64,000 nucleotides of DNA from Bacteroidota bacterium (GTDB lineage: Bacteria; Bacteroidota; Bacteroidia; CAILMK01; JACPUW01), in assembly GCA_016192035.1 (NCBI GenBank), contig JACPUW010000041.1, positions 1 to 64,000 of the forward strand, written 5' to 3'. The notes beneath the pieces were generated by a model that saw only the letters and a list, made by a program, of their open reading frames with translations, searched no databases and had not been told where the DNA came from. Positions within the stretch are counted from its first letter, which is position 1, and every line of letters begins with the position of its first letter. Below are positions 1 to 64,000 of this stretch, in pieces. The translations under genes and the position numbers were made by a program.

Positions 1-334
1 CAAGCAAGTTTGGGACATGTACCTGACAAAGAGCAGCAAGGTGACCACGGATTCCTTCAGGTCGTACACCAAACTAAAGGAGGACTACCCCGGGGTGACC
101 CTTGAAGTAGCCTCAGGTAAGGATGCCCATAAAAAACTTCCCTGGGTACACATCCTGGCTTCCAATTACAAGAAGATAAATCTTGGCATTTTCCACAACA
201 CGCTATTGCCCATTAACTTGCAGTACCATCTTGACGAATTTTGCTTCAAAACAAACTTGCGAAAGAAAATGGATACTTGGATGGACGTTCTCCTAAAAAA
301 CGCAGTTGGATGCCTCTGGAACGCCATGTTGTAA
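1..334 (+). mobile_element. IS1595-family (ISXO2-like) transposase, C-terminal part, cut by window edge
   Basis: The frame is open from the first bases (codons begin at base 2) and stops at 332-334, giving about 110 residues of a transposase C-terminus. It carries the ISXO2-like DDE pattern: TTDSFRSY with the second-strand Asp, then LPWVH, a SNYKK stretch, a GIFHN turn and a YHLDEFCF tail close to the usual G-YHG...LQ-YLDEF of this family. The N-terminal zinc ribbon and first catalytic residue lie outside the window, so intactness cannot be judged. I could not define the right terminal inverted repeat; it should lie within the next ~60 bases. No frameshift is visible in the part present. Confidence 0.8.
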
Positions 335-388
335 ACAAGCGTAGTGTCATTAGCATTGATTATATATGTATTAAAACTATCAACACAA

Positions 389-760
389 ATGGCGTACAAC
401 GAAAACTCACTGAACCGAATAAGGGAGCTGCTCTTGGAAAAACAAATAGTTTTTTCTGAAAAGAAAATGTTTAGCGGTGTGTGTATCATGGTGGACGATA
501 AGATGTGCTGTGGGACCCACATAGATAAAAAACTCAATGAAGATGTGCTTCTCTGCCGCATAGGAGAAGATGCATATGACAAGGCACTGGAAAATTCCGA
601 TTGTATTCCCATGGAATTTACCGGTAAGCCCATGAAAGGCTATATTTTCGTCAGGCCCCTTGGCTTTGACACCAAAGGAAAATTGAGTTACTGGTTGGAT
701 CTGTGCTTGAAATTCAATCCAATGGCCTTATCATCAAAAAGAAATCGATCTGGAAAATAA
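389..760 (+). CDS. TfoX N-terminal domain protein
   Basis: Small (123 aa) cytosolic protein of the TfoX-N family. The family pattern is visible in order: a helix beginning RIRELL, the KKMFSGVCIMVDDKM hairpin (family: R-MFGG-afMvdGKM), an LLCRIG strand, the MKGYIFV strand and the closing LDLCLKFNPMA helix. The basic tail (SSKRNRSGK) is typical of Bacteroidota members. I chose ATG 389 because the longer reading from 344 adds a non-homologous lead. The domain is shared with the competence regulator TfoX/Sxy, but stand-alone copies like this one have no established role, so competence should not be inferred. It lies directly behind the insertion-sequence end, in a locally A+T-richer stretch than the genes to its right. 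Confidence 0.75.
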   Translation: MAYNENSLNRIRELLLEKQIVFSEKKMFSGVCIMVDDKMCCGTHIDKKLNEDVLLCRIGEDAYDKALENSDCIPMEFTGKPMKGYIFVRPLGFDTKGKLSYWLDLCLKFNPMALSSKRNRSGK

Positions 761-1061
761 TATGGATGCCGTGGCCTGTACAGCGCCAAATGATCGGTGA
801 GTATATGTCACATAGCGGATAGTCTAACGGACAACGGGGAGGTTTACCCGCATAGAAACATCCATGGTGTGGAATATACATGAAAGCAATAAAAGGCAAT
901 AATGGGATAAATTAAAAACAACTTGTTTTATATCAATCTATTGGTTTATAAGTAATTCAACATGTTAACAGTCCTTCCTATTGCGTTCTTCAACCTCCCG
1001 CACCCCCCACACTCCATTAATGCCTATACCCCTATCCAATAACCCATCAACATAAAATACC
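761..1061. other. Intergenic stretch without a gene
   Basis: About 300 bases between the TfoX-like gene (plus) and the end of pabB (minus). Only short frames without family resemblance occur, and I see no hairpin with a T-run. It is the 3' flank of both neighbours, so a promoter is not expected. Confidence 0.5.
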
Positions 1062-2354
1062 CTAGCCAACACGCACTACCGACCTGGCTACCAGTTCTTT
1101 GATTTTTTCAATCTTGGCACGGCATTCCTCCAGTTCCCCGCTGGGTATGGAATCTATGGTGAGCGCCGACCCCACCGGCACACTCACATTGCCTGTATGT
1201 GAATCATATAGCACCGACCGTATGACCACGTTCATATCAAAGTCGCCGCGCTCGTTCACGTATCCTATGCTGCCAGAATAAGCCCCCCTCTTAAACCGCT
1301 CGTATTGCTCTATGAGCTGCATGGACGAAACCTTGGGCGCCCCGGTCATGGAGCCCATGGGAAACATGCTGCGCACCACCTCATATAGGCCCAGGCCTGG
1401 CCTTATTTCACCGCTTACCGTGCTGATCATTTGGTGTACTGCCGCAAAGGTGTATATGCCAAATAACTCATCCACAGCCACCGTGCCCGGTATGCAGCAG
1501 CGGTTTAGATCGTTGCGCACCAGGTCCACGATCATAAGGTTTTCAGCCCTTTCTTTTTCCGATTGCAGCAATTCATGGCGCTCTTGTGCTAGCTGTCCCT
1601 TGTTCGCCCGGGTACCCTTTATGGGTTGGCTCACCAGCCGTTGGCCCGTTTTGGCCATAAACCGCTCCATGCTGCCGCAAACCACGTATTTGCCATCCAG
1701 TTTCACAAGGCCCGAAAAAGGCGCTGCTGCCTGCGCTTGCATACGGCTAAAGAGCGCGTATGGGTCTATGTGTGCCCTGGCGGTATAGTTGCGGCAGTAA
1801 TTCATCTCATACACATTGCCTTCTACTATCTCTTGCTGTATGCGCCCTATTTGGCCCAAGTAGTAGTCGTCATCCACATCGGCTACAAAATCAATGACTT
1901 GTACATCCGTTGTGTCAGGGTATGCCCCATGAACCTGGCCCTTGTCGTCACCCGCTTTTTGTATTGCCCGGTAAAGCTTTTCACCGCGGCCCCAGTGCCG
2001 GCAACCCTGCGGTACCATGCCCAGTTCTAAAAAATCATTGGGCTGAAGCAGCACCAAATTTGGAAAAGGTACTGGCTCCAAATGTTTGGAATCCAATGGC
2101 TCAATTTCATTCTTGGCGTCGTATGACAGCATGGTGAAATAAAAGCCCCCACTGTCCACCTTGGCCAAATCGTCCAGGATTGTATGGGGCACATCGGCAT
2201 GGCTCCCCCCAAATAGCAGGCGCACAGAGTGGGGTGGGGGATATGTGTCGCTGGGCGTGCCGGTACATAAAAGAAAGAAGTTTTTATATTCTTGGGCTTG
2301 GATCCATTGAAGGGCTGCGTCAAGGTGCTGTAAGGGCAACTGTTTGATAGACAA
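1062..2354 (-). CDS. pabB: Aminodeoxychorismate synthase component I (chorismate-binding enzyme)
   Basis: Cytosolic enzyme of the anthranilate synthase I/PabB family: it aminates chorismate to 4-amino-4-deoxychorismate, the precursor of p-aminobenzoate and folate. The C-terminal chorismate-binding domain is complete: QPIKGTRAN (the PabB lysine motif), LMIVDLVRNDLNR, FPMGSMTGAPK, and a final GSALTIDSIP-GELEE-CRAK block. At 430 aa it has the length of a stand-alone component I; no glutamine amidotransferase partner (PabA) is nearby. PIKGT, with lysine, favours PabB over TrpE. No ATG lies near the N-terminus: the frame begins with TTG at 2354 (another TTG at 2339). It begins 11 bases after the stop of the upstream PorU2-like gene, so it is probably read from the same message. 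Confidence 0.88.
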   Translation of the reverse strand: MSIKQLPLQHLDAALQWIQAQEYKNFFLLCTGTPSDTYPPPHSVRLLFGGSHADVPHTILDDLAKVDSGGFYFTMLSYDAKNEIEPLDSKHLEPVPFPNLVLLQPNDFLELGMVPQGCRHWGRGEKLYRAIQKAGDDKGQVHGAYPDTTDVQVIDFVADVDDDYYLGQIGRIQQEIVEGNVYEMNYCRNYTARAHIDPYALFSRMQAQAAAPFSGLVKLDGKYVVCGSMERFMAKTGQRLVSQPIKGTRANKGQLAQERHELLQSEKERAENLMIVDLVRNDLNRCCIPGTVAVDELFGIYTFAAVHQMISTVSGEIRPGLGLYEVVRSMFPMGSMTGAPKVSSMQLIEQYERFKRGAYSGSIGYVNERGDFDMNVVIRSVLYDSHTGNVSVPVGSALTIDSIPSGELEECRAKIEKIKELVARSVVRVG

Positions 2355-2365
2355 TTGATATAGGC

Positions 2366-5300
2366 TTATCTTAGTAGATAAATCTTGCCAAATTGTTCGG
2401 TAAATGCCGCATCGTGCGCCGTGGTGCGGTGCTCTATATGGGCTCCGTCCAGCACGGTTTTTACCCGGTACAGATATACGCCGTTTGCCAGCCTGTTGCC
2501 ATAGGTATCGGTGCCGTCCCAGGCAAATTCACTTACGTTATGCCCAATTTTTATTGGACCCAATTCGTGCATCCCTATTTCCCTCACCACTTTTCCTGAA
2601 ACCGTGAGTATTTGTATCACTATGTCACTGGGAACCTGGCTTCCGGTTAGGGTAAACACAAAGTGCATTTGCTGCGAAAATGGATTGGGGTACGGATAGA
2701 AATGGCTCACGGTAGAGGCGCCAACTACTTCAAAGGAAACCTCATAGGCTATATCGCCCGAGGTGTTGCCCGATGCATCCGTGAGTTGCACGCTCAACCG
2801 GTATTTGCCATCGGGCAGGGTGCCGGGCTTAAATTCAATTTGGGCAGTCCTCTTGTCGCTCGTTGCCGGGGTAAAACTAAATCCGGGTGTCATGGCCGTG
2901 ATTTCCTGCGCTTGTGCCGAATCTGGTCTAAACAACAGTATTTCAAAGTATTCAGGTTTGTCAAGTAAAAAAAAGTTGTTGTTGTCCTTACCGTTTATCA
3001 ATATGGTTGGGGTGGGCGATACTATGTCGTTGTTTAGTATCTTGTTTCCATCTATGGCCACGTCAAGTAGGGGGCGCTCAAAGTCGCCTTCCACAAAAAA
3101 CGCCTTTTCAAAACCATTGTTAAATGCGTATAGCTCAGGTACTGCCATATTCGGATTGGTCCTAAGCACCAGCCTGTTCTCGTTGAGCAAACCCGTGGTG
3201 CTGAATGATTTCTTTATCACCAAGCTCTCGCCGGGCGCCAGGGCCTTTAGCGTATCCTGCACATAATACTTTCGCTCCCTTGCCTTATTCGTTATTTCAA
3301 AACTATAGGGCACATTGACCAAGGAGAGTTTTGATACGTTTTCGTACCCTATTTCCAGTGTGATGTCGTTGCCCTGTGGTACCGTGTCGTGCTTAAAGTC
3401 ATAGGCCAATTCGGTATTGATAAGCCCCTCCGGCAAAAAGTCGTAGTGTACCACCCACCGTTTGGGCTTGGCAGGCACAAATTCCTTGCTGTTTTTGGTA
3501 TTCAGTTCCAACTGCAAGTACGGATACCGTATGGCATCAATAAAACTTAGGTCCAGTTGGGGCAGCGTGAAATTGCTTACCAGCGCCGTGCGCTTGCCCA
3601 GGGTGTCTATGCCTACTATATTATAGCTGTTGTCCACCTTGTCCGATTTGCTGCGAAACCGCTTGGTGTAGAGTTGGAGATTGCGCCATTTTTTCGATGG
3701 CCCTATCACCGTCGATTGCATGCTGCCCGAATTGCCTATAATGTTGAGCGTGATGCTGCTGAGCAATAGGGAATCCTGCTTGTTGGTAAACTTTTCGTCG
3801 TGCGCCGTGCCTGGAATCGCGCCCTTGGTGCCGGCCAGTAGCCACACCGATCCGTTTTGCAATTTCCGGATCTGTGTGCTTCCCAGGCTTTCTATCGACT
3901 TGTAAAAACGCTCAGGCATATCGGCTATGCGGTGATAATACCCCGAGTACATCAGTACGTGGTAGCCATTGGGTATTTGGTTAACAAATGAAATGAAGCT
4001 ATCGAGTACCACGGGGTTTATGTCCACTTCGGTTTTCATCCAGTCAAAGCGCATTTCGCCCTTGTACTGGTACACCCCAAAATCCCTGATCCAGGGGTCA
4101 AACGTGCCATCGTCGTTCATTACCGGGGCAAACACGTAGGCCACCATGCCGTTGCCGCTATTGCTTCCGTCTATATAACTGTACTGATTGTTCCTAAAAA
4201 TCTTGTTGTCAGTAACTTTCGGCTTCTGCCCAAAGGTGTAATTCTCCGGTATGGGAAAGTCTCGTCCGTGGTTCTGCACAATAAACTGACCTGGCGCGGT
4301 AACCCGATAAAACAAGAAATCCCTCCTGGCCGAATCGGCGTAGAACCCTAAGATTTTGGCCCCGTCAAACTGCTTGAAATCAATTTGTGCCCAGCCCTCC
4401 AGCGAATTGTTCATGTAGCTGAACGAGCGCTCTGACCAAGGGCTGAAACTGCCATCGGGCAACCGCAGGCGCACCCGCCAATAATAGGCCTGTGAATCTA
4501 CATCCAATAGGTTTGACAGCCACCGGCCCACCAAACCCGCCTTTACATTACCGCTTCTCTTGCGCCACTGGCTCTCAAAAGTGGGCGTGGTATCCAATTC
4601 AAATTGAAATGTATTTGAAATTGATTGTAAATCAAGGCTTTGCGCAACAAATTCAATTTTTGTATCGCTCACTATGCCGTATTCTGCCGGAAACAGGCCC
4701 ACCGACCCATTTGATACCAAAAAGAAATTGAACGTGGCTTTGTTGTTGTTTTCCCTTAATTCTGGCATCCATTCATTTGGGTCCAGAAACACATCAATGG
4801 TGTACTCTCCAAATTGCTTCCCTTTATTGTAAAACACAAAAGATAGGGTGTCCGTATTATATACGGCAGGAAGGGTTATGGTATCCTGTTCGCTGGTGCC
4901 ATTGGGGTAGGTGGTGGTATAGGCTATTTGTAGGGTAGTATCCATGGCCATGCCCAGGTTCTTCACTATCATGTTGACGTAAAACGAATCAGACTGGGCG
5001 GTAACTCCCTCGGGTGTGATAAACAAGTCACTGTTGGTTATTTCATAGTCAGGCTTGTCAGGGCTGTACAGCACCAGGCTGGGGTCTCCCTGAAATATGG
5101 TCTGCCATGACTGGGTTTCCCTTAGGATATCGCCCTCAATGATAAATGCCTCTATTGTACTCCGGGTAAGTTCACCAATCGAATGGCCATACTGTGGGCC
5201 CGCCATTTGTTCATAGAATAGCCGTGTATATTCATACACCATAGATTCAAATGAATAGGTCGCAGAGGCTATCCACGCCACGGCCCCGGTGGGGCTCATC

Positions 5301-7327
5301 AAGAACTCTTCTCCCAGCGAACGCCTATCCTCAAAACAGCCACCCAGCACACAACCACCAAAATACATGATCATGGGGCTGCTCGCATTGTTGTAGTCTA
5401 TGGGCATGCCTATGTCCACCTCTGTGGTATTGGCCCCGGCATGGCCAAAATAGGAGAATAGGCCTGCTCCTTCATTGGCCTTGGCCAGTATCTTGTCCTT
5501 CAGTTCGCTGTCTATCTCATTCCCGGTTTTTTTGTCAAAGAAATAAATGTTGGCCCCTGTCTTGGGTGCTTCTATGGTCTCGCCCAGGTTGAGCATATAC
5601 TGCCTAAACCGATCTATTTCCTCAGCCACCTTGCCTCCGCTTATGTGTATCACATCTTTTCGCCATTTATTGATGGTGAGCTGCTCATAGGCCTTTACTT
5701 TATTTAGGTACTCCAGTACTTCTGACTGGGTGCGGGCTGCCAAGCGGCCAAAGGAAATCGGTGGGCTTATCTTGGTGGGATCTAGGTACCTGCCATAATA
5801 CCAGTCTGCGCATGGCGAACCTATGGAAGGCACCAAGTCGGCGCTATTGTCTATCAGCCCATCCAATCCACGCTTGTATGACATGTTCATGCCCTTGCCT
5901 ATAAAGAATACATATTGGGGTTCTTGGTTGCTGCTTAACAAGTCCTGTAGCATCAGTTTTATGGCCATGGGGTGGTGGTAACCAAAGTAGTACTTGTTAA
6001 ATATCTCGTCCACATAGGCCACACTCACCGTCATGGACCCACCGGCTGCCGACCGGCGGTAATCCACATAGGCTTCTACAGCCGATTTCATTTTTTTGTG
6101 GCTAATTATCAGCATGTTGGTCCCCGTTTCATAGCTTATGTCATGCATCCTGAGCCTTACCGGGCTCAAATACGCAATTTTTGATTCTTCACATAGGGCT
6201 ATGCTTTGCGCGGTGCTGCTCCCTCTTAGCCGTATGGCCACTGAAGTTCCGGTTTGTACAAAGTCATAAAGAACGCCGTTTCTTATATCCATCACCACCG
6301 GATTGCTGCCGTTAAAATTGGTCATCTCCAGGTGCATATCACTAGCGTAGCCTGCCAGGTCAAACCGTTCGCTTTCGCCATTTAGCACTTTGATATAGGC
6401 TTCATAACCTACCGTAATTTGTGATATGGTAGAAATTCCCTTAAACTGGTTCTTCAATCCATTGTAACTGCGGTCGTGGCTCACCCTAAACTCCAGCTTG
6501 CCCGCGCTGCTTATCATGTCGGCGCTTATGCCATAGTCCAGTGGATGGCGGGTAATGCCGGCAAAAAGGAGCCTGCCAAGTTCTTTCCATGCCCCGTTGT
6601 TGTATTCCACCAGTATCTGGTTGTTGTAGTCGTCATGGTTTAGGGCTGCTTCCATTCGGTTGTTATTGCCCACCACATCTGTCCCAAAATACCCCGTGGT
6701 CCCTGGCACATAGTCGCTGGCATCCATGGACACTAAAGGGGCGTAGGCACCATTCACCAGGCCCGACACCCAACCATCACCCGCCCCCATGGCAGGGTGT
6801 TGGAGTGAAGCAAAACTCCTTTCGCCAAATGAATAGAATTCCTTAAAAACAAAGGCGTTGCGGCGGTTGTGGGTCTCCACTTTTTGCAATCCGCCCACAT
6901 CCGTGTTGAGTGATGCGGCATACCTGAGGCCCTTGCTACTCCCATAAGTGAGATAGTAGTACGCCGTGTCGGTGTATTGGCTCATGTCATCGGCCAGTTG
7001 GTCGGTAGCCACCTCATAGAGTGCCTGGTCTAGGTCGCCCCTTGCCTTCCTTCCATAAAACTGTATGTAGTCTGCCGTTACCAATATGGGTATTTCACTG
7101 CCATGCTCATATATCTGGTAGTTGTCGTTTGAAATACTCTCCACCGGTACCCCCAGGTCTTTTAGGCCTGTTTTTGAAACCCTGTAAATGCCATCGGCAG
7201 CCACGGCCAGGCGCAGGTAGGGTTGGCTAAAATCTATCCAAGCTTTGGTGTCGCCAAATTGGCCAAATACCGGGTGAATCACCCCTAACAGAAGTGCAAT
7301 GAATACCCAAGCGCGGCTTTTCAACAT
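2366..7327 (-). CDS. porU2: Peptidase C25 (gingipain-fold) protein, putative T9SS sortase PorU2-type
   Basis: A 1653-aa secreted protein. Signal peptide: a Lys/Arg start, a hydrophobic run and a cleavage-like VFGQ about 22 residues in, when read from ATG 7327 (a longer start at 7381 would bury it). A peptidase C25 domain occupies roughly residues 430-770; the likely catalytic pair is His629 (YFGHAG) and Cys659 (FGGCVLGG), followed by SLGEEFL and a FQGDPSLVLY end. After it come Ig/CARDB-like beta domains, and the C-terminus is a T9SS type A-like sorting domain (PYPNPF, then WDGTD-YGN-LANGVYLY). PorU itself removes sorting signals from T9SS cargo and attaches them to the cell surface; PorU2 is a longer paralogous family whose role is inferred. 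No other T9SS machinery gene is adjacent. It is divergent from sucA and upstream of pabB. Confidence 0.8.
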   Translation of the reverse strand: MLKSRAWVFIALLLGVIHPVFGQFGDTKAWIDFSQPYLRLAVAADGIYRVSKTGLKDLGVPVESISNDNYQIYEHGSEIPILVTADYIQFYGRKARGDLDQALYEVATDQLADDMSQYTDTAYYYLTYGSSKGLRYAASLNTDVGGLQKVETHNRRNAFVFKEFYSFGERSFASLQHPAMGAGDGWVSGLVNGAYAPLVSMDASDYVPGTTGYFGTDVVGNNNRMEAALNHDDYNNQILVEYNNGAWKELGRLLFAGITRHPLDYGISADMISSAGKLEFRVSHDRSYNGLKNQFKGISTISQITVGYEAYIKVLNGESERFDLAGYASDMHLEMTNFNGSNPVVMDIRNGVLYDFVQTGTSVAIRLRGSSTAQSIALCEESKIAYLSPVRLRMHDISYETGTNMLIISHKKMKSAVEAYVDYRRSAAGGSMTVSVAYVDEIFNKYYFGYHHPMAIKLMLQDLLSSNQEPQYVFFIGKGMNMSYKRGLDGLIDNSADLVPSIGSPCADWYYGRYLDPTKISPPISFGRLAARTQSEVLEYLNKVKAYEQLTINKWRKDVIHISGGKVAEEIDRFRQYMLNLGETIEAPKTGANIYFFDKKTGNEIDSELKDKILAKANEGAGLFSYFGHAGANTTEVDIGMPIDYNNASSPMIMYFGGCVLGGCFEDRRSLGEEFLMSPTGAVAWIASATYSFESMVYEYTRLFYEQMAGPQYGHSIGELTRSTIEAFIIEGDILRETQSWQTIFQGDPSLVLYSPDKPDYEITNSDLFITPEGVTAQSDSFYVNMIVKNLGMAMDTTLQIAYTTTYPNGTSEQDTITLPAVYNTDTLSFVFYNKGKQFGEYTIDVFLDPNEWMPELRENNNKATFNFFLVSNGSVGLFPAEYGIVSDTKIEFVAQSLDLQSISNTFQFELDTTPTFESQWRKRSGNVKAGLVGRWLSNLLDVDSQAYYWRVRLRLPDGSFSPWSERSFSYMNNSLEGWAQIDFKQFDGAKILGFYADSARRDFLFYRVTAPGQFIVQNHGRDFPIPENYTFGQKPKVTDNKIFRNNQYSYIDGSNSGNGMVAYVFAPVMNDDGTFDPWIRDFGVYQYKGEMRFDWMKTEVDINPVVLDSFISFVNQIPNGYHVLMYSGYYHRIADMPERFYKSIESLGSTQIRKLQNGSVWLLAGTKGAIPGTAHDEKFTNKQDSLLLSSITLNIIGNSGSMQSTVIGPSKKWRNLQLYTKRFRSKSDKVDNSYNIVGIDTLGKRTALVSNFTLPQLDLSFIDAIRYPYLQLELNTKNSKEFVPAKPKRWVVHYDFLPEGLINTELAYDFKHDTVPQGNDITLEIGYENVSKLSLVNVPYSFEITNKARERKYYVQDTLKALAPGESLVIKKSFSTTGLLNENRLVLRTNPNMAVPELYAFNNGFEKAFFVEGDFERPLLDVAIDGNKILNNDIVSPTPTILINGKDNNNFFLLDKPEYFEILLFRPDSAQAQEITAMTPGFSFTPATSDKRTAQIEFKPGTLPDGKYRLSVQLTDASGNTSGDIAYEVSFEVVGASTVSHFYPYPNPFSQQMHFVFTLTGSQVPSDIVIQILTVSGKVVREIGMHELGPIKIGHNVSEFAWDGTDTYGNRLANGVYLYRVKTVLDGAHIEHRTTAHDAAFTEQFGKIYLLR

Positions 7328-7433
7328 ACGGCAAGTCTCAATGGGCGAAGTTAGCCAAATGTTCCAAGCCCCATGGGCCATTCATCATTATTTGGCTATC
7401 TTTCGTCGATAGGTCAAAAGCCTATCCCAGCCC

Positions 7434-7462
7434 TTTCAAGCACACCTTGCGGGCTATATTTG
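7434..7462 (+). promoter_or_regulatory. Candidate sucA promoter (Bacteroidota -33/-7)
   Basis: TTTC at 7434-7437 and TATATTTG at 7455-7462, 17 bases apart, match the Bacteroidota consensus TTTG / TAnnTTTG. Transcription would start near 7467, about 19 bases before ATG 7486. This supports that ATG over the in-frame start at 7447, which would lie upstream of the -7 box. Confidence 0.55.
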
Positions 7463-7485
7463 CGCCAAATTTCGCTTCATTATCC

Positions 7486-10191
7486 ATGAGCTTTCCCTCT
7501 TACTTGGCCAATGCACATGGTCAGTTTATTGAGTCCCTTTACCAAGATTACAAAACAAACCCTGCCAGCGTGGACCGTTCTTGGGCCAAATTTTTTGAGG
7601 GTTTTGATTTTGCCCTGGGGGCCAACGGTGCGGGTCCTATTGGTGAACAGGCTTCAATTGAAAAGGAAATCAAAGTCTATGCATTAATTGAAGGCTATAG
7701 AAAGCGGGGACATTTGCTGTCAACTACCAACCCCATACGCACCCGCCGCGATAGGCATGCCCGGCTTACTCTGGCCGACGCAGGCTTGGAAGAGAAAGAT
7801 TTGGGCCAAACATTTGCCGCCGGTGCCACCCTTCAGCTCCCCGGTGCTACCCTGGCCCAGATCATTGAAAAAGCGAAGGGTTTGTACCTGGGAAATATAG
7901 GCATAGAATACAAGCACATTCGCAATACAGAAGAATTTGAGTGGGTTAAGCAACGTTTTGAGGAGCGTAACCTAGACTATGGTTTTTCTATTGAGCAGAA
8001 ACGGCAAATACTCCATAAGCTCAACCAGGCAGTGGTGTTTGAAAAGTTCTTGGGTACCAAGTTTGTAGGCCAAAAAAGGTTTTCACTTGAAGGGGGTGAA
8101 AATACCATCACCGCACTGGATGCGGCCATCCGCGAAGGGGCTAACCAGGGTGTGAAAGAAATAGTTATCGGAATGGCCCATAGGGGGCGGCTCAATGTGT
8201 TGGCCAACATATTGGGCAAGACCTATGACTACATCTTTGGCGAATTTGAAGGCAATGTTTCCATGGAATCGCCCATGGGCGACGGCGATGTAAAATATCA
8301 CCTGGGTTTTAGCTCGGTAGTGAGCACGGGCCTAGGCCAGGAAGTAAGCCTGCACCTGGCACCAAACCCCTCACATCTCGAAGCGGTTGACCCCGTGGTG
8401 TTGGGTTATGCCAGGGCCAAACAGGATGCCCTCTACAACAGCGATTTTAGTAAGGTGCTGCCCATCCTCATCCACGGTGATAGCGCTGCCGCTGGTCAAG
8501 GTATTATCTATGAAACCGTTCAGATGTCTCAGCTCTCTGGCTACCGCACAGGGGGCACCATCCATTTCATCATAAACAACCAGGTGGGATTTACCACCAA
8601 CTTTGAAGATGCCCGATCCTCTACATACAGCTCTTCCATAGGCAAGATTGTCAACGCACCCGTACTCCATGTGAATGGCGACGATGCCGAAGCCGTCGTG
8701 TACGCCATGGAATTTGCCATAGCCTACCGCCAAAAGTTCGGCAAGGATGTGTGGATAGATATGGTGTGCTACCGAAAGCACGGCCACAACGAATCTGATG
8801 AGCCACGGTTTACTCAGCCTTCCTTTTATGCACTCATAGAAAAGCACCCCGATCCACGGGCAGTATATATTGATAAACTCGTATCGCAGGGGCATATAGA
8901 AGCCTCTTTGGCTGAAAAAATGGAGCATGAGTTCAAATCCATGCTGCAAGACCGGTTGGATGAAGTGAAACAGAAACCACTGCCCTACATACCGCAACCA
9001 TTGGAAAAGGAGTGGTACCGGCTACTTACCGGTAAAAAGGTTAAGAAATCACCAAATACCGGTGTGCAGCTCAAGAAATTGGAACTGATTCTCCATGCCC
9101 TTGTCACACATCCCAGTGATATTGTGCCTATTGGCAAGGTGAAAAAACTGTTGGAAGACCGCAAGAGTAGATTTGACAAGGATAACATAGACTGGGGCTT
9201 GGCTGAAATGTTGGCCTACGGAAGCCTGTTGCTTGATGGGTACAACGTGCGCATTTCTGGCCAAGACGTGGTGCGCGGTACGTTTTCCCATAGGCATGCC
9301 TGCATTTTTGACCAAAACACCGAAACGGTGTACAACAGTCTGAATTTCACCGTACCCGACCAGAAAAACTTCCTAAGGATCTTTAATAGCCACCTGAGTG
9401 AGTTTGGCGTGCTGGGATTTGAGTATGGTTACTCCATGGTTAGCCCATTCCAATTGGTAGTCTGGGAAGCTCAGTTTGGCGATTTTGCCAATGGCGCCCA
9501 AGTCATCATAGATCAGTTTATCACCTCCGCCGAGTCCAAATGGCAACGCCTGTCCAGCTTGGTCATGCTCCTGCCTCATGGATATGAAGGTGAAGGCCCC
9601 GAGCACTCCAACGCCCGCCCGGAACGCTACCTTCAGTTGGCCGCCGAAAACAATATATTGGTATGCAACGCCACTACCCCTGCCAATTTCTTTCACCTCC
9701 TGAGGAGGCAACTGGTTTGGGAACAACGCAAGCCCTTGATCGTGATGACTCCAAAATCCCTGCTCAGGAACCCATTGGCCGTTTCTGCCAAAGCCGACCT
9801 TGCCAAGGGCCAGTTTATGGAGATTATAGCCGACCCCGCCGACCCCAAAAAGGTGCGCCGAATACTTTTCTGCTCCGGGAAAATCTATTATGAACTGGCA
9901 AGCCGAAAGGAAAAAGACCAGCGGGAAGACATAGCCCTGGTACGCATAGAACAATTGTATCCTTATCCCGAAGAGCAGGTAGCTGAAATGATGGAGCGGT
10001 ATAAAGGGGCCCAATGCGTATGGGTGCAAGAAGAACCGCTCAACATGGGCGCTTGGACCTATTTGTTGAGATATGACATCAACAAAAACATGCGCTTGAT
10101 TTCCAGGAAGTCCAGCGCATCTCCCGCTACCGGGTTTAAAAAAGTCCATTACCAAGAACAGGCCGCTATCATTGACAAAGCATTTGAATAA
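7486..10191 (+). CDS. sucA: 2-oxoglutarate dehydrogenase E1 component
   Basis: Thiamine-diphosphate-dependent E1 subunit (901 aa) that decarboxylates 2-oxoglutarate and passes the succinyl group to the lipoyl arm of SucB in the TCA cycle. Visible features are the N-terminal E1 helix (SYLANAHGQFIESLYQDY), GMAHRGRLNVLAN around residue 230, the SGYRTGGTIHFIINNQVGFTT strand, the ThDP/Mg site GDDAEA at about 398-403 followed by CYRKHGHNE, and the C-terminal transketolase-like half with LPHGYEGEGPEHS. The length is normal for OdhA/SucA without the fused acyltransferase of Actinobacteria. The gene starts the sucA-sucB-lpd run; six bases separate it from sucB. Confidence 0.96.
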   Translation: MSFPSYLANAHGQFIESLYQDYKTNPASVDRSWAKFFEGFDFALGANGAGPIGEQASIEKEIKVYALIEGYRKRGHLLSTTNPIRTRRDRHARLTLADAGLEEKDLGQTFAAGATLQLPGATLAQIIEKAKGLYLGNIGIEYKHIRNTEEFEWVKQRFEERNLDYGFSIEQKRQILHKLNQAVVFEKFLGTKFVGQKRFSLEGGENTITALDAAIREGANQGVKEIVIGMAHRGRLNVLANILGKTYDYIFGEFEGNVSMESPMGDGDVKYHLGFSSVVSTGLGQEVSLHLAPNPSHLEAVDPVVLGYARAKQDALYNSDFSKVLPILIHGDSAAAGQGIIYETVQMSQLSGYRTGGTIHFIINNQVGFTTNFEDARSSTYSSSIGKIVNAPVLHVNGDDAEAVVYAMEFAIAYRQKFGKDVWIDMVCYRKHGHNESDEPRFTQPSFYALIEKHPDPRAVYIDKLVSQGHIEASLAEKMEHEFKSMLQDRLDEVKQKPLPYIPQPLEKEWYRLLTGKKVKKSPNTGVQLKKLELILHALVTHPSDIVPIGKVKKLLEDRKSRFDKDNIDWGLAEMLAYGSLLLDGYNVRISGQDVVRGTFSHRHACIFDQNTETVYNSLNFTVPDQKNFLRIFNSHLSEFGVLGFEYGYSMVSPFQLVVWEAQFGDFANGAQVIIDQFITSAESKWQRLSSLVMLLPHGYEGEGPEHSNARPERYLQLAAENNILVCNATTPANFFHLLRRQLVWEQRKPLIVMTPKSLLRNPLAVSAKADLAKGQFMEIIADPADPKKVRRILFCSGKIYYELASRKEKDQREDIALVRIEQLYPYPEEQVAEMMERYKGAQCVWVQEEPLNMGAWTYLLRYDINKNMRLISRKSSASPATGFKKVHYQEQAAIIDKAFE

Positions 10192-10197
10192 CTACAC

Positions 10198-11439
10198 ATG
10201 GCAATAGAAATCAGAATACCCTCGGTGGGCGAATCCGTTACCGAGGTCACTTTAGCCCGGTGGTTGGTAGGCAATGGCGAACAAGTAGCCATGGACCAGG
10301 CCCTTTGCGAACTGGAAACAGACAAGGCTTCGCAAGAAATATTTTCACCTTCGGCTGGTGCCATATCCATTGTGGCACAGGCTGGTGCCGATTTGCGCAT
10401 AGGTGACCTACTCGCTACCATAGCACCTGGCACGGGTGCCGCCGTTATCGCCGCTCCTTCGGCACCGGTGGCGCCAACCGAACCAATACCCGCCTTGACC
10501 CAATCTCCACCACAGCAAACCCCAGCTCCGGCAAACGCACAGGGCCATCCCTCACCGGCGGCCGCTAAAATACTGGCCGAAAAACGCGTGGAAACTTCTC
10601 AGGTACAGGGTTCAGGTATCGGTGGCCGCATCACCAAGGGCGATGCCTTGGCCATAAGCCCCGCCCAACCCACTGCCCAGGAATCTGATGCCGGTGCCGA
10701 TTGGCCAATCGATTCGTCATCAAGTGCCATTGAACCAGCAAGAATGGCCACCAGGGCCAAAATGTCAAGGCTCCGACAAACCATTGCCAAGAAACTTGTG
10801 GAAGTGAAGAATGGCACCGCCATGCTGACCACGTTCAATGAAATTGACATGGGCAATGTGATGGAGCTGCGCAAACGATATAAGGATGCCTTTAAGGAAA
10901 AACATGACATCGGTTTGGGTTTCATGTCGTTCTTTACCAAAGCGGTTACCCTGGCACTTAAAGAATTTCCATCGGTCAATGGCAAAATAGCCGGTAATGA
11001 AATCATTACATACAATTATGCCGACATAGGAATTGCCGTGAGTACCGAACGCGGATTGGTGGTGCCCATCATTAGGAATGCCCAAGAACGCTCTTTGGCC
11101 CAAATAGAAAGGGAAGTATTGTCACTGGCACTTAAGGCCAGGGACAACAAGCTCTCCTTAGAGGACATGGAAGGCGGCACTTTCTCCATTACCAATGGCG
11201 GCGTGTTTGGATCCATGCTTTCTACCCCCATCATCAATGGCGACCAGTCTGCCATACTTGGTATGCACAACATAGTGGAACGGCCTGTGGCCATACAGGG
11301 CGAAGTGAAAATTAGGCCGGTTATGTACGTGGCACTTTCCTATGACCACCGCATCATTGACGGTAAGGAATCCGTGGGTTTCCTTTACCGTGTTAAGGAG
11401 TATATAGAAGACCCTGCCCGCTTACTACTTGAAGTATAA
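10198..11439 (+). CDS. sucB: Dihydrolipoamide succinyltransferase (E2 of 2-oxoglutarate dehydrogenase)
   Basis: The 413-aa core subunit that transfers succinyl from lipoamide to CoA. Domain order: one lipoyl domain (residues 1-80, lipoylated Lys43 in ETDKAS); an Ala/Pro-rich linker (about 85-118); a peripheral-subunit-binding domain (about 120-155, [11 protein letters not shown]...[10 protein letters not shown]); and the acyltransferase catalytic domain (about 180-413) ending in SYDHRIIDG with catalytic His384 and Asp388. A single lipoyl domain and the placement after sucA identify it as SucB rather than the pyruvate dehydrogenase E2. Two bases separate it from lpd, implying co-translation of the complex. 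Confidence 0.96.
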
Positions 11440-11441
11440 CC

Positions 11442-12851
<1,410 letters not shown>

Positions 12852-12864
12852 ATCAATAATATAC

Positions 12865-13383
12865 ATGAGAACAACATTTATCCTGGCCTGCACTGCCGCC
12901 TGCATACTCACGGCATGTGGGCCAAAGAAAAATCAGGCCGAAAGCACCGATGAACAAATTCAACCCGAAACAGCAGAAGTGGAGTTGCTGAAAGGCGAAG
13001 ACGGATTCTGGGGGGAGCGGTTTGATACCGAAGGGGCTATGTCGCTTGAACAAGCCGTCGCAGCCATGCAATCGGCTGATTCGGCCATGGTTAAGGTCAC
13101 CGCGCCCATAGGCGGGGTTTGCCAGGTAAAAGGATGCTGGCTGACCCTGGGCGATGATTCCCTGTCGGTTAGGGTCAAGTTTAAGGATTATGCCTTTTTT
13201 GTGCCCATGGACTGTGCGGGTAAAGCCGCCGTGGCCAATGGCACCATAAAAAGGGAAGTGGTGAGCGTGGCCGAGCAAAAGCACCTGCTGGAAGATGCCA
13301 AAGCCACAAAAGAGGAAATAGATGCCGTAACCCAAGATGAAGTAAAGCTCACCTTTATGGCTTCGGGTGTACATATTCAATAA
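12865..13383 (+). CDS. DUF4920 family lipoprotein
   Basis: A 172-aa exported lipoprotein: the signal peptide ends in a lipobox with Cys18 (LTACG), followed by a polar Gln/Glu linker. The globular part matches the Bacteroidota-restricted DUF4920 family: FWGERFD, a VCQVKGCW motif (Cys86 and Cys91), VRVKFKDYAFFVP, Cys117 and a DEVKLTFMASGV end. The paired cysteines suggest a redox or metal site, but no function is established. I took ATG 12865 because it opens the signal peptide; it lies 13 bases after lpd, so the gene probably ends the sucAB-lpd transcript, which stops at the hairpin that follows. Confidence 0.82.
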   Translation: MRTTFILACTAACILTACGPKKNQAESTDEQIQPETAEVELLKGEDGFWGERFDTEGAMSLEQAVAAMQSADSAMVKVTAPIGGVCQVKGCWLTLGDDSLSVRVKFKDYAFFVPMDCAGKAAVANGTIKREVVSVAEQKHLLEDAKATKEEIDAVTQDEVKLTFMASGVHIQ

Positions 13384-13401
13384 GGGCCACAGCGACCTGG
13401 T

Positions 13402-13435
13402 AAAAAAAAAGCCCCGGTTAAGGGGCTTTTTTTTT
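13402..13435. terminator. Rho-independent terminator after the lpd/DUF4920 transcript
   Basis: A9 followed by GCCCC, a six-base loop and GGGGC followed by T9: a 14-bp stem that works in both directions. It overlaps the alternative TTG start at 13434 of the next gene, which argues for that gene's ATG at 13449. Confidence 0.85.
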
Positions 13436-13448
13436 GGTTCTTTGTGGC

Positions 13449-14432
13449 ATGATAGGGAAACTACTGCCATCCGTCCTGGTCCTCTCCTTCACCCTCTTTC
13501 CACAATACTTGTGGTGCTGGGGCTTTTTCGGTCACCGTACCATCAACCGGGTGGCGGTTTTTACCCTGCCTAAACCCCTGTTTGCGTTCTATAAGTACTA
13601 CCTGGACTACGTTACCGAACACGCAGTGGATGCCGACAAGCGCCGCTACGCTTCAGAGGAAGAAGCCCCCAGGCACTACATTGACATAGACCACTATGGA
13701 AAAGAGCCTTTTGCGGCCATGCCCCAATCCTGGGATTCGGCAGTGGCCAAGTATGGTGAAGATACCCTCATGGCCTATGGCATAGTGCCCTGGCAGGTGC
13801 AGCGGGTATATCGTGGATTGGTCCATGCCTTTTATCATCAAGACCGCGATAAAATACTATGGCTCTCTGCCGACCTGGGCCACTATGTGGCCGATGCCCA
13901 TGTGCCCCTGCACACCACGGTAAACTACAACGGACAGCTTACGGGACAAGATGGGATACATGGGTTTTGGGAGTCGCGCCTGCCTGAATTGTTTGCCGTG
14001 GAATATGATTTCTTCCTGCCCAGGGCCGCTTTTATCCGCGACCCCCTATCGCGGATTTGGAAAGTGGTGTACGATAGCCATATGGCCCTTGATTCGGTGC
14101 TAGAACTGGAGCGGCAACTCACCGAAACTACCCCACAGGGCGACAAATACGCGGTGGAAGAGCGCGGCGTAACCCTCACCAAAACCTATAGCCAGGCCTT
14201 TAGCGCCGCCTATCACGTGGCGCTCAACGGCATGGTAGAGCGCCGGATGCGCCAGTCCATTCGCTGCGTGGGCAGCTTGTGGTACTCCGCTTGGATAGAA
14301 GCGGGGCAGCCCAAGCTTGACCATCTGGTGGATGAAGAAGTGGGCAAGGGCTACCTGCGCCAAATTGAAGAAGAACTCAAGACCTGGAAAAAGGGGAACT
14401 GGATAGGCCGGCCAGAAGGGGAGGAAGAATAA
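13449..14432 (+). CDS. Secreted zinc-dependent phospholipase C / S1-P1 nuclease-fold protein
   Basis: A 327-aa exported protein. After an N-terminal hydrophobic segment the mature part begins at WGFFGHRTINR; in this fold the N-terminal Trp and the early His bind zinc. Further zinc-site elements are HYIDIDHYG, a YVADAHVPLHTT motif and GIHGFWESR, which match the zinc-dependent PLC/S1-P1 family as found in Bacteroidota. Substrate (phospholipid or nucleic acid) cannot be told from sequence. It is isolated by terminators on both sides and so is probably monocistronic. Confidence 0.75.
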   Translation: MIGKLLPSVLVLSFTLFPQYLWCWGFFGHRTINRVAVFTLPKPLFAFYKYYLDYVTEHAVDADKRRYASEEEAPRHYIDIDHYGKEPFAAMPQSWDSAVAKYGEDTLMAYGIVPWQVQRVYRGLVHAFYHQDRDKILWLSADLGHYVADAHVPLHTTVNYNGQLTGQDGIHGFWESRLPELFAVEYDFFLPRAAFIRDPLSRIWKVVYDSHMALDSVLELERQLTETTPQGDKYAVEERGVTLTKTYSQAFSAAYHVALNGMVERRMRQSIRCVGSLWYSAWIEAGQPKLDHLVDEEVGKGYLRQIEEELKTWKKGNWIGRPEGEEE

Positions 14433-14463
14433 AAAAAAGGCCGCCCCGTATAGGTGGCGGCCT
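14431..14463 (-). terminator. Terminator of the T9SS beta-helix gene
   Basis: Perfect 7-bp GC stem GGCCGCC/GGCGGCC at 14439-14462 with a ten-base loop. On the minus strand it is followed by T8, so it terminates the gene to its right. On the plus strand only two T follow. Confidence 0.75.
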
Positions 14464-14488
14464 TGCATATCAACACACAGGATAATTG

Positions 14489-16294
14489 TTACTGTTTCAC
14501 CAATCGGTCTTGGTGTAGTACGGAGCCGTCAAGCCTGCGCAAGCGCAGCAGGTAAACACCGGGGAGCAAACCATCCAAGCCTATGGTTTGGATATTGCCG
14601 TCCGTGCGCACCTGTACCCGTCCCGACAGGTCAACAATCTCGGCTATGATGCCCGGCTCTGCCAGGGTTATGTGGCTACTGGCCGGGTTGGGCTGCCAGC
14701 TTATGCGCATCCCTATGCCTTGCTGTATGGACTGTACCGGGCTATAAGAATAGTCACCATTAAAGTCTATCTGCTTGAGCCGGTAGTACAGTACTTGGGC
14801 CGCAAGGGTAGCGGCTTCCATATCCGTATAGCTATAGTCTAGCTCATTGATGCTGTTGCCGGCGCCAGCCACAAATCCTATGGCTTCAAAATGTTGGCCG
14901 TCCACGCTGCGCTGTATCTCAAACCCGCTGTTGTCGGTTTCGGTAGAGGTGGACCAAGAAAGTAGGCTGCCATATTGTGTACTGGAAGCCGAAAAGCCTA
15001 AAAGCACTATCGGGAGAATTTGCCCATCATCTCCGCCGCTAAACGAATACCCACTTAGGGTAGAGGGTGTTAATCCTGTAACAGTTATGGTGTTGGCGGA
15101 TGTATTAACCGAAGTAGTCACCAATGACCAAGAGGCGCTTCCGTCAGTTTCATTGTTTGATGAAGCTGTATTGAAACCTTTCATGCTGCTTTCTGGATCT
15201 ATCGTGCCGAGTTCTGAATCAAAATACGTGAGAACAACTTGAGCGGATGAATACCCGGAACTTGTGGCAGAAAGGTCAGCCCACCTTTGGAGGCCAGTGT
15301 TTCCATTGCCCGCCACCGCGGTGCCGGTATAGCGGTTCATGGTAACCGTACCTCCCGAGCCTCCCGTAAGGGTGAGGCTCACGCCCGAACCGCCAAATGA
15401 AGAGGAAGTGGACGTAGTGCTTGCTTGAAGTTGTCCTATTACGTAATGATCAGAAGTTTCGCCGGAAATACTCGCTGTACCATTAAGCACTACCTTGTTG
15501 GATGAGGTGGTAATGTCACCTGACGAAAACGTCAGCGCCCCCCCCGTGGCGATATTTAAATCACCTGACAACACAATACCTGAACTGTTATTTACTGTTA
15601 CGGAATAGGCGGTAATCGCTATAAGTGATTGTGCTGATGTACCGTTCAATATCAATTCTGAAGTATTATCTGTACTGTTAAAAGTGCCTGATCCTGTATA
15701 ATTCCCACCTAAATTAACTGTGTTGCTGTTGGTTATTGTACCGCCTGAGTTTGTCCATCCTTTTGTTGCATTGACTGTGCCCGTGCTTTGATTGTTAAAA
15801 GCACAATCACCATTTACTATTACTCCATTAGGAGAAAATGTGCCTCCATTCACAAACGAGCCATCAAGCTGAATATTAGATGTACTGGTCGTTGTCAATG
15901 TTGCACCGTTATCAATGTCAACGCTGCCTCCGTTAAACATTGTCAGGTTAGTGATTGACGTGCTACCACTGGAAATGTTCATATTGCCATTTCCTCCGTA
16001 TCCATTTAGGCTAATGGTAACGCCTTTAGCGTTTGTAACTGTGGCATTTATGTTAATGGTGCCTCTTATCTTTAGAGTGGTGAATGTCACCCCAGCGTTA
16101 AAATTTGCATCAGAATTGATATTAATCACATCTGCAGATGCAAGGCTATCGGGCGGAATACCATTTGCATCCCAGTTTACTGGGTTGTTCCACGCCTTAT
16201 TCGGAGCTGCAGCCCCAGTAAAAGTATAAGTCACCCCCAAAACGGAAGTCGAAATAAACCCCGCGCATAGCAAGGCCAATAAAATCCTGTACAT
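14489..16294 (-). CDS. Secreted beta-helix-like protein with T9SS type A sorting domain
   Basis: A 601-aa exported protein. Signal peptide (MYRILLALLCAGFISTSVLG) from ATG 16294. Residues ~20-330 form an Asn/Thr/Ser/Gly-rich array of short repeats alternating hydrophobic strand and NG/SG turn (for example GGSVDIDNGATLTT), as in right-handed beta-helix surface proteins. Then a fibronectin-like block (LLSWSTSTETDNSGFEIQRS, a phrase common in T9SS cargo) and a C-terminal sorting domain (WQPNPASSHITL, LPGVYLLRL, RLVKQ). Substrate or ligand unknown; adhesin or matrix component is inference. The repeat region is richer in A+T than the flanking genes. It ends in its own terminator and is divergent from rpmH. 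Confidence 0.8.
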   Translation of the reverse strand: MYRILLALLCAGFISTSVLGVTYTFTGAAAPNKAWNNPVNWDANGIPPDSLASADVININSDANFNAGVTFTTLKIRGTININATVTNAKGVTISLNGYGGNGNMNISSGSTSITNLTMFNGGSVDIDNGATLTTTSTSNIQLDGSFVNGGTFSPNGVIVNGDCAFNNQSTGTVNATKGWTNSGGTITNSNTVNLGGNYTGSGTFNSTDNTSELILNGTSAQSLIAITAYSVTVNNSSGIVLSGDLNIATGGALTFSSGDITTSSNKVVLNGTASISGETSDHYVIGQLQASTTSTSSSFGGSGVSLTLTGGSGGTVTMNRYTGTAVAGNGNTGLQRWADLSATSSGYSSAQVVLTYFDSELGTIDPESSMKGFNTASSNNETDGSASWSLVTTSVNTSANTITVTGLTPSTLSGYSFSGGDDGQILPIVLLGFSASSTQYGSLLSWSTSTETDNSGFEIQRSVDGQHFEAIGFVAGAGNSINELDYSYTDMEAATLAAQVLYYRLKQIDFNGDYSYSPVQSIQQGIGMRISWQPNPASSHITLAEPGIIAEIVDLSGRVQVRTDGNIQTIGLDGLLPGVYLLRLRRLDGSVLHQDRLVKQ

Positions 16295-16323
16295 ATCGTA
16301 AAAAATTATCCTGTGTTGTGTGC

Positions 16324-16333
16324 CGGCGAATGT
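16324..16333 (-). promoter_or_regulatory. Candidate -7 region upstream of the beta-helix gene
   Basis: On the minus strand this reads ACATTCGCCG, 29 bases before ATG 16294. The same ten bases sit upstream of the BNR protein at 25141-25150. It resembles a TAnnTTTG box with TTCG in place of TTTG. Confidence 0.3.
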
Positions 16334-16460
16334 CGCCCGCCGCCCAGTTTTCGACCATTTTTTTTCGGCCAAACTATGTGGATATGTGGCCAACGGGGGC
16401 ATAGCCCGAATAAATGTTTTGGCACCACGGCCTTCTGCATCGCCGTATTGGGAAAAAGCC

Positions 16461-16468
16461 TACTTTTG
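16461..16468 (+). promoter_or_regulatory. Candidate rpmH promoter -7 box
   Basis: TACTTTTG matches TAnnTTTG, 24 bases before the rpmH ATG. No clear TTTG -33 box is seen at the right distance. Confidence 0.45.
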
Positions 16469-16492
16469 CAAGCCATTTTTAGGTAAACCACC

Positions 16493-16651
16493 ATGAAACG
16501 CACATACCAGCCATCAAATAGGAAGCGCAAGAACAAACACGGCTTCCGCGAGCGCATGAGCACCAAGTCGGGCCGCGCGGTACTGGCCGCCCGCCGCCGC
16601 AAGGGCCGCAAGAAACTCACCGTTTCATCCGAGCCGCGCCACAAAGTCTAG
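16493..16651 (+). CDS. rpmH: 50S ribosomal protein L34
   Basis: 52-aa strongly basic ribosomal protein, from ATG at 16493 to TAG at 16649-16651. It begins [19 protein letters not shown], with the family's closing [15 protein letters not shown] block and a short extra tail ([11 protein letters not shown]). It opens the rpmH-rnpA pair, five bases from rnpA, as in most bacteria. It is too short for many gene callers but is unmistakable. Confidence 0.98.
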
Positions 16652-16656
16652 CCCAC

Positions 16657-17052
16657 ATGTCCCTGCAACTGGGGCGAAAGCACATGCTCAAGGGCGGTGC
16701 CCATGTGGTCCCAATCCTTCAGAAACTGCCTGTTGGTCACAGCATCAACAGGCAGTTTCTGCAATTACGGTTTCTTAATGCCCCTAGCCAGCAGGTACCC
16801 TTCAGGGTGGTGTTGGTGGTTCCCAAACGCCTGCTGCCCAAGGCTACCCAGCGAAACTTGGTCAAGCGCCACCTGCGCGAAGCCCTGCGCCACCTACAGC
16901 CACTTATTGACCCAAGCACCCCCCTACACCTAGCCCTGGTGTACCGGTCCAAACAAATACAGGGCTACGCCCCCACGTTTCGGGTATTGGAGGGATTGCT
17001 GCTCGACATGAAGGCTGCCGTGGCGGCCAAGGCCAAACACCCGCTGACCTAA
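16657..17052 (+). CDS. rnpA: Ribonuclease P protein component
   Basis: 131-aa protein subunit of RNase P, which helps the catalytic RNA trim tRNA 5' leaders. The diagnostic basic motif RNLVKRHLREALR is at about 69-81, preceded by VPKRLLPKA. The N-terminal third (LGRKHMLKGG...) is recognisable but more divergent than usual, and it is encoded in part by a perfect 16-bp inverted repeat (see separate entry). Neighbours: rpmH five bases upstream, S41 peptidase ten bases downstream. yidD, which often follows rnpA, is instead 14 kb away. Confidence 0.93.
   Translation: MSLQLGRKHMLKGGAHVVPILQKLPVGHSINRQFLQLRFLNAPSQQVPFRVVLVVPKRLLPKATQRNLVKRHLREALRHLQPLIDPSTPLHLALVYRSKQIQGYAPTFRVLEGLLLDMKAAVAAKAKHPLT
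16720..16761. repeat. Perfect 16-bp inverted repeat inside rnpA
   Basis: CAGAAACTGCCTGTTG at 16720-16735 is followed after ten bases by its exact reverse complement at 16746-16761. It lies in the coding sequence of rnpA and encodes a stretch (about residues 22-35) where the protein departs from the family consensus. No T-run follows. Confidence 0.9.
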
Positions 17053-17062
17053 TTTCGTATCC

Positions 17063-18700
17063 ATGACCAAGTACAAGCCATTTGGCATTACCGTTCTCAT
17101 ACTGGCTGCCGCTATTGCCCTGTCCGCAGCCGGCAGTGGGTTTTTTGAGATTTCTAAGCAGTTGGACATATTTATCACCCTGTACAAAACTGTGGATGAG
17201 CTCTATGTGGACGAGCTGGACCACGCCAAGGTGATGCGCAAGGGCATAGATGCCATGCTGTCATCATTGGATCCATATACCGTGTATTACTCTGAATCTG
17301 AAGTGGAAGACTATGAATTTCAGCGCACGGGCACCTATGCCGGCATTGGGGGCCGTATCATGGAGATGGACGGACACTTGGTAGTGGGCGAACTATACGA
17401 ATCAGGCCCTGCCATTGCGGCCGGCATCAAGGTGGGAGACATACTCTTGGCCATTGATGGCAAGTCGGTGGTAGGCAAATCGGTGGACGAGATGAGCGAG
17501 ATACTAAGGGGAGAAGAAAATACGCCCGTGACCCTCTCCATGACCCGAAAAGGCAGTCCCTATGAGGTGACGTTTAAACGCGCCGAGGTGAAGGTGGACA
17601 ATGTGAGCTACTACGCCATGGTAGCCCCTGAAGTGGGATATGTCAAGTTTGAAGCCTTTAAAATGGATGCAGCCGAAGAAGTGCGCGAGAAACTGGATGA
17701 ATTGAAGGCCCTGGGAATGAAATCGCTGGTCCTGGATATGCGCGGCAACCCTGGTGGGCTCCTAAAGGAAGCCGTGGATTTGGTGAATCTTTTTATAGAC
17801 CAAAACAACCTGGTGGTGAGCACGAAAGGTAAAAACCAAGACCATACCCGCGACTACAAGACCTACCGAAAACCCTATGACAACCGCATTCCCGTGGTGG
17901 TTTTGGTGGACGGCGGCTCGGCGTCGGCCAGTGAAATAGTGAGCGGTTCCTTCCAGGATTATGACCGTGGCGTGGTAGTGGGGCGCAATTCATATGGAAA
18001 GGGCCTGGTGCAGGTTACCCAGCCGCTGAGCTATAATGGTCAGGTAAAAGTTACTACATCAAAGTACTATACGGCCAGCGGGCGATGCATACAGCGCCTG
18101 GACTACGCTTCGCGCGACGAGGACGGCAATGTGCCCGACATGCCCGATTCGCTTATCCAAGTGTTTAAAACAAAGTCGGGCAGGGAGGTAAATGATGGCG
18201 CCGGGGTGATGCCCGACGTGGAAGTAAGCCTGCCGCCGCGTTCGCCCTATGTGCGGGCGCTTATCAATGGACACCACATTTTTTGGTTTGCGGTGGAGTG
18301 GCTGGGCCAGATGGAATCCGTTCCCGCACCTGACAAACTGGTGGTGACCGATGCCGATCTTGACCGGTTCAAGGCATTTTTGGAGGCCAGGAAATTTGCC
18401 TACGCCGGTGCGGCGGAAAAAAAACTGCAGGCCATAAAAGACAAACTGGAATCAGAACCCAATGCCGAAGCCATTGGCCAGAAAATCAACGAGACACTGG
18501 CCTACATAGCTGAGTTGAAAACGGGTGATTTTGAATCAGACAAGGACTTGGTGCGCAACCTCATCCGATTGGAAATGGCCAAACAGGCGCACTACCAGCG
18601 CGGCTGGGCCCAGTCATCCCTGGCCCAAGACCCTGACCTGACACAGGCTCTTGACCTCCTCAACAACCCCACTGCCTACCAGGCACTCCTGCGGCCATAA
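17063..18700 (+). CDS. S41 family carboxy-terminal processing peptidase
   Basis: 545-aa periplasmic serine protease of the CtpA/Prc type. An N-terminal hydrophobic signal or anchor (about 7-24) is followed by a tail-recognition region, a PDZ domain (about 93-170, GTYAGIGGRI...GIKVGDILLAIDG) and the S41 catalytic domain. The catalytic set is Ser288 in GGSASASEI, Lys313 in SYGKG and Gln317. A C-terminal helical part without clear function follows. Such proteases trim or degrade periplasmic proteins with exposed C-termini. Its place behind rpmH-rnpA recurs in Bacteroidota. The stop codon overlaps the next start (TAATG), so the permease is translationally coupled. Confidence 0.92.
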   Translation: MTKYKPFGITVLILAAAIALSAAGSGFFEISKQLDIFITLYKTVDELYVDELDHAKVMRKGIDAMLSSLDPYTVYYSESEVEDYEFQRTGTYAGIGGRIMEMDGHLVVGELYESGPAIAAGIKVGDILLAIDGKSVVGKSVDEMSEILRGEENTPVTLSMTRKGSPYEVTFKRAEVKVDNVSYYAMVAPEVGYVKFEAFKMDAAEEVREKLDELKALGMKSLVLDMRGNPGGLLKEAVDLVNLFIDQNNLVVSTKGKNQDHTRDYKTYRKPYDNRIPVVVLVDGGSASASEIVSGSFQDYDRGVVVGRNSYGKGLVQVTQPLSYNGQVKVTTSKYYTASGRCIQRLDYASRDEDGNVPDMPDSLIQVFKTKSGREVNDGAGVMPDVEVSLPPRSPYVRALINGHHIFWFAVEWLGQMESVPAPDKLVVTDADLDRFKAFLEARKFAYAGAAEKKLQAIKDKLESEPNAEAIGQKINETLAYIAELKTGDFESDKDLVRNLIRLEMAKQAHYQRGWAQSSLAQDPDLTQALDLLNNPTAYQALLRP

Positions 18701-19518
18701 TGGACATCATCCAAGTGCTTATCTTGCTGTTGGCAGGGCTATTTGGAGGGTTCCTCTCTGGATTGCTGGGCGTGGGCGGCGGCATCATCTTCGTCTTTGT
18801 GCTTAGCGTGTATTTTGGGCCTATGGGCCTGGAAAGCACCGAACTGCCCCGCTACCTTATATCCAATTCCATTTTTGCCACCTTTTTTGCCGGCCTTAGC
18901 GCAAGCATCCGCAATTGGCGAATGGCTGAGCTCCACCTGCGCGAAGTAATGCCCGTGGCTCTGCCAGGTGCCATTACCGCGCTGACTGCCAGTTTTTTTA
19001 TCACGCACTACCCTTGGTATGACCGTCAGCGTTTTACCATTTTTTTCTTGGCCATGTTGATGTTTTTGTTGGTGGTGGTGCTGGTGCGCCGGCCCACTGG
19101 CCAAACGGATGCGCAGTTGCCTGCAAGCCCATGGGGTTTGATGGCCATTGGTGCCGTGGCCGGGCTTATAAGTGCCCTCTCAGGGCTGGGCGGTGGGCTC
19201 ATCATAGTGCCGTTTCTTACCGGGTATTTCCGCATATCCATGCGGCGGGCGGCTTCTATTTCATTGGGTACCATACCCGTATTTGCAGTATCCATGTCCA
19301 TGTTTTATGCACTGGCCTATACCCCTGCACAAGCCATACCCTACAGTGTGGGGTATCTGGTCATGCCCGCAGCGCTGCCCCTGGGCATTGGGGTCATAGC
19401 CACCGCGCCCCTGGGTGTGCGGCTGGCCAAGCGCGTGCCCAACCGTTTGATAAAAGTCATGTTTGCCGCTTTGATGTTGGTGGTAGCTTTGAAAATGATT
19501 TTTACCATGATTAAATAA
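18700..19518 (+). CDS. TauE/SafE family permease (sulfite/anion exporter type)
   Basis: 272-aa inner-membrane protein of the TauE/SafE (DUF81) family, with eight or so hydrophobic segments. The two family repeats are visible: GGFLSGLLGVGGGIIFVFVL at about 14-33 and its second-half counterpart AGLISALSGLGGGLIIVPFL. Members export sulfite, sulfoacetate or other anions, but the substrate cannot be read from the sequence. ATG overlaps the stop of the S41 peptidase by one base; the M28 peptidase follows after two bases. Confidence 0.88.
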   Translation: MDIIQVLILLLAGLFGGFLSGLLGVGGGIIFVFVLSVYFGPMGLESTELPRYLISNSIFATFFAGLSASIRNWRMAELHLREVMPVALPGAITALTASFFITHYPWYDRQRFTIFFLAMLMFLLVVVLVRRPTGQTDAQLPASPWGLMAIGAVAGLISALSGLGGGLIIVPFLTGYFRISMRRAASISLGTIPVFAVSMSMFYALAYTPAQAIPYSVGYLVMPAALPLGIGVIATAPLGVRLAKRVPNRLIKVMFAALMLVVALKMIFTMIK

Positions 19519-19520
19519 TT

Positions 19521-21200
19521 ATGTTTCAGCTAAATGCGTTTTTTCTCACCGCACTCCTTTTCGTGTTGTCAAACCCGGTGGGCTGGGCACAGGTGGACGA
19601 CAATGAGGTGTTCTGGCTAAAGGGAGATGTGAATTTTCTGGCCAGCGACCAACTGGGCGGACGACTGGCCGGTTCAGATTTCGAGAAACTTGCCGCCGAC
19701 TATATCCGCAACAGGTTCAGGTCAATTGGACTTGAAGGGGCAGGGGTCAATGGTTCGTATTTCCATGATTTTGATTTTATGCCACCTGCCCAAATTGCCC
19801 CCAAGGGCAACTACCTAACCATAGGTGGCGAAAAATTGCGGATAGATGTGGATTATTATCCGCTTGCCCCATCGGGCAATGGCAAGTTTGCGGGCGAACT
19901 GGTGGATATTGGCTTTGGAATTGAAGCACCACACCTGGGGCACAACGACTTTGAATCGGTGGACCTGGAAGGGGCGGTTGTACTGGTTGACCTTGGATTG
20001 CCTGGCGGGGTACACCCACATTCCAAATTCTTTGATGAACTCCCCTGGCAGCGGCGGCTGGAAAAATTGATGGTAATGAAACCCAAAGCCATTGTGTGTT
20101 ACCATGCAAATGCCGATTTGTCGCCTAAGGGGCTTAGGGCCTACAACAATCTGGCCCAGTACCAAATACCCGTGGTGCACCTGGGGGAGGAAGCCGTGAA
20201 TAAAGTGGCCGGGGGCCAAAAGGTTAAAGGGGAGGTGACCATCTGGAAAGTGGGTAGGTCAGGGCGGAACGTATTGGCCCAAATACACGTTGGCGCAGCC
20301 GAAACCGTGGTTATCGGTGCCCACTATGACCACCTGGGTTTGGGTGAGTTTGGAAATTCGCTCCATACCGGGCCGGCTGGGATACATAACGGGGCCGATG
20401 ACAACGCCAGCGGTGTGGCGCTGTTGCTGGCCCTGGCTGCCAGGCTGCAAAACCAGCGGGAAAGCCTCAAACACAATTACCTTTTTGTTGCTTTCAGTGC
20501 CGAAGAACTTGGTTTGCTCGGTTCCAATGCCTTTGTAAATAGCCATGTCTTTACCACATTCAAACCCAGGTACATGCTCAATTTTGACATGGTGGGCCGG
20601 CTGGATTCCACCGGGGCCTTGGGCATTTTTGGCAATGGCACCTCTCCGCAGTGGGCACAGGCCATTCACCTTCTTGACACTTCTAGCTTTACCATTAACC
20701 GTAACCCCTCAGGCATGGGTTCTTCAGATCATACCAGCTTCTACCTAAAGGATATACCCGTATTGCACTTTTTTACCGGTACGCATGAAGACTACCACAG
20801 GCCCAGCGATGATGCCGAAAAGCTGAACTACGGCGGTATGGAGAGGGTGCTGGAATTGAGCCATGGACTGGTAATGGCACTTGATGCGATAGATGGCATG
20901 GATTTTAGAAAAACCAAGACAGGCAATAGCCGCAAGGCACCCTCCTTTAAGGTTACCCTGGGCATCATTCCCGATTACTTTGGACATCCACAAGGGCTTA
21001 AGATAGACGGGGTAAGCGAGGGAAAACCGGCCCAACGCGCGGGCCTGCAAAAAGGGGATATCATTACCCATTTGGGCGATCATGAGGTAAAGGACATGAT
21101 GGGCTATATGCAGGCACTGGCACACTTTTCACCCGGGGAGGTCACAGCTGTCAAAGTGCTGCGAAACGGGGAGCCATTCACATTTGAGATCCGCTTTTGA
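19521..21200 (+). CDS. M28 family zinc peptidase with PA-like and PDZ domains
   Basis: 559-aa exported aminopeptidase-like protein. Signal peptide (LNAFFLTALLFVLSNPVGWAQ), then a PA-like insert (about 110-230). The M28 catalytic domain has its metal ligands in order: AHYDHLG, GADDNASG, FSAEELGLLG, NFDMVG and a late His in GTHEDYHRPSD. A C-terminal PDZ domain (about 475-559, GKPAQRAGLQKGDIITHLGD) should bind peptide tails or partners. Release of N-terminal amino acids in the periplasm or outside is the family role. It shares one base with tsaB (TGATG). Confidence 0.9.
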   Translation: MFQLNAFFLTALLFVLSNPVGWAQVDDNEVFWLKGDVNFLASDQLGGRLAGSDFEKLAADYIRNRFRSIGLEGAGVNGSYFHDFDFMPPAQIAPKGNYLTIGGEKLRIDVDYYPLAPSGNGKFAGELVDIGFGIEAPHLGHNDFESVDLEGAVVLVDLGLPGGVHPHSKFFDELPWQRRLEKLMVMKPKAIVCYHANADLSPKGLRAYNNLAQYQIPVVHLGEEAVNKVAGGQKVKGEVTIWKVGRSGRNVLAQIHVGAAETVVIGAHYDHLGLGEFGNSLHTGPAGIHNGADDNASGVALLLALAARLQNQRESLKHNYLFVAFSAEELGLLGSNAFVNSHVFTTFKPRYMLNFDMVGRLDSTGALGIFGNGTSPQWAQAIHLLDTSSFTINRNPSGMGSSDHTSFYLKDIPVLHFFTGTHEDYHRPSDDAEKLNYGGMERVLELSHGLVMALDAIDGMDFRKTKTGNSRKAPSFKVTLGIIPDYFGHPQGLKIDGVSEGKPAQRAGLQKGDIITHLGDHEVKDMMGYMQALAHFSPGEVTAVKVLRNGEPFTFEIRF

Positions 21201-21904
21201 TGGAACCTTTGATCCTGTGCATAGAAACAGCTACCTACCAGGGCAGCTTGGCCCTGGCACAGGGGCAGGAGGTGTTGGGTGCCATTGATTTACCGTCAAA
21301 TGATAAGCATATCAAGAATATAGCCCATCTCTCTGATGAGTTGATGCGGTCTTTGGATGCGAAGCCTGGGCAACTGGCTGCCATAGCACTGAGCGCGGGC
21401 CCGGGTTCCTATACCGGCCTTCGCATTGGGGCCTCGTTTGCCAAGGGCTTGGCTTTTGGCCTGGGGATTCCGCTTATCGCCCTTGATACCCTGCGGGTAT
21501 TGGCCCAGGGCATATGGGCGGCCCATGGGCAGGGTGTTTGGGCTGTGCCATTAATTGATGCGCGCAGGATGGAAGTGTATGTGGCGGTATATGACCCTGC
21601 CGGGGCTGCTATATGGCAAGCCCAAGCACTGGTGCTTGAAAAAGATGGGTTTGATCAATTTAGGGGGCTCCCCTTGGTCATGGCTGGTACGGGCTGTACA
21701 AAAACAGCTCATTTCTACAGGGATATAGCTGACAATCATTGGGTTTATGATACATCCTTGGCCCTTCAGGCTGCCCACATGGCAAGACTGGCAGCCTTGG
21801 CGTATCGGCAAAAAGCCTTTGTCAATCTACACGCTTTTGAGCCGAGTTATCTCAAGGAGTTTATGCTGGGCACCCCCAAGGATAAAAAATTGGGTGCTAT
21901 TTAG
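21200..21904 (+). CDS. tsaB: tRNA N6-threonylcarbamoyladenosine biosynthesis protein TsaB
   Basis: 234-aa ASKHA-fold protein, partner of TsaD/TsaE in making t6A37 of ANN-reading tRNAs. The N-terminal LCIETATYQGSLAL strand-loop, ALSAGPGSYTGLRIG around residues 65-79 and FAKGLAFGLGIPLIAL are the TsaB signature. The C-terminus is shorter than in E. coli, as is common in Bacteroidota. I chose ATG 21200, which overlaps the TGA of the M28 gene, over TTG 21197. It ends nine bases from the convergent BNR gene. Confidence 0.93.
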   Translation: MEPLILCIETATYQGSLALAQGQEVLGAIDLPSNDKHIKNIAHLSDELMRSLDAKPGQLAAIALSAGPGSYTGLRIGASFAKGLAFGLGIPLIALDTLRVLAQGIWAAHGQGVWAVPLIDARRMEVYVAVYDPAGAAIWQAQALVLEKDGFDQFRGLPLVMAGTGCTKTAHFYRDIADNHWVYDTSLALQAAHMARLAALAYRQKAFVNLHAFEPSYLKEFMLGTPKDKKLGAI

Positions 21905-21913
21905 GGCCTGTTA

Positions 21914-24900
21914 CTAGTCCAAACGGGGCAATCGGCCTGGGGTAAAGGGTGCTTGGCCCAGGTCCAGGGTTTGGTCCATTTCGAGCATCAATTCGGTTAT
22001 GCGTTGCAACTCATTTATTTGCACCTTTACCTCCTCATATACCAAGTCATAGGCATCCACAAATGTTTGGCTTGGCGCACTGGTGCTGGCGTAGAGGTTC
22101 CACACCACCATATTTATCCTATCGGCTATTCCGGGCAGGGTTTCAAACTCGCGTGCGGCACTGGTCTTGTCGCCGTGCAGCGCTTTGCCTACGGCGTGCA
22201 ACTGTGCATCAGTTTCTTCAATTTTTTTGATTAAGTCGTTGTTTGACAGGCTATAAGTAGCGGCCATGCGCTGGTGGGCCAGTTTGTCGGCAAGTTCGGT
22301 ATGGTACCGCAGGGCCGCATGTACGGCCCGGGTCAACTGGGAAACTTTTTGGTTAAAGGTGGCCAGTGATTCCAAGTCGGTTGCCGCCAGTGTGTTGAGG
22401 TTTAGCGGATAGCAGGTTATCTCGGTGCGTTGTTCCAAATCGGTAAGTGCTCCATTGGCCCACAGCCACATATGTACTTCGTATTTTCCAGGTACAGCCC
22501 ATTGTCCCGGATTGTCTTTGCCTTCCTTGCCAAGTGGCATGGGGCTGGAATACCTAAAGTCCCATACCACCCGGCCTAGGCCCTTACTGGCTGGAGCACT
22601 GAGCCTTCTCACAAAATTTCCGTCCGTATCGGTGATGATAAAAACCAATTCAGGGCTTTTTTCGCGGTCTTCATTTTCCAGTTCTGCCAGGCTGGGATAG
22701 AAATCGTCCAGCGTTGTTTTTTCACGTTCCTTTCGCTGGTCTTTGCCGGTTTTTGCATCTGTCTTTAAGTAGTAGGTAATTACCGCACCCTGTGGTGGGT
22801 TTTCTGCCGCATAGAGCGCGTCGCCCTGGAATCCTTTTTTGCCCCAACCCAGGTCATTGCGCTGCACAAACATGGGGGCTGGCCTCGATTCGAATAAATG
22901 GGCTTTTTTATCAAATACAGAACTGCTGGCCGTGCGCAAAGGGCTGTAATCGTCAAGTATATAAAAACCCCGCCCAAAGGATGCCAATACCAGGTCGTTT
23001 TCGCGCCGCTGTATGGCCATGTCGCGGATGGCTATGGTGGGCAGGCCGTTCTTTAGTTGTATCCAGTTATTGCCAAGGTCGTTGCTGAAAAAGCACCCAA
23101 ATTCTGTTCCCACAAAGAGCAACTGGTCGTTCACATGGTCTTGGGCAATGGAATAGGCAGAGCCCCTGCTGGGCAGGCCACTCCCTATATTGGCCCAGGT
23201 GCGGCCCTGGTCACGGCTCATATACACGTAGGGTGCAAAATCGCCCCTTTTGTGGTTGTTGAATACGGCATATACCACATCTGCATGGGTGGGTGAGGCT
23301 ACCAACATGTTTACATAGGTGTTTTCGGGCACTCCTTTTATCTGTGAGATGGTGCGCCAGGTGCCGCCTTGGTTGTCGCTTATATGGATCAGTCCATCAT
23401 CGGTGCCCACATAGAGCAGTCCTTCTTTTATGGGCGATTCGTCAAGGGCTACTATGTTGCCATACACCGTGGTAGAAGCATTTTTCATTACGGCGTCCAC
23501 GCTCCACACCTTTCCCATCACCTTGAGTTGGTTGCGGTCTAGTTGCCGGGTCAGGTCAGGGCTTATGGTTTCCCATGAATTGCCCTGGTCGTGGCTTACA
23601 AATAGTTTATTGGCAGCAAAATACAGGCGCTTGTGGTTGTGGGGCGAGAGCAGCAGCGGCGCGTCCCAGTTCCATCGATAGGTGGCCTCGCCCTTGCCGG
23701 GTTGGGGTTGTATAAATACCGATTCGCCACTTCGGCGGTCATAGCGCACCAAGTACCCATACTGCGCCTGGGCATACACTATGTTGGGGTCTTTGGGGTC
23801 TATCTGCGATTCAAAACCATCACCGCCATTGGTCACAAACCAATCGCTGTTTAGTACCCCGGTTTCACTGGTATTGCGGGCTGGCCCGCCCAGGCTAAAA
23901 TTGTCCTGTGTGCCGCCGTACACATGGTAAAAGGGGAGGGCTTCATCTACGGCCACTTTATAGAATTGGGTTACGGGGAGATTGGGCTTGAAATCCCAGT
24001 TGTTGCCTTCGTCCCAGGTTTCATACAGTCCGCCATCGCAGCCCATCATCCAGTGCTGGGTCTGGCTGGGGTCTATCCATATGCAGTGGTCGTCCACATG
24101 CTTGTTTTTTCCCGGCACCCGCACCAGGTTTTTGCCGCCATCGGTCGATACCATGCTGTACGTGTCCATAATGAAAAATTTCTGGGGATCGATAGGGTCG
24201 CAAATCAACTCTTGGTAATAATTGCCTGAGGTAGAATAGCTATTCACTTTGTTCCAACTGGCCCCCCTGTCGGTTGACCTAAAAATGCCGCCTTTGTCAT
24301 ATTGCGCCTCTACTATGGCATAGAGCATATCGGGGTCTGTGGGTGATATATCCATGCCTATCCGGCCTATGTCCACACCTGATGGCAGCCCATTCCCCAG
24401 CTTGTCAAAAGTTTTACCGGCATCTGTCGATCTGTAGATGGCAGATTCAGGCCCGCCGCCTATGTAGGTGAACACATGGCGCATGCGCTGGTGGGCAGTG
24501 GCATATATCAAGTCGGGGTTCCTGGGGTCTAAGTGTACTTCGTTCACGCCGGTATAGTTGCTTATATCCAGTACTTTGGCCCAGGTAAGGCCGCCGTCCG
24601 TAGTCTTATAGAGTCCCCGTTCGCCCCCTTCTGACCATAGGGGCCCGTAGGCTGCTACATACACCGTGTTGGAGTTGCGCGGGTCTATGGCTATCATGCC
24701 TATGTGTTCAGACCTGGTGAGCCCCATGTTTTTCCAAGACTTGCCGCCATCCTCGCTTTTATACACGCCGTCGCCATAGGCCACCGAGCGTTGGTTGTTG
24801 TTTTCCCCTGTGCCTACCCATACCACGTTTTCATTGTTGGGGTCAAGGCTTATGCAGCCAATGGAATAGGCCCCCTGCCCATCAAAAATGGGGCTGAAGG

Positions 24901-25123
24901 TGTTTCCTGCGTTGGTGGTTTTCCAAACTCCGCCTGAAGCCACTGCTATATACCATTCGTTGTGGTTGAGTGGGTTAATGGCTATATCGGCTATGCGGCC
25001 AGAGGTGAGGGCCGGGCCTATGCTCCTAAAGGAAAGCCCAGCGAAAATAGAAGGGTCAGGTTTGGTTTGGGCACTTGCCGTGCCCGCAATGGCCAAAAGG
25101 ACAATTATTTGTAAGTATTTCAT
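21914..25123 (-). CDS. Secreted BNR/sortilin-type beta-propeller protein
   Basis: 1069-aa exported protein. Signal peptide MKYLQIIVLLAIAGTASAQ, then a start characteristic of the family (GLSFRSIGPALTSGRIADIA). At least a dozen BNR/Asp-box elements of the form STDxGxSW follow, for example KSEDGGKSW, KTTDGGLTW, RSTDRGASW, VSHDQGNSW and MSRDQGRTW, making two large propellers to about residue 720. The rest holds a beta-sandwich and a helical tail. Bacteroidota encode many paralogues, annotated as VPS10/sortilin-like or glycosyl hydrolase. No catalytic set is evident, so a binding or peptidase-associated role is as likely as glycan hydrolysis. No T9SS sorting domain is seen at the C-terminus. Confidence 0.85.
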   Translation of the reverse strand: MKYLQIIVLLAIAGTASAQTKPDPSIFAGLSFRSIGPALTSGRIADIAINPLNHNEWYIAVASGGVWKTTNAGNTFSPIFDGQGAYSIGCISLDPNNENVVWVGTGENNNQRSVAYGDGVYKSEDGGKSWKNMGLTRSEHIGMIAIDPRNSNTVYVAAYGPLWSEGGERGLYKTTDGGLTWAKVLDISNYTGVNEVHLDPRNPDLIYATAHQRMRHVFTYIGGGPESAIYRSTDAGKTFDKLGNGLPSGVDIGRIGMDISPTDPDMLYAIVEAQYDKGGIFRSTDRGASWNKVNSYSTSGNYYQELICDPIDPQKFFIMDTYSMVSTDGGKNLVRVPGKNKHVDDHCIWIDPSQTQHWMMGCDGGLYETWDEGNNWDFKPNLPVTQFYKVAVDEALPFYHVYGGTQDNFSLGGPARNTSETGVLNSDWFVTNGGDGFESQIDPKDPNIVYAQAQYGYLVRYDRRSGESVFIQPQPGKGEATYRWNWDAPLLLSPHNHKRLYFAANKLFVSHDQGNSWETISPDLTRQLDRNQLKVMGKVWSVDAVMKNASTTVYGNIVALDESPIKEGLLYVGTDDGLIHISDNQGGTWRTISQIKGVPENTYVNMLVASPTHADVVYAVFNNHKRGDFAPYVYMSRDQGRTWANIGSGLPSRGSAYSIAQDHVNDQLLFVGTEFGCFFSNDLGNNWIQLKNGLPTIAIRDMAIQRRENDLVLASFGRGFYILDDYSPLRTASSSVFDKKAHLFESRPAPMFVQRNDLGWGKKGFQGDALYAAENPPQGAVITYYLKTDAKTGKDQRKEREKTTLDDFYPSLAELENEDREKSPELVFIITDTDGNFVRRLSAPASKGLGRVVWDFRYSSPMPLGKEGKDNPGQWAVPGKYEVHMWLWANGALTDLEQRTEITCYPLNLNTLAATDLESLATFNQKVSQLTRAVHAALRYHTELADKLAHQRMAATYSLSNNDLIKKIEETDAQLHAVGKALHGDKTSAAREFETLPGIADRINMVVWNLYASTSAPSQTFVDAYDLVYEEVKVQINELQRITELMLEMDQTLDLGQAPFTPGRLPRLD

Positions 25124-25140
25124 TCTATATTGTGTTTGTG

Positions 25141-25150
25141 CGGCGAATGT
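25141..25150 (-). promoter_or_regulatory. Candidate -7 region upstream of the BNR gene
   Basis: On the minus strand TACATTCG, followed by CCGC, lies 17 bases before ATG 25123. It differs from TAnnTTTG at one position and shares ACATTCGCCG with the region upstream of the beta-helix gene. Confidence 0.4.
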
Positions 25151-25312
25151 AGGGTTTTGGGCTTTTTCCTTTCGCCCTAATGGCCAAAAGGGATAATTGT
25201 GAGTATTGTTTTTGGCGTATGTAATTGTAAATCAATAAATATAAACAGCTATTTGCCAAAATTTCGATTAGTGGGATGGACTTGCCAATTTTGGTACGTG
25301 TAATTTGAAGCC

Positions 25313-27028
25313 ATGCGCAGCAATAAAGCCTTTGTCTTCATCCTGGCACTTGTAGGTAGCGCCTGTGTATATGGCCAAGATACCCCCAGGGTAACCCAAT
25401 TGTATAACCTGGCCGAGAAGGCTTACCTAGGGGCGCAGTATGAAAAGGCCAGTGAGTACCTCAACGAAAGACTTGCCATTTATCAAGAGAAACGCGATGT
25501 GGATGGTCAGGTGCGCACCCTCCTTTGGTTGGGTGAAATTCACAGGGCCTCCAGGGCCTTTCACCGTTCCCTCGATTACTATGATATGGCCGAACGCCTC
25601 TTGGACGGAAATACCAAAACCGAAGATTATGCGCATTTGCTAAATAGAAGGGCGGCAACTTTTTATGAAATGAACAGGGTAGATGAAGCCTTATCGCTTT
25701 CCCAGAAATCCCTTTCTCTGTGTGCCACGGTGAGGGGGGCCGCCCAATGGAAGGGAAGCAACCTATCCATCATAGGGGCGTCATTTTTGGCACTGGACAA
25801 GCTGGACAGTGCCATTCACTACATGCGCCATGGCTTGGCGGTGGCCATAAAAAATAAAAACGTTGATGAACAAATAACTGCGGCCATCAACATAGGGAAC
25901 CACTACCGCGACCAGGACCGAATCGACAGCATGAAATACTATGCTTTGTTGGCCGTGAAACTGAGTACCAAACACCGGTTAAGGTCCAGGATTTACCATG
26001 CCTACCGACTACTGAGTGATGCCTATAAAATAGAGGGCAATTATAAAAGTGCCCTGGAGTATCAGTATGCGCATATGTTATTGCGCGACAGCCTATTGCA
26101 AGAAGAAACCCAGGCCAGGTTTCAAAAGGCCAGCAACGACTATGAAAAATCTTACCTAAAGAAGGACAAGGAACTACTTGAAGCCCAGGTGGGCGGACAG
26201 CGAATTACCATGCTGTTGCTTTTGATCATTGGTTTGCTGGCCGGTATTTTTCTATTTGTTTTTATCCGCAAAAACCGCAGTACCCGCCTGCTAAACAAAA
26301 AATTGCAAGAGAAACAAGCCATACTGGACAAGAATAACGATGACCTGAGCGAGGCTGTGGAGTTAAAGAACCGATTGTTTTCTGTGCTGGCACATGACTT
26401 ACAGGGCCCGCTAAACTCTCTGGCTGGGGTGCTTGAACTAATACAGGGCCCTGATATTGACCAAGCTACAAAAGAAGGCCTTCTGCTAAAGTTAAAAACC
26501 CAACTAAAAGCAAATCAGGGTTTGCTCATCAGCATTATCACATGGTCCAAAATGCAGCTAAATGGGGTCAATGGCGCAATGGACCCCACCGATATTGCGC
26601 AGATTATACAGAACGAACTGGAATTTGTGGCATTGGGGGCCCAAGCCAAGGAAATAGACCTGCTGCGGGAGGTAAAATGTACCCGGCCAATACCCACCAA
26701 TGGCCATGTGGTAGGGCTTATAGTGAGAAACTTGCTATCAAATGCCATGAAGTTTACGCCCAGGGGAGGCCAAGTAAGCGTATTGGCCGAGTGTGCCGAA
26801 CGGGAATTTGTTGTTAAGGTAAAAGACAATGGCATAGGCATGGACAAGGCACAAGCCAATGCGCTTTTTGACCAATTGAACGACAGCCGGGAAGGAACTG
26901 AAAAGGAAAGGGGCTTCGGTTTGGGCTTGATGCTGTGCCGCGATTTTGCCAATAAAATGGGCGCCAAAATAGAAGTGGAGAGTGCCCCTGGGCTAGGAAC
27001 CTGTATTTCTGTTCTTTTTCCTCTTTAG
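25313..27028 (+). CDS. TPR-containing membrane sensor histidine kinase (HisKA type)
   Basis: 571-aa sensor kinase. Signal peptide, then about 260 residues of tetratricopeptide-like helical repeats outside the membrane, one transmembrane helix (about 297-317), a short coiled coil, the dimerisation/phosphorylation helix with His361 (LAHDLQGPLN) and an HATPase domain: N box LIVRNLLSNAMKFTPRGG, G1 VKDNGIGMD, G2 GFGLGLMLC. The Gln in HDLQGPLN replaces the usual Arg/Lys, as is common in Bacteroidota kinases. No response regulator is adjacent, so the partner is unknown. Its last 36 bases overlap the end of the convergent CREST gene. Confidence 0.88.
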   Translation: MRSNKAFVFILALVGSACVYGQDTPRVTQLYNLAEKAYLGAQYEKASEYLNERLAIYQEKRDVDGQVRTLLWLGEIHRASRAFHRSLDYYDMAERLLDGNTKTEDYAHLLNRRAATFYEMNRVDEALSLSQKSLSLCATVRGAAQWKGSNLSIIGASFLALDKLDSAIHYMRHGLAVAIKNKNVDEQITAAINIGNHYRDQDRIDSMKYYALLAVKLSTKHRLRSRIYHAYRLLSDAYKIEGNYKSALEYQYAHMLLRDSLLQEETQARFQKASNDYEKSYLKKDKELLEAQVGGQRITMLLLLIIGLLAGIFLFVFIRKNRSTRLLNKKLQEKQAILDKNNDDLSEAVELKNRLFSVLAHDLQGPLNSLAGVLELIQGPDIDQATKEGLLLKLKTQLKANQGLLISIITWSKMQLNGVNGAMDPTDIAQIIQNELEFVALGAQAKEIDLLREVKCTRPIPTNGHVVGLIVRNLLSNAMKFTPRGGQVSVLAECAEREFVVKVKDNGIGMDKAQANALFDQLNDSREGTEKERGFGLGLMLCRDFANKMGAKIEVESAPGLGTCISVLFPL

Positions 27029-27841
27029 CACCAATTCCCGCGCTTTCTTTAGATTTTCAAGGCGGATTTTTCGTATCCTAAATTTAACTATCAATTCAAA
27101 TCTGGGCAAGGCTCTCTTAAACAAAAACATATATCTAAACATGGCATGGCAGGCTACCGCACCGAACAAATGCCATAAGAAATGGGTGCCGATGGGTGCC
27201 AACCATTCCAGGCGGTCGGTGAGGCGAAACATGAGCGCCAGGGCAAAGGCCACTAAGGCAATAAGTGGATACTGCCAATAGAGAAATTTGGTCTTGATAA
27301 GCGTAAGCGCCAAAGGCACAATGACAAACAAGACCAATATGCCGTATGACGTATTGGTGTTAAGCCAGTCAGGTATGGTGTAAAAATTCAGGAATTGCAG
27401 CCCAATGGCTGTTAAAAGTGCCAATAGGGCCCAAAAAATGGTTTTGTAAATGCGGAAGATAAAATACGCCGCAGCGGCTATGCACAGCACCAAAATTGGT
27501 ATCCAGTCCATCCACATGGCCCACTCCCAGAGCCTTAGGCCGTGGTAGATAGAGCCGCCCAAACCGCCAATGGCAAGTATCACGGACGACAATTTCATAA
27601 ACCGGAACGAAGTGGTGGTTTGCCTGCTTACCTTGATATACCAATACAAGGCTATAAACATGAAAACCATGGCCGATGCAAGGTTGAAAGGCTCTGGTAT
27701 CAAGGCGTTTACATCGGTTTCGGTGTAAATTGGGCCACCATCTATGTGGAGCACCTCATCACCCCTGCCTATGGTATCTTGGCCGGCCACCGCCAAAAAA
27801 AAGCCTGCCATAGCAAGTATCTGCAGTAGAAACCTCTTCAT
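26993..27841 (-). CDS. CREST-family (alkaline ceramidase-like) membrane protein
   Basis: 282-aa protein with an N-terminal signal sequence and seven further hydrophobic segments. Motifs of the CREST hydrolase superfamily (alkaline ceramidase, PAQR, Per1) are visible: PEPFNLASAMVFMF, GGLGGSIYHG with the Ser-x-x-His pair, WMDWIPI with the Asp, and THFLWHLFG with the paired metal His. These residues form a zinc amidase site in ceramidases. Bacteroidota make sphingolipids, so a ceramide or other amide lipid is a reasonable but unproven substrate. The end is highly basic (KKARELVLKRKKNR). Its 3' end overlaps the histidine kinase gene by 36 bases, tail to tail. Confidence 0.72.
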   Translation of the reverse strand: MKRFLLQILAMAGFFLAVAGQDTIGRGDEVLHIDGGPIYTETDVNALIPEPFNLASAMVFMFIALYWYIKVSRQTTTSFRFMKLSSVILAIGGLGGSIYHGLRLWEWAMWMDWIPILVLCIAAAAYFIFRIYKTIFWALLALLTAIGLQFLNFYTIPDWLNTNTSYGILVLFVIVPLALTLIKTKFLYWQYPLIALVAFALALMFRLTDRLEWLAPIGTHFLWHLFGAVACHAMFRYMFLFKRALPRFELIVKFRIRKIRLENLKKARELVLKRKKNRNTGS

Positions 27842-27870
27842 AACGCCTTAATGCCTTACGTGTGATTTGA

Positions 27871-28914
27871 TTATGTGGTTTTTATGCAATGTGTTGGCTT
27901 GGGTTCATGGCGGCTCCTCAACATACCGGTGCTTGCAAAGGTTTCATGCGCGGCTTTTCTATCGCCCCTGGGCAAGTTTACAATTTGTTTACAATGGGCG
28001 CTGCAAGTGCCATTCATGGAGTCGGCGCATGATGGGCACTGAATAAATAAGTTGTGGCACAAATCATTGGCGCAGTTTACATGGCTATCGCTGGGCATTC
28101 CGCATTGATGGCAATTGGCGATAACTTCTTCCCCTACCGCCTCGGCCATCCTTTTGTCAAACACAAAGTTTTTGCCTATGAACTTGTTTGGGAGACCCTT
28201 TTCCTTGCACTGGCGCACATACTCTATTATCCCGCCTTCCAGTTGATATACCTGCTTATATCCACAATGTTTCATATATGCCGATGCCTTTTCGCACCGT
28301 ATGCCTCCGGTGCAGTACATCACCACCTTACGCTCTTTATAGGCTTCCAGCATCCGGGCTACCATGGGGAGCTCTTCCCTAAAACTATTGGCCGGTGGAC
28401 AAATGGCATTTTCCATATGCCCTATCTCGCTTTCGTACTGGTTCCTCATATCCACCACCAGGGTGCCGGCCTGTTCAGTTAGCATGTTAAACGACTCGGC
28501 ATCTACATGCTGGCCTTTGTCGGTCACATCAAAATCAGGGTCTTCCAGGCCGTCGGCCACCAACTTGGGCCGCACCTTGATGGCGAGTTTAAAAAAAGCA
28601 TACTTATCGTGGGCCAAGGCGAAGTTCAATCTGCTACCTTTAAGAAAATCAATCATTTCTAGGCCTTGCGTAAACAAGTCAAGTTGCGGCTCAGGTATGC
28701 TCACCTGGGCGTTGACCCCCTCATGCGACACATATATACGGCCAAGGATGCCCATAGTGCTCCAGCGCAGGTACAGTAGGTCGCGGATGGACCGGGGATC
28801 TTTTAGGTGGGCGTACCGGTAAAAGGAAATCAGCTTCCGGTCAAAAGGCTCCGAATCTATCCGCTTGATTAATTGTTCTTTGCTATGTTTATTGTGTAGG
28901 ATCTGCTTGCCCAT
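27871..28914 (-). CDS. trhO: tRNA uridine(34) hydroxylase TrhO (rhodanese family)
   Basis: 347-aa cytosolic enzyme that hydroxylates U34 of tRNA on the way to 5-methoxy/carboxymethoxyuridine. N-terminal acylphosphatase-like domain (FYRYAHLKDP...GRIYVSHEGVNAQ), then a rhodanese domain with the loop CTGGIRCEKAS (Cys201, Cys207) and a C-terminal Cys-rich zinc-binding segment (CHQCG, CANDLCH, CPSC, C-AHC). I took ATG 28914, where the homologous part begins; the longer reading overlaps the upstream amidohydrolase. It follows that gene by ten bases. Confidence 0.92.
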   Translation of the reverse strand: MGKQILHNKHSKEQLIKRIDSEPFDRKLISFYRYAHLKDPRSIRDLLYLRWSTMGILGRIYVSHEGVNAQVSIPEPQLDLFTQGLEMIDFLKGSRLNFALAHDKYAFFKLAIKVRPKLVADGLEDPDFDVTDKGQHVDAESFNMLTEQAGTLVVDMRNQYESEIGHMENAICPPANSFREELPMVARMLEAYKERKVVMYCTGGIRCEKASAYMKHCGYKQVYQLEGGIIEYVRQCKEKGLPNKFIGKNFVFDKRMAEAVGEEVIANCHQCGMPSDSHVNCANDLCHNLFIQCPSCADSMNGTCSAHCKQIVNLPRGDRKAAHETFASTGMLRSRHEPKPTHCIKTT

Positions 28915-28924
28915 ATGGGTGCTT

Positions 28925-29932
28925 CTATTCAAAATAATTTGCCTCAAGATGGAGCCAGGCCAGGGCGGCCCGCGAAAAAATATCCTGCTTGGTTTTGTCA
29001 TCCAGGTCGCTTTTGGCCACAAAATCACCTATCTCCAAATCTCCCAAAGGGAAGGGGTAGTCGCTGCCCAAACACACCTTATCACTGGCCAGCATGCCAA
29101 GTATATACTTTAAGGCATTCAGGTCGTGGGTAATACAGTCTATCCAAAACCGGTTTAGGTATTCCAAAGGGGCGGTGGGGTTGTCCACTGCCACCAGGTC
29201 AGGGCGGCAGTGGTGGCCGTGGTGTATGCGCCCCAGGGTGCCAAAGAATGAACCACCTGCATGTGAAAAATTGACGCGGAGCTTGGGGTATCGGTCAAAA
29301 ACTCCCCCAAAAATCATGGAACAAATGGCCCTGCTCGTTTCAGCCGGCATGCCCACCAACCATGGGAGCCAATACTTTGGCATGTGTTCTTGGCCCATCA
29401 TTTCCCAGGGATGTACCATCACGGCCAGGCCCAGGCTTTCGCAGGCCTCCCATATGGGCCAAAAACTTGTCTCATGCAGGTTTTGGTTGTTCACGTTGGA
29501 GCCAATTTGGATACCCGACAAGCCCAAATGCTTGATTCTCTCTAATTCTTTCACTGCCAATAGGCTATCATGCATGGGCAGGGTGCCCAGGCCTAGGTAG
29601 TTCTTTGGGTAGCTGGCTACCAGATTGGCTATATGGTCATTGAGAAAGCGCGAAACTTCCAGGCAATGTGCTGGTTGAGCCCAGTAGGAGAACATGACCG
29701 GTATGGTACTCACTACCTGCACCTGCGTATGGTACTTGGCGTACTCATCAATCCTAATTTGGGGATCCCAGCAGTTTTGTCCTATTTCCCTAAAGAATTG
29801 CTGGCCCTTGATCATGCGGGCCTGCCCGGGCTTGTGGTGGTCAAGGTACACAAAATCTCCATACCCAAACTTATCCCTAAAGTTGGGTATTTGTTTGGGT
29901 ATGATATGGGTATGCATATCTATCTTAAGCAT
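28925..29932 (-). CDS. 2-amino-3-carboxymuconate-6-semialdehyde decarboxylase (ACMSD) family amidohydrolase
   Basis: 335-aa metal-dependent decarboxylase of the amidohydrolase superfamily. Metal-site motifs: IDMHTHIIP at the N-terminus (His7, His9), MVHPWEMMG mid-protein, NFSHAGGSF and LGSDYPFPLG with Asp291. These fit ACMSD, which diverts the 3-hydroxyanthranilate pathway away from quinolinate. The start ATG 29932 places IDMHTH at residue 4, as expected. No other kynurenine-pathway gene is in the window. It is 64 bases downstream of the MogA/MoaB-like gene and 10 bases upstream of trhO, so all three may be co-transcribed. Confidence 0.85.
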   Translation of the reverse strand: MLKIDMHTHIIPKQIPNFRDKFGYGDFVYLDHHKPGQARMIKGQQFFREIGQNCWDPQIRIDEYAKYHTQVQVVSTIPVMFSYWAQPAHCLEVSRFLNDHIANLVASYPKNYLGLGTLPMHDSLLAVKELERIKHLGLSGIQIGSNVNNQNLHETSFWPIWEACESLGLAVMVHPWEMMGQEHMPKYWLPWLVGMPAETSRAICSMIFGGVFDRYPKLRVNFSHAGGSFFGTLGRIHHGHHCRPDLVAVDNPTAPLEYLNRFWIDCITHDLNALKYILGMLASDKVCLGSDYPFPLGDLEIGDFVAKSDLDDKTKQDIFSRAALAWLHLEANYFE

Positions 29933-29996
29933 GGGGCATGGGGTTTGACGGTACCTAAAAAGGGCGAAGGTAGCCCTGTGTGTCCTGGCATGGGGC

Positions 29997-30515
29997 TTAA
30001 TGCGGTAAGGGAGTGGCCGCACTGGCGGACAGGGTAAGCTTTGGATGACCCAAGAGCACCAGGGTATGGACTATGCCTATGCCAATGGCATCCATGCACT
30101 GTATTACCGCCCGTGGGTTGCCGGGCATATTCACTATCAGGCTTCTATGCCTTATGCCCGCCGTTTGCCGGGAAAGGAATGCGGTGGGCACGAACTGCAT
30201 GCCGTGGCGGCGCATGGTTTCGCCAAAACCTGGCAACAATTTTTCGCACACGGCCATGGTAGCCTCAGGGGTCACATCGCGGGGGGCAGGGCCTGTGCCT
30301 CCGGCCGTTATCACCAGTGCGCATTTCTCCTCATCCACCATATGGAGTAGGGCCATCTCCAGTTGGTCTTTTTCATCGGGCACTACTTGCTGCAAGTACT
30401 CCAAGGGTTCCTGAAAAAATTTGCCGAGTACCTCCTGCACCCTTTCGCCGGTAAGAAAATCATACTCTCCCCGGCTGCCGCGGTCAGATGCGGTGATGAT
30501 GCCCACCTTTATCAT
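29997..30515 (-). CDS. MogA/MoaB family molybdopterin adenylyltransferase-like protein
   Basis: 172-aa cytosolic protein. The family core is complete: GIITASDRGSRGEY at the N-terminus, the VITAGGTGPAPRDVTPEAT nucleotide/molybdopterin-binding loop, PGFGETMR and LIVNMPGNPRAV. MogA adenylylates molybdopterin before molybdenum insertion. The C-terminal part (GIGIVHTLVLLGHPK) departs from the usual IPYCIDL end. MogA versus MoaB cannot be settled; GGTGPAPRDVTPEAT favours MogA. No other molybdenum cofactor gene is nearby. Confidence 0.85.
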   Translation of the reverse strand: MIKVGIITASDRGSRGEYDFLTGERVQEVLGKFFQEPLEYLQQVVPDEKDQLEMALLHMVDEEKCALVITAGGTGPAPRDVTPEATMAVCEKLLPGFGETMRRHGMQFVPTAFLSRQTAGIRHRSLIVNMPGNPRAVIQCMDAIGIGIVHTLVLLGHPKLTLSASAATPLPH

Positions 30516-30546
30516 TGTGTAATCCTTTTGTTAGCGGTCATGTATC

Positions 30547-30825
30547 TCAATTTTTGGGTGGCACTGGGTCATGCCCAAATCCGCCCCAGGGGTGACAACG
30601 CAGTATGCGCTTGATACCCAAGTAAAAACCCATAAATGGGCCATGTATTTCCACGGCTTCTACCATATAGGCACTGCAAGTGGGCGAGTAGCGGCAACTT
30701 GCCGGAAACAGGGGCGAGATTATCCATTGATAAATCCGCACCAGAAGCAGGATTAACCACTTGAACGGAAGGAAGATGATGTGCCACAAAACCTTACGCC
30801 AATTGGGATTTCTTTTGACGCGCAA
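30547..30825 (-). CDS. yidD: Membrane protein insertion efficiency factor YidD
   Basis: 92-aa membrane-associated protein that assists YidC-dependent insertion. Hydrophobic N-terminal helix, then the family signature [19 protein letters not shown] with conserved cysteines and [18 protein letters not shown]. In most bacteria it lies between rnpA and yidC; here it overlaps the end of a MerC gene by 32 bases instead. Confidence 0.95.
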
Positions 30826-31162
30826 GGTACAAGTTCATGGCGTGCAGCGCAATGAGCGTAGTGGCCGAACCATAGTTGAGTATATCGCCCAAGGCACTGT
30901 GGTGAAATACCATACTGAGGACTAAGGTGGTGAAACTTAACCAGAATAGGCCTTTCATCCAGTACAGTGGGGTATGCCCCACCGCGTGTTTTACTGCCCA
31001 AAAGGCAATCCCTATAAAGACTACCTGAAGGAAGTCCCACCAGCGGTTTTCATGTAGGTCAAGGCCGTTGCCATAGGCCATGGCAACCGGCACCGCCAGG
31101 CAATGGGCTATGCACAAAACAGAACTCCAAATGCCAATCTTGTCGTGGGTGTGTATGTTCAT
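30794..31162 (-). CDS. MerC domain membrane protein
   Basis: 122-aa inner-membrane protein with four hydrophobic segments. The MerC signature is at the N-terminus: [16 protein letters not shown], with Cys17 and Cys21 in the first membrane helix. MerC imports Hg(II) in mercury operons, but chromosomal MerC-domain proteins without mer genes, like this one, probably handle another soft or transition metal. It is divergent from the ABC transporter, and the two share a 15-bp palindrome. It overlaps yidD by 32 bases, so the pair is one transcript. Confidence 0.85.
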
Positions 31163-31172
31163 CTACGGTAAA

Positions 31173-31187
31173 TGCAACTGAGTTGCA
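31173..31187. promoter_or_regulatory. Perfect 15-bp palindrome between divergent metal-related genes (candidate Fur/Zur-type operator)
   Basis: TGCAACTGAGTTGCA has two perfect 7-bp arms around one base. It lies in the 59-base gap between the MerC start (31162, minus) and the ABC ATPase start (31222, plus). It overlaps the minus-strand -7 box and sits just upstream of the plus-strand one, so a bound repressor would block both. The operator assignment is inference. Confidence 0.65.
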
Positions 31188-31193
31188 AAAATA
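31186..31193 (-). promoter_or_regulatory. Candidate merC-yidD promoter -7 box
   Basis: Minus strand TATTTTTG matches TAnnTTTG; transcription would begin near 31182, within the palindrome, leaving about 20 bases of leader before ATG 31162. Confidence 0.5.
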
Positions 31194-31198
31194 AGGTG

Positions 31199-31206
31199 TA
31201 GCTTTG
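31199..31206 (+). promoter_or_regulatory. Candidate ABC-transporter promoter -7 box
   Basis: TAGCTTTG matches TAnnTTTG, 15 bases before ATG 31222. The -33 position falls inside the palindrome at 31173-31187. Confidence 0.5.
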
Positions 31207-31221
31207 ACCTGTTCTCCAATT

Positions 31222-31848
31222 ATGCTGGATACGCGCAATCTTTCTTTCTCATATACTGGAAATCAAACATTTGTATTTCCTGATATTTCTATTGCCAGTG
31301 GTCAGCACCTCTTGGTGCTGGGCAAATCAGGCACGGGCAAAACCACCTTGCTTCATTTGCTTGCCGGGTTCTTGGATCCACAAGCCGGAAGCATAAACCT
31401 ACAGGGCCAGGCTTTTTCCTCTATGTCGGGTTACCAGCGAGACTTGTTTAGGGCGCAACATGTGGGCGTAGTATTTCAGGCACATCATTTTATAGGCTCA
31501 CTGAGCTTGGAGCAAAACCTGCTGTGGGCCCAGAAGCTGGCCAGGAAAGCGCCCAGCATAAGTGAAATTAGGGATAGGCTTGACCGCCTGGGCCTGGCCC
31601 ACCGGGCCAAGGCAAAGCCCAACTCCCTGAGTCATGGAGAATTGCAGCGGGCATCCATTATTAGGGCACTCATAAACCACCCTGCCTTGGTGCTGGCCGA
31701 TGAACCTACTTCGAGCCTAGATGACGAAAACTGTGGCGAGGTAGTGCAGCTCTTGGACCAACAAGCCAAAACCGAAGGGGCGGCGCTGGTAGTGGTGACC
31801 CATGACAAGCGATTGAAGGACTATTTTAACAATTGGATCAACCTATGA
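31222..31848 (+). CDS. ABC transporter ATP-binding protein (LolD/MacB type)
   Basis: 208-aa cytosolic ATPase. Walker A GKSGTGKTTLL, Q loop VVFQAHHF, signature LSHGE (His in place of the second Gly of LSGGE), Walker B LVLADEPTSSLDD and switch His in VVTHDK are in the usual order and spacing. The class is that of LolD, MacB and FtsE, which pair with FtsX-type permeases. I chose ATG 22 bases into the region rather than the TTG at 31204, because it follows the -7 box at a normal distance. Its stop overlaps the permease start (ATGA). Confidence 0.93.
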   Translation: MLDTRNLSFSYTGNQTFVFPDISIASGQHLLVLGKSGTGKTTLLHLLAGFLDPQAGSINLQGQAFSSMSGYQRDLFRAQHVGVVFQAHHFIGSLSLEQNLLWAQKLARKAPSISEIRDRLDRLGLAHRAKAKPNSLSHGELQRASIIRALINHPALVLADEPTSSLDDENCGEVVQLLDQQAKTEGAALVVVTHDKRLKDYFNNWINL

Positions 31849-33023
31849 ATATGGTAAAGGTTGCCTGGTTCAACTTGTGGCACAAGCCCTTTTCAGCCAT
31901 TGTGTCTATCATGCTCATGGTGCTGGGCGTGGGCATGGTGTCACTGGTGCTCCATTTGGGCAATCAAATAGAAGGTCAGTTTACGCGAAACCTGGGTGGG
32001 GTTGATATGGTGGTAGGGGCTAAGGGTAGTCCTAAGCAGCTCATATTGAGTGCTATGTATCATATTGATGCCCCTACGGGCAATATTCCGCGCCTAGAGG
32101 CGGAGCGCATCATGAAGCACCCCATGCTGGAGGCGGCCGTGCCCCTGGCCTATGGTGACAGCTACAAGGGATTTAAGATACTGGGCACCACCCCGGGGTA
32201 TTTCTCTCTGTTTGATGCCGAACTGGCCCAGGGCGTGCTGAATGACAAGAACATGGAGGTAGTGCTGGGCCATAGGGCAGCCCATGCTTTGGGCCTGGGC
32301 TTGGGTGGCCATTTTCACGGTACCCACGGCACCGAAGAAGCTGACGAGGAACATGTACACCACGGACACGCTTATGAGGTAGTAGGCATTTTAAAACCCA
32401 CTGGATTGGCTATCGATCAGTTGATAATCTGCAATATAGGGACTGTGTGGGAGATTCACGGCGGTGCTGATGAAGGGGCTGACCAAGAATACACGGCGGT
32501 GTTGGCCAAGTGGAAAGGACCCATGGCCATGCTCACGCTACCCCGATTGATCAATACCCAAACCTCCATGCAGGCCGCCCTTCCTTCCATAGAAATCAGC
32601 AGCCTTATCGATCAGTTGGGAATAGGCATACGCACCCTGGAATCACTGGCTTGGCTCATCATAGTAGTATCAGGCCTGTCTGTATGGCTGTCATTATTGG
32701 GTGCCCTGCGCGAGCGCAGATATGAGTTGGCCATTATGCGGAGCTTGGGTGCCCATCCTGTACAGTTGTTTGCCTTGGTGATGGTAGAAGCCTCCATGAT
32801 AGCTATCATGGCAAGTGTGGGTGGTTTGGTGCTCAGTAGGTTGTTGTTGTGGTATTTGTCTTTATACATGGCCGAAACGTATCACTACGAGTTGGCAGGT
32901 TTTGTGCTCATGGCCAAGGAAATATGGTTAGTGGCCCTATCAATGGCAGTAGCGCTGTGTGCGGCCCTGACACCGGCTGCCCTGGCCTACCGCACCAATG
33001 TGACCAAAATACTATCAGAATGA
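31845..33023 (+). CDS. MacB/FtsX-type ABC permease with histidine-rich periplasmic loop
   Basis: 392-aa inner-membrane protein: one N-terminal transmembrane helix (about 16-37), a large periplasmic MacB-like core (about 40-270), then three helices with the FtsX motif LRERRYELAIMRSLGAH. Inside the core, residues 156-175 hold seven His with acidic residues (HFHGTHG...EEHVHHGH), a metal-binding pattern. FtsX-type transporters move or extract substrates on the periplasmic side rather than pump them through. The histidine loop and the MerC, CxxC and Fur-family neighbours suggest a metal-linked job. I recall a Zur-regulated Pseudomonas operon with the same ATPase/permease/DUF3299 composition. Confidence 0.85.
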   Translation: MNMVKVAWFNLWHKPFSAIVSIMLMVLGVGMVSLVLHLGNQIEGQFTRNLGGVDMVVGAKGSPKQLILSAMYHIDAPTGNIPRLEAERIMKHPMLEAAVPLAYGDSYKGFKILGTTPGYFSLFDAELAQGVLNDKNMEVVLGHRAAHALGLGLGGHFHGTHGTEEADEEHVHHGHAYEVVGILKPTGLAIDQLIICNIGTVWEIHGGADEGADQEYTAVLAKWKGPMAMLTLPRLINTQTSMQAALPSIEISSLIDQLGIGIRTLESLAWLIIVVSGLSVWLSLLGALRERRYELAIMRSLGAHPVQLFALVMVEASMIAIMASVGGLVLSRLLLWYLSLYMAETYHYELAGFVLMAKEIWLVALSMAVALCAALTPAALAYRTNVTKILSE

Positions 33024-33096
33024 TGCCGAAAAGCCTGGGGATACTCCCAAGCGGTAAATTTGCGCGCACCCTAAATGCTCCCCAAGCTCCATTGCC

Positions 33097-33564
33097 ATGA
33101 CCCGTTTTCTTTCATTAGCTCCCGTTCTTATAGTTGGCTTGTTGTCCGTGGCTTTTTTGCCCGGCGAAGAGTTTAGGACCGTAAGGTGGTGGATGCTGCA
33201 AGATGTGAGTTTTGAAGATGTGTATGATGCTGAGCGCGACCAGTATTTCTTGAAACCCATCTTTGGCGAAAAGGTGTTGGCACTGAACAATCAGCTTATT
33301 GAAATTTCGGGTTATGTGATACCGGTAGATGTGAGCGGTGGCCTGTACGTACTCTCAGCCTACCCTTTTAGTGCCTGCTATTTTTGTGGCGGGGCCGGGC
33401 CTGAATCGGTGATGCAGCTCAACTTCAAGGCTATACCAAAGGAAAAACTTAAAACCGATGACTATATTTCGTTTAGGGGCAGGCTGAAGCTCAACAGTAC
33501 CAACTATGAAGACCTCAACTACATCCTTCTCAATGCCGAAAAGGCGCCCGAAGGGGACAAATAA
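33097..33564 (+). CDS. Exported DUF3299-like protein with CxxC
   Basis: 155-aa protein with an N-terminal signal or anchor (LSLAPVLIVGLLSVAFL). The body has an OB-like beta pattern: IEISGYVIPVDV, a Cys94-Tyr-Phe-Cys97 motif in FSACYFCGGAG, and ISFRGRLKLN. IxGYxIP followed by a strand and a Cys-containing loop fits DUF3299, whose members often neighbour FtsX-type ABC transporters. Here the loop reads CYFCGGAGPE instead of the Pro-rich loop of proteobacterial members. It lies 73 bases behind the permease on the same strand and probably works with it. Metal binding by the CxxC is inference. Confidence 0.6.
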   Translation: MTRFLSLAPVLIVGLLSVAFLPGEEFRTVRWWMLQDVSFEDVYDAERDQYFLKPIFGEKVLALNNQLIEISGYVIPVDVSGGLYVLSAYPFSACYFCGGAGPESVMQLNFKAIPKEKLKTDDYISFRGRLKLNSTNYEDLNYILLNAEKAPEGDK

Positions 33565-33567
33565 GGA

Positions 33568-34176
33568 CTAGTTTCCCCTTTTATAGGCTGCCCATTGATA
33601 GTACTTGGGCTTGTCATCCAGCCGTATGTGTAGCCAGGGTATCCCGGCTGCTGCCGTGCTTATCCAGAGCGGTTTTTCATGTACGTTGCTGGCAGCCAAC
33701 TCGCCCAGGGCCATAAACAGGTCATCTATGGCGGTGGCCGGTGCATGGGCCAGGAAACTCGCCAAGTGCGCATACTCTTTGCCTTGCCCCATGGGGTTGG
33801 GCGACAGTAGGATGGCATCACCTGACAAGTTGATAAATATGGCCGTAGGTTCGTTTTCTTCAAAATGTTCATCAAAAGCCTTTGGATTGGCTACCGTGCC
33901 CAGGGGCATGGCCCATTGGTACACCACCATTTCAAATGGAAGCCCTATGGTTTCCACATCTATAGGTGGCCATTCCATCTGGAATGCAGCAAAAGGTAAA
34001 TTTCTAAGGGCACTGGTAAAAAAGCCCCTAAACAAACCACTCAGCGCCAATAGGCCCAGTACCTCATCAAAGCCCAAGTAATGCCCTTCGTCTGTTATTT
34101 GAATTTTTTGGGTGTCGGCATCCAGGGCCTTCACCTCCAGTACCCAATTGGCTCCGGTATCAGTCATGGCAGTCAT
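33568..34176 (-). CDS. DUF6940-like protein of unknown function
   Basis: 202-aa soluble protein with no signal peptide. Recognisable blocks are WVLEVKALDADTQKIQI, EVLGLLALSGLFRGFF, a PFEMVVY strand, LSGDAILLSPNP, YAHLASFLAHAP and the strongly conserved-looking end STAAAGIPWLHIRLDDKPKYY. I match these from memory to the uncharacterised DUF6940 family; no catalytic role is known. The start is ATG 34176 or 34167; either overlaps the Fur-family gene stop, so the two are co-transcribed. Confidence 0.6.
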   Translation of the reverse strand: MTAMTDTGANWVLEVKALDADTQKIQITDEGHYLGFDEVLGLLALSGLFRGFFTSALRNLPFAAFQMEWPPIDVETIGLPFEMVVYQWAMPLGTVANPKAFDEHFEENEPTAIFINLSGDAILLSPNPMGQGKEYAHLASFLAHAPATAIDDLFMALGELAASNVHEKPLWISTAAAGIPWLHIRLDDKPKYYQWAAYKRGN

Positions 34177-34576
34177 TGCATAGGCCTTTGGCCAATATAT
34201 TCAGTTCATTCACTTGGTATTGAGGGGGCAACTTTATGTCTGGGAGATCAAACGATAAACAATAGGTCTTGCCACAATGGGTGCACACAAAGTGTACATG
34301 GTCGTGGTGGTGATGGTGTTCCGTGTCGCAGTCGGGTGGGCAAAGTGCGTATTTTATGGTATTGTCGCCGTCATATACCCTATGTATAAGCCCGCACTCC
34401 TCCAGTCCGGCCATGACCCTGTACAGGGTTACCCTGTCGTACTTATTGCCCAAATTGGTTTCTAAGTCCTTGTGCGTAAGGGCATAATTGCAGCTAATAA
34501 ATTCGCCCAGAATATCTATTCGCCCAGGGGTCTTTCGCAGGTTATGCCCGCGCAGCAAATCAATGGCTGTCTGCAT
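34160..34576 (-). CDS. Fur/Zur-family metal-responsive repressor
   Basis: 138-aa regulator. The N-terminal winged helix includes LRKTPGRIDIL and DRVTLYRVMAGLEECGLIHRV (recognition helix TLYRVM). The metal part has a His cluster (87-91, His93, His95) and two CxxC pairs, Cys98/Cys101 and Cys133/Cys136, which form the structural zinc site. The sequence cannot separate Zur from Fur or PerR, but the neighbours (MerC, His-rich ABC transporter) suggest zinc or a similar ion. The -7 box TAACTTTG lies four bases before ATG 34576, so the message may be leaderless. Confidence 0.9.
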   Translation of the reverse strand: MQTAIDLLRGHNLRKTPGRIDILGEFISCNYALTHKDLETNLGNKYDRVTLYRVMAGLEECGLIHRVYDGDNTIKYALCPPDCDTEHHHHHDHVHFVCTHCGKTYCLSFDLPDIKLPPQYQVNELNILAKGLCNDCHD

Positions 34577-34580
34577 GGGG

Positions 34581-34588
34581 CAAAGTTA
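34581..34588 (-). promoter_or_regulatory. Candidate promoter -7 box of the Fur-family gene
   Basis: Minus strand TAACTTTG, exact TAnnTTTG, separated from ATG 34576 by only CCCC. Transcription would start at or next to the start codon. Confidence 0.5.
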
Positions 34589-34657
34589 TGCCCAGCCCCT
34601 GCTCAATTTTTTTCACAAACAGTCATTCCAAGTATGGTGAAGTGATATTGGCCGATT

Positions 34658-34665
34658 TATATTTG
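34658..34665 (+). promoter_or_regulatory. Candidate tRNA-Glu promoter -7 box
   Basis: TATATTTG, 39 bases before the mature tRNA 5' end. A small hairpin (34673-34693, 8-bp stem TTTTTGAG/CTCAAAAA) lies in the leader between them. Confidence 0.5.
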
Positions 34666-34704
34666 CACCCACTTTTTGAGAAAAGCTCAAAAATAAAAGG
34701 TAAT

Positions 34705-34776
34705 GGCCCGTTCGTCTAGGGGTTAGGACGCCAGATTTTCATTCTGGTAGCAGGGGTTCGATTCCCCTACGGGCTA
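34705..34776 (+). tRNA. tRNA-Glu (anticodon TTC)
   Basis: 72-base cloverleaf. Acceptor arm GGCCCGT/ACGGGCT (first pair G-T) with discriminator A at 34776; the D arm contains GGGGTTAGG; the anticodon stem is CCAGA/TCTGG around the loop TTTTCAT with TTC at 34738-34740; the T arm is CAGGGG-TTCGATT-CCCCT. The terminal CCA is not encoded. No other RNA gene is adjacent, and a terminator follows. Confidence 0.98.
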
Positions 34777-34791
34777 CAACTAATTAACGAC

Positions 34792-34826
34792 AAAACCCTG
34801 TAAGCGTAAATCTTACGGGGTTTTTT
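34792..34826 (+). terminator. Rho-independent terminator after tRNA-Glu
   Basis: AAAACCCTGTAAG and CTTACGGGGTTTT pair (one T-G wobble) around a seven-base loop, followed by further T. Confidence 0.85.
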
Positions 34827-34988
34827 GTTTTATATTGGACGTTTTCAATTGGCCTGGGTTTTCGATTGTCACAAGGAATTGATTGTTAATCCATTACCGG
34901 ATTGGGCAATACTTGTATAGATGGTTATGGCGTGTCCATACCCACAGGCTGCTCCTTGTCCATCCCTGAATTCTGCTAAAGGGTTTGT

Positions 34989-34996
34989 TACATTTG
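34989..34996 (+). promoter_or_regulatory. Candidate -7 box directly before the second histidine kinase
   Basis: TACATTTG, exact TAnnTTTG, ends four bases before ATG 35001. If used, the transcript would be leaderless. Confidence 0.4.
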
Positions 34997-35000
34997 TTAC

Positions 35001-36941
35001 ATGCAGTATGTTTTGACTTTCATTCTGTTATGGGCTTTTGTGGGCAATCTTTTAGCACAGGATAAGGAAATAGACAGCTTGGAGGCACTGGTGGCGGCTG
35101 ATACCGATGACTCTGTCAAGGTTTACCATTACCTGGAGCTAACTTCTAAAACCATTGACAATGATCTGGATAAGTGCTGGCAGCATGCCCGAAAAGCCTA
35201 TCGGTTGGCGCAACAAAACCAGTTGCCTCTGGCCACCGTGGAATGCAACAATTTGTATGGCAACTTATTGCAGCGGCAGGGCAAGGCCGATTCGGCTATG
35301 GTGTGGTACGAACGGGCACTGGCCAATGCCAAAAAACTTGGATATAAGAAGGGTTTGGCCAAGGCTTACAATAACATAGCGATTATCCACACCTATGCGG
35401 CTGAATATGAAAAGGCCCTTGAACTGTATCAACAAGGCATACGGGTGGAAGAGGAGCTGGGCAACATGGTAGGGGTGGCACAGGGATACAACAATATGGC
35501 GGTGGTGTATTACCAAACCCGAAACTTTGACAAGACACTGGAATACCTGAAAAAAGCCGGCGAGGTGTTGGCACTGGCCCATGATGACGCCACCCTAAAA
35601 AAGACCTATGTGAATATAGGCGCCATACACAGCTTCCTGGGCCAAGAAGATGAAGCCCTCAGCTATTACCTATTGGCTTATGAAATAAGCAAGAAACTGG
35701 GTGATCGGCGTGAAATGTCCATTTGCTTGGGAAACATGTCGGACTGCTACGTAAACCTGGGGCAGTTTGACGAGGCCGAGGCCTGCCTGCGCGAGGCCAT
35801 AGACATTAAAACGCAGGACAAGAATGAAATGGGGCTCATGCACGAGTACGCCAACATGGCCCGCCTGCACGATGCTAAGGGCGATAGGCATACCGCCGAA
35901 GAATACTTTGAACTGGCAGTAAAAACTGCCAAGAAGTACAAAATGAAGGCAGAATTGCGCGATTTGTACCGCATTTATTCGCAATCGTTGCTGGGCTGGG
36001 GGCGCGGGGCTGATGGGTATGCCATGCTTGAACTGAGCTACCAATACAACGACTCGCTGGTAAACGAACAGACCGCCAAGGCACTGGCCGAACTGGAAAC
36101 CAAGTACGAAACTGAAAAAAAAGAGAAGACCATTTTAGAGCAAGAAAATAAATTGATAGAAAGCGACTTGCAACTAAGGGCTCAAAGAAGGTTGTTGCTG
36201 GCCATGGGCTTGGGGTTTGCCCTGCTGGTCATGCTGGCATTGCTATTTGCCCAGCGCTGGCGCGCCAGGATGCGGGCTGAGAGGGATGCGGCCATCATTC
36301 AGGAGCGTGAAGAGGGGATTAAGGCCATTTTTGAGGCTACCGACCATGAACGAAAACGCATAGCATCCGACCTTCATGATGGTATAGGTCAGCAAATGAG
36401 TGGGTTGCGTTTGGCCTTTTCCCGTTTGGGAAGCGAAATTTCTGTGGCTTTGCCCATATACGCGGCCAAAGTAGGAGAACTCACCGAGGTGCTGGATGGC
36501 ACTTGCCGGGAAGTGCGGCATATAAGCCACCAAATGATGCCAAAATCGCTGAGCGAGAATGGGTTGATTTCTGCAATAGAGGATATGCTTAGCAAGTCAT
36601 TAAAGTTTACGGGCATTGAATACCAATTTGAGCACCAAGGCATAGAGGAACGCCTGCCCGAAAATTTGGAACTGAGCCTGTATAGGGTTTGTCAGGAACT
36701 GATAAATAACGTGGTGAAACACAGCAAGGCTAGCGCGGTTAATATACAACTCTACCGCCTGCGCAACCACCTGGTGATGCTGGTAGAAGACAACGGCAAG
36801 GGAATGGACGAGCAGGCCCGCAAGCAGGAGGGCATAGGGCTAAAGACCCTGGCCAGCAGGGTAAACTCCATCAACGGCGAATTGAATTTTGAACCAAGCC
36901 CCCACGCGGGTACCGTGGCCACGGTGCGCGTGCCCTTATAG
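35001..36941 (+). CDS. TPR-containing sensor histidine kinase (HisKA_3/NarX type)
   Basis: 646-aa kinase. Signal peptide MQYVLTFILLWAFVGNLLAQ, about seven TPR units (about 40-340; for example KAYNNIAIIHTYAAEYEKAL and GNMSDCYVNLGQFDEAE), one transmembrane helix (about 396-416), a coiled coil, the HisKA_3 helix with His459 in SDLHDGIGQQ, and an HATPase domain (N box CQELINNVVKHSKAS, G1 VEDNGKGMD, GIGLKTLASRV). This class usually pairs with NarL/LuxR-type response regulators, but none is adjacent. TPRs as sensor module suggest protein or peptide signals in the periplasm; the ligand is unknown. Its end overlaps the convergent CDGSH gene by six bases. Confidence 0.9.
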   Translation: MQYVLTFILLWAFVGNLLAQDKEIDSLEALVAADTDDSVKVYHYLELTSKTIDNDLDKCWQHARKAYRLAQQNQLPLATVECNNLYGNLLQRQGKADSAMVWYERALANAKKLGYKKGLAKAYNNIAIIHTYAAEYEKALELYQQGIRVEEELGNMVGVAQGYNNMAVVYYQTRNFDKTLEYLKKAGEVLALAHDDATLKKTYVNIGAIHSFLGQEDEALSYYLLAYEISKKLGDRREMSICLGNMSDCYVNLGQFDEAEACLREAIDIKTQDKNEMGLMHEYANMARLHDAKGDRHTAEEYFELAVKTAKKYKMKAELRDLYRIYSQSLLGWGRGADGYAMLELSYQYNDSLVNEQTAKALAELETKYETEKKEKTILEQENKLIESDLQLRAQRRLLLAMGLGFALLVMLALLFAQRWRARMRAERDAAIIQEREEGIKAIFEATDHERKRIASDLHDGIGQQMSGLRLAFSRLGSEISVALPIYAAKVGELTEVLDGTCREVRHISHQMMPKSLSENGLISAIEDMLSKSLKFTGIEYQFEHQGIEERLPENLELSLYRVCQELINNVVKHSKASAVNIQLYRLRNHLVMLVEDNGKGMDEQARKQEGIGLKTLASRVNSINGELNFEPSPHAGTVATVRVPL

Positions 36942-37175
36942 GTTTTTATGGCTCCCGTCGCAGTATCCGGCATTGTTGGTTTGTTTGCACTGGCATAGCC
37001 AGGCCTTTTTGGGGGCTTCCACGGTCATGGCTACCGGGCTAAACTGGTTGGCGGCCTTGTGGCTGCCATCGCACCAGGGCTGTTTGGACGACAGTCCACA
37101 AGAACACCAATAATATTTCCTGCCTGGTTCCATATCCACGGCCACCGGTTCTTTTTGCGCTATGGCTCCTTTCAT
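36936..37175 (-). CDS. Double CDGSH iron-sulfur domain protein
   Basis: 79-aa protein with two CDGSH-type 2Fe-2S sites, each with three Cys and one His: Cys24, Cys26, Cys35, His39 (CSCG...WCDGSHK) and Cys61, Cys63, Cys72, His76 (CQCK...YCDGSHK). The coordination is that of mitoNEET-like proteins. The twin arrangement is common in bacterial members; electron or cluster transfer is inferred. I used ATG 37175, because the longer reading adds a hydrophobic lead absent from such proteins. Confidence 0.9.
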   Translation of the reverse strand: MKGAIAQKEPVAVDMEPGRKYYWCSCGLSSKQPWCDGSHKAANQFSPVAMTVEAPKKAWLCQCKQTNNAGYCDGSHKNL

Positions 37176-37293
37176 AATGGGGTATTCAATAAGTGAAAAG
37201 TGCCCAACACCCATACCGGAAAATGGTTTCAACAAGTTTTGGACAAAGCCCATGGGCGCAATGGCAAACCAAAATGCGCCCATAGGCCAGGAG

Positions 37294-37803
37294 CTACTTT
37301 ATGGCACCGATTTTAGCCAGGGTATCTTCCATTTCCTTGGCCCTATTGGTGCCTATAAGGAGTTTTTTCCCGTTGGCAAATTCTAGCTGAAGCCCCTGGT
37401 TTCCAGAAATGTTGTACGCTTTTCCTTTGCCAAAAAGGCCCACCCTAATGCCCCAGCCGCCGTATTCCCTTAAGGGTGAGTACTGGCGTAGGTAGCACTT
37501 GGCCAATTGGCCCCAGTCAAACCTCCTGAACTGGATGTGGATGGGAAAGAACCTTACTTCTATGCCCTGTGCATCCACCCGTGTGTCCAGCCTTAGGTTT
37601 AGCAGAAAATAGGAGACTGCTACCGTTAAGGCCATGCTAAGCATCAACCCGGTATCTGACATGGGCTTGTTGCCAAAAGGTTCACCGCCTACTACCTGTG
37701 TCACAAAGGCATACGCCATTAGGCCATTGAGGCCCACCACCAGGGCCCAAATCCACCATTGTTGGATCCGCTGTCGTTCAGAAAACAAAATGTCATTTTT
37801 CAT
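37294..37803 (-). CDS. Two-helix membrane protein, DUF6141-like
   Basis: 169-aa protein. Short cytosolic start with RQRIQQWWIW, two transmembrane helices (about 17-36 and 52-69), then a beta-rich PH-like domain (VEVRFFPIHIQFRRFDW...CYLRQYSPLREYGGWGIR...GNQGLQLEFANGKKLLIG). This matches from memory the uncharacterised DUF6141 pattern in Bacteroidota. No catalytic residues are seen. It stands between the CDGSH gene and a membrane-protein/DUF2089 pair, all on the minus strand, with 118 bases before it in the ORF order. Confidence 0.6.
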   Translation of the reverse strand: MKNDILFSERQRIQQWWIWALVVGLNGLMAYAFVTQVVGGEPFGNKPMSDTGLMLSMALTVAVSYFLLNLRLDTRVDAQGIEVRFFPIHIQFRRFDWGQLAKCYLRQYSPLREYGGWGIRVGLFGKGKAYNISGNQGLQLEFANGKKLLIGTNRAKEMEDTLAKIGAIK

Positions 37804-37857
37804 GATATTGATATTTAATTAGTTGCATATTAATGCTTTGGCAAGGGCCCAGAGAGC

Positions 37858-38439
37858 CTATGGCAACAGAAACAGGATGAGTTTGGCCACCAATTCTGCC
37901 ACCACTACAGCGGAAATAAATGCCATCACGGAGGTGGCACCCTTGGCATTGCTGGCTACCCTAAAGCCTTGGTACAACAATGCAAAGTGCCACACCATGA
38001 GCCCCATGACAAATAGGATAAGGGCTATGGCCCCAGCTATGGGCAAATCGTTGATGGCAGGAGAGCCACCCTGTGTCAGGGATGCGAGTACTTGTTCGCC
38101 AAACCTGACCAGAAAACCGGTGCTATTTGACACCGAGGTGATATACAGGGCAATCCTGGCCACCAACACGGCAGCGAGTATGTCAATGTACCGTGTTTTT
38201 TTATTGATCATAAGCCCTGACACATACAGGCATATGCTCAAAGAAGAGACATTTATAAGGTTGTCGGCCCAAGGCTGCCACCAGTCTAGTTGCCTTACGG
38301 CGTGCATATCTATCACGCCGTCCCAGCGCACGTGAAACCAATACCCCATAAGGGAACCCAAGGCTAGTCCAAGGCTGCCAACCAGGAGGAGCCGGCCTTC
38401 ACTCCACCTTTCAAACGGGTTGATCAATAAGCTGCTCAT
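37858..38439 (-). CDS. Polytopic membrane protein (YIP1-like)
   Basis: 193-aa inner-membrane protein with about five hydrophobic segments (roughly 16-35, 60-80, 86-105, 130-155, 165-190) and a short amphipathic start MSSLLINPFERW. The NPFERW start and the helix layout resemble YIP1-family proteins; no conserved functional residues can be named. Its start overlaps the stop of the DUF2089 gene (ATGA), so the two are one unit. Confidence 0.6.
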   Translation of the reverse strand: MSSLLINPFERWSEGRLLLVGSLGLALGSLMGYWFHVRWDGVIDMHAVRQLDWWQPWADNLINVSSLSICLYVSGLMINKKTRYIDILAAVLVARIALYITSVSNSTGFLVRFGEQVLASLTQGGSPAINDLPIAGAIALILFVMGLMVWHFALLYQGFRVASNAKGATSVMAFISAVVVAELVAKLILFLLP

Positions 38440-38726
38440 GCTTTTGGTTGTTTTAAGAGATGGATACGCGCTATGATGTCGTCCAAATGGTTTCTCACGG
38501 TGGGGTAGCTCTTGCCCAGGTCAGATGCCATTTTTTTCAGACTGCCGGAGTTTAAGAAAAAGTCAAGTATAAAGGCTTGATCATCTGAGCTTAATGAAAG
38601 GAAGAGTGGTAGGGGGTAGCTGCCGGTTACTACCGTTTGGCAATTGGGGCAGCGCATTTCGCTTACCTGCAAACCCTGCGCGCAACTGGGGCAGGAAGTG
38701 GGCATTTTTTTCATTATGTCTAGCAT
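38436..38726 (-). CDS. DUF2089 family zinc-ribbon/HTH protein
   Basis: 96-aa protein: a zinc ribbon with Cys12, Cys15, Cys26, Cys29 (SCPSC...CPNC), a TVVTGSYPLPLF linker, and a helix-turn-helix-like C-terminus (FLNSGSLKKMASDLGKSYPTVRNHLDDII). This is the DUF2089 pattern, thought to regulate the genes next to it. The start ATG 38726 gives MLDIMKKMPTSCPSC and is preceded by a -7 box. Coupled by ATGA to the YIP1-like membrane protein, a pairing that suggests a regulator with its membrane target. Confidence 0.82.
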   Translation of the reverse strand: MLDIMKKMPTSCPSCAQGLQVSEMRCPNCQTVVTGSYPLPLFLSLSSDDQAFILDFFLNSGSLKKMASDLGKSYPTVRNHLDDIIARIHLLKQPKA

Positions 38727-38734
38727 TGATGGTT

Positions 38735-38742
38735 CAAAGGTA
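38735..38742 (-). promoter_or_regulatory. Candidate promoter -7 box of the DUF2089 operon
   Basis: Minus strand TACCTTTG, eight bases before ATG 38726. This decides for that ATG over the upstream in-frame start at 38768, which would lie upstream of the promoter. Confidence 0.45.
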
Positions 38743-38820
38743 AAGTTGCAATGAATAAAATTAATCATGAAATGAATAATATTTATTTTTTACTAGATTA
38801 TGTGTTTGTTATAGCGGGTT

Positions 38821-38828
38821 TACATTTG
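38821..38828 (+). promoter_or_regulatory. Candidate -7 box directly before cyanophycinase
   Basis: TACATTTG ends four bases before ATG 38833 (a second in-frame ATG is at 38839). A TTTG occurs at 38805-38808, but the spacing (12) is short. Confidence 0.4.
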
Positions 38829-38832
38829 CCCT

Positions 38833-39723
38833 ATGTTAATGGATGTAAGGCCCAAAGGAAAGTTGGTGGCCATAGGGGGCAATGAAGACAAATACACGGA
38901 ACACGAACCCGATTTTGCCCAGAGGGCCAATCCGCACTTTTTCCAACTGGGCATATTGCGCCGCATAGTACAGGAATGCAGCGTGGAAAACCCCCATGTG
39001 GAAGTGATAACCACCGCTTCGCGCATACCCGAAGAGATTGGAGAAACCTACCTAAATGCTTTTTTGTCAATAGGATGTGAGCGGGTAGGAGTGATGAATA
39101 TCCATGAACGCGCCCAGGCAGGCGACCGGGATTTTCTCCAGCGCATTTCAGTAGCCAATGCCGTGATGTTTACCGGTGGCGACCAGTTTAGGCTCAGCTC
39201 CATACTGGGCGGCACGGCTTTTCTTAGCATGGTACTTCAGCGGTACAAAACCGACAATTTTGTGGTAGCGGGCACTAGCGCCGGTGCCATGGCCATGTCA
39301 AAAACCATGATACGGGGCGGGAACAGTTCGGATGCCCTCATCAAAGGACAGGTGAAACTGGGAGCAGGCCTGGGTTTTATTGATGGGGTAATCATTGATA
39401 GCCATTTTGTGAAGCGGGGCCGTTTTGGGCGTTTGGCGCAGTCGGTAGCCGGTAACCCCGCCACTATAGGGCTGGGGCTGGGTGAAGACACCGGTGTGCT
39501 CATAAGCCAGGGAAATGAAATGGAAGTAATAGGTTCTGGGCTTGTGATAGTGCTTGATGGCACAGACATACAGCACAATAACATTTCAGAACTTCCTGAG
39601 GGCGCACCCATTTCCATAGAAAACCTTCGCGTGCATGTGATGGCCCTGGGCAACTGCTACTCCTTGCAGGATAGGAAGTTTCAAATTGGAAACCCCATGG
39701 TGTTCCAAGACAATGAAAACTAG
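38833..39723 (+). CDS. Cyanophycinase (S51 family)
   Basis: 296-aa serine exopeptidase-fold enzyme that cuts cyanophycin (multi-Arg-poly-Asp) into beta-Asp-Arg dipeptides. Motifs: LVAIGGNEDK at the N-terminus, VMFTGGDQFRL around 111-121, the nucleophile elbow VAGTSAGAMAMS with Ser149, then GLGFIDGVIIDSHFVKRGR and the late GLGLGEDTGVLI. The length is typical and no signal peptide is present, so it acts in the cytosol. An isoaspartyl peptidase gene faces it 30 bases downstream, which would complete breakdown to Asp and Arg. No cyanophycin synthetase is in the window. Confidence 0.9.
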   Translation: MLMDVRPKGKLVAIGGNEDKYTEHEPDFAQRANPHFFQLGILRRIVQECSVENPHVEVITTASRIPEEIGETYLNAFLSIGCERVGVMNIHERAQAGDRDFLQRISVANAVMFTGGDQFRLSSILGGTAFLSMVLQRYKTDNFVVAGTSAGAMAMSKTMIRGGNSSDALIKGQVKLGAGLGFIDGVIIDSHFVKRGRFGRLAQSVAGNPATIGLGLGEDTGVLISQGNEMEVIGSGLVIVLDGTDIQHNNISELPEGAPISIENLRVHVMALGNCYSLQDRKFQIGNPMVFQDNEN

Positions 39724-39753
39724 CAGGTTCCGTCATTTGCCCTAAGGCGTCTG

Positions 39754-40680
39754 TCATTTGGCATAAATGGCGGTCGCCACCGCCAGGCCCTCACTCCACC
39801 ACGCCCTATACATGCCGCCCGAATTGTAAGGCATGGCTATACGGCCTTGGTAATCAATAGCTATAAGCCCTCCTTCGCCACCTATTTCATGGAGTTCGCC
39901 AACCAAAGTGCTTGAGGCAAGGGCCAGGTCTTCATGGGCAAAAAGCATACGGCAGTGTATGGCGTGGGCCACCACCTTGCGGATAAAGTACTCGCCGTGT
40001 CCGGTGCATGACACGGCGCAGGTGCGGTTGTTGGCATAGGTGCCAGCCCCAATGATGGGGGTATCGCCCACGCGGCCAAACTTCTTGTTGGTCATGCCTC
40101 CGGTAGAAGTGGCGGCGGCCAGATTGCCGTGGCTATCAAGGGCTACTGCCCCTACCGTGCCTATGGGTTTGGGCTGGTTGTGGTCTAGTGCCGTTACGTT
40201 GGCAGCCCGTGCTTCCAGCAGTTGCTGCCACCTGTTTGGGGTGTAGAAGTACGCTTCAGGTGCAAATGAAAATCCCATGTCATGGGCAAAAGCCAAGGCC
40301 CCTTCGCCCTGCAAAAACACATGCGCGGAATGCTCCATGACCTTTCGCGCCAGTGAAACTGGGTTTTTTATCCCGTGTACCCCGCTTACTGCCCCGCAAG
40401 AGAGGTCGTGGCCGGCCATGATGCTGGCATCCAGTTCATGGCTGCCCTGGGCGGTGAACACCGCGCCCCGCCCTGCATTGAACATTTCGTTGTCTTCCAG
40501 TATGATAACCGCTTTTTCTACTGCATCCAGCGCAGTGCCGCCAGCTTCCAGCACGGTTTTCCCCGCTTCGGCAGCTTCATGCAGTCCCTTGCGGTAAAGG
40601 CCTTCTAATTCAGTGGTGAGCAGGGCTGGGTCTATGGTGCCGGCGCCCCCGTGTATGGCCAAGCCTATGCGGTGTTTCAT
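39754..40680 (-). CDS. Isoaspartyl peptidase/L-asparaginase (Ntn hydrolase)
   Basis: 308-aa proenzyme of the plant-type asparaginase family, cleaving beta-aspartyl dipeptides and asparagine. HGGAGTI near the start, LEDNEMFNAGRGAVFT around 61-75, the autocleavage site GTVGAVALD making Thr175 the new N-terminal nucleophile, and the substrate loop ATSTGGMTNK. I took ATG 40680, since the longer reading adds a non-homologous lead. No signal peptide, hence cytosolic. Convergent to cyanophycinase and last gene of a DUF302-OsmC-isoaspartyl peptidase run. Confidence 0.92.
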   Translation of the reverse strand: MKHRIGLAIHGGAGTIDPALLTTELEGLYRKGLHEAAEAGKTVLEAGGTALDAVEKAVIILEDNEMFNAGRGAVFTAQGSHELDASIMAGHDLSCGAVSGVHGIKNPVSLARKVMEHSAHVFLQGEGALAFAHDMGFSFAPEAYFYTPNRWQQLLEARAANVTALDHNQPKPIGTVGAVALDSHGNLAAATSTGGMTNKKFGRVGDTPIIGAGTYANNRTCAVSCTGHGEYFIRKVVAHAIHCRMLFAHEDLALASSTLVGELHEIGGEGGLIAIDYQGRIAMPYNSGGMYRAWWSEGLAVATAIYAK

Positions 40681-40703
40681 GGGCCACAAAGAAAAGGTGC
40701 CGA

Positions 40704-41126
40704 TTACGGAAGTACCAATTCCACCTTGGTGAGCATGGAACGCGAGATGAGGCAAGCCTCTTTGGCCTTGCGCATAAGCCGTTCCGCTTTGTCGGTTTGG
40801 GCGGTATCCTTTAGCCGCAATAGGGGGTGCAGGGCAATGTGGGTCATTAAAAATTTCCCTTCTACCTTGTCGAGTGTGCCTATGGCTTTGCAGTCAAATT
40901 GTTCTATGTCCATTTGATTGAATTCAGCTATGGCCAAAAACGTGGTCATAAAGCAACTGAGGGCCGAAGCGGTGAACAGGTGTTCGGGTGACCAAACGCC
41001 CTCAATTCCTTTGGGAAAGGGCAGGGGAGTGGCCACCTCAATGGATTGGGCCAGGCCGTCACTATGCAGTCGGCCTTTCCTGTCGCCAGTCCAGGTAAGC
41101 GATAAGCTGTAGTCGTGTGAGTCCAT
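40704..41126 (-). CDS. OsmC/Ohr family peroxiredoxin-like protein
   Basis: 140-aa protein of the OsmC fold. The two peroxidatic-site cysteines are present, Cys58 (FTASALSCFM) and Cys125 (KEACLIS), with the SPEHLFTASALS helix start. Members reduce organic hydroperoxides; the subgroup with this VWSPEHLF pattern is less well characterised. It begins two bases after the DUF302 gene and lies 23 bases before the isoaspartyl peptidase. Confidence 0.88.
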   Translation of the reverse strand: MDSHDYSLSLTWTGDRKGRLHSDGLAQSIEVATPLPFPKGIEGVWSPEHLFTASALSCFMTTFLAIAEFNQMDIEQFDCKAIGTLDKVEGKFLMTHIALHPLLRLKDTAQTDKAERLMRKAKEACLISRSMLTKVELVLP

Positions 41127-41128
41127 AT

Positions 41129-41518
41129 TTATATATTGTTCAGTACGTTACACAGTTTTTCGCGCACTTCTAGGGCATGTGCCTGTACCTGGTCATTGGC
41201 CACCACGGTCATGGCTGCGGCTGGGTCTATGGCTGCCACTTCTATTGCCCCATTTTCCAATTCCCTAAGGGTCAGGTTGCAGGGAAGCAGGGTGCTGATC
41301 CGGGGTTCTATGGAAAGTACCTTATCGGCATATACCGGGTTGCAGGCGCCCAATATCACGTGGGGCAGGTAGTCTTTGTCCAGTTTGGCTTTCATGGTGG
41401 CCTGGATATCTATTACGGTGAGTACGCCAAAGCCTTCGGTTTTAAGCGCCGATTCTGCCTGGGCCCGCACTTGTTCAAAAGTTCTGTTGCTGATGGTTTT
41501 GCTTATGTAGTACGTCAT
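41129..41518 (-). CDS. DUF302 domain protein
   Basis: 129-aa protein of the DUF302 fold: YYISKTISNRTFEQVRAQAESALKTEGFGVLTVIDI, then LGACNPVYADKVLSIEPRISTLLPCNLTLRE, read here in its characteristic short blocks (TFEQV, GACNP, LLPCNL). No signal peptide. The family's function is unknown; the Cys in GACNP and LLPCN are frequent in it. The -7 box TAAGTTTG 18 bases upstream supports ATG 41518 rather than the longer start at 41596. First gene of the DUF302-OsmC run, hinting at a redox or stress context. Confidence 0.82.
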   Translation of the reverse strand: MTYYISKTISNRTFEQVRAQAESALKTEGFGVLTVIDIQATMKAKLDKDYLPHVILGACNPVYADKVLSIEPRISTLLPCNLTLRELENGAIEVAAIDPAAAMTVVANDQVQAHALEVREKLCNVLNNI

Positions 41519-41536
41519 TATTGATGCTTTGAGCGG

Positions 41537-41544
41537 CAAACTTA
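41537..41544 (-). promoter_or_regulatory. Candidate promoter -7 box of the DUF302-OsmC-isoaspartyl peptidase operon
   Basis: Minus strand TAAGTTTG, exact TAnnTTTG, 18 bases before ATG 41518. Confidence 0.5.
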
Positions 41545-41773
41545 GGCCATGCCTGTGGGCAGGCACGGTGATATGGGTTACAAAGTAGGCGGGCATTTCA
41601 GCCGCTGAGCAATTTGTTCGCAGTTAATGAACTACAGGTGACAGCCTGGCCATGACACCAAAATTCCACAGAAAAGAGAGGGCTGTTTGTGGGCTACCCT
41701 GTAGCCCAGCCTTACCTAGGGCCAAGGAGGGCCAAAAAAAGGTAAACAGGCACGGCCAGGGAGGGGAAACAAA

Positions 41774-44416
41774 CTAGGTTGGGTCATTAAACAAGCCCAT
41801 TTGTCCGCCAGGCAAGAGTGACAGTGCACCTGAAGGGAAGTTAAAGTCATCGCCGTTAGTAATCACCCGCGCATCAAATACGCGGTCAGGGAATTTGTTG
41901 CCCCTTGATTTCCATCCCTTTACTTCTATCATTTTGTCTATGACTATTTGCTTGGCCACGGCATCCTTTCTAAGCCTTCCGGTTTTAATTTCTATTAGGG
42001 TGCCGCGTTTGGTAGTGCAAAAAACCATGTTTGCAGTGGGGCTCTCGCCCACAAAACCAAAGCGTTTGTCAAGCGTAAGCGTTTCTATCTGAAATCGTTT
42101 GTAGTAATAGTTTTTGGTCTCGCCGTCAAAATAAATGACCCCTATTACCCCAATGGGGTTGTATTTCTCTATGAGGTACACTTGCTCAGGCTGGAATATC
42201 TTGAGCACGTCAAATTGGGTAAGCTCGTATTCGCCTGATTTATAGATTACCAGCACCTTGTCATCGGTTTGGAAATTGCCCAGGTACTGCCCTCGTTCCT
42301 CGGTGTTGATCTTGCCCAAAATGGGGTCATACCAAATATCCCGTCCGCCAATGGTGGATGCACCCTTCTCCTTAAAGAAGATTTTCTTTATGGGCTGCTT
42401 GGTGAGTATGTTGCCCTGAGCGCTGCGCGAACGAATGTCAATGGTGCCAAAGTTGAAATCGAACACCTTTTTCCGGGCACTGCTGCCTGGGGTAAGGGCT
42501 ACATGGATTACCTCCGATTCGGCATTTGGGTTTGCGCTGAGATAGAGTATTTTACTGCCTTTTTCGCCTGAGGTTAGGTCGTACTCGCGGTCGCGGGTGA
42601 TGGAGGTTATGTTAAACCGCTTGGCCTTGGCCACGCCTGTCCTGCCGTCTAGGTACACCGCGTTATACACCATGCGCTCGTCGTTGCGCTTCCATACATT
42701 CACATAGAGTATGTCCTTGCCCACAAAGGCTTTTTCGCTCACCTTGCTCACCACATACTTTCCGTTTCTCAGTATTACTATAATGTCATCAATGTCAGAG
42801 CAATCGCAAACAAATTCGTCTTTTTTGAGCCCAAAGCCCACAAACCCTTCCTTGCGGTCCACATAAAGTTTTTCGTTGGCCACCGCCACCAGGGTGGCTT
42901 CTATGTGGTCAAATACCTTCACATCCGTGCGGCGGTCCCTGCCTTTGCCAAACTTGTCGAGCAAGCCCTGGTAATAGGCTATGGTATAGTCGGTGATGTG
43001 GTCTAGGTTATGGCGGGTAGCATCCATCTCGGCTTCCAGCGATTTGATGTACTCATCGGCCTTAAATGCATCAAATTTTGAAATGCGCTTGATCTTGATC
43101 TCGGTTAGCTTTACGATATCTTCTTCTGTTACCGGGCGCATCAGGCGTTTTTTATGGGGTTCCAATCCCAGGTCTATGGCCTTTATTACGCCTTCCCAGG
43201 TTTCTTCATCCTCTATATCGCGGTAAATCTTGTTTTCTATGAAGATTTTTTCCAGTGACGACAAATGCCACTTGTCCTCCAACTCGCCCATCTTGATGTG
43301 CAGCTCTTGCTGAAGCAATTTCTTGGTAAGAAGCGTGTTGTGGGCCAATAGTTCGTTAACGCCGATGAATTGGGGCTTATCTTTCACTATCACACAGCAG
43401 TTGGGCGAAATGCTCACCTCACAGTCGGTAAACTTGTACAGCGCATCAATGGTCACGTCGGGCGAAACACCTTTGGCCAGGCTCACCTCTATTTCCACGT
43501 TCCGGGCTGTGTTGTCCACTACCTTGCGTATCTTGATTTTACCACTTTCATTGGCCTTGATTATAGACTCTATGATGCTGGTGGTTGTGGTACCGTAGGG
43601 GATTTCCTTAATAAGAAGGGTACCCTTGTCAAACTGTTCAATTTTAGCCCGTACCCGCACTTTTCCGCCCCTTTTACCCTCATTGTAGTGGGATGCATCC
43701 ATCATTCCGCCGGTAGGGAAGTCGGGAATAATATGGGTGGTCTTTCCTTTAAGTATATCAATAGCCCCTTTGCATAGTTCCCTGAAATTGTGTGGCAAAA
43801 TCTTGGTAGAGAGCCCCACGGCTATGCCTTCGGCGCCCTGGGCCAGCAGCAGGGGGAATTTCATGGGCAAAAACACCGGCTCGTTCTTGCGGCCATCATA
43901 GGAGCGCTGCCAGGAGGTGGTCTTTGGGTTGAAGGCTACTTCCAGGGCAAACTTGGTGAGCCGCGCCTCAATATACCTAGGGGCGGCAGCGGAGTCGCCA
44001 GTGAGTATGTCGCCCCAGTTGCCCTGCGTGTCTATGAGCAAATCTTTTTGCCCCAGGTTTACCAGTGCATCGCCAATGGCCGCATCGCCGTGTGGGTGAT
44101 ACTGCATGGTTTGGCCTATCACATTGGCTACCTTGTGAAAACGCCCGTCTTCCATCTCGCGCAGGGCGTGAAGAATGCGCCTCTGAACCGGTTTGAGGCC
44201 ATCATCGGCAGCGGGCACCGCGCGCTCCAGTATCACATATGAGGCATAGTCAATAAACCAAGTCTTATACATGTCGGCCAAGGGGGAATCCGCTATGGGG
44301 TTCTCACGCCCCTGATCCAAGTCTTGGCCGCCTTCATCGCCCAGGTCTTCGGCCCCGGCGCCTTCCTCTCCGGCATCTTCAAACAGGTCTTCCTCGCTGT
44401 CCAGTTCGTCGTTCAT
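41774..44416 (-). CDS. parC: DNA topoisomerase IV subunit A
   Basis: 880-aa type IIA topoisomerase subunit that cleaves and rejoins DNA to separate daughter chromosomes. An acidic N-terminal tail (about 1-40) precedes the catalytic part: YASYVILERAVPAADDGLKPVQRRILHA, the QTMQYHPHGD helix and the active-site Tyr148 in APRYIEARL. The C-terminal domain (about 520-880) forms a beta-pinwheel without a canonical gyrase box QRRGGKG. That, and the partner ParE 45 bases upstream, support topo IV rather than gyrase. The acidic extensions at the N-terminus are typical for Bacteroidota ParC. Confidence 0.92.
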   Translation of the reverse strand: MNDELDSEEDLFEDAGEEGAGAEDLGDEGGQDLDQGRENPIADSPLADMYKTWFIDYASYVILERAVPAADDGLKPVQRRILHALREMEDGRFHKVANVIGQTMQYHPHGDAAIGDALVNLGQKDLLIDTQGNWGDILTGDSAAAPRYIEARLTKFALEVAFNPKTTSWQRSYDGRKNEPVFLPMKFPLLLAQGAEGIAVGLSTKILPHNFRELCKGAIDILKGKTTHIIPDFPTGGMMDASHYNEGKRGGKVRVRAKIEQFDKGTLLIKEIPYGTTTTSIIESIIKANESGKIKIRKVVDNTARNVEIEVSLAKGVSPDVTIDALYKFTDCEVSISPNCCVIVKDKPQFIGVNELLAHNTLLTKKLLQQELHIKMGELEDKWHLSSLEKIFIENKIYRDIEDEETWEGVIKAIDLGLEPHKKRLMRPVTEEDIVKLTEIKIKRISKFDAFKADEYIKSLEAEMDATRHNLDHITDYTIAYYQGLLDKFGKGRDRRTDVKVFDHIEATLVAVANEKLYVDRKEGFVGFGLKKDEFVCDCSDIDDIIVILRNGKYVVSKVSEKAFVGKDILYVNVWKRNDERMVYNAVYLDGRTGVAKAKRFNITSITRDREYDLTSGEKGSKILYLSANPNAESEVIHVALTPGSSARKKVFDFNFGTIDIRSRSAQGNILTKQPIKKIFFKEKGASTIGGRDIWYDPILGKINTEERGQYLGNFQTDDKVLVIYKSGEYELTQFDVLKIFQPEQVYLIEKYNPIGVIGVIYFDGETKNYYYKRFQIETLTLDKRFGFVGESPTANMVFCTTKRGTLIEIKTGRLRKDAVAKQIVIDKMIEVKGWKSRGNKFPDRVFDARVITNGDDFNFPSGALSLLPGGQMGLFNDPT

Positions 44417-44461
44417 GTCTAGGTTAATAATTCATCTATAGGCAAATACGGGTATGTCATA

Positions 44462-46327
44462 TTAGGCCACCTTGGCCATTCCGGCTTCGTCAAGGTCTTT
44501 TTCCATTACCAGGTTGTCAATTATAAAGTGTTGTCTCTCCGGGGTGTTTTTGCCCATGTAGTACCGCAGTATTTCAGCTATTGAAGTGCCCTTGCTTAGG
44601 GTCACGGGGTCAAGGCGCATGTCGTCGCCTATAAATTGGCCAAACTCGTCGGGCGATATTTCGCCAAGGCCCTTAAACCGGGTAATCTCCGGGTTTGATT
44701 TCAATTCGGCTATGGCCTTTTCCCGTTCATCATAGCTGTAGCAATATATGGTGCGCTGCTTGTTGCGCACCCTAAAGAGAGGGGTATCCAATATATATAG
44801 GTGTCCGTTGCGCACCAGGTCGGGAAAAAACTGCAAGAAAAAAGTGAGCAGGAGCAGCCTGATGTGCATGCCGTCCACATCGGCGTCGGTGGCCAGTACT
44901 ATTCGGTTAAACCTTAGGTTTTCAAGGTCTTCTTCAATGTCGAGTGCGTGTTGCAGCAGGTTGAATTCTTCGTTTTGATAGACTATTTTTTTCTTTAGGC
45001 CGTAGCAGTTCAAGGGTTTGCCCCTGAGCGAAAACACCCCCTGGGTTTGCACGTCGCGTGCCTTGGTGATGGAACCGCTGGCCGAATCGCCTTCGGTGAT
45101 AAACAGGGTGGTATTATGGCGGTCATCATGTTCCCGGTCGGTGAGGTGTACCCGGCAATCGCGCAGTTTTTTGTTGTGCAGGTTGGCCTTTTTGGCCCTT
45201 TCTTTCGCCAGTTTTTTTACCCCTGCCATGTCCTTGCGCTCTTTTTCAGAGAGTAATATCCGCTTTAGGAGTGCATCGGCCACCAAGGGGTTTTTGTGCA
45301 AATAGTCGTCTAACTCCTTTTTGAAGAAATCATTTACGTAGGTGCGCACGGTCTGGCCTTCGGGCGACATGTTTTGCGAACCCAGCTTGGTCTTGGTTTG
45401 CGACTCAAAAACAGGCTCTTGCACCCTAAGGCTTACGGCTGCTATGATGGAAGCCCGTACATCGGAGTTTTCAAAATTCTTGTTGTAAAAGTCTCGCACC
45501 GTGCGTACTATGGCCTCCCGGAATGCCGTGAGGTGAGTGCCGCCCTGGGTAGTGTTTTGGCCGTTGACAAACGAATAGCACTCCTCGCCATATTGGTCTC
45601 CGTGGGTAAATGCCACCTCTATATCCTCCCCTTTGAGGTGTATTATGGGGTAGCGCACCTCCACCGATTCGGTTTTCCTTTCGAGAAGGTCCAGTAGGCC
45701 GTTTTTTGAGTAGAACCGTTCGCCGTTGAAGTATAGGGATAGTCCGGGGTTGAGGTAGGTGTAGTTTAAGATTTGGTTTTCCAGAAAATCAGCCCTGAAC
45801 TTAAAATGCTTGAAAATGGCGTTGTCAGGGATAAAAATCACCTCCGTGCCATTGTCTTCGCCACAGGGCAAGGGGCCTTCTTGCTTGGCTAGTATGCCAT
45901 GCTCAAACACGGCATTAACCTGCTGGCCTTCACGTATGGACCTTACGCTAAAGTGCTGTGAGAGGGCATTAACTGCCTTGGCGCCCACCCCGTTGAGCCC
46001 CACCGATTTTTGAAATGCCTTGGAATCATACTTGGCCCCTGTGTTGATTTTTGATACCACGTCCACCACTTTTCCCAATGGAATCCCCCTGCCGTGGTCC
46101 CGGATTTTTACCTGGTACTCATCCACCACAATTTCTATCGATTTGCCATACCCCATTTGGAATTCATCAATTGAGTTGTCAATGATTTCTTTTACAAGTA
46201 TATATATACCATCATCGGGTGCGGCCCCATCGCCCAGCTTGCCTATGTACATGCCAGGGCGCAGGCGTATGTGTTCGCGCCAGTCTAGTGATCTTATACT
46301 GCTTTCGTCATAGAGGTTAGGGCTCAT
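44462..46327 (-). CDS. parE: DNA topoisomerase IV subunit B
   Basis: 621-aa GHKL ATPase subunit of topo IV. ATP site: [22 protein letters not shown] and [15 protein letters not shown]; the transducer region; then the TOPRIM domain with [18 protein letters not shown] and [12 protein letters not shown] (the metal-binding DxD). Length is that of ParE, much shorter than gyrase B. I chose ATG 46327, giving [19 protein letters not shown]; the alternative TTG at 46354 adds nine residues. Divergent from an M23 peptidase gene, in operon with parC. Confidence 0.95.
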
Positions 46328-46479
46328 GGTTACGGGTTTTGGGGCCTTTGGCAACCAACAAGATTAGAAACCAAACCGGGAGTGAACATGCCCAAATTAT
46401 GCAAGCGTGTGGATAACGGACAGTTTGGCCGCTGCATCATAAAAACATATTTGTCGGGTTAACAAACCAAAACCCCTAC

Positions 46480-47790
46480 GTGAACAAAAAAATAATGCTC
46501 CGCTTGGTAGGCCTAATGCTGGGCACGTGTGTAGCTGGCCTTTTGGTTTGGTGGCTTGTGGATATAGACGGAAGGCTGAACCGCACCCTTTTTGGGTCAG
46601 AAGGAGAGGTGCTGGATTCAACAGAAATAGAAGGAGCATTTCCATCCGACCCGTTGAAATATGGTTTGGACCTAACGGGTTGCGAGACCCTCACGGGCCA
46701 GGTGAAGCGCAACGAATTCTTGCATGACATACTCAGCCCATACGGAATAGGGCCCGTGGAACTGGATGTGATGGGGCGTGGGCTAAAGGATACGTTTGAT
46801 GTGAGAAAAATGCGGGCCGGGCATCCCTACACTTTGGTGTTTGACCATGACCCCGACCGCAGGCTTCGCTTTTTTGTATATGAGATAAGCCGCACGGACT
46901 ACGTGGTATATTCCTTTGACTCTGTGATAACGGCGCATAAGGACAAAAAACCGGTAAGGGTAGAAACGAGGCAGACCGCCGGGACAATCCATTCATCACT
47001 GTACTTAACCCTTGACCAACAGGGGGCCAGCCCCGAATTGGCCATTAAGCTGAGCGAGGTATATGCCTGGGCGGTAGATTTTTACCGAATACAAAAGGGT
47101 GACTGGTTTAGGGTGATATATGACGAGCAGTTTGTGGACAGCCAATCGGTAGGAATCAGCCATATTAAAGGTGCGGTGTTTAACCACTACGGCCACGATT
47201 ACTACGCGGTATGGTTTGAGGCCCATGGCCAGGAGGGCGATTATTTTGACCAAGACAACCGGGCGTGCCGATCTACCTTTCTGAAAGCCCCCGTGCGCTT
47301 TACCCGCATTAGCAGCCGCTATACATTGTCACGCAAACATCCAAAAACCGGGGTGGTGAAACCGCATTTTGGTACCGATTACGCCGCACCCTACGGCACC
47401 CCCATAGTGAGCACGGCCAATGGCACGGTGAGCGAAGCCACCCACAGCAAGTACAACGGCAACTATGTAAAAGTGAGGCACAACAGCACGTATAGCACCC
47501 AGTACCTGCATATGCAGAAAATTGCGTCGGGCATCCGTCCAGGGGTTCGGGTGCAGCAAGGTCAAGTTATTGGCTATGTGGGTAGCACTGGTTTGGCTAC
47601 AGGCCCACACGTATGCTATAGGTTTTGGGTAAACGGGCGCCAATTAGACGCCCTGAAGGTGGAATTGCCGCCGGCTGAACCCGTGAAGGCAGAATACCTG
47701 GATGCCTATGAGGCCGTGAAGAGAGAAATGATGGAACGCTTACAGCAAATTCCCGTACCGGGCAGGGAGGAAGTAGCCCTTACTAAATGA
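46480..47790 (+). CDS. M23 family metallopeptidase (LytM/MepM type), HxC variant
   Basis: 436-aa cell-wall hydrolase-like protein anchored by an N-terminal transmembrane helix (about 8-27). A long middle region with OapA/LysM-like and beta domains precedes the LytM domain (about 285-395): metal ligands His296 and Asp300 in HFGTDYAAP, the YLHMQK strand, and GLATGPHVCYRFW, where the usual HxH is His377-Val-Cys379. The second His is normally a zinc ligand. Cys could take its place, and I recall the same PHVC in other Bacteroidota. The start is GTG 46480, with ATG 46495 as an alternative. It probably cleaves peptidoglycan cross-bridges in the periplasm. Confidence 0.87.
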   Translation: MNKKIMLRLVGLMLGTCVAGLLVWWLVDIDGRLNRTLFGSEGEVLDSTEIEGAFPSDPLKYGLDLTGCETLTGQVKRNEFLHDILSPYGIGPVELDVMGRGLKDTFDVRKMRAGHPYTLVFDHDPDRRLRFFVYEISRTDYVVYSFDSVITAHKDKKPVRVETRQTAGTIHSSLYLTLDQQGASPELAIKLSEVYAWAVDFYRIQKGDWFRVIYDEQFVDSQSVGISHIKGAVFNHYGHDYYAVWFEAHGQEGDYFDQDNRACRSTFLKAPVRFTRISSRYTLSRKHPKTGVVKPHFGTDYAAPYGTPIVSTANGTVSEATHSKYNGNYVKVRHNSTYSTQYLHMQKIASGIRPGVRVQQGQVIGYVGSTGLATGPHVCYRFWVNGRQLDALKVELPPAEPVKAEYLDAYEAVKREMMERLQQIPVPGREEVALTK

Positions 47791-47825
47791 GCTACATCCC
47801 CAGTGCCAATGCTATACCGGTTGTG

Positions 47826-50420
47826 CTATTCTTTGATGACAATCCGGCTTTTGGATGCACTATTGTTTTGAACCTGTAGTAGATACATGCCCGCACGCAA
47901 GTGATCTAAGCGCAGGGTTACTTGGCCTGACTGGCCATTCCACTCACCCAACATTTGGCCGCTGGCAGTAAAGATCCTTATGGCGTGTTTTTCATTGGTA
48001 GGCAAATTGAATTGTAACAGGTCATGAAAAGGCATGGGGTACATTTCCAATGGTTCCAATGCCAGGTGGCCCACATTGGCAGAAACCACAGCAATGTCTT
48101 GTGAAGACTGCGCCTCGGGACAGATATTGTTGGGATCTAGGGTAGTTAGCTGCACCGTATAGGTTCCGTTACCGGCATAGTTATGCACCGGGTTTGTTTT
48201 TTTTGATTTGTTGCCATCGCCAAAATCCCATTCCCAATCCTGTGCACCGGTCACCAGGCCTGTGAATGACAAGCTAAGCCCATTTGCCGTGTAGGTAAAG
48301 GAGGCAGACTTACGGCGGTCCACATACACCGAGTCGGTACTGTGGGCCTCACAGCCCTGCTTATTGGTGGCGCGGTACACTAGGTAATGTAGTCCTACAC
48401 CTGATGACATGGGGTTGAATACAAACTGGGTATCATTTACTTGCTGTACCCCACTCCCGGAGAAAGTCCAGCGGGCATAGGCAGTGCCGTTTTCCCCTCG
48501 GCTGCCACTGAGCGTTACTTGGTCCGCATCGATACACAGTTTGTTCTGGCCGTTAACCTTGGTCCAGGTGGTGAGCATACGGGGTGAAGGCACCGGGGAT
48601 ACCACAATGGTTATCGTAGTGTCAAAAGCTGGGCAGGTAAGGGCGGTGGAGTCAATGATGCTAATTGGCAAGGAAAATTGTCCCACACCCAGGTCAGCCG
48701 GACTGAAGGCATAGATGGTATCCAGGCCATAATCCTGGGTGTCAAAAGCTATGGCGTATTTCTGTAGGCTGAGGTGGCGAACCTGTAATATGCCCAGTGA
48801 ATCATTTATACAGCTTTGGTTTCCATCTAGTTGAAAAGCCACGTTAAAGCAGTTCTTGGTTTTGCAAGTCAATTGGCTCACCGAAGAGTAGTTGCAAGGC
48901 GGCGGCATGACCGCCCTTACCCACATGGCTACTTCGGTGCCATAGCCCAGGCCGTCCACCAAGTGTGATGCGCCATTCAATCCGTTGGCAGGCAGCCACT
49001 TGTTGCCCGAATCAAGGCTTATTTCAAATCCTTGGCTATTGGGAAGGTCATTCCACGAGAGTTTTAAGGCCTCTATTCCCACGCTATCACAAGTAAGCAT
49101 GGGCCCTTGTGACTGTGCGCCCACTTCAATTGAAAGCATGTTGGATGTGTTAGAAATGCAACCAAAGGCATCGGTCCCAATAGCGGTTAATTGATACAAA
49201 CCGGGGAGAAATGCCAACTTGGCCGAAGAATTTGTCAAGGCGTTGATTGGCAGTGATTTGTCAAATATTTCATATTTCACAAACCCGGTGCTTAGGGATA
49301 ATTCCAAGGAATCCGTTTGGCAAATCGTGTCGGGCGAGGTGGTTGAGATATGCATGGCAGGAGGATCGATAAAAGTGAGTTTTATAGTATCGCTCAACGA
49401 TTTGCAACCATTTGAGCCTTCAATTTCCACGGTGTAGGCACCCTGCTGTGTTATTGCGTTTTTTTGGCCTGTTTGGGCATTTGACCAATTCCATTTCACC
49501 CCGTCTTTGGCCTCCAGGGTAATGGTTTCCCCGCTGCACACACTGTCGTTGGGGCTTATGTCCACGGTATTGGCCGGACTGGCCAGCACGGTAATGGTGT
49601 TCTTTGCTTCATCTGATTTGGCTATGGAGTTGCTGGTCTGTAATTTAACAGTGTAAGTACCTGGAGTGGCATACACTGCCCAGAGCAAAGAATCCTTTTT
49701 ATTTGAGGTGGTGGCACCGTTGGCCGTCCACTGGTAGGCAGTGGCGTTTTTGGAATTGTAGCCCAGTAGGTGTAGGGTGTCGCCCACGCAGACGGTCGTG
49801 TTGGTGGCGTCAATTTTGGCCGTGGGCAGCAGTGATGATGGCTCAAAACCAAAGGATTTCAACACGATTTTATCCCCGGAGTTTCCAGAGTTGTTGTTGG
49901 TGGAATTAAGGGCTACATAAAAGGTGATGTCGCCTTCGTTTTTGCTGGGGGCTGTCCATTCAAATGTCCAGCTATTGCCCCCACTGCCCGAAGTGCCGGC
50001 CCCTTTATGGTACAAGTATTCGCGGTCTTTGCTGTTCACCTTAGCGGTGCCTTTGGCCGTAGTGGTGGAATTGAGCACCGTATAACTGCCGGCCTGTTCA
50101 TCGTCCGCATTGCGCAGGGTGGTGGCCATGAACCCGAATTTGCTTTTACCGCTTTCGGTATAGTCCACCGTTACCTTGTAGGTGGAGTCTGGAATATACT
50201 CCCCGTTTTTCATATTGGTGGTGATTTTAAGGTTGTTGTACTCGGTTCCACTCGTTATGGCGGTGCCGGAGTGGCAGGCGGTACAGTTGGCTTCGCCCGG
50301 CGCACCGGTCCTGGACAGGGGGGGATTGTTGGTGTAAGAAATGGTGTGGACAGAATACAGGGTACAGCACAGGGTGATCATGCCGGAGATTGTCCATTTC
50401 AGGTAGTTGCGCTGGTTCAT
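47826..50420 (-). CDS. Choice-of-anchor V/PKD domain protein with T9SS sorting domain
   Basis: 864-aa secreted protein. Signal sequence (MNQRNYLKWTISGMITLCCTLY...), then a Reeler-like choice-of-anchor V domain with GAPGEANCTACHSG (Cys46, Cys49, His50) and GEYIPDSTYKVTV, up to about residue 190. Several Ig-like/fibronectin-like repeats follow, each with a Cys pair and SC/VC-GDTL phrases, then a PKD domain near residue 740 (WEWDFGDGNKSKKTNPVHNY), and a C-terminal T9SS type A sorting domain (YPMPFHDLLQF...LRAGMYLLQV, RIVIKE). Surface or adhesin role is inferred. I used ATG 50420, where the signal peptide begins; upstream in-frame sequence has no similarity. Confidence 0.85.
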   Translation of the reverse strand: MNQRNYLKWTISGMITLCCTLYSVHTISYTNNPPLSRTGAPGEANCTACHSGTAITSGTEYNNLKITTNMKNGEYIPDSTYKVTVDYTESGKSKFGFMATTLRNADDEQAGSYTVLNSTTTAKGTAKVNSKDREYLYHKGAGTSGSGGNSWTFEWTAPSKNEGDITFYVALNSTNNNSGNSGDKIVLKSFGFEPSSLLPTAKIDATNTTVCVGDTLHLLGYNSKNATAYQWTANGATTSNKKDSLLWAVYATPGTYTVKLQTSNSIAKSDEAKNTITVLASPANTVDISPNDSVCSGETITLEAKDGVKWNWSNAQTGQKNAITQQGAYTVEIEGSNGCKSLSDTIKLTFIDPPAMHISTTSPDTICQTDSLELSLSTGFVKYEIFDKSLPINALTNSSAKLAFLPGLYQLTAIGTDAFGCISNTSNMLSIEVGAQSQGPMLTCDSVGIEALKLSWNDLPNSQGFEISLDSGNKWLPANGLNGASHLVDGLGYGTEVAMWVRAVMPPPCNYSSVSQLTCKTKNCFNVAFQLDGNQSCINDSLGILQVRHLSLQKYAIAFDTQDYGLDTIYAFSPADLGVGQFSLPISIIDSTALTCPAFDTTITIVVSPVPSPRMLTTWTKVNGQNKLCIDADQVTLSGSRGENGTAYARWTFSGSGVQQVNDTQFVFNPMSSGVGLHYLVYRATNKQGCEAHSTDSVYVDRRKSASFTYTANGLSLSFTGLVTGAQDWEWDFGDGNKSKKTNPVHNYAGNGTYTVQLTTLDPNNICPEAQSSQDIAVVSANVGHLALEPLEMYPMPFHDLLQFNLPTNEKHAIRIFTASGQMLGEWNGQSGQVTLRLDHLRAGMYLLQVQNNSASKSRIVIKE

Positions 50421-50448
50421 TTTCTTGAAATTGGTGGGTGCTATGATG

Positions 50449-50478
50449 CAATAATACCAATACAAGTTGCAACATGTA
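50449..50478 (-). promoter_or_regulatory. Near-perfect 18-bp palindrome and -7-like box upstream of the choice-of-anchor gene
   Basis: TACAAGTTGCAACATGTA at 50461-50478 is palindromic except at positions 5 and 14, with a perfect GTTGCAAC core. On the minus strand TATTATTG (one base off TAnnTTTG) lies at 50449-50456, 28 bases before ATG 50420, so the palindrome would occupy the spacer of that promoter. It also lies 62 bases upstream of the divergent ATP-grasp gene. Confidence 0.45.
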
Positions 50479-50539
50479 TTTGTTGAAAATTGAACAAACC
50501 CTTCCCGTTCTACATTTACGCCCAATAAAGCGTTGTTGG

Positions 50540-51580
50540 ATGTCGATAGACCGATGGCCACTATGGGTGGTGCGCTTGGTAAGGTATGAGTTTTGGCCTG
50601 CCGAGGTGTTTTACTTTCCCTTTCTATTCTACTATATTTATTTGTCAATCAAGGTATGGGACCTTGGGTTTATGTTTCGGCTCAACCCATTTATGGCCAT
50701 TGGCGGCGCCATAGGCACGGGCAAAATGGCCAACCTGCAACGATTATCGCGCGAATACCTGCCCATCACCCTATTGGTAGGGGATAATGCCAGCAAGGCA
50801 GACCTCCTGGGGCGTGTGCGCGCGAGTGGCCTTTGGTATCCGATCATGTTGAAACCAGATGTGGGAGAGCGGGGTAGGGGGGTGCAGCGGGTGGACAGCG
50901 ATGAAGAATTGTACGAGGCGTACAAAAGGCTAACCGGGGCAGTGGTGATCCAGGAATATGTGGATACCCGGAATGAACTGGGCGTGCTTTGCTACCGCGA
51001 ACCCACAACTGGGCGCATACGTATTTTGTCGGTGGTTTCCAAGGTGTTCCTCTCAGTTACCGGCAATGGGAAGGACGACCTGCGCACCCTGATGGGCAGG
51101 AACCTTAGGTCAAGGATGCGCTACCAGGAACTGCTGGCAAGGCTGGGCCCTGGTGCCATGCGGGTGCCCGCCATGGGTGAAACGGTGTACCTGGAGCCTG
51201 TGGGAAACCACTGCCGGGGCACAGAGTTTTGTAATTCAAATGAATTGATAAACAAAGGGTTGGAAATGGTTTTTGACCGAATTTGTGCAAGCATTCCTAA
51301 GTTTGACTATGGAAGGTTTGACATAAAATATGCTACCCTTGAGAATCTGTATAAAGGGAAGGGAATCAAAATTCTAGAGCTCAATGGGGTAAATTCGGAG
51401 GCCGGCCATATTTATGGCAGGGGGTATGGCATCCATAGGGCATATAGGGATGTGAAACGGCAATTTGATACCATGTTCGCCATATACAGGGCCAAGTACA
51501 TGGCGCAAGACCAGGGGCCCTCATTGAGGGAAGTGCTGCGTGCAATAGTGGCGCACCGGAGATTGGCCAATGCGGAATGA
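50540..51580 (+). CDS. Orphan ATP-grasp (D-Ala-D-Ala ligase-like) enzyme
   Basis: 346-aa carboxylate-amine ligase-like protein. Residues 1-50 form a hydrophobic hairpin (YEFWPAEVFYFPFLFYYIYLS) that should associate with the membrane; then an ATP-grasp fold: PIMLKPDVGERGRGV (ATP Lys105), VVIQEYVD, and the metal/ATP end DIKYATLENL...KILELNGVNSEAGHIY with acidic and Asn ligands. Substrates are unknown; D-Ala-D-Ala ligase itself lacks the N-terminal hydrophobic part. I took ATG 50540, because the longer reading adds no family match. No partner gene is adjacent; the neighbours are the divergent choice-of-anchor gene and a small HTH-like gene. Confidence 0.78.
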   Translation: MSIDRWPLWVVRLVRYEFWPAEVFYFPFLFYYIYLSIKVWDLGFMFRLNPFMAIGGAIGTGKMANLQRLSREYLPITLLVGDNASKADLLGRVRASGLWYPIMLKPDVGERGRGVQRVDSDEELYEAYKRLTGAVVIQEYVDTRNELGVLCYREPTTGRIRILSVVSKVFLSVTGNGKDDLRTLMGRNLRSRMRYQELLARLGPGAMRVPAMGETVYLEPVGNHCRGTEFCNSNELINKGLEMVFDRICASIPKFDYGRFDIKYATLENLYKGKGIKILELNGVNSEAGHIYGRGYGIHRAYRDVKRQFDTMFAIYRAKYMAQDQGPSLREVLRAIVAHRRLANAE

Positions 51581-51658
51581 GATTTTGATTTAATCGAATT
51601 TATATCCTATTTGGCCGATGAAAATGATGTATTGACCGATTGAATGGTCATGTTGGGT

Positions 51659-51666
51659 TATTTTTG
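51659..51666 (+). promoter_or_regulatory. Candidate -7 box of the 74-aa gene
   Basis: TATTTTTG, exact TAnnTTTG, 23 bases before ATG 51690, a normal distance. It is the main support for reading the short frame as a gene. Confidence 0.4.
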
Positions 51667-51689
51667 GCCCTGTATAATCAAATAGCACC

Positions 51690-51914
51690 ATGTTCATGAC
51701 CATACATAGCATTATAGAGCAGCGGGTTCTAAGAACCATGACCGAGTTTACCAAGAAATCGCCAATGGGTTCCATAACCACCGGTATGCTGTCACTTATA
51801 GTAAAGCCTACTTGCGGTACCGATGAATTTTCAGAATTGCTCAACCATATGGAGCACAAAGGGTTGCTCATTGGCATACCGAAAGGGAAAACAAAGAGAT
51901 GGCGGCTTGATTAG
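51690..51914 (+). CDS. Small hypothetical protein, possibly winged-helix
   Basis: 74 aa, no signal peptide. The pattern of two helices, a Ser-rich turn and the end LLNHMEHKGLLIGIPKGKTKRW, with a basic wing, resembles a winged-helix DNA-binding domain, but I recognise no family. It is convergent with the next gene (20 bases apart), and its -7 box is well placed. The opposite-strand frame over the same bases is less protein-like. ATG 51696 is an alternative start. Confidence 0.45.
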   Translation: MFMTIHSIIEQRVLRTMTEFTKKSPMGSITTGMLSLIVKPTCGTDEFSELLNHMEHKGLLIGIPKGKTKRWRLD

Positions 51915-51934
51915 CTGCCAGGGCTTTACCCGGC

Positions 51935-52354
51935 TTAGTTAAGGGGCGGTATGCGCCCTTCTTTGGCCCACTGGGTCACTTTTTCTACATGTGCCTGGTA
52001 GTTGCCCCCGCACATGGCGTCGAGCATTTCTTCCCTGCTCATGGTATCCAAGCCCAGTTTTTTTCTTATTTCATCCCCGCAGCGGTCCACAAACCGTTCA
52101 TATCGGTCCGGCGACCATATGAAGCGTTCTTGGTCTGTCTTGAACTCATTGGGCAGGTCACCGCTTATCCGCTTCTGGAGTTTAACCCCTTCAAACTTGT
52201 CGGGTATAAGCCGGTTGTCAAAAATAAAGGGCTTACTTACCTTGATTACCTTGTACTTACGTATGCTGTCAATCTCAGCCAATCCCTCAATTCTCAAACC
52301 CTTCTTTTTGAGATGGGCATATTTCTTCTCAAACCGGTCTAAAATGTCTTGCAT
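51935..52354 (-). CDS. Hypothetical charged protein
   Basis: 139-aa soluble protein with 30 percent or so charged residues. Recognisable pieces: MQDILDRFEKKYAHLKKKGLRIEG, KVIKVSKPFIFDNRLIPDKFEG, FIWSPDRYERFVD and a C-terminal helical part with MSREEMLDAMCGGN. No family known to me. I took ATG 52354 rather than the longer frame to 52396, as the added residues look like leader sequence. It lies behind the TolC gene on the same strand, after 100 bases, and may be expressed separately. Confidence 0.65.
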   Translation of the reverse strand: MQDILDRFEKKYAHLKKKGLRIEGLAEIDSIRKYKVIKVSKPFIFDNRLIPDKFEGVKLQKRISGDLPNEFKTDQERFIWSPDRYERFVDRCGDEIRKKLGLDTMSREEMLDAMCGGNYQAHVEKVTQWAKEGRIPPLN

Positions 52355-52454
52355 AATGGGGGTATAAGCGTGCCTGCGGCCTTTTTGGCTTGGCAAAGAT
52401 GGTGTTAAGGCAGCGTTACTCCCAAATTAATTTTGAATTACCGCTAAAAAAAAA

Positions 52455-53774
52455 TTACTCCAACGAGAGTAGGGAGCCGCTGAGCCTAAGTAGTTCGTAT
52501 TCTGATAATTTTACCTGAATTTGAGAAAGGTAGGCCAGCACCCGCGCATTGGTTAGGTTCATTTGTGCCTCCCTAAACTCGGTACCGCTTATCTGCCCGT
52601 TCTTAAACATTTCTTCGCTCCGTTCAAAATTCAATTGGTTTATATCCAGAGATTTAATTCGTACTTGGTGCATGGCTACATTGCCCTGGTAGCTGGTGTA
52701 TGCATTGTCAATTTGGGTGCGAAGGGCGTTTTCAGCGTCTTCCAACCTCAGGAGGTTGCTGTTCCAATTGATCTCACTGTTTTGCCTTAGTATGGACGAA
52801 CGCCCGCCATTAAACAAGTTGTAGCTCAGGGATACACCATAGCTCAGGCCATTTGACCTGTTTTCTATGATAAAGCTGGCGTCGCTTTGGTTACTTGAAA
52901 AATTGTAGCCCGTGCTTACAGACAGGCCCGGGTACCAGCTTCCCTTCGCTATGTCCATATCCTTTTCACTCACTTCCAGGTTTTTGCGGGCCTGTGTCAA
53001 GGCTGCATTTTGCAACATGGCCCTGTCTAGCAGTTCAGCCTTGTCAAAAACGGCATTCAATTCCACCGTGGCATCCAGATTATATTCCACTTCCTCATTG
53101 CCCATCAAGTAGTTGAGGTTAATCTTGGCATTGACCAATTGTTGCTGTAGGAGCATGAGGTCTATGCTGTCGTTGGTCAAGTCCACCTGGGCATTGAGCA
53201 CCGCCAACTGATTGGCACTGCCAAAGGCAGCCCTGGTGCTTGCCCTGTTGAGCCTTTGTCTTGAAATTTCGAGCGAGGCCGTGGCTGCCTGCATATTACC
53301 CTGAATCTGTAAGGCCAGATAGTAAGCATTGATTACTTGTAGTACTACCGACTCTACCTGTAGCTGTGTCTGGGTAATGGCCAGTTCTTCTTGTAGCTGC
53401 AATTTGTCAAACGTATTGGCTGCCACAAACCCATTAAACAATGCGTACGACACGGTCACATTCCCCGAGAGTGTACCCGACTGTGCGCCAGTTCGGTTGA
53501 TGGAGGGCTGGTTGCCAGCAAAAATGAGTTCGGTGTTGGTGAGCGACCCATTATAGGCGGCACCTGCGCTTACTCCGGGCAGTCCACCTGCATTGCCCCG
53601 GGTGGCACTGTTTTCGGCCATAATCGCTTGATTCTGGGCTATTTTAATAATGAGGTTGTTGGCCAGGGCCTTTTCTATGGCCCCCGTCAAGGTAAGTGGC
53701 TGCTGGGCCAGGGTCTTGGGCGCACATAGTAATACTGTGGCAAGGCCAAAAAGAAATATTCTACATGTACACAT
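52455..53774 (-). CDS. TolC family outer membrane efflux protein
   Basis: 439-aa outer-membrane channel. Signal peptide MCTCRIFLFGLATVLLCAPKTLAQ, then the two TolC repeats, each a pair of beta strands and long coiled helices (LTGAIEKALANNLIIKIAQNQ..., and ...AFGSANQLAVLNAQVDL; YLSVSTGYNFSS-like strands; NGQISGTEFREAQMNL). This is the third component of the tripartite efflux system, joining the RND pump to the outside. ATG 53774 gives the clean signal peptide; an upstream ATG at 53810 would overlap the pump gene by 23 bases. Confidence 0.92.
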   Translation of the reverse strand: MCTCRIFLFGLATVLLCAPKTLAQQPLTLTGAIEKALANNLIIKIAQNQAIMAENSATRGNAGGLPGVSAGAAYNGSLTNTELIFAGNQPSINRTGAQSGTLSGNVTVSYALFNGFVAANTFDKLQLQEELAITQTQLQVESVVLQVINAYYLALQIQGNMQAATASLEISRQRLNRASTRAAFGSANQLAVLNAQVDLTNDSIDLMLLQQQLVNAKINLNYLMGNEEVEYNLDATVELNAVFDKAELLDRAMLQNAALTQARKNLEVSEKDMDIAKGSWYPGLSVSTGYNFSSNQSDASFIIENRSNGLSYGVSLSYNLFNGGRSSILRQNSEINWNSNLLRLEDAENALRTQIDNAYTSYQGNVAMHQVRIKSLDINQLNFERSEEMFKNGQISGTEFREAQMNLTNARVLAYLSQIQVKLSEYELLRLSGSLLSLE

Positions 53775-53787
53775 GGTGTTTCTGTAA

Positions 53788-56700
53788 TTATTGATCAAAA
53801 ATCTTTTCATCTTCCATTTCCCTAAAGGCCGATTCCACCATATGTGGTTGGGGTTTGGATCCAGTCCATAGCCATGATATATAGGTTTTTATCCTATTGA
53901 ATAATAGCAGCCAGGCGGGAAGCAGCAATAAGGTAGTGATGGTAGAAACCAAAAGTCCATACCCCACAGAAATGGCCATGGGGACCAAGAACTGGGCCTG
54001 GAAGCTTTTATTGAGGATAAGCGGCCCCAACCCGGCAATGGTGGTGATGGAAGTGAGCAAAATGGGCCGGAAGCGCGAAAGTCCGGCTTCGCGAATGGCT
54101 TCCATGTACCCGAGTCCTTTTTTTAAGTTGTTATTTACCACGGTCACAAATACCAGGCTGTCGTTTACCATGACCCCTATGAGGGCAATGATACCAAACC
54201 CGCTAAGCATGGAAATCTGTGCGCCGTGCAGGTAGTGCCCCCAGGCCACCCCAATGAGCCCAAAGGGAACCACGACATACACCGCAATGGACTGAGAGAA
54301 ACTGCGGAAAGTGAACACTATGAGTGCGAACATGATGACGAGGACAACGGGCATAACCTTTTTCATGCTGGTGGCCACCTTTTCGTTTTGGCGGCTTTGG
54401 CCTTCAAAGGAGTACTGTATCCCGGGGTATTTTGACAAGATGGGCGGCAGTACTTGGTCTTCTATCTCGGCATTAATGTCGGCAGTAGAAGCCCTAAAGT
54501 CGGCCACATCGGCTTCTACCCTTGCCTCGCGCATACCGTCCAGGTGGTTAATGGACATTACCCCGCGCACTATTTCCAGCTGTACGAGTTCGCGGAGGGG
54601 AATTTTCTGGCCTGATGGAGTCTGTATGCGCATATCGAGCATGCGGTCCACACTGCCGCGGTCTGTTTCCGTGTATCGTACCCATATTTTCACCTCGTCT
54701 TCACCGCGCTGTAGGCGCTGTACCTCAGCCCCAAAGAATCCGGCCCGTACCTGGGCTAGCACGTCTTGAAGCTGCAGGCCAAGCACCAATGCCTGTTCTT
54801 TTAGGCTAACGTTTACTTCCCTAAGCCCGGGTTGGTCGGCCAGGGCTACGTCTTTGAGTGTGGCCATTTGCTGAAGTGAATCCAGCAGTTCCTTTTTGGC
54901 TTTGTCAAGTACTTGTACGTCAAATCCCTTTAGGGAGATGGACACGGCTTTGCCAAATGCGGCGGCCACCCCAAAACTCACGTTTTCCGCGCCGTAAACC
55001 ACGCCTGATTTTTCACGAATCATATTGGCTATGTCAAAACTCACGGCCGTGCGCGATTCGCCATCAATGAGGCTCACGCCAACGGTGCCCTGGTGGGTGC
55101 CAGGTCCCAGTTTTATCTGCACACCTTGAATTTCTGAGACATCGTCGCCGCGTTGGGCTTTTATGTCCTCATTCACCTGCCATACCGCATTTTCTATATG
55201 TTTGAGCCATCCTTCGGTTATGTGTTCGCGGGTGCCTGAGGGCATTTTAAGTACCACATCCAGGTCGTTGCGCTCTATGCTGGGAAAGAAAGTGGTTTTG
55301 ACAATACCGCCACCAATGGCGCCCATGGTAAGGAGCAATAGGGAAGTGAAAAACAACAGGGTGAAGCCCCAATGCCTGATGGAGAACTCAAACACGGGTT
55401 TGAAATACTTGTCGCGCAGTTTGTTAAACCAGGTGGTGGTAAACTTGGCAAATCGGTCTTGTGGGCGGTCTTTTTTTAAGGCCTTGGAGTGGGCCACGTG
55501 GGCAGGCAGGAGCAGGGCACCTTCTATCAATGAGAACAGTAGGGAGGTAATGACCACGAAGGCCATGTTAGGGGCAAATTCGCCTAGGCGACCGTCAAGA
55601 AAGAAAAAGGCCCCAAAAGCAGCCACCGTGGTAAGCACCGATGAAACAACGGCGGGAAATACCTCGAGCGTGCCTGTGATGGCAGCCTCCAAGGGGGCCA
55701 TGCCCTCCTCATATTTCTGGTATATGTTTTCGCTTATCACTATGCCATCGTCCACCAAAATGCCCACCACGAGGATCATGCCGAAGAGTGATATCACATT
55801 GATAGACAAACCATAAAATCCGGCCAAGATAAACATCCCCGCAAAGGATACGGGTATGCCCAGGGCTACCCAGAATGCCAATCGGCGGTCGAGAAAGAGG
55901 GCCAAGATGACCAATACCAAGATGGCGCCCATAAGGCCGTTTTCTGTGAGCAATTCAATGCGTTGGCGCAGGGTAACCGAACCATCGCGCACTATTTCGG
56001 CCTGTACTACGGTATTGCGCTGGTTAAAATCTTCTATATACCCGTATAGGTAGTTGTTGATTGACAGGATGTCTTCGGCTAGGGTGTTTTCTATGGTTAC
56101 TACCACGGCCGGTTTGCCGTTGTACCAGTTGCGCGCTGGGGAGTCGCTCCACTTGTCGCGCACCTGGGCCACCTGGCCCAGCCTGACCAACGTACCGTTG
56201 GCATTTGATTTAATTACCACATCCTTAAGTCCTTCGGCGTAGTATGCCTTGCCCTTTCCCCTTACCAATAGTTCTTCGTAAGGCCCTTTTATGGTTCCCC
56301 CGGTTATGTCAACATTGGCCTTTTTTAGCGCCGTTACCAGTTCGGCGAATGTGAGGTTATACGCCCTCAGTTGATCTTCATTTATGGATACTTCTATTTC
56401 TTCATCGGGGAAACCGCTGATGGAAACCTTGGAAATGCCGTGGCCAGCCGGCCGGTCATTCCAAAGCTTAAACTTTCTCAGCACGTTGAAAAAGCTTTCA
56501 AAAGCGGGAACCTTCTTGAGATTGTTCACAGCCCGGAGTTCAGCCTCCATCTGTTGTGCCTTTTTCTTGAGCGTGATCAAGTCCACCTCGCCGCTCAGGG
56601 CTATGCTCATGGCAAAATTTAGCCTTTCGGCAATGAATACCACGGGCGGTTCCATGTCGGGTGGGAAAGAAGCGATCTTGTCCACGGCATTTTTCACATC

Positions 56701-57021
56701 GTCCAGTACTTCATCGGTATTAACCCCGCGCAGCACTTCTACCGTCAACAGGCCTCCGTTTTCGTTAGAAATGGATGATACCCGCTCCAACCCGGTAATT
56801 CCCTTTAGGTTGTCTTCTATCTTAAGCATTACGCCTTCTTCCACCTCTTCAGGTGATGCCCCTGGATACACCACCTGAATATTAATGATTTTGCTTTCGG
56901 CCTCGGGGAAAAGGGTGGACCGCAATCCGGTCATGCCAAAGAACCCGAACACCATGGTGAGGAATAATATGGTGTTGCCCAGTACAGGGTATTTCAGGAA
57001 ATAGGTTATAAGCGATCTCAT
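53788..57021 (-). CDS. RND efflux pump (AcrB/hydrophobe-amphiphile efflux type)
   Basis: 1077-aa inner-membrane proton-driven pump with 12 transmembrane segments and two large periplasmic loops. Features: the N-terminal TM1 GNTILFLTMVFGFFGMTGLR, the porter domain with VVYPGASPEEVEEGV, TM4 with the proton-relay Asp pair (GILVDDGIVISENIY), and a second half with GFGIIALIGVMVNDSLVFV. The subtype carrying ISGFPDEE is common in Bacteroidota. Between residues ~164 and ~192 (56437-56525) a stretch ending KLWNDRPAGHG interrupts the usual run from ELRA to ISKVSISG, apparently an in-frame insertion. It is 50 bases downstream of the membrane fusion gene. Confidence 0.92.
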   Translation of the reverse strand: MRSLITYFLKYPVLGNTILFLTMVFGFFGMTGLRSTLFPEAESKIINIQVVYPGASPEEVEEGVMLKIEDNLKGITGLERVSSISNENGGLLTVEVLRGVNTDEVLDDVKNAVDKIASFPPDMEPPVVFIAERLNFAMSIALSGEVDLITLKKKAQQMEAELRAVNNLKKVPAFESFFNVLRKFKLWNDRPAGHGISKVSISGFPDEEIEVSINEDQLRAYNLTFAELVTALKKANVDITGGTIKGPYEELLVRGKGKAYYAEGLKDVVIKSNANGTLVRLGQVAQVRDKWSDSPARNWYNGKPAVVVTIENTLAEDILSINNYLYGYIEDFNQRNTVVQAEIVRDGSVTLRQRIELLTENGLMGAILVLVILALFLDRRLAFWVALGIPVSFAGMFILAGFYGLSINVISLFGMILVVGILVDDGIVISENIYQKYEEGMAPLEAAITGTLEVFPAVVSSVLTTVAAFGAFFFLDGRLGEFAPNMAFVVITSLLFSLIEGALLLPAHVAHSKALKKDRPQDRFAKFTTTWFNKLRDKYFKPVFEFSIRHWGFTLLFFTSLLLLTMGAIGGGIVKTTFFPSIERNDLDVVLKMPSGTREHITEGWLKHIENAVWQVNEDIKAQRGDDVSEIQGVQIKLGPGTHQGTVGVSLIDGESRTAVSFDIANMIREKSGVVYGAENVSFGVAAAFGKAVSISLKGFDVQVLDKAKKELLDSLQQMATLKDVALADQPGLREVNVSLKEQALVLGLQLQDVLAQVRAGFFGAEVQRLQRGEDEVKIWVRYTETDRGSVDRMLDMRIQTPSGQKIPLRELVQLEIVRGVMSINHLDGMREARVEADVADFRASTADINAEIEDQVLPPILSKYPGIQYSFEGQSRQNEKVATSMKKVMPVVLVIMFALIVFTFRSFSQSIAVYVVVPFGLIGVAWGHYLHGAQISMLSGFGIIALIGVMVNDSLVFVTVVNNNLKKGLGYMEAIREAGLSRFRPILLTSITTIAGLGPLILNKSFQAQFLVPMAISVGYGLLVSTITTLLLLPAWLLLFNRIKTYISWLWTGSKPQPHMVESAFREMEDEKIFDQ
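56437..56525. other. Probable in-frame insertion of about 28 residues in the RND pump
   Basis: Encodes a stretch ending FKLWNDRPAGHG placed between MEAELRAVNN and ISKVSISGFPDEE. In relatives I recall, these run on with only a few residues between them. Read on the plus strand, this stretch is also open without a stop and gives KLKLSQHVEKAFKSGNLLEI. No flanking direct repeat is obvious by eye. Confidence 0.45.
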
Positions 57022-57071
57022 TGGGGTAACAATATGATATTGAAGGAATAAATATACAAGTCCTTACACCC

Positions 57072-58196
57072 CTATCGGGAAAGGGTTTGGTCTGAAATGC
57101 CCACCGGGGTGCCAGTCTGCGCCCCGTCAAACACGGTGCGCAGGAGCTTGTCGCCATTGGCCAAGTCAGCGGTGAGCACTTCGTCAAGGCCAAGAAACTG
57201 GGGGATGATTTTTTTGGCTTCAAGTACCCCATCGCGGATGATAAATATTTCGCCCTTGTCGTTCAACTGGTTCTTGGAAATGGCAAATACTTGGGTAAAA
57301 GTTTCGGTGAACACATACCCGTTGAGGTACATGCCTTCCTTTAGGCTTGTGGACGATACTTCCAGTATCACCTTGCCGTTTTGAGAGTTAGGGTCCAGGG
57401 CCCGGCTTATCCTCACCACACTGGCGGGAAACTCTTCACCGGTTTGTGGGGATGCAAGCACCCCTTTGGCGCCTACTTTCACGAAACTAAGAAAGGCCAC
57501 ATCCACCGGGGCTTCCATTTCATAGGTAGCCAGGCCGCTGTATTCGCCAAGCTTTTGTCCGGCCCTTACCAGGGTTCCTGGTTTGATGAGTGCTTGGGTT
57601 ACGCTGCCCGAAAAGGGCGCAGCTATTTGGTACTTGGCCAGCTTGGCCTCCTGGCTTTTTATTGAATAGTATTGATTGTAAATGCCTTGCGTGCTCAAAT
57701 AGTACTTTTCTCCCGATTGGATGTCCGGCAGAGGAGGTAGGTTGGCGGCCATGTCAAACGCGTCGGCATAGGCTTTCCACAGCGGGAAGGCAGTTGGGTA
57801 ATCCAATTTCAAGTCGGGTAGCACACGGGTGATGAGGCTCAGGAAGTTGCTTTTGAGTGACTGCACGTTGAGCAGCAATTCGGTGTTGTCCATGGCAAGC
57901 AAAATTTCGCCCCTGGCAAAGGTGTTTCCTTCCTTAAATCTTGATGCACTGGTCAATAGATTGCCGCTAACCTCGGCATAGAGTTCTACCTTTTCTTTGG
58001 CTACCAGTTTGCCGGTCACCGGTATATGGGCAGCCAGGTCTTTGTTTTCAACTTCTATGTACTCCACGGAGCGCACCGTAGGCATAGGGGGCTTGCGGTC
58101 GCTGGGGCTTTTGAGGCCTGATAGGTAGCGCATACCCATGATGCCTATGATAAAAATGGCAATGCCGGTCAGGATGACGAATTGTCTTCGTTTCAT
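57072..58196 (-). CDS. Membrane fusion protein (HlyD family) of the RND pump
   Basis: 374-aa periplasmic adaptor. N-terminal anchor (FVILTGIAIFIIGIMGM), then beta-barrel, lipoyl and hairpin parts: IPVTGKLVAKEKVELYAEVSG, ILLAMDNTELLLN, a helical hairpin around 115-185, and the second lipoyl half AKYQIAAPFSGSVTQALIKPG. The C-terminal MacA-like domain has VRISRALDPNSQNGKVILEV. It links the RND pump to TolC. Its ATG overlaps the stop of the MarR gene by four bases; the pump gene follows after 50. Confidence 0.92.
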   Translation of the reverse strand: MKRRQFVILTGIAIFIIGIMGMRYLSGLKSPSDRKPPMPTVRSVEYIEVENKDLAAHIPVTGKLVAKEKVELYAEVSGNLLTSASRFKEGNTFARGEILLAMDNTELLLNVQSLKSNFLSLITRVLPDLKLDYPTAFPLWKAYADAFDMAANLPPLPDIQSGEKYYLSTQGIYNQYYSIKSQEAKLAKYQIAAPFSGSVTQALIKPGTLVRAGQKLGEYSGLATYEMEAPVDVAFLSFVKVGAKGVLASPQTGEEFPASVVRISRALDPNSQNGKVILEVSSTSLKEGMYLNGYVFTETFTQVFAISKNQLNDKGEIFIIRDGVLEAKKIIPQFLGLDEVLTADLANGDKLLRTVFDGAQTGTPVGISDQTLSR

Positions 58197-58666
58197 GTGG
58201 TTGATATTATAGAGTTACCATTGTTAATGAATGCCATGAGTACTTTTCGGGCTATTTCAAGGTCCTGTGGGTCTATGTCCTTGGTAAGGGATTCGTGGGT
58301 TTTTACCACACATTCAATAAGGGTAGGCATCACCGCCTGGCCCTTGGGGGTGATGCTTAGCAGCCTGTTCCTTCTATCGTTTGGGTCTATTTCTTGATGT
58401 ATCCAGCCCCACTTTACCAAGTCACCCACCGCGCGGGTTACCCTGGTTTTGTCGCCCTGCATAAAACCCACCACCTCTACCTGGCGCAGGCAGTTATCAG
58501 CAAAGAAATGGGTCTTGGCCATGATAAACCAATGATTCTTGTTTATTTCCAATCCATTGGCCTTGAAGCTAAGCTGTATGCTGGCCGAAGCGGCCCTAAA
58601 GGCATGCGCTATGAGATAGCCCAGGGAGCGGTGTATGTCAAATTGATCTGCCAAAATTGATGGCAA
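58193..58666 (-). CDS. MarR family repressor of the efflux operon
   Basis: 157-aa winged-helix regulator. The HTH/wing region QVEVVGFMQGDKTRVTRAVGDLVKWGWIHQEIDPNDRR, read in parts, contains TRVTRAVGDLVKWGW (recognition helix) and NDRRNRLLSITPKG (wing). MarR proteins release DNA when small phenolic or other ligands bind. No ATG is available: the frame is closed upstream by TAA, and the choices are TTG 58666 or TTG 58654 (153 aa). A -7 box TACATTTG covers 58664-58671, which favours TTG 58654. Heads the MarR-HlyD-RND-TolC transcript, overlapping the next gene by ATGA, and most likely represses it. Confidence 0.88.
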   Translation of the reverse strand: MPSILADQFDIHRSLGYLIAHAFRAASASIQLSFKANGLEINKNHWFIMAKTHFFADNCLRQVEVVGFMQGDKTRVTRAVGDLVKWGWIHQEIDPNDRRNRLLSITPKGQAVMPTLIECVVKTHESLTKDIDPQDLEIARKVLMAFINNGNSIISTT

Positions 58667-58694
58667 ATGTAATAGTTACAATTGCAACCATAAA
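58664..58694 (-). promoter_or_regulatory. Efflux operon promoter with palindromic operator
   Basis: On the minus strand TTTA (58691-58694), 19 bases and TACATTTG (58664-58671) fit a Bacteroidota promoter. The spacer holds GTTACAATTGCAAC (58675-58688), palindromic except at positions 4 and 11, a good place for MarR to block transcription. Confidence 0.55.
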
Positions 58695-58781
58695 CTGCGA
58701 TTTGGCCATTCTGTTTGGTTTGATAGGATAATTTAACAAACCATGATGGAAAATGAAGTTGTTAATAAGCGGTAAGCCAGA

Positions 58782-59780
58782 CTATGGCCTGGACAAATCA
58801 GGATTGGTCAAGAACGACTCATCCGTGAGGGTGTGCAAAAACGCCACCAGTGCTGCCATATCATCGGGGTCAAGGGCCACGCCGCCTTTATGGGCCTGCT
58901 TCATGAGCGGGTCTATATTGTCTTGGTTGATAACCCCATAGCTATAGAAATCAATCACTTCTTCCAGGGTTTCAAACCGTCCGTCGTGCATATATGGGCC
59001 AGTGAGTGCCACGTTTCTCAGGGTGGGGGTTTTAAACTTGCCCAGGTCGGCTGGATTTTTGGTCACCACGTAGTATCCCTTGTCATGCTCGGTGGGATAT
59101 TCTACCATAAGGCCGGTATTGTGCACGAGATTATCCTTGAACAATGGCGCACTGTGGCAGTGAAAACAATCGCCCAGTTCAGAAAAAAAGATCAATTCGC
59201 CCCTTCGCTCCTCTGTGGTAAGCGTGGTTTCCTTGCGTATATATTGGTCATACTTGGCATTATATGAATTCATGGTTTTAAAAAATTGGGCCAGGGCATA
59301 GGCCACGTGTTTTGACTCTATTTGGTCCACACAAAAGGCATCCTTAAATAGGGCCATATAGTCGGTCGATGCGTTGAGTTTGGCCAGGTCGGTCTTAAAA
59401 AACTCATTGACTTCAAACATCATGGCATCCTCAATACTGCCTTGTATGCTTCCGTTCCATAGGTACAGGTGGTCAAACCCCAGGTTCACGTGGGGCAGCA
59501 CTATGGCATCAGATGAAAAGGATTTCTCCTGAAGGTGGCAGGATGAGCAAGACTGTTTTCCTTCGGGGTGGAGTATGGGGTCATAATACAATTTGCGGCC
59601 CAGTGCTATGCCCTTATCGGTGAGCTGATTTTCGGGGTGTTCAGGTACTTTGGGAAAACCCGGGTGGTTCACCTCAATGGTCACCGGCATGGGTGTTTCA
59701 CATTCGGTTTCAGGTGGGATACAGGCTGATAGGCCTGTAAACAGGGCCAATATGGCCACTAATCCAAGCGCTCTTCCCAT
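58782..59780 (-). CDS. MbnH/MauG-type di-heme cytochrome c peroxidase-family lipoprotein
   Basis: 332-aa exported lipoprotein (lipobox GLSAC, Cys20). Two c-type heme sites: Cys78-Ser-Ser-Cys81-His82 and Cys205-Phe-His-Cys208-His209, in the bacterial di-heme peroxidase fold, with FKTPTLRNVALTGPYMHDGRF near the high-potential heme (Met264/His265). In methanotrophs the same family, MbnH, oxidises a tryptophan of its partner MbnP to kynurenine. The MbnP homologue lies directly upstream and overlaps by 22 bases, so this is MbnH-like rather than a plain peroxide-detoxifying peroxidase. It is the last gene before the MarR operon. Confidence 0.85.
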   Translation of the reverse strand: MGRALGLVAILALFTGLSACIPPETECETPMPVTIEVNHPGFPKVPEHPENQLTDKGIALGRKLYYDPILHPEGKQSCSSCHLQEKSFSSDAIVLPHVNLGFDHLYLWNGSIQGSIEDAMMFEVNEFFKTDLAKLNASTDYMALFKDAFCVDQIESKHVAYALAQFFKTMNSYNAKYDQYIRKETTLTTEERRGELIFFSELGDCFHCHSAPLFKDNLVHNTGLMVEYPTEHDKGYYVVTKNPADLGKFKTPTLRNVALTGPYMHDGRFETLEEVIDFYSYGVINQDNIDPLMKQAHKGGVALDPDDMAALVAFLHTLTDESFLTNPDLSRP

Positions 59781-60604
59781 GTCTTGATAAGTTTAAATAC
59801 ATCGTTCATGCCGTTTTTGCGCAGCAGGGCCTGTGCCTCGTGGTTCATCATGATCCCCTCACCGTAATCTTCCATATTGTACGGTTTTTCACCGGTAAAC
59901 CATCCATCCAGGTCCATGGCCACTTCCATATGGAAGTTCACCGCGCCCACGTCCTTTCCATCCAGGGGCAGTGTAAGGGTAAACATGGGGTCGGTGCTGC
60001 CCATTGAGTTGACCAATCTGCCCATGTGAATGTTGTAGTTGTGCATCTCGGCATCAAGCCCTAAAAATTTCCCTTCAAATTTCATGTAATGGTATCCCCC
60101 GCCCATGGGCGTAGGCCACTGCATATTGATGTGTTCGGTAGTAGCAGGTAGCGCATAGTCCTTGTTTAGGTCGCCCCTCATGCCAAAAACAAAGGTGAGG
60201 GAATCAATTTTGCCTTGTGCCACATGTTTCTTGGTTAGGGTCATGGTAGCGGGCGCTGAGGCGTCAAAATAATGATATTCAGCTATTTCTTCTGAAAGGC
60301 CGCCTTGGTAATGCGCAGTGATTTCTGATAGGTAAAACAGTACCCGCTCTACCTTATAGGCGTTTGCTGCGGAATTGGTGTAAGAGCCCGTTCCCAATTC
60401 CAAATCTTCATCGGCCACCTTCATCTTTAAGTCAAGGGTGAGGTAACTTTTTATATCGCAGCTGCCATCGTCCTTTTCGGCAGATTCTTCATAGTTCACA
60501 GCATTGGGGTTGGTGCAGCCTTTTTCCTTGCAACTGCTTAATTGAAATATACTTATGCTAAGGAGAGCCATGAGGGTGGGGCGGGCAATTCCGATTTTGT
60601 TCAT
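59759..60604 (-). CDS. MbnP-like copper protein, exported lipoprotein
   Basis: 281-aa lipoprotein (signal peptide with lipobox LSSC, Cys25). A short Cys-bounded module GCTNPNAVNYEESAEKDDGSC, residues 29-49, precedes the MbnP-like beta domain: AYKVERVLFYLSEI, FVFGMRGDLN, EHINMQWPTPMGGGYHYMKFEG with Trp163 and His172, and MEVAMDLDGWF. MbnP proteins bind copper, in part through a kynurenine made from Trp by MbnH. Several His (158, 172, 188, 193, 225) and Trp163 are candidate ligands. I used ATG 60604, which opens the signal peptide. It overlaps the di-heme gene by 22 bases. Confidence 0.8.
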   Translation of the reverse strand: MNKIGIARPTLMALLSISIFQLSSCKEKGCTNPNAVNYEESAEKDDGSCDIKSYLTLDLKMKVADEDLELGTGSYTNSAANAYKVERVLFYLSEITAHYQGGLSEEIAEYHYFDASAPATMTLTKKHVAQGKIDSLTFVFGMRGDLNKDYALPATTEHINMQWPTPMGGGYHYMKFEGKFLGLDAEMHNYNIHMGRLVNSMGSTDPMFTLTLPLDGKDVGAVNFHMEVAMDLDGWFTGEKPYNMEDYGEGIMMNHEAQALLRKNGMNDVFKLIKTWEERLD

Positions 60605-60726
60605 GGGAGTTTGTTTTAATGGGGTCAAAAATCGGATATAGGTAACTTTAATGTTGGTGACTTAGGTCATTTATCAACTATCAATAAAAGGGGAGTGCGG
60701 TTGAGGTGGACAAAATGAGGCTAGGC

Positions 60727-62190
60727 TCAGGTTATGGAAGGCCCGTCCGCCGCTGCCCGAAGGCGCAATTGCCCGTAGATGGACATGGCTTCGGGATGCG
60801 AAGCTTCCCACTCCAACTGGCCCTGATATTTTTCCGGTGGTTTTTCCCTGGGCACAATATGCGCCTTGGCCAATGACTGCACCATGGTCAATGGCAAATC
60901 AAGGTGCGATGAAATGGTGCGGAGGGTCTTGGGATGATGCGCTATAAAGTCTTCAAAATCAACAAAAGCCACCCTTTCAGGTGGGTTTTGAAGCAGGATG
61001 CCCCCATACACATACTGCCAGTATTCCACCCAAAAGCCCAGGTTGCCGGTATTTTTTTTCCATTGCTTGTCATGAACAAACCCAGGCTTTTTCATCCCCA
61101 GGCCAAAAAACTGTTGGCCTATGTGGTCCATGTACTTGAGTACAAAAGGATCCCGGCGCTGCATGTTTGAAAAGTGCCGGTGCTGGCGAAGCAGGCTTTG
61201 GGCCTGGTGGTATGGGTGCCTAAACATGACCAATATCATAGCACCTGAATAGGCATTGGTCAATGCAGGTATCCTAAACACATGGGCGTTGTTTTTTGAC
61301 AAATACCTATTGGCATGTTGTCCCCGGGCGTGTGCGACCCTAAAAAAGTGGTCTTGCAGCCTTTCAATGGTTTGGGGTTTCAACTTATGGTCAGCGGGCA
61401 GGAATTCGTTGTTGTACTGGCCCAGGCCTTCCTTGCTAAGTAGGTGTCTAAAAACAACTTCATCAAGTGCTTCGGGGCTTGATTGCGAAATATGCACCCC
61501 ATCTCGGTGCCAGCGCTCCAAGGGTGCCTTATAAGATCTGAAAGAATGTGAAAAGCGTTTCCATAGCAGCGGTATGGGCACAAAAGGCATATCGGCGTAT
61601 GTGTGGGAAGCGAACAAATTGGTGGCGTGGAGCAATTGAAGCATGGCGGTGGTGCCAGCCCTGGGCATGCCACAGATAAACACAGGAAAATCCTTGGTAT
61701 CCAATTTTATAGGACGGGCCTTGTCCATTTTCCAATCCGCCTTGTATAAATCCATTTGCAGGTGAGTGGTGGCAAAGGCCAGGCGGTGAAACCATCGATC
61801 AAACGTGGAATAGCCCTTGCGGGGTTTGGCCATGTAGATGATAAGTATGGCCAGGGCGGTGCTGCCTATGATAAAATGCAGGGATGCCATGAGGCCAAAC
61901 ACGCCAGATATATCTACTTGGACTAGTGCCGACAAGGCAAATAGCATGACCAGGGCCAGGGCGGTGGCAAGAAAGAGTTTGACCGTTAACCTAAAGAAGG
62001 TGCTGATAAGGATTTTGGCAGCTTGCCGTGAGAAATCTTCCTTTTCCTTATCGCTGGCGGTGTTATTGGTCAGTATGTTGACCGATTTCCTAGCTGTGTC
62101 AAAGGCCGAGGTGGCAAGCGGAACAAGGTGCATCCTGGCCAGTGCCAAGAGAAACGCTGCCATGCTTAGGGCAGCTACCAGGTAGGTCAT
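60727..62190 (-). CDS. Membrane-anchored PAPS-dependent sulfotransferase family protein
   Basis: 487-aa protein. The N-terminal 125 residues hold three hydrophobic segments (about 2-20, 70-92, 98-120) with a charged cytosolic loop. The rest is a sulfotransferase domain: 5'-PSB loop ICGMPRAGTTAML (about 172-184), SSPEALDEVVFRHL, the 3'-phosphate region FRHPYHQAQSLLRQH and FVDFEDF. Family members move sulfate from PAPS to hydroxyl or amine groups; the acceptor, likely a lipid or glycan at the membrane, is unknown. ATG overlaps the stop of the small membrane gene (ATGA), so it is the last member of a coupled operon. Confidence 0.82.
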   Translation of the reverse strand: MTYLVAALSMAAFLLALARMHLVPLATSAFDTARKSVNILTNNTASDKEKEDFSRQAAKILISTFFRLTVKLFLATALALVMLFALSALVQVDISGVFGLMASLHFIIGSTALAILIIYMAKPRKGYSTFDRWFHRLAFATTHLQMDLYKADWKMDKARPIKLDTKDFPVFICGMPRAGTTAMLQLLHATNLFASHTYADMPFVPIPLLWKRFSHSFRSYKAPLERWHRDGVHISQSSPEALDEVVFRHLLSKEGLGQYNNEFLPADHKLKPQTIERLQDHFFRVAHARGQHANRYLSKNNAHVFRIPALTNAYSGAMILVMFRHPYHQAQSLLRQHRHFSNMQRRDPFVLKYMDHIGQQFFGLGMKKPGFVHDKQWKKNTGNLGFWVEYWQYVYGGILLQNPPERVAFVDFEDFIAHHPKTLRTISSHLDLPLTMVQSLAKAHIVPREKPPEKYQGQLEWEASHPEAMSIYGQLRLRAAADGPSIT

Positions 62191-62411
62191 GGGTTGGATG
62201 GGCCTGTGGGGTTGTCTTTCTTTTTCTTAAGTGCCGAAAGCAGCCGCTTGATGGGATACCACACAAAGCCTACTAGGGCCAGGAGTATGGCGGCCAATAG
62301 GGCTAAAAAGGCCCCAACGGCCGATAAGCCGCCACCGGGGCCAATATAACCTGAAGCGCTCACTGTGAGCATGATAAAGAAAAGGCAAAAGGTGAAGGGT
62401 AGATGCTTCAT
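62187..62411 (-). CDS. Small membrane protein of the sulfotransferase operon
   Basis: 74 aa: an N-terminal signal-like segment (LPFTFCLFFIMLTVSASG), the phrase YIGPGGGLSAVGAFLALLAAILLAL forming a second helix read in pieces, then WYPIKRLLSALKKKK with a basic tail. I recall similar YIGPG...WYPIKRL proteins next to sulfotransferase or nucleotide pyrophosphatase genes. Function unknown; a membrane partner is plausible. Overlaps the ASST gene by one base and the sulfotransferase by four. Confidence 0.75.
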   Translation of the reverse strand: MKHLPFTFCLFFIMLTVSASGYIGPGGGLSAVGAFLALLAAILLALVGFVWYPIKRLLSALKKKKDNPTGPSNP

Positions 62412-63682
62412 CAGGGTGAGTCGCTGGGCAAGGTGTCAAAAGTAGAATGAATGGGGAGCTTAAGCACCCGTGCATCGAGCAACTTTCCCCGAGCACCGCT
62501 GGGAAGGTAGTAATTATGTGCCCATACCACCTTTTGTTCCTTGGATACCACATAAGTCCTGCCTGCATGTGGGTTTGTAATAAGTACAAAATAGGGCACT
62601 AACCATTGTAAACGCCCCATAGTCATGCAATAACTCGAATCTATAAAATTAGTGAAAAGCGTATTGTTCATGGCATTAATTGTTATGATACGTGTGGTTG
62701 GTTCTGATGGGTCAGCCCCCACGAATCTGTTGTCAAATACACTAATCCGATTTCCATCAATAAAATCCGGGTCGTGCTGACGGGTAAAATGCCCGGAACT
62801 AAAGTACTTAATTGTGCTGTCAAGGGTGTTGAAAACAAAAATGGCATTGGCATTACGTAAGGATACCAGGATATCGAAACGATTGAACCTTCCGGTGGTA
62901 TCATCTATAACATAAGGATCCGCATCATTCACATGGTATCTATCATTGTGATAATCGGGAAATTCAGGATAGGCCAATCCATGGAATTGGTTGCGCTGCA
63001 ATAATTCTGTAAGTGACCAATATTGTAAGATATTACCGTTGGTGTCGAGTTTAAGTATGGACTGGTCTATCCAGGGATTTGCAGGGGAACCAGGGTTAAC
63101 CTTTTCGGCGCCACAGGTCCAGATGTTTCCATCTAGGTCCAGTTCCATGGAGTGGTGGCTTTTAATTGACTTAAACCAGACAATCTCCCCGTCAGGCTGC
63201 ATGCGCACCATTGCCAGGTTTTCCAGATTGAACACCAGGTCGCCACACGGCAACAGGGCCATGCCATGCACAAAAAGTCGCTCTTCTTCTACGGATGTTC
63301 GCCAGTTCAGCCGTTCTGGATCGCTATCCCACCGGGCCTTTAGTGCATGGACATCCAATAACCATCGGTGCCAAATACGGCCATCAAAATCAATAACCAC
63401 GATTTCCACGTCCCAATTTTCAGTATGCCGCGCCAAAAGCAATTTCATTTCAAACGGTTCACCGGATGAATAGATAGGTAGCTCCCATCTAGGGTTTTTG
63501 GGAAACGATGGGCCCGGCTTCCATAACTCCATTAGGGTATGCCATCCCTCATTGGCCATGGAAATCAGGCTATATGGAAATACCTTATAGGAGGCAGTAA
63601 TAAACCCATATCCAAAGAGAAGCATGCCCAAGGATGCAAAAAAACACCATTTGGCCCAGGGTTTTCGGGGCATTATGTTCAT
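62411..63682 (-). CDS. Arylsulfotransferase (ASST)-like beta-propeller protein
   Basis: 423-aa protein with an N-terminal transmembrane anchor (about 12-30). The body has the repeated DxDGxI-W and D-NGNI-Y strands of six-bladed ASST propellers (VIDFDGRIWHRWL, RMQPDGEIVWFKS, LDLDGNIWTCG, KLDTNGNILQYWSL), and SHHSMELDLDGN with a His pair in the region of the ASST sulfate-accepting His. ASSTs move sulfate between phenolic donors without PAPS; here the activity is inferred from fold only. Its start overlaps the stop of a second, edge-cut ASST-like gene by four bases (ATGA). Confidence 0.7.
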   Translation of the reverse strand: MNIMPRKPWAKWCFFASLGMLLFGYGFITASYKVFPYSLISMANEGWHTLMELWKPGPSFPKNPRWELPIYSSGEPFEMKLLLARHTENWDVEIVVIDFDGRIWHRWLLDVHALKARWDSDPERLNWRTSVEEERLFVHGMALLPCGDLVFNLENLAMVRMQPDGEIVWFKSIKSHHSMELDLDGNIWTCGAEKVNPGSPANPWIDQSILKLDTNGNILQYWSLTELLQRNQFHGLAYPEFPDYHNDRYHVNDADPYVIDDTTGRFNRFDILVSLRNANAIFVFNTLDSTIKYFSSGHFTRQHDPDFIDGNRISVFDNRFVGADPSEPTTRIITINAMNNTLFTNFIDSSYCMTMGRLQWLVPYFVLITNPHAGRTYVVSKEQKVVWAHNYYLPSGARGKLLDARVLKLPIHSTFDTLPSDSP

Positions 63683-64000
63683 GGCAAGCCAAGTTTGTCC
63701 TTTACTTCGCCCAACAATGGTATCGCATTGGAAATCAATCCTTTTTTGCCATTAGGGTGGTAGTTGGTATAGGTCATGAACACTTGGCCTTCAGGGTTAA
63801 CTAAGAGTATCCTCCCTTTCGTTGATTCTACCAAAAGCTTGTTGCCCGATGGAAGTACAGCATGACAGCCCATAATTTTGGTGTAAAAAAGCACATCTTT
63901 TGTACCAGAGAAAGTTAATGTATTCGATGATGTTGGCGCATACATTTCTACTACCCTAGATCCATTGTTTTTTGCTCCGGGTTGGTTGTCAAACACGCTG
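63679..64000 (-). CDS. Second ASST-like protein, C-terminal part, cut by window edge
   Basis: The frame is open to the right edge. The visible 107 residues contain the ASST end pattern: SVFDNQPGAKNNGSRVVEM, GCHAVLPSGNKLLVESTKGRILLV and NPEGQVFMTYTNYHP, the same family as the following gene. This makes a tandem ASST-like pair. The GTG at 63996 is internal, not a start. It heads the visible part of the coupled operon; the rest lies beyond the window. Confidence 0.65.
   Translation of the reverse strand, partial: SVFDNQPGAKNNGSRVVEMYAPTSSNTLTFSGTKDVLFYTKIMGCHAVLPSGNKLLVESTKGRILLVNPEGQVFMTYTNYHPNGKKGLISNAIPLLGEVKDKLGLP

Follow-up and report, generated by a model that had tools for sequence, protein, structure and literature searches.

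The locus considered here raises the question of whether a two-gene unit resembling the MbnP/MbnH pairs of methanotrophs encodes a copper protein whose Trp is converted to kynurenine by its partner, and whether this would occur at the usual site. The window, that is, the whole stretch analysed, comprises 64,000 nt of a Bacteroidota bacterium (GCA_016192035.1, contig JACPUW010000041.1, positions 1-64,000, forward strand). On the minus strand, where all of the gene and protein features located below also lie, an MbnP-like lipoprotein gene (59759..60604; 281 aa, ATG start at 60604) is followed by an MbnH-like di-heme enzyme gene (58782..59780; 332 aa), the ORF coordinates giving an overlap of exactly 22 bp (59759..59780). 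The coordinates, sequence, 22-base overlap, and two CxxCH sites given in an earlier note on this DNA all proved correct on checking the ORFs. By eye, both proteins have an N-terminal lipobox, LSAC in the enzyme (C20) and LSSC in MbnP, where it closes the signal peptide at the lipid-attached Cys25 (60530..60604), a residue invariant among 30 aligned relatives. A promoter and terminator scan around the pair returned nothing beyond chance.

The di-heme protein matches CCP_MauG (Pfam) at 93 bits and its best NCBIfam model is TIGR04039 (“MbnH family”), with a score of 197 bits against a cut-off of 363; in the comparison with MauG, TIGR03791 scores 121 against a cut-off of 444. Its best PDB relative is MbnH (6e1c), with an E value of 8e-43 for the protein alone and 5e-82 with a small profile. 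It contains heme-binding motifs CSSCH (residues 78-82, 59535..59549) and CFHCH (residues 205-209, 59154..59168), a counterpart of the CCP/MauG inter-heme Trp (W108, 59457..59459; Trp in 99/102 partner enzymes), and a counterpart of the MauG Tyr heme ligand (Y263 in GPYMHDG, 58992..58994; Tyr in 93 of the 101 partner enzymes that align at this position). The PYMHDG-type Tyr motif is also present in 6e1c, and together with the adjacent MbnP gene these are the features expected of an MbnH. Absent is a distal loop of ∼14 residues (RNxxxxxN) that 6e1c shares with most enzymes paired to ordinary MbnPs.

The partner protein matches the MbnP family PF20243 at 72.4 bits (Pfam cut-off 27) over residues 53-247 (59864..60448), with no match to the strict MbnP model TIGR04052 or to any NCBIfam family at E<=0.01. 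We call the pair divergent because the MbnH falls below its cut-off and the MbnP is without a match in the strict TIGR models. The two genes very probably form an MbnP/MbnH-type pair. A PDB search with the single window MbnP returned no match, the PDB match of the MxWP profile (the motif subtype described below) was dismissed as chance, and a predicted structure of the protein alone was set aside as unusable (pLDDT 44). Viral contigs scanned for members of the alignment contained no relatives.

The location of such a pair outside a methanobactin locus is not new: a 2013 paper (PMC3621798) already described MbnP/MbnH pairs far from these loci, and sampling of the host's class recovered PF20243 in 297 of 395 genomes. 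The identity that the earlier note gave to the genes is supported (PF20243, 6e1c), but most of the novelty that it implied is lost to the 2013 report and to the recurrence of the Cys-bounded module described below. A whole-genome search with PF05114 identified no MbnB homologue in the host, ruling out a methanobactin locus remnant. A second pair is present on another contig of the host genome (G000 C23, L001:365-3379). Its MbnH and MbnP genes are adjacent, its motif is the ordinary NMNWTW (MxWxW), and SCO1/SenC follows downstream of this MbnP after one intervening 148-aa gene that matches no Pfam family. The observation that no copper gene adjoins holds for the window pair, but the second pair has this SCO1/SenC gene two genes from its MbnP. 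A further CCP/MauG-type di-heme gene occurs about 7.7 kb past the window end (L124:7736-8797, C38), with a thioredoxin-like ORF on the opposite strand; the whole-genome PF20243 search placed no MbnP there. Elsewhere the genome contains a clade II NosZ. NirK was not found in the host, leaving a copper nitrite reductase unsupported as a client.

We collected 113 MbnP proteins, comprising 56 of the MxWP type (the window protein included), 15 with WxWP or WxVP, and 42 that we term canonical; the first two groups make up the 71 WP-type proteins. Most canonical proteins have MxWxW. In its place the window protein has MxWPxxMGGGYH, and its motif NMQWPTPMGGGY retains the first Trp with MxW but is missing the second Trp of the full WxW. 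W163 is found within HINMQWPTPMGGGYHYMKFEG. One protein counted among the 56 (L121) reads MAWGMGSGGYH. Five residues are invariant across the MxWP proteins: M161 and W163 (M161-x-W163, 60116..60124), the candidate copper-ligand Met and candidate Trp for kynurenine; H172 (60089..60091), H193 (60026..60028), and M252 near the C-terminus (59849..59851), all candidate ligands. H193 and M161 supply the His after and the Met before the motif that are usual in MbnP, and His at 193 is shared by all 71 WP-type and 40 of the 42 canonical proteins. H172 and M252 are clade-specific; the former, an extra His in GGGYH, is present in 71/71 WP-type and 0/42 canonical proteins, and the latter is Met in 71/71 WP-type proteins, whereas of the canonical proteins 7/42 have Met at this position and 16/42 have His. 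The His-rich block that had been noted around Trp163 is therefore borne out for H172 and H193 (56/56) but not for H158 and H188, which are not conserved. The Kyn(Trp)-x-His arrangement of MopE and CorA is absent, the second residue after W163 being Thr (WPT) and the next His H172. The window MbnP apparently represents an undescribed motif subtype in which part of the usual site is missing.

A co-directional di-heme gene adjoins 70 of the 71 WP-type MbnP genes, and the single exception sits on a short contig stretch; the pairing exceeds chance. In two MbnPs without an adjoining di-heme gene (L022 and L023), both MxW and the His have degenerated. For five canonical MbnPs with MxWxW intact, no di-heme gene lies closer than about 10 kb, indicating that the motif is not strictly dependent on a linked enzyme.

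The Cys-bounded module GCTNPNAVNYEESAEKDDGSC (residues 29-49, 60458..60520) had been singled out as a notable fusion to a copper protein. A pattern search for GCTxPxAxN(Y/F) located one site in the host genome, in this MbnP, but GCTxPxAxNYx(n)DDGxC also separates the lipobox from the domain in some ten further MbnPs of the class, of both WP and canonical types, so the fusion is not unique. A scan of genome contigs had one find, an unrelated protein (L014) that also bears the module. The module reads as a common spacer and not as a copper feature.

The MxWP tree comprises clade I, which includes the window protein and has WxWP inside it, and the larger clade II. A NorB-like, NorC-like, RIC, or NarK gene is found within about 10 kb in 23 of 43 loci (clade II together with four MxWP loci that have no clade assignment) versus none of 46 other MbnP loci (26 canonical, 11 WxWP, and 9 clade I; Fisher p 8e-10, treating loci as independent despite their shared ancestry). 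NosZ is near MbnP in three clade II loci, and in six NorB is within 300 bp of MbnP and co-directional, an arrangement which suggests that the clade II NorB-like and MbnP genes are co-transcribed. The distance between the NorB-like gene and an MxWP-type MbnP on the same strand is 38-281 bp in L150, L155, L163, L167, L168, and L177 (around 8-12 kb). In the PDB, the NorB-like protein best matches nitric oxide reductase subunit B (3o0r), and the RIC, NarK, and NosZ assignments were checked with NCBIfam. A literature search of partial coverage returned no paper on a link between MbnP/MbnH and NorB, NorC, RIC, or NarK genes. None of NorB/NorC, RIC, NarK, and NosZ is beside the window pair, which is instead flanked by a MarR-like gene, HlyD/AcrB-type efflux genes, and two sulfotransferase-like genes. 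The order across 53788-63682 of the window (RND permease, HlyD adaptor, MarR-like, MbnH, MbnP, sulfotransferase, arylsulfotransferase-like) is kept in a congeneric genome (L126).

Canonical and WxWP pairs have neighbors of their own. A predicted protein of ∼340 aa with a CDxC start is encoded near 19/26 canonical and 10/11 WxWP pairs and at 0/53 MxWP loci; examples of this predicted exported protein (L198:11477-12484, L131:10283-11323), present at 29 of the 37 canonical and WxWP loci, begin ACDxCxC and have no Pfam match. Similarly, a small Cys-rich protein is found near 11/26 canonical and 8/11 WxWP pairs and at none of the 53 MxWP loci. Representatives occurring with canonical and WxWP pairs (L192:9142-9510, L086:7690-8082) are ∼125 aa in length, contain CVNxDKPExxCxGxCHxxKQ, have no Pfam match, and are possibly small metal-binding proteins. 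SCO1 is near four canonical pairs in addition to the host paralogue.

Whether W163 is the modified residue depends on alignment register. According to work by Manesis in 2021, MbnH reportedly modifies the first Trp of WxW, and copper is ligated by His and Met; we take the first Trp of MxWxW to be the one turned into kynurenine in methanotroph MbnP. Both MAFFT and hhalign align M161-x-W163 on the part of canonical MxWxW that runs from the Met to the first Trp; the canonical motif in turn falls on GMAWNW of the solved MbnP 7l6g when the canonical profile is used. The proposal in the earlier note required a Trp at the modified position, and in both alignments W163 occupies it. The WxWP proteins give a conflicting register, however, since hhalign aligns their WxW on canonical WxW, while against MxWP their first Trp falls on M161; the three pairwise registers cannot all hold. 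With this conflict and with Val at W163 in two WxWP members, the modified residue may be one other than W163. The two members in question (L122:5018-5917, L123:4978-5742) have Val for the second Trp (SWDVP, SWNVP) and a changed HxGT motif, and as natural variants could be used to test which Trp is modified.

The register conflict leads to an alternative that keeps the pair and its copper protein but puts M161 where kynurenine is formed in other MbnPs. W163 would then correspond to the second, structural Trp, and MbnH would either target another conserved Trp, W235, or make no kynurenine at all. The alignment of WxWP with canonical MbnP would put M161 at the modified position, the overall spacing between flanking conserved residues leaves the register unfixed, and W235 is shared by 70/71 WP-type proteins, against 4/42 canonical ones. 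Against this, MxW is unchanged from canonical to MxWP proteins, and WxWP is nested inside MxWP when the motif columns are removed (enclosing-branch support of 98 and 95 in two trees; 100% of bootstrap trees for the 49-row set), so that Met-161 is the more parsimonious ancestral state and W163 is more likely to be homologous to the first Trp. MxWP monophyly, which allows WxWP to be ancestral, is not rejected by the AU test (p 0.30, or p 0.21 for the 49-row set), and WxWP shares canonical-type neighbors, so the equivalence of W163 is probable but unproven. On balance we regard this alternative as unlikely, though a serious contender, and W163 as a reasonably good candidate for the kynurenine precursor.

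In a more distant alternative, the pair would serve in oxidative or nitrosative stress, the di-heme protein being either a peroxidase or an NO/redox protein and MbnP an accompanying lipoprotein with no function in copper handling. The enzyme is indeed related to CCP/MauG and its distal loop is altered, relatives of the pair are found with NorB/NorC/RIC genes, and no copper gene adjoins the window pair. We consider this improbable in view of the Tyr at the sixth-ligand position, the greater similarity to MbnH than to CCP, and the fact that the enzyme is so strictly paired with an MbnP whose Met/Trp/His set is conserved.

We favor, with moderate confidence, a maturation pair: MbnH would oxidize W163, and the copper ligands of MbnP would include M161 and H193 (and possibly H172 or M252). 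Both proteins would be made as lipoproteins on the periplasmic side, and MbnH would draw on its two hemes and an oxidant of the peroxide type to remove electrons from Trp163, giving kynurenine. Kynurenine would then complete a copper(I) site with M161 and H193, probably with H172 and/or M252. Mature MbnP may hold copper outside the cytoplasm for cuproenzymes, the host having a clade II nitrous-oxide reductase. The sequences themselves establish the gene pair, its linkage in many genomes, the two families, and the conserved residues; Trp163 as the target, kynurenine, copper, the ligands, and the role are inferences from these. This maturation reading is consistent with SCO1 near the paralogous MbnP and the four canonical pairs, with the host NosZ, with the kynurenine-containing copper sites of MopE and CorA, and with the degeneration seen in L022 and L023; the incomplete WxW, the WxWP register, the shortfall of both proteins in the strict TIGR models, the five canonical MbnPs without a linked enzyme, and the lack of an adjoining copper gene argue against it. 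Copper binding by the window MbnP, taken separately, is fairly likely.

More speculatively, and with considerable doubt, WP-type MbnP/MbnH may be a functionally distinct branch with a rebuilt copper site (M161, W163/kynurenine, H172, H193, M252) and an MbnH with a remodelled distal pocket, of which one large clade was recruited to nitrogen-oxide respiration (NorB/NorC, RIC, NarK, NosZ), supplying copper under anoxia or shielding the site from NO. The clade II neighborhood points to a concrete, testable role in copper handling during NO/N2O respiration. Should the variant site prove real, it would be a test of how much of the MbnP motif kynurenine formation requires, the second Trp then being dispensable, and would extend protein-bound kynurenine past methanotroph copper uptake to a subtype found in many genomes of the class.

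The closest characterized system is that of 7l6g (MbnP) and 6e1c (MbnH), which we take to be from Methylosinus trichosporium OB3b. Like the OB3b pair, the window pair is a two-gene unit with a PF20243 protein containing M-x-W...H and a CCP/MauG-type enzyme with two CxxCH, the inter-heme Trp, and the PYMHDG Tyr. Unlike OB3b MbnP, the window protein has no second Trp of WxW and adds the GGGYH His, the C-terminal Met, and the Cys module; unlike OB3b MbnH, its partner is without the RNxxxxxN loop, falls below the TIGR04039 cut-off, and is unaccompanied by methanobactin genes. The host's second pair resembles the window pair in its adjacent MbnH and MbnP genes and PF20243 domain but differs in having MxWxW, a long-loop MbnH, and SCO1/SenC two genes from MbnP. 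The CorA/CorB and MopE/SACCP systems of methanotrophs likewise combine a copper protein with a di-heme CCP-like gene, in similar co-transcribed two-gene systems whose secreted or surface copper proteins have kynurenine in the copper site (PMC3912023). MbnP is not markedly similar to MopE or CorA (PMC3621798), and the CorA ligands (Kyn62-x-His64 and His114) are unlike those proposed for the window MbnP. A broader likeness is to MauG and methylamine dehydrogenase, in which a di-heme enzyme also oxidizes Trp of a partner protein, the product in that case being TTQ.
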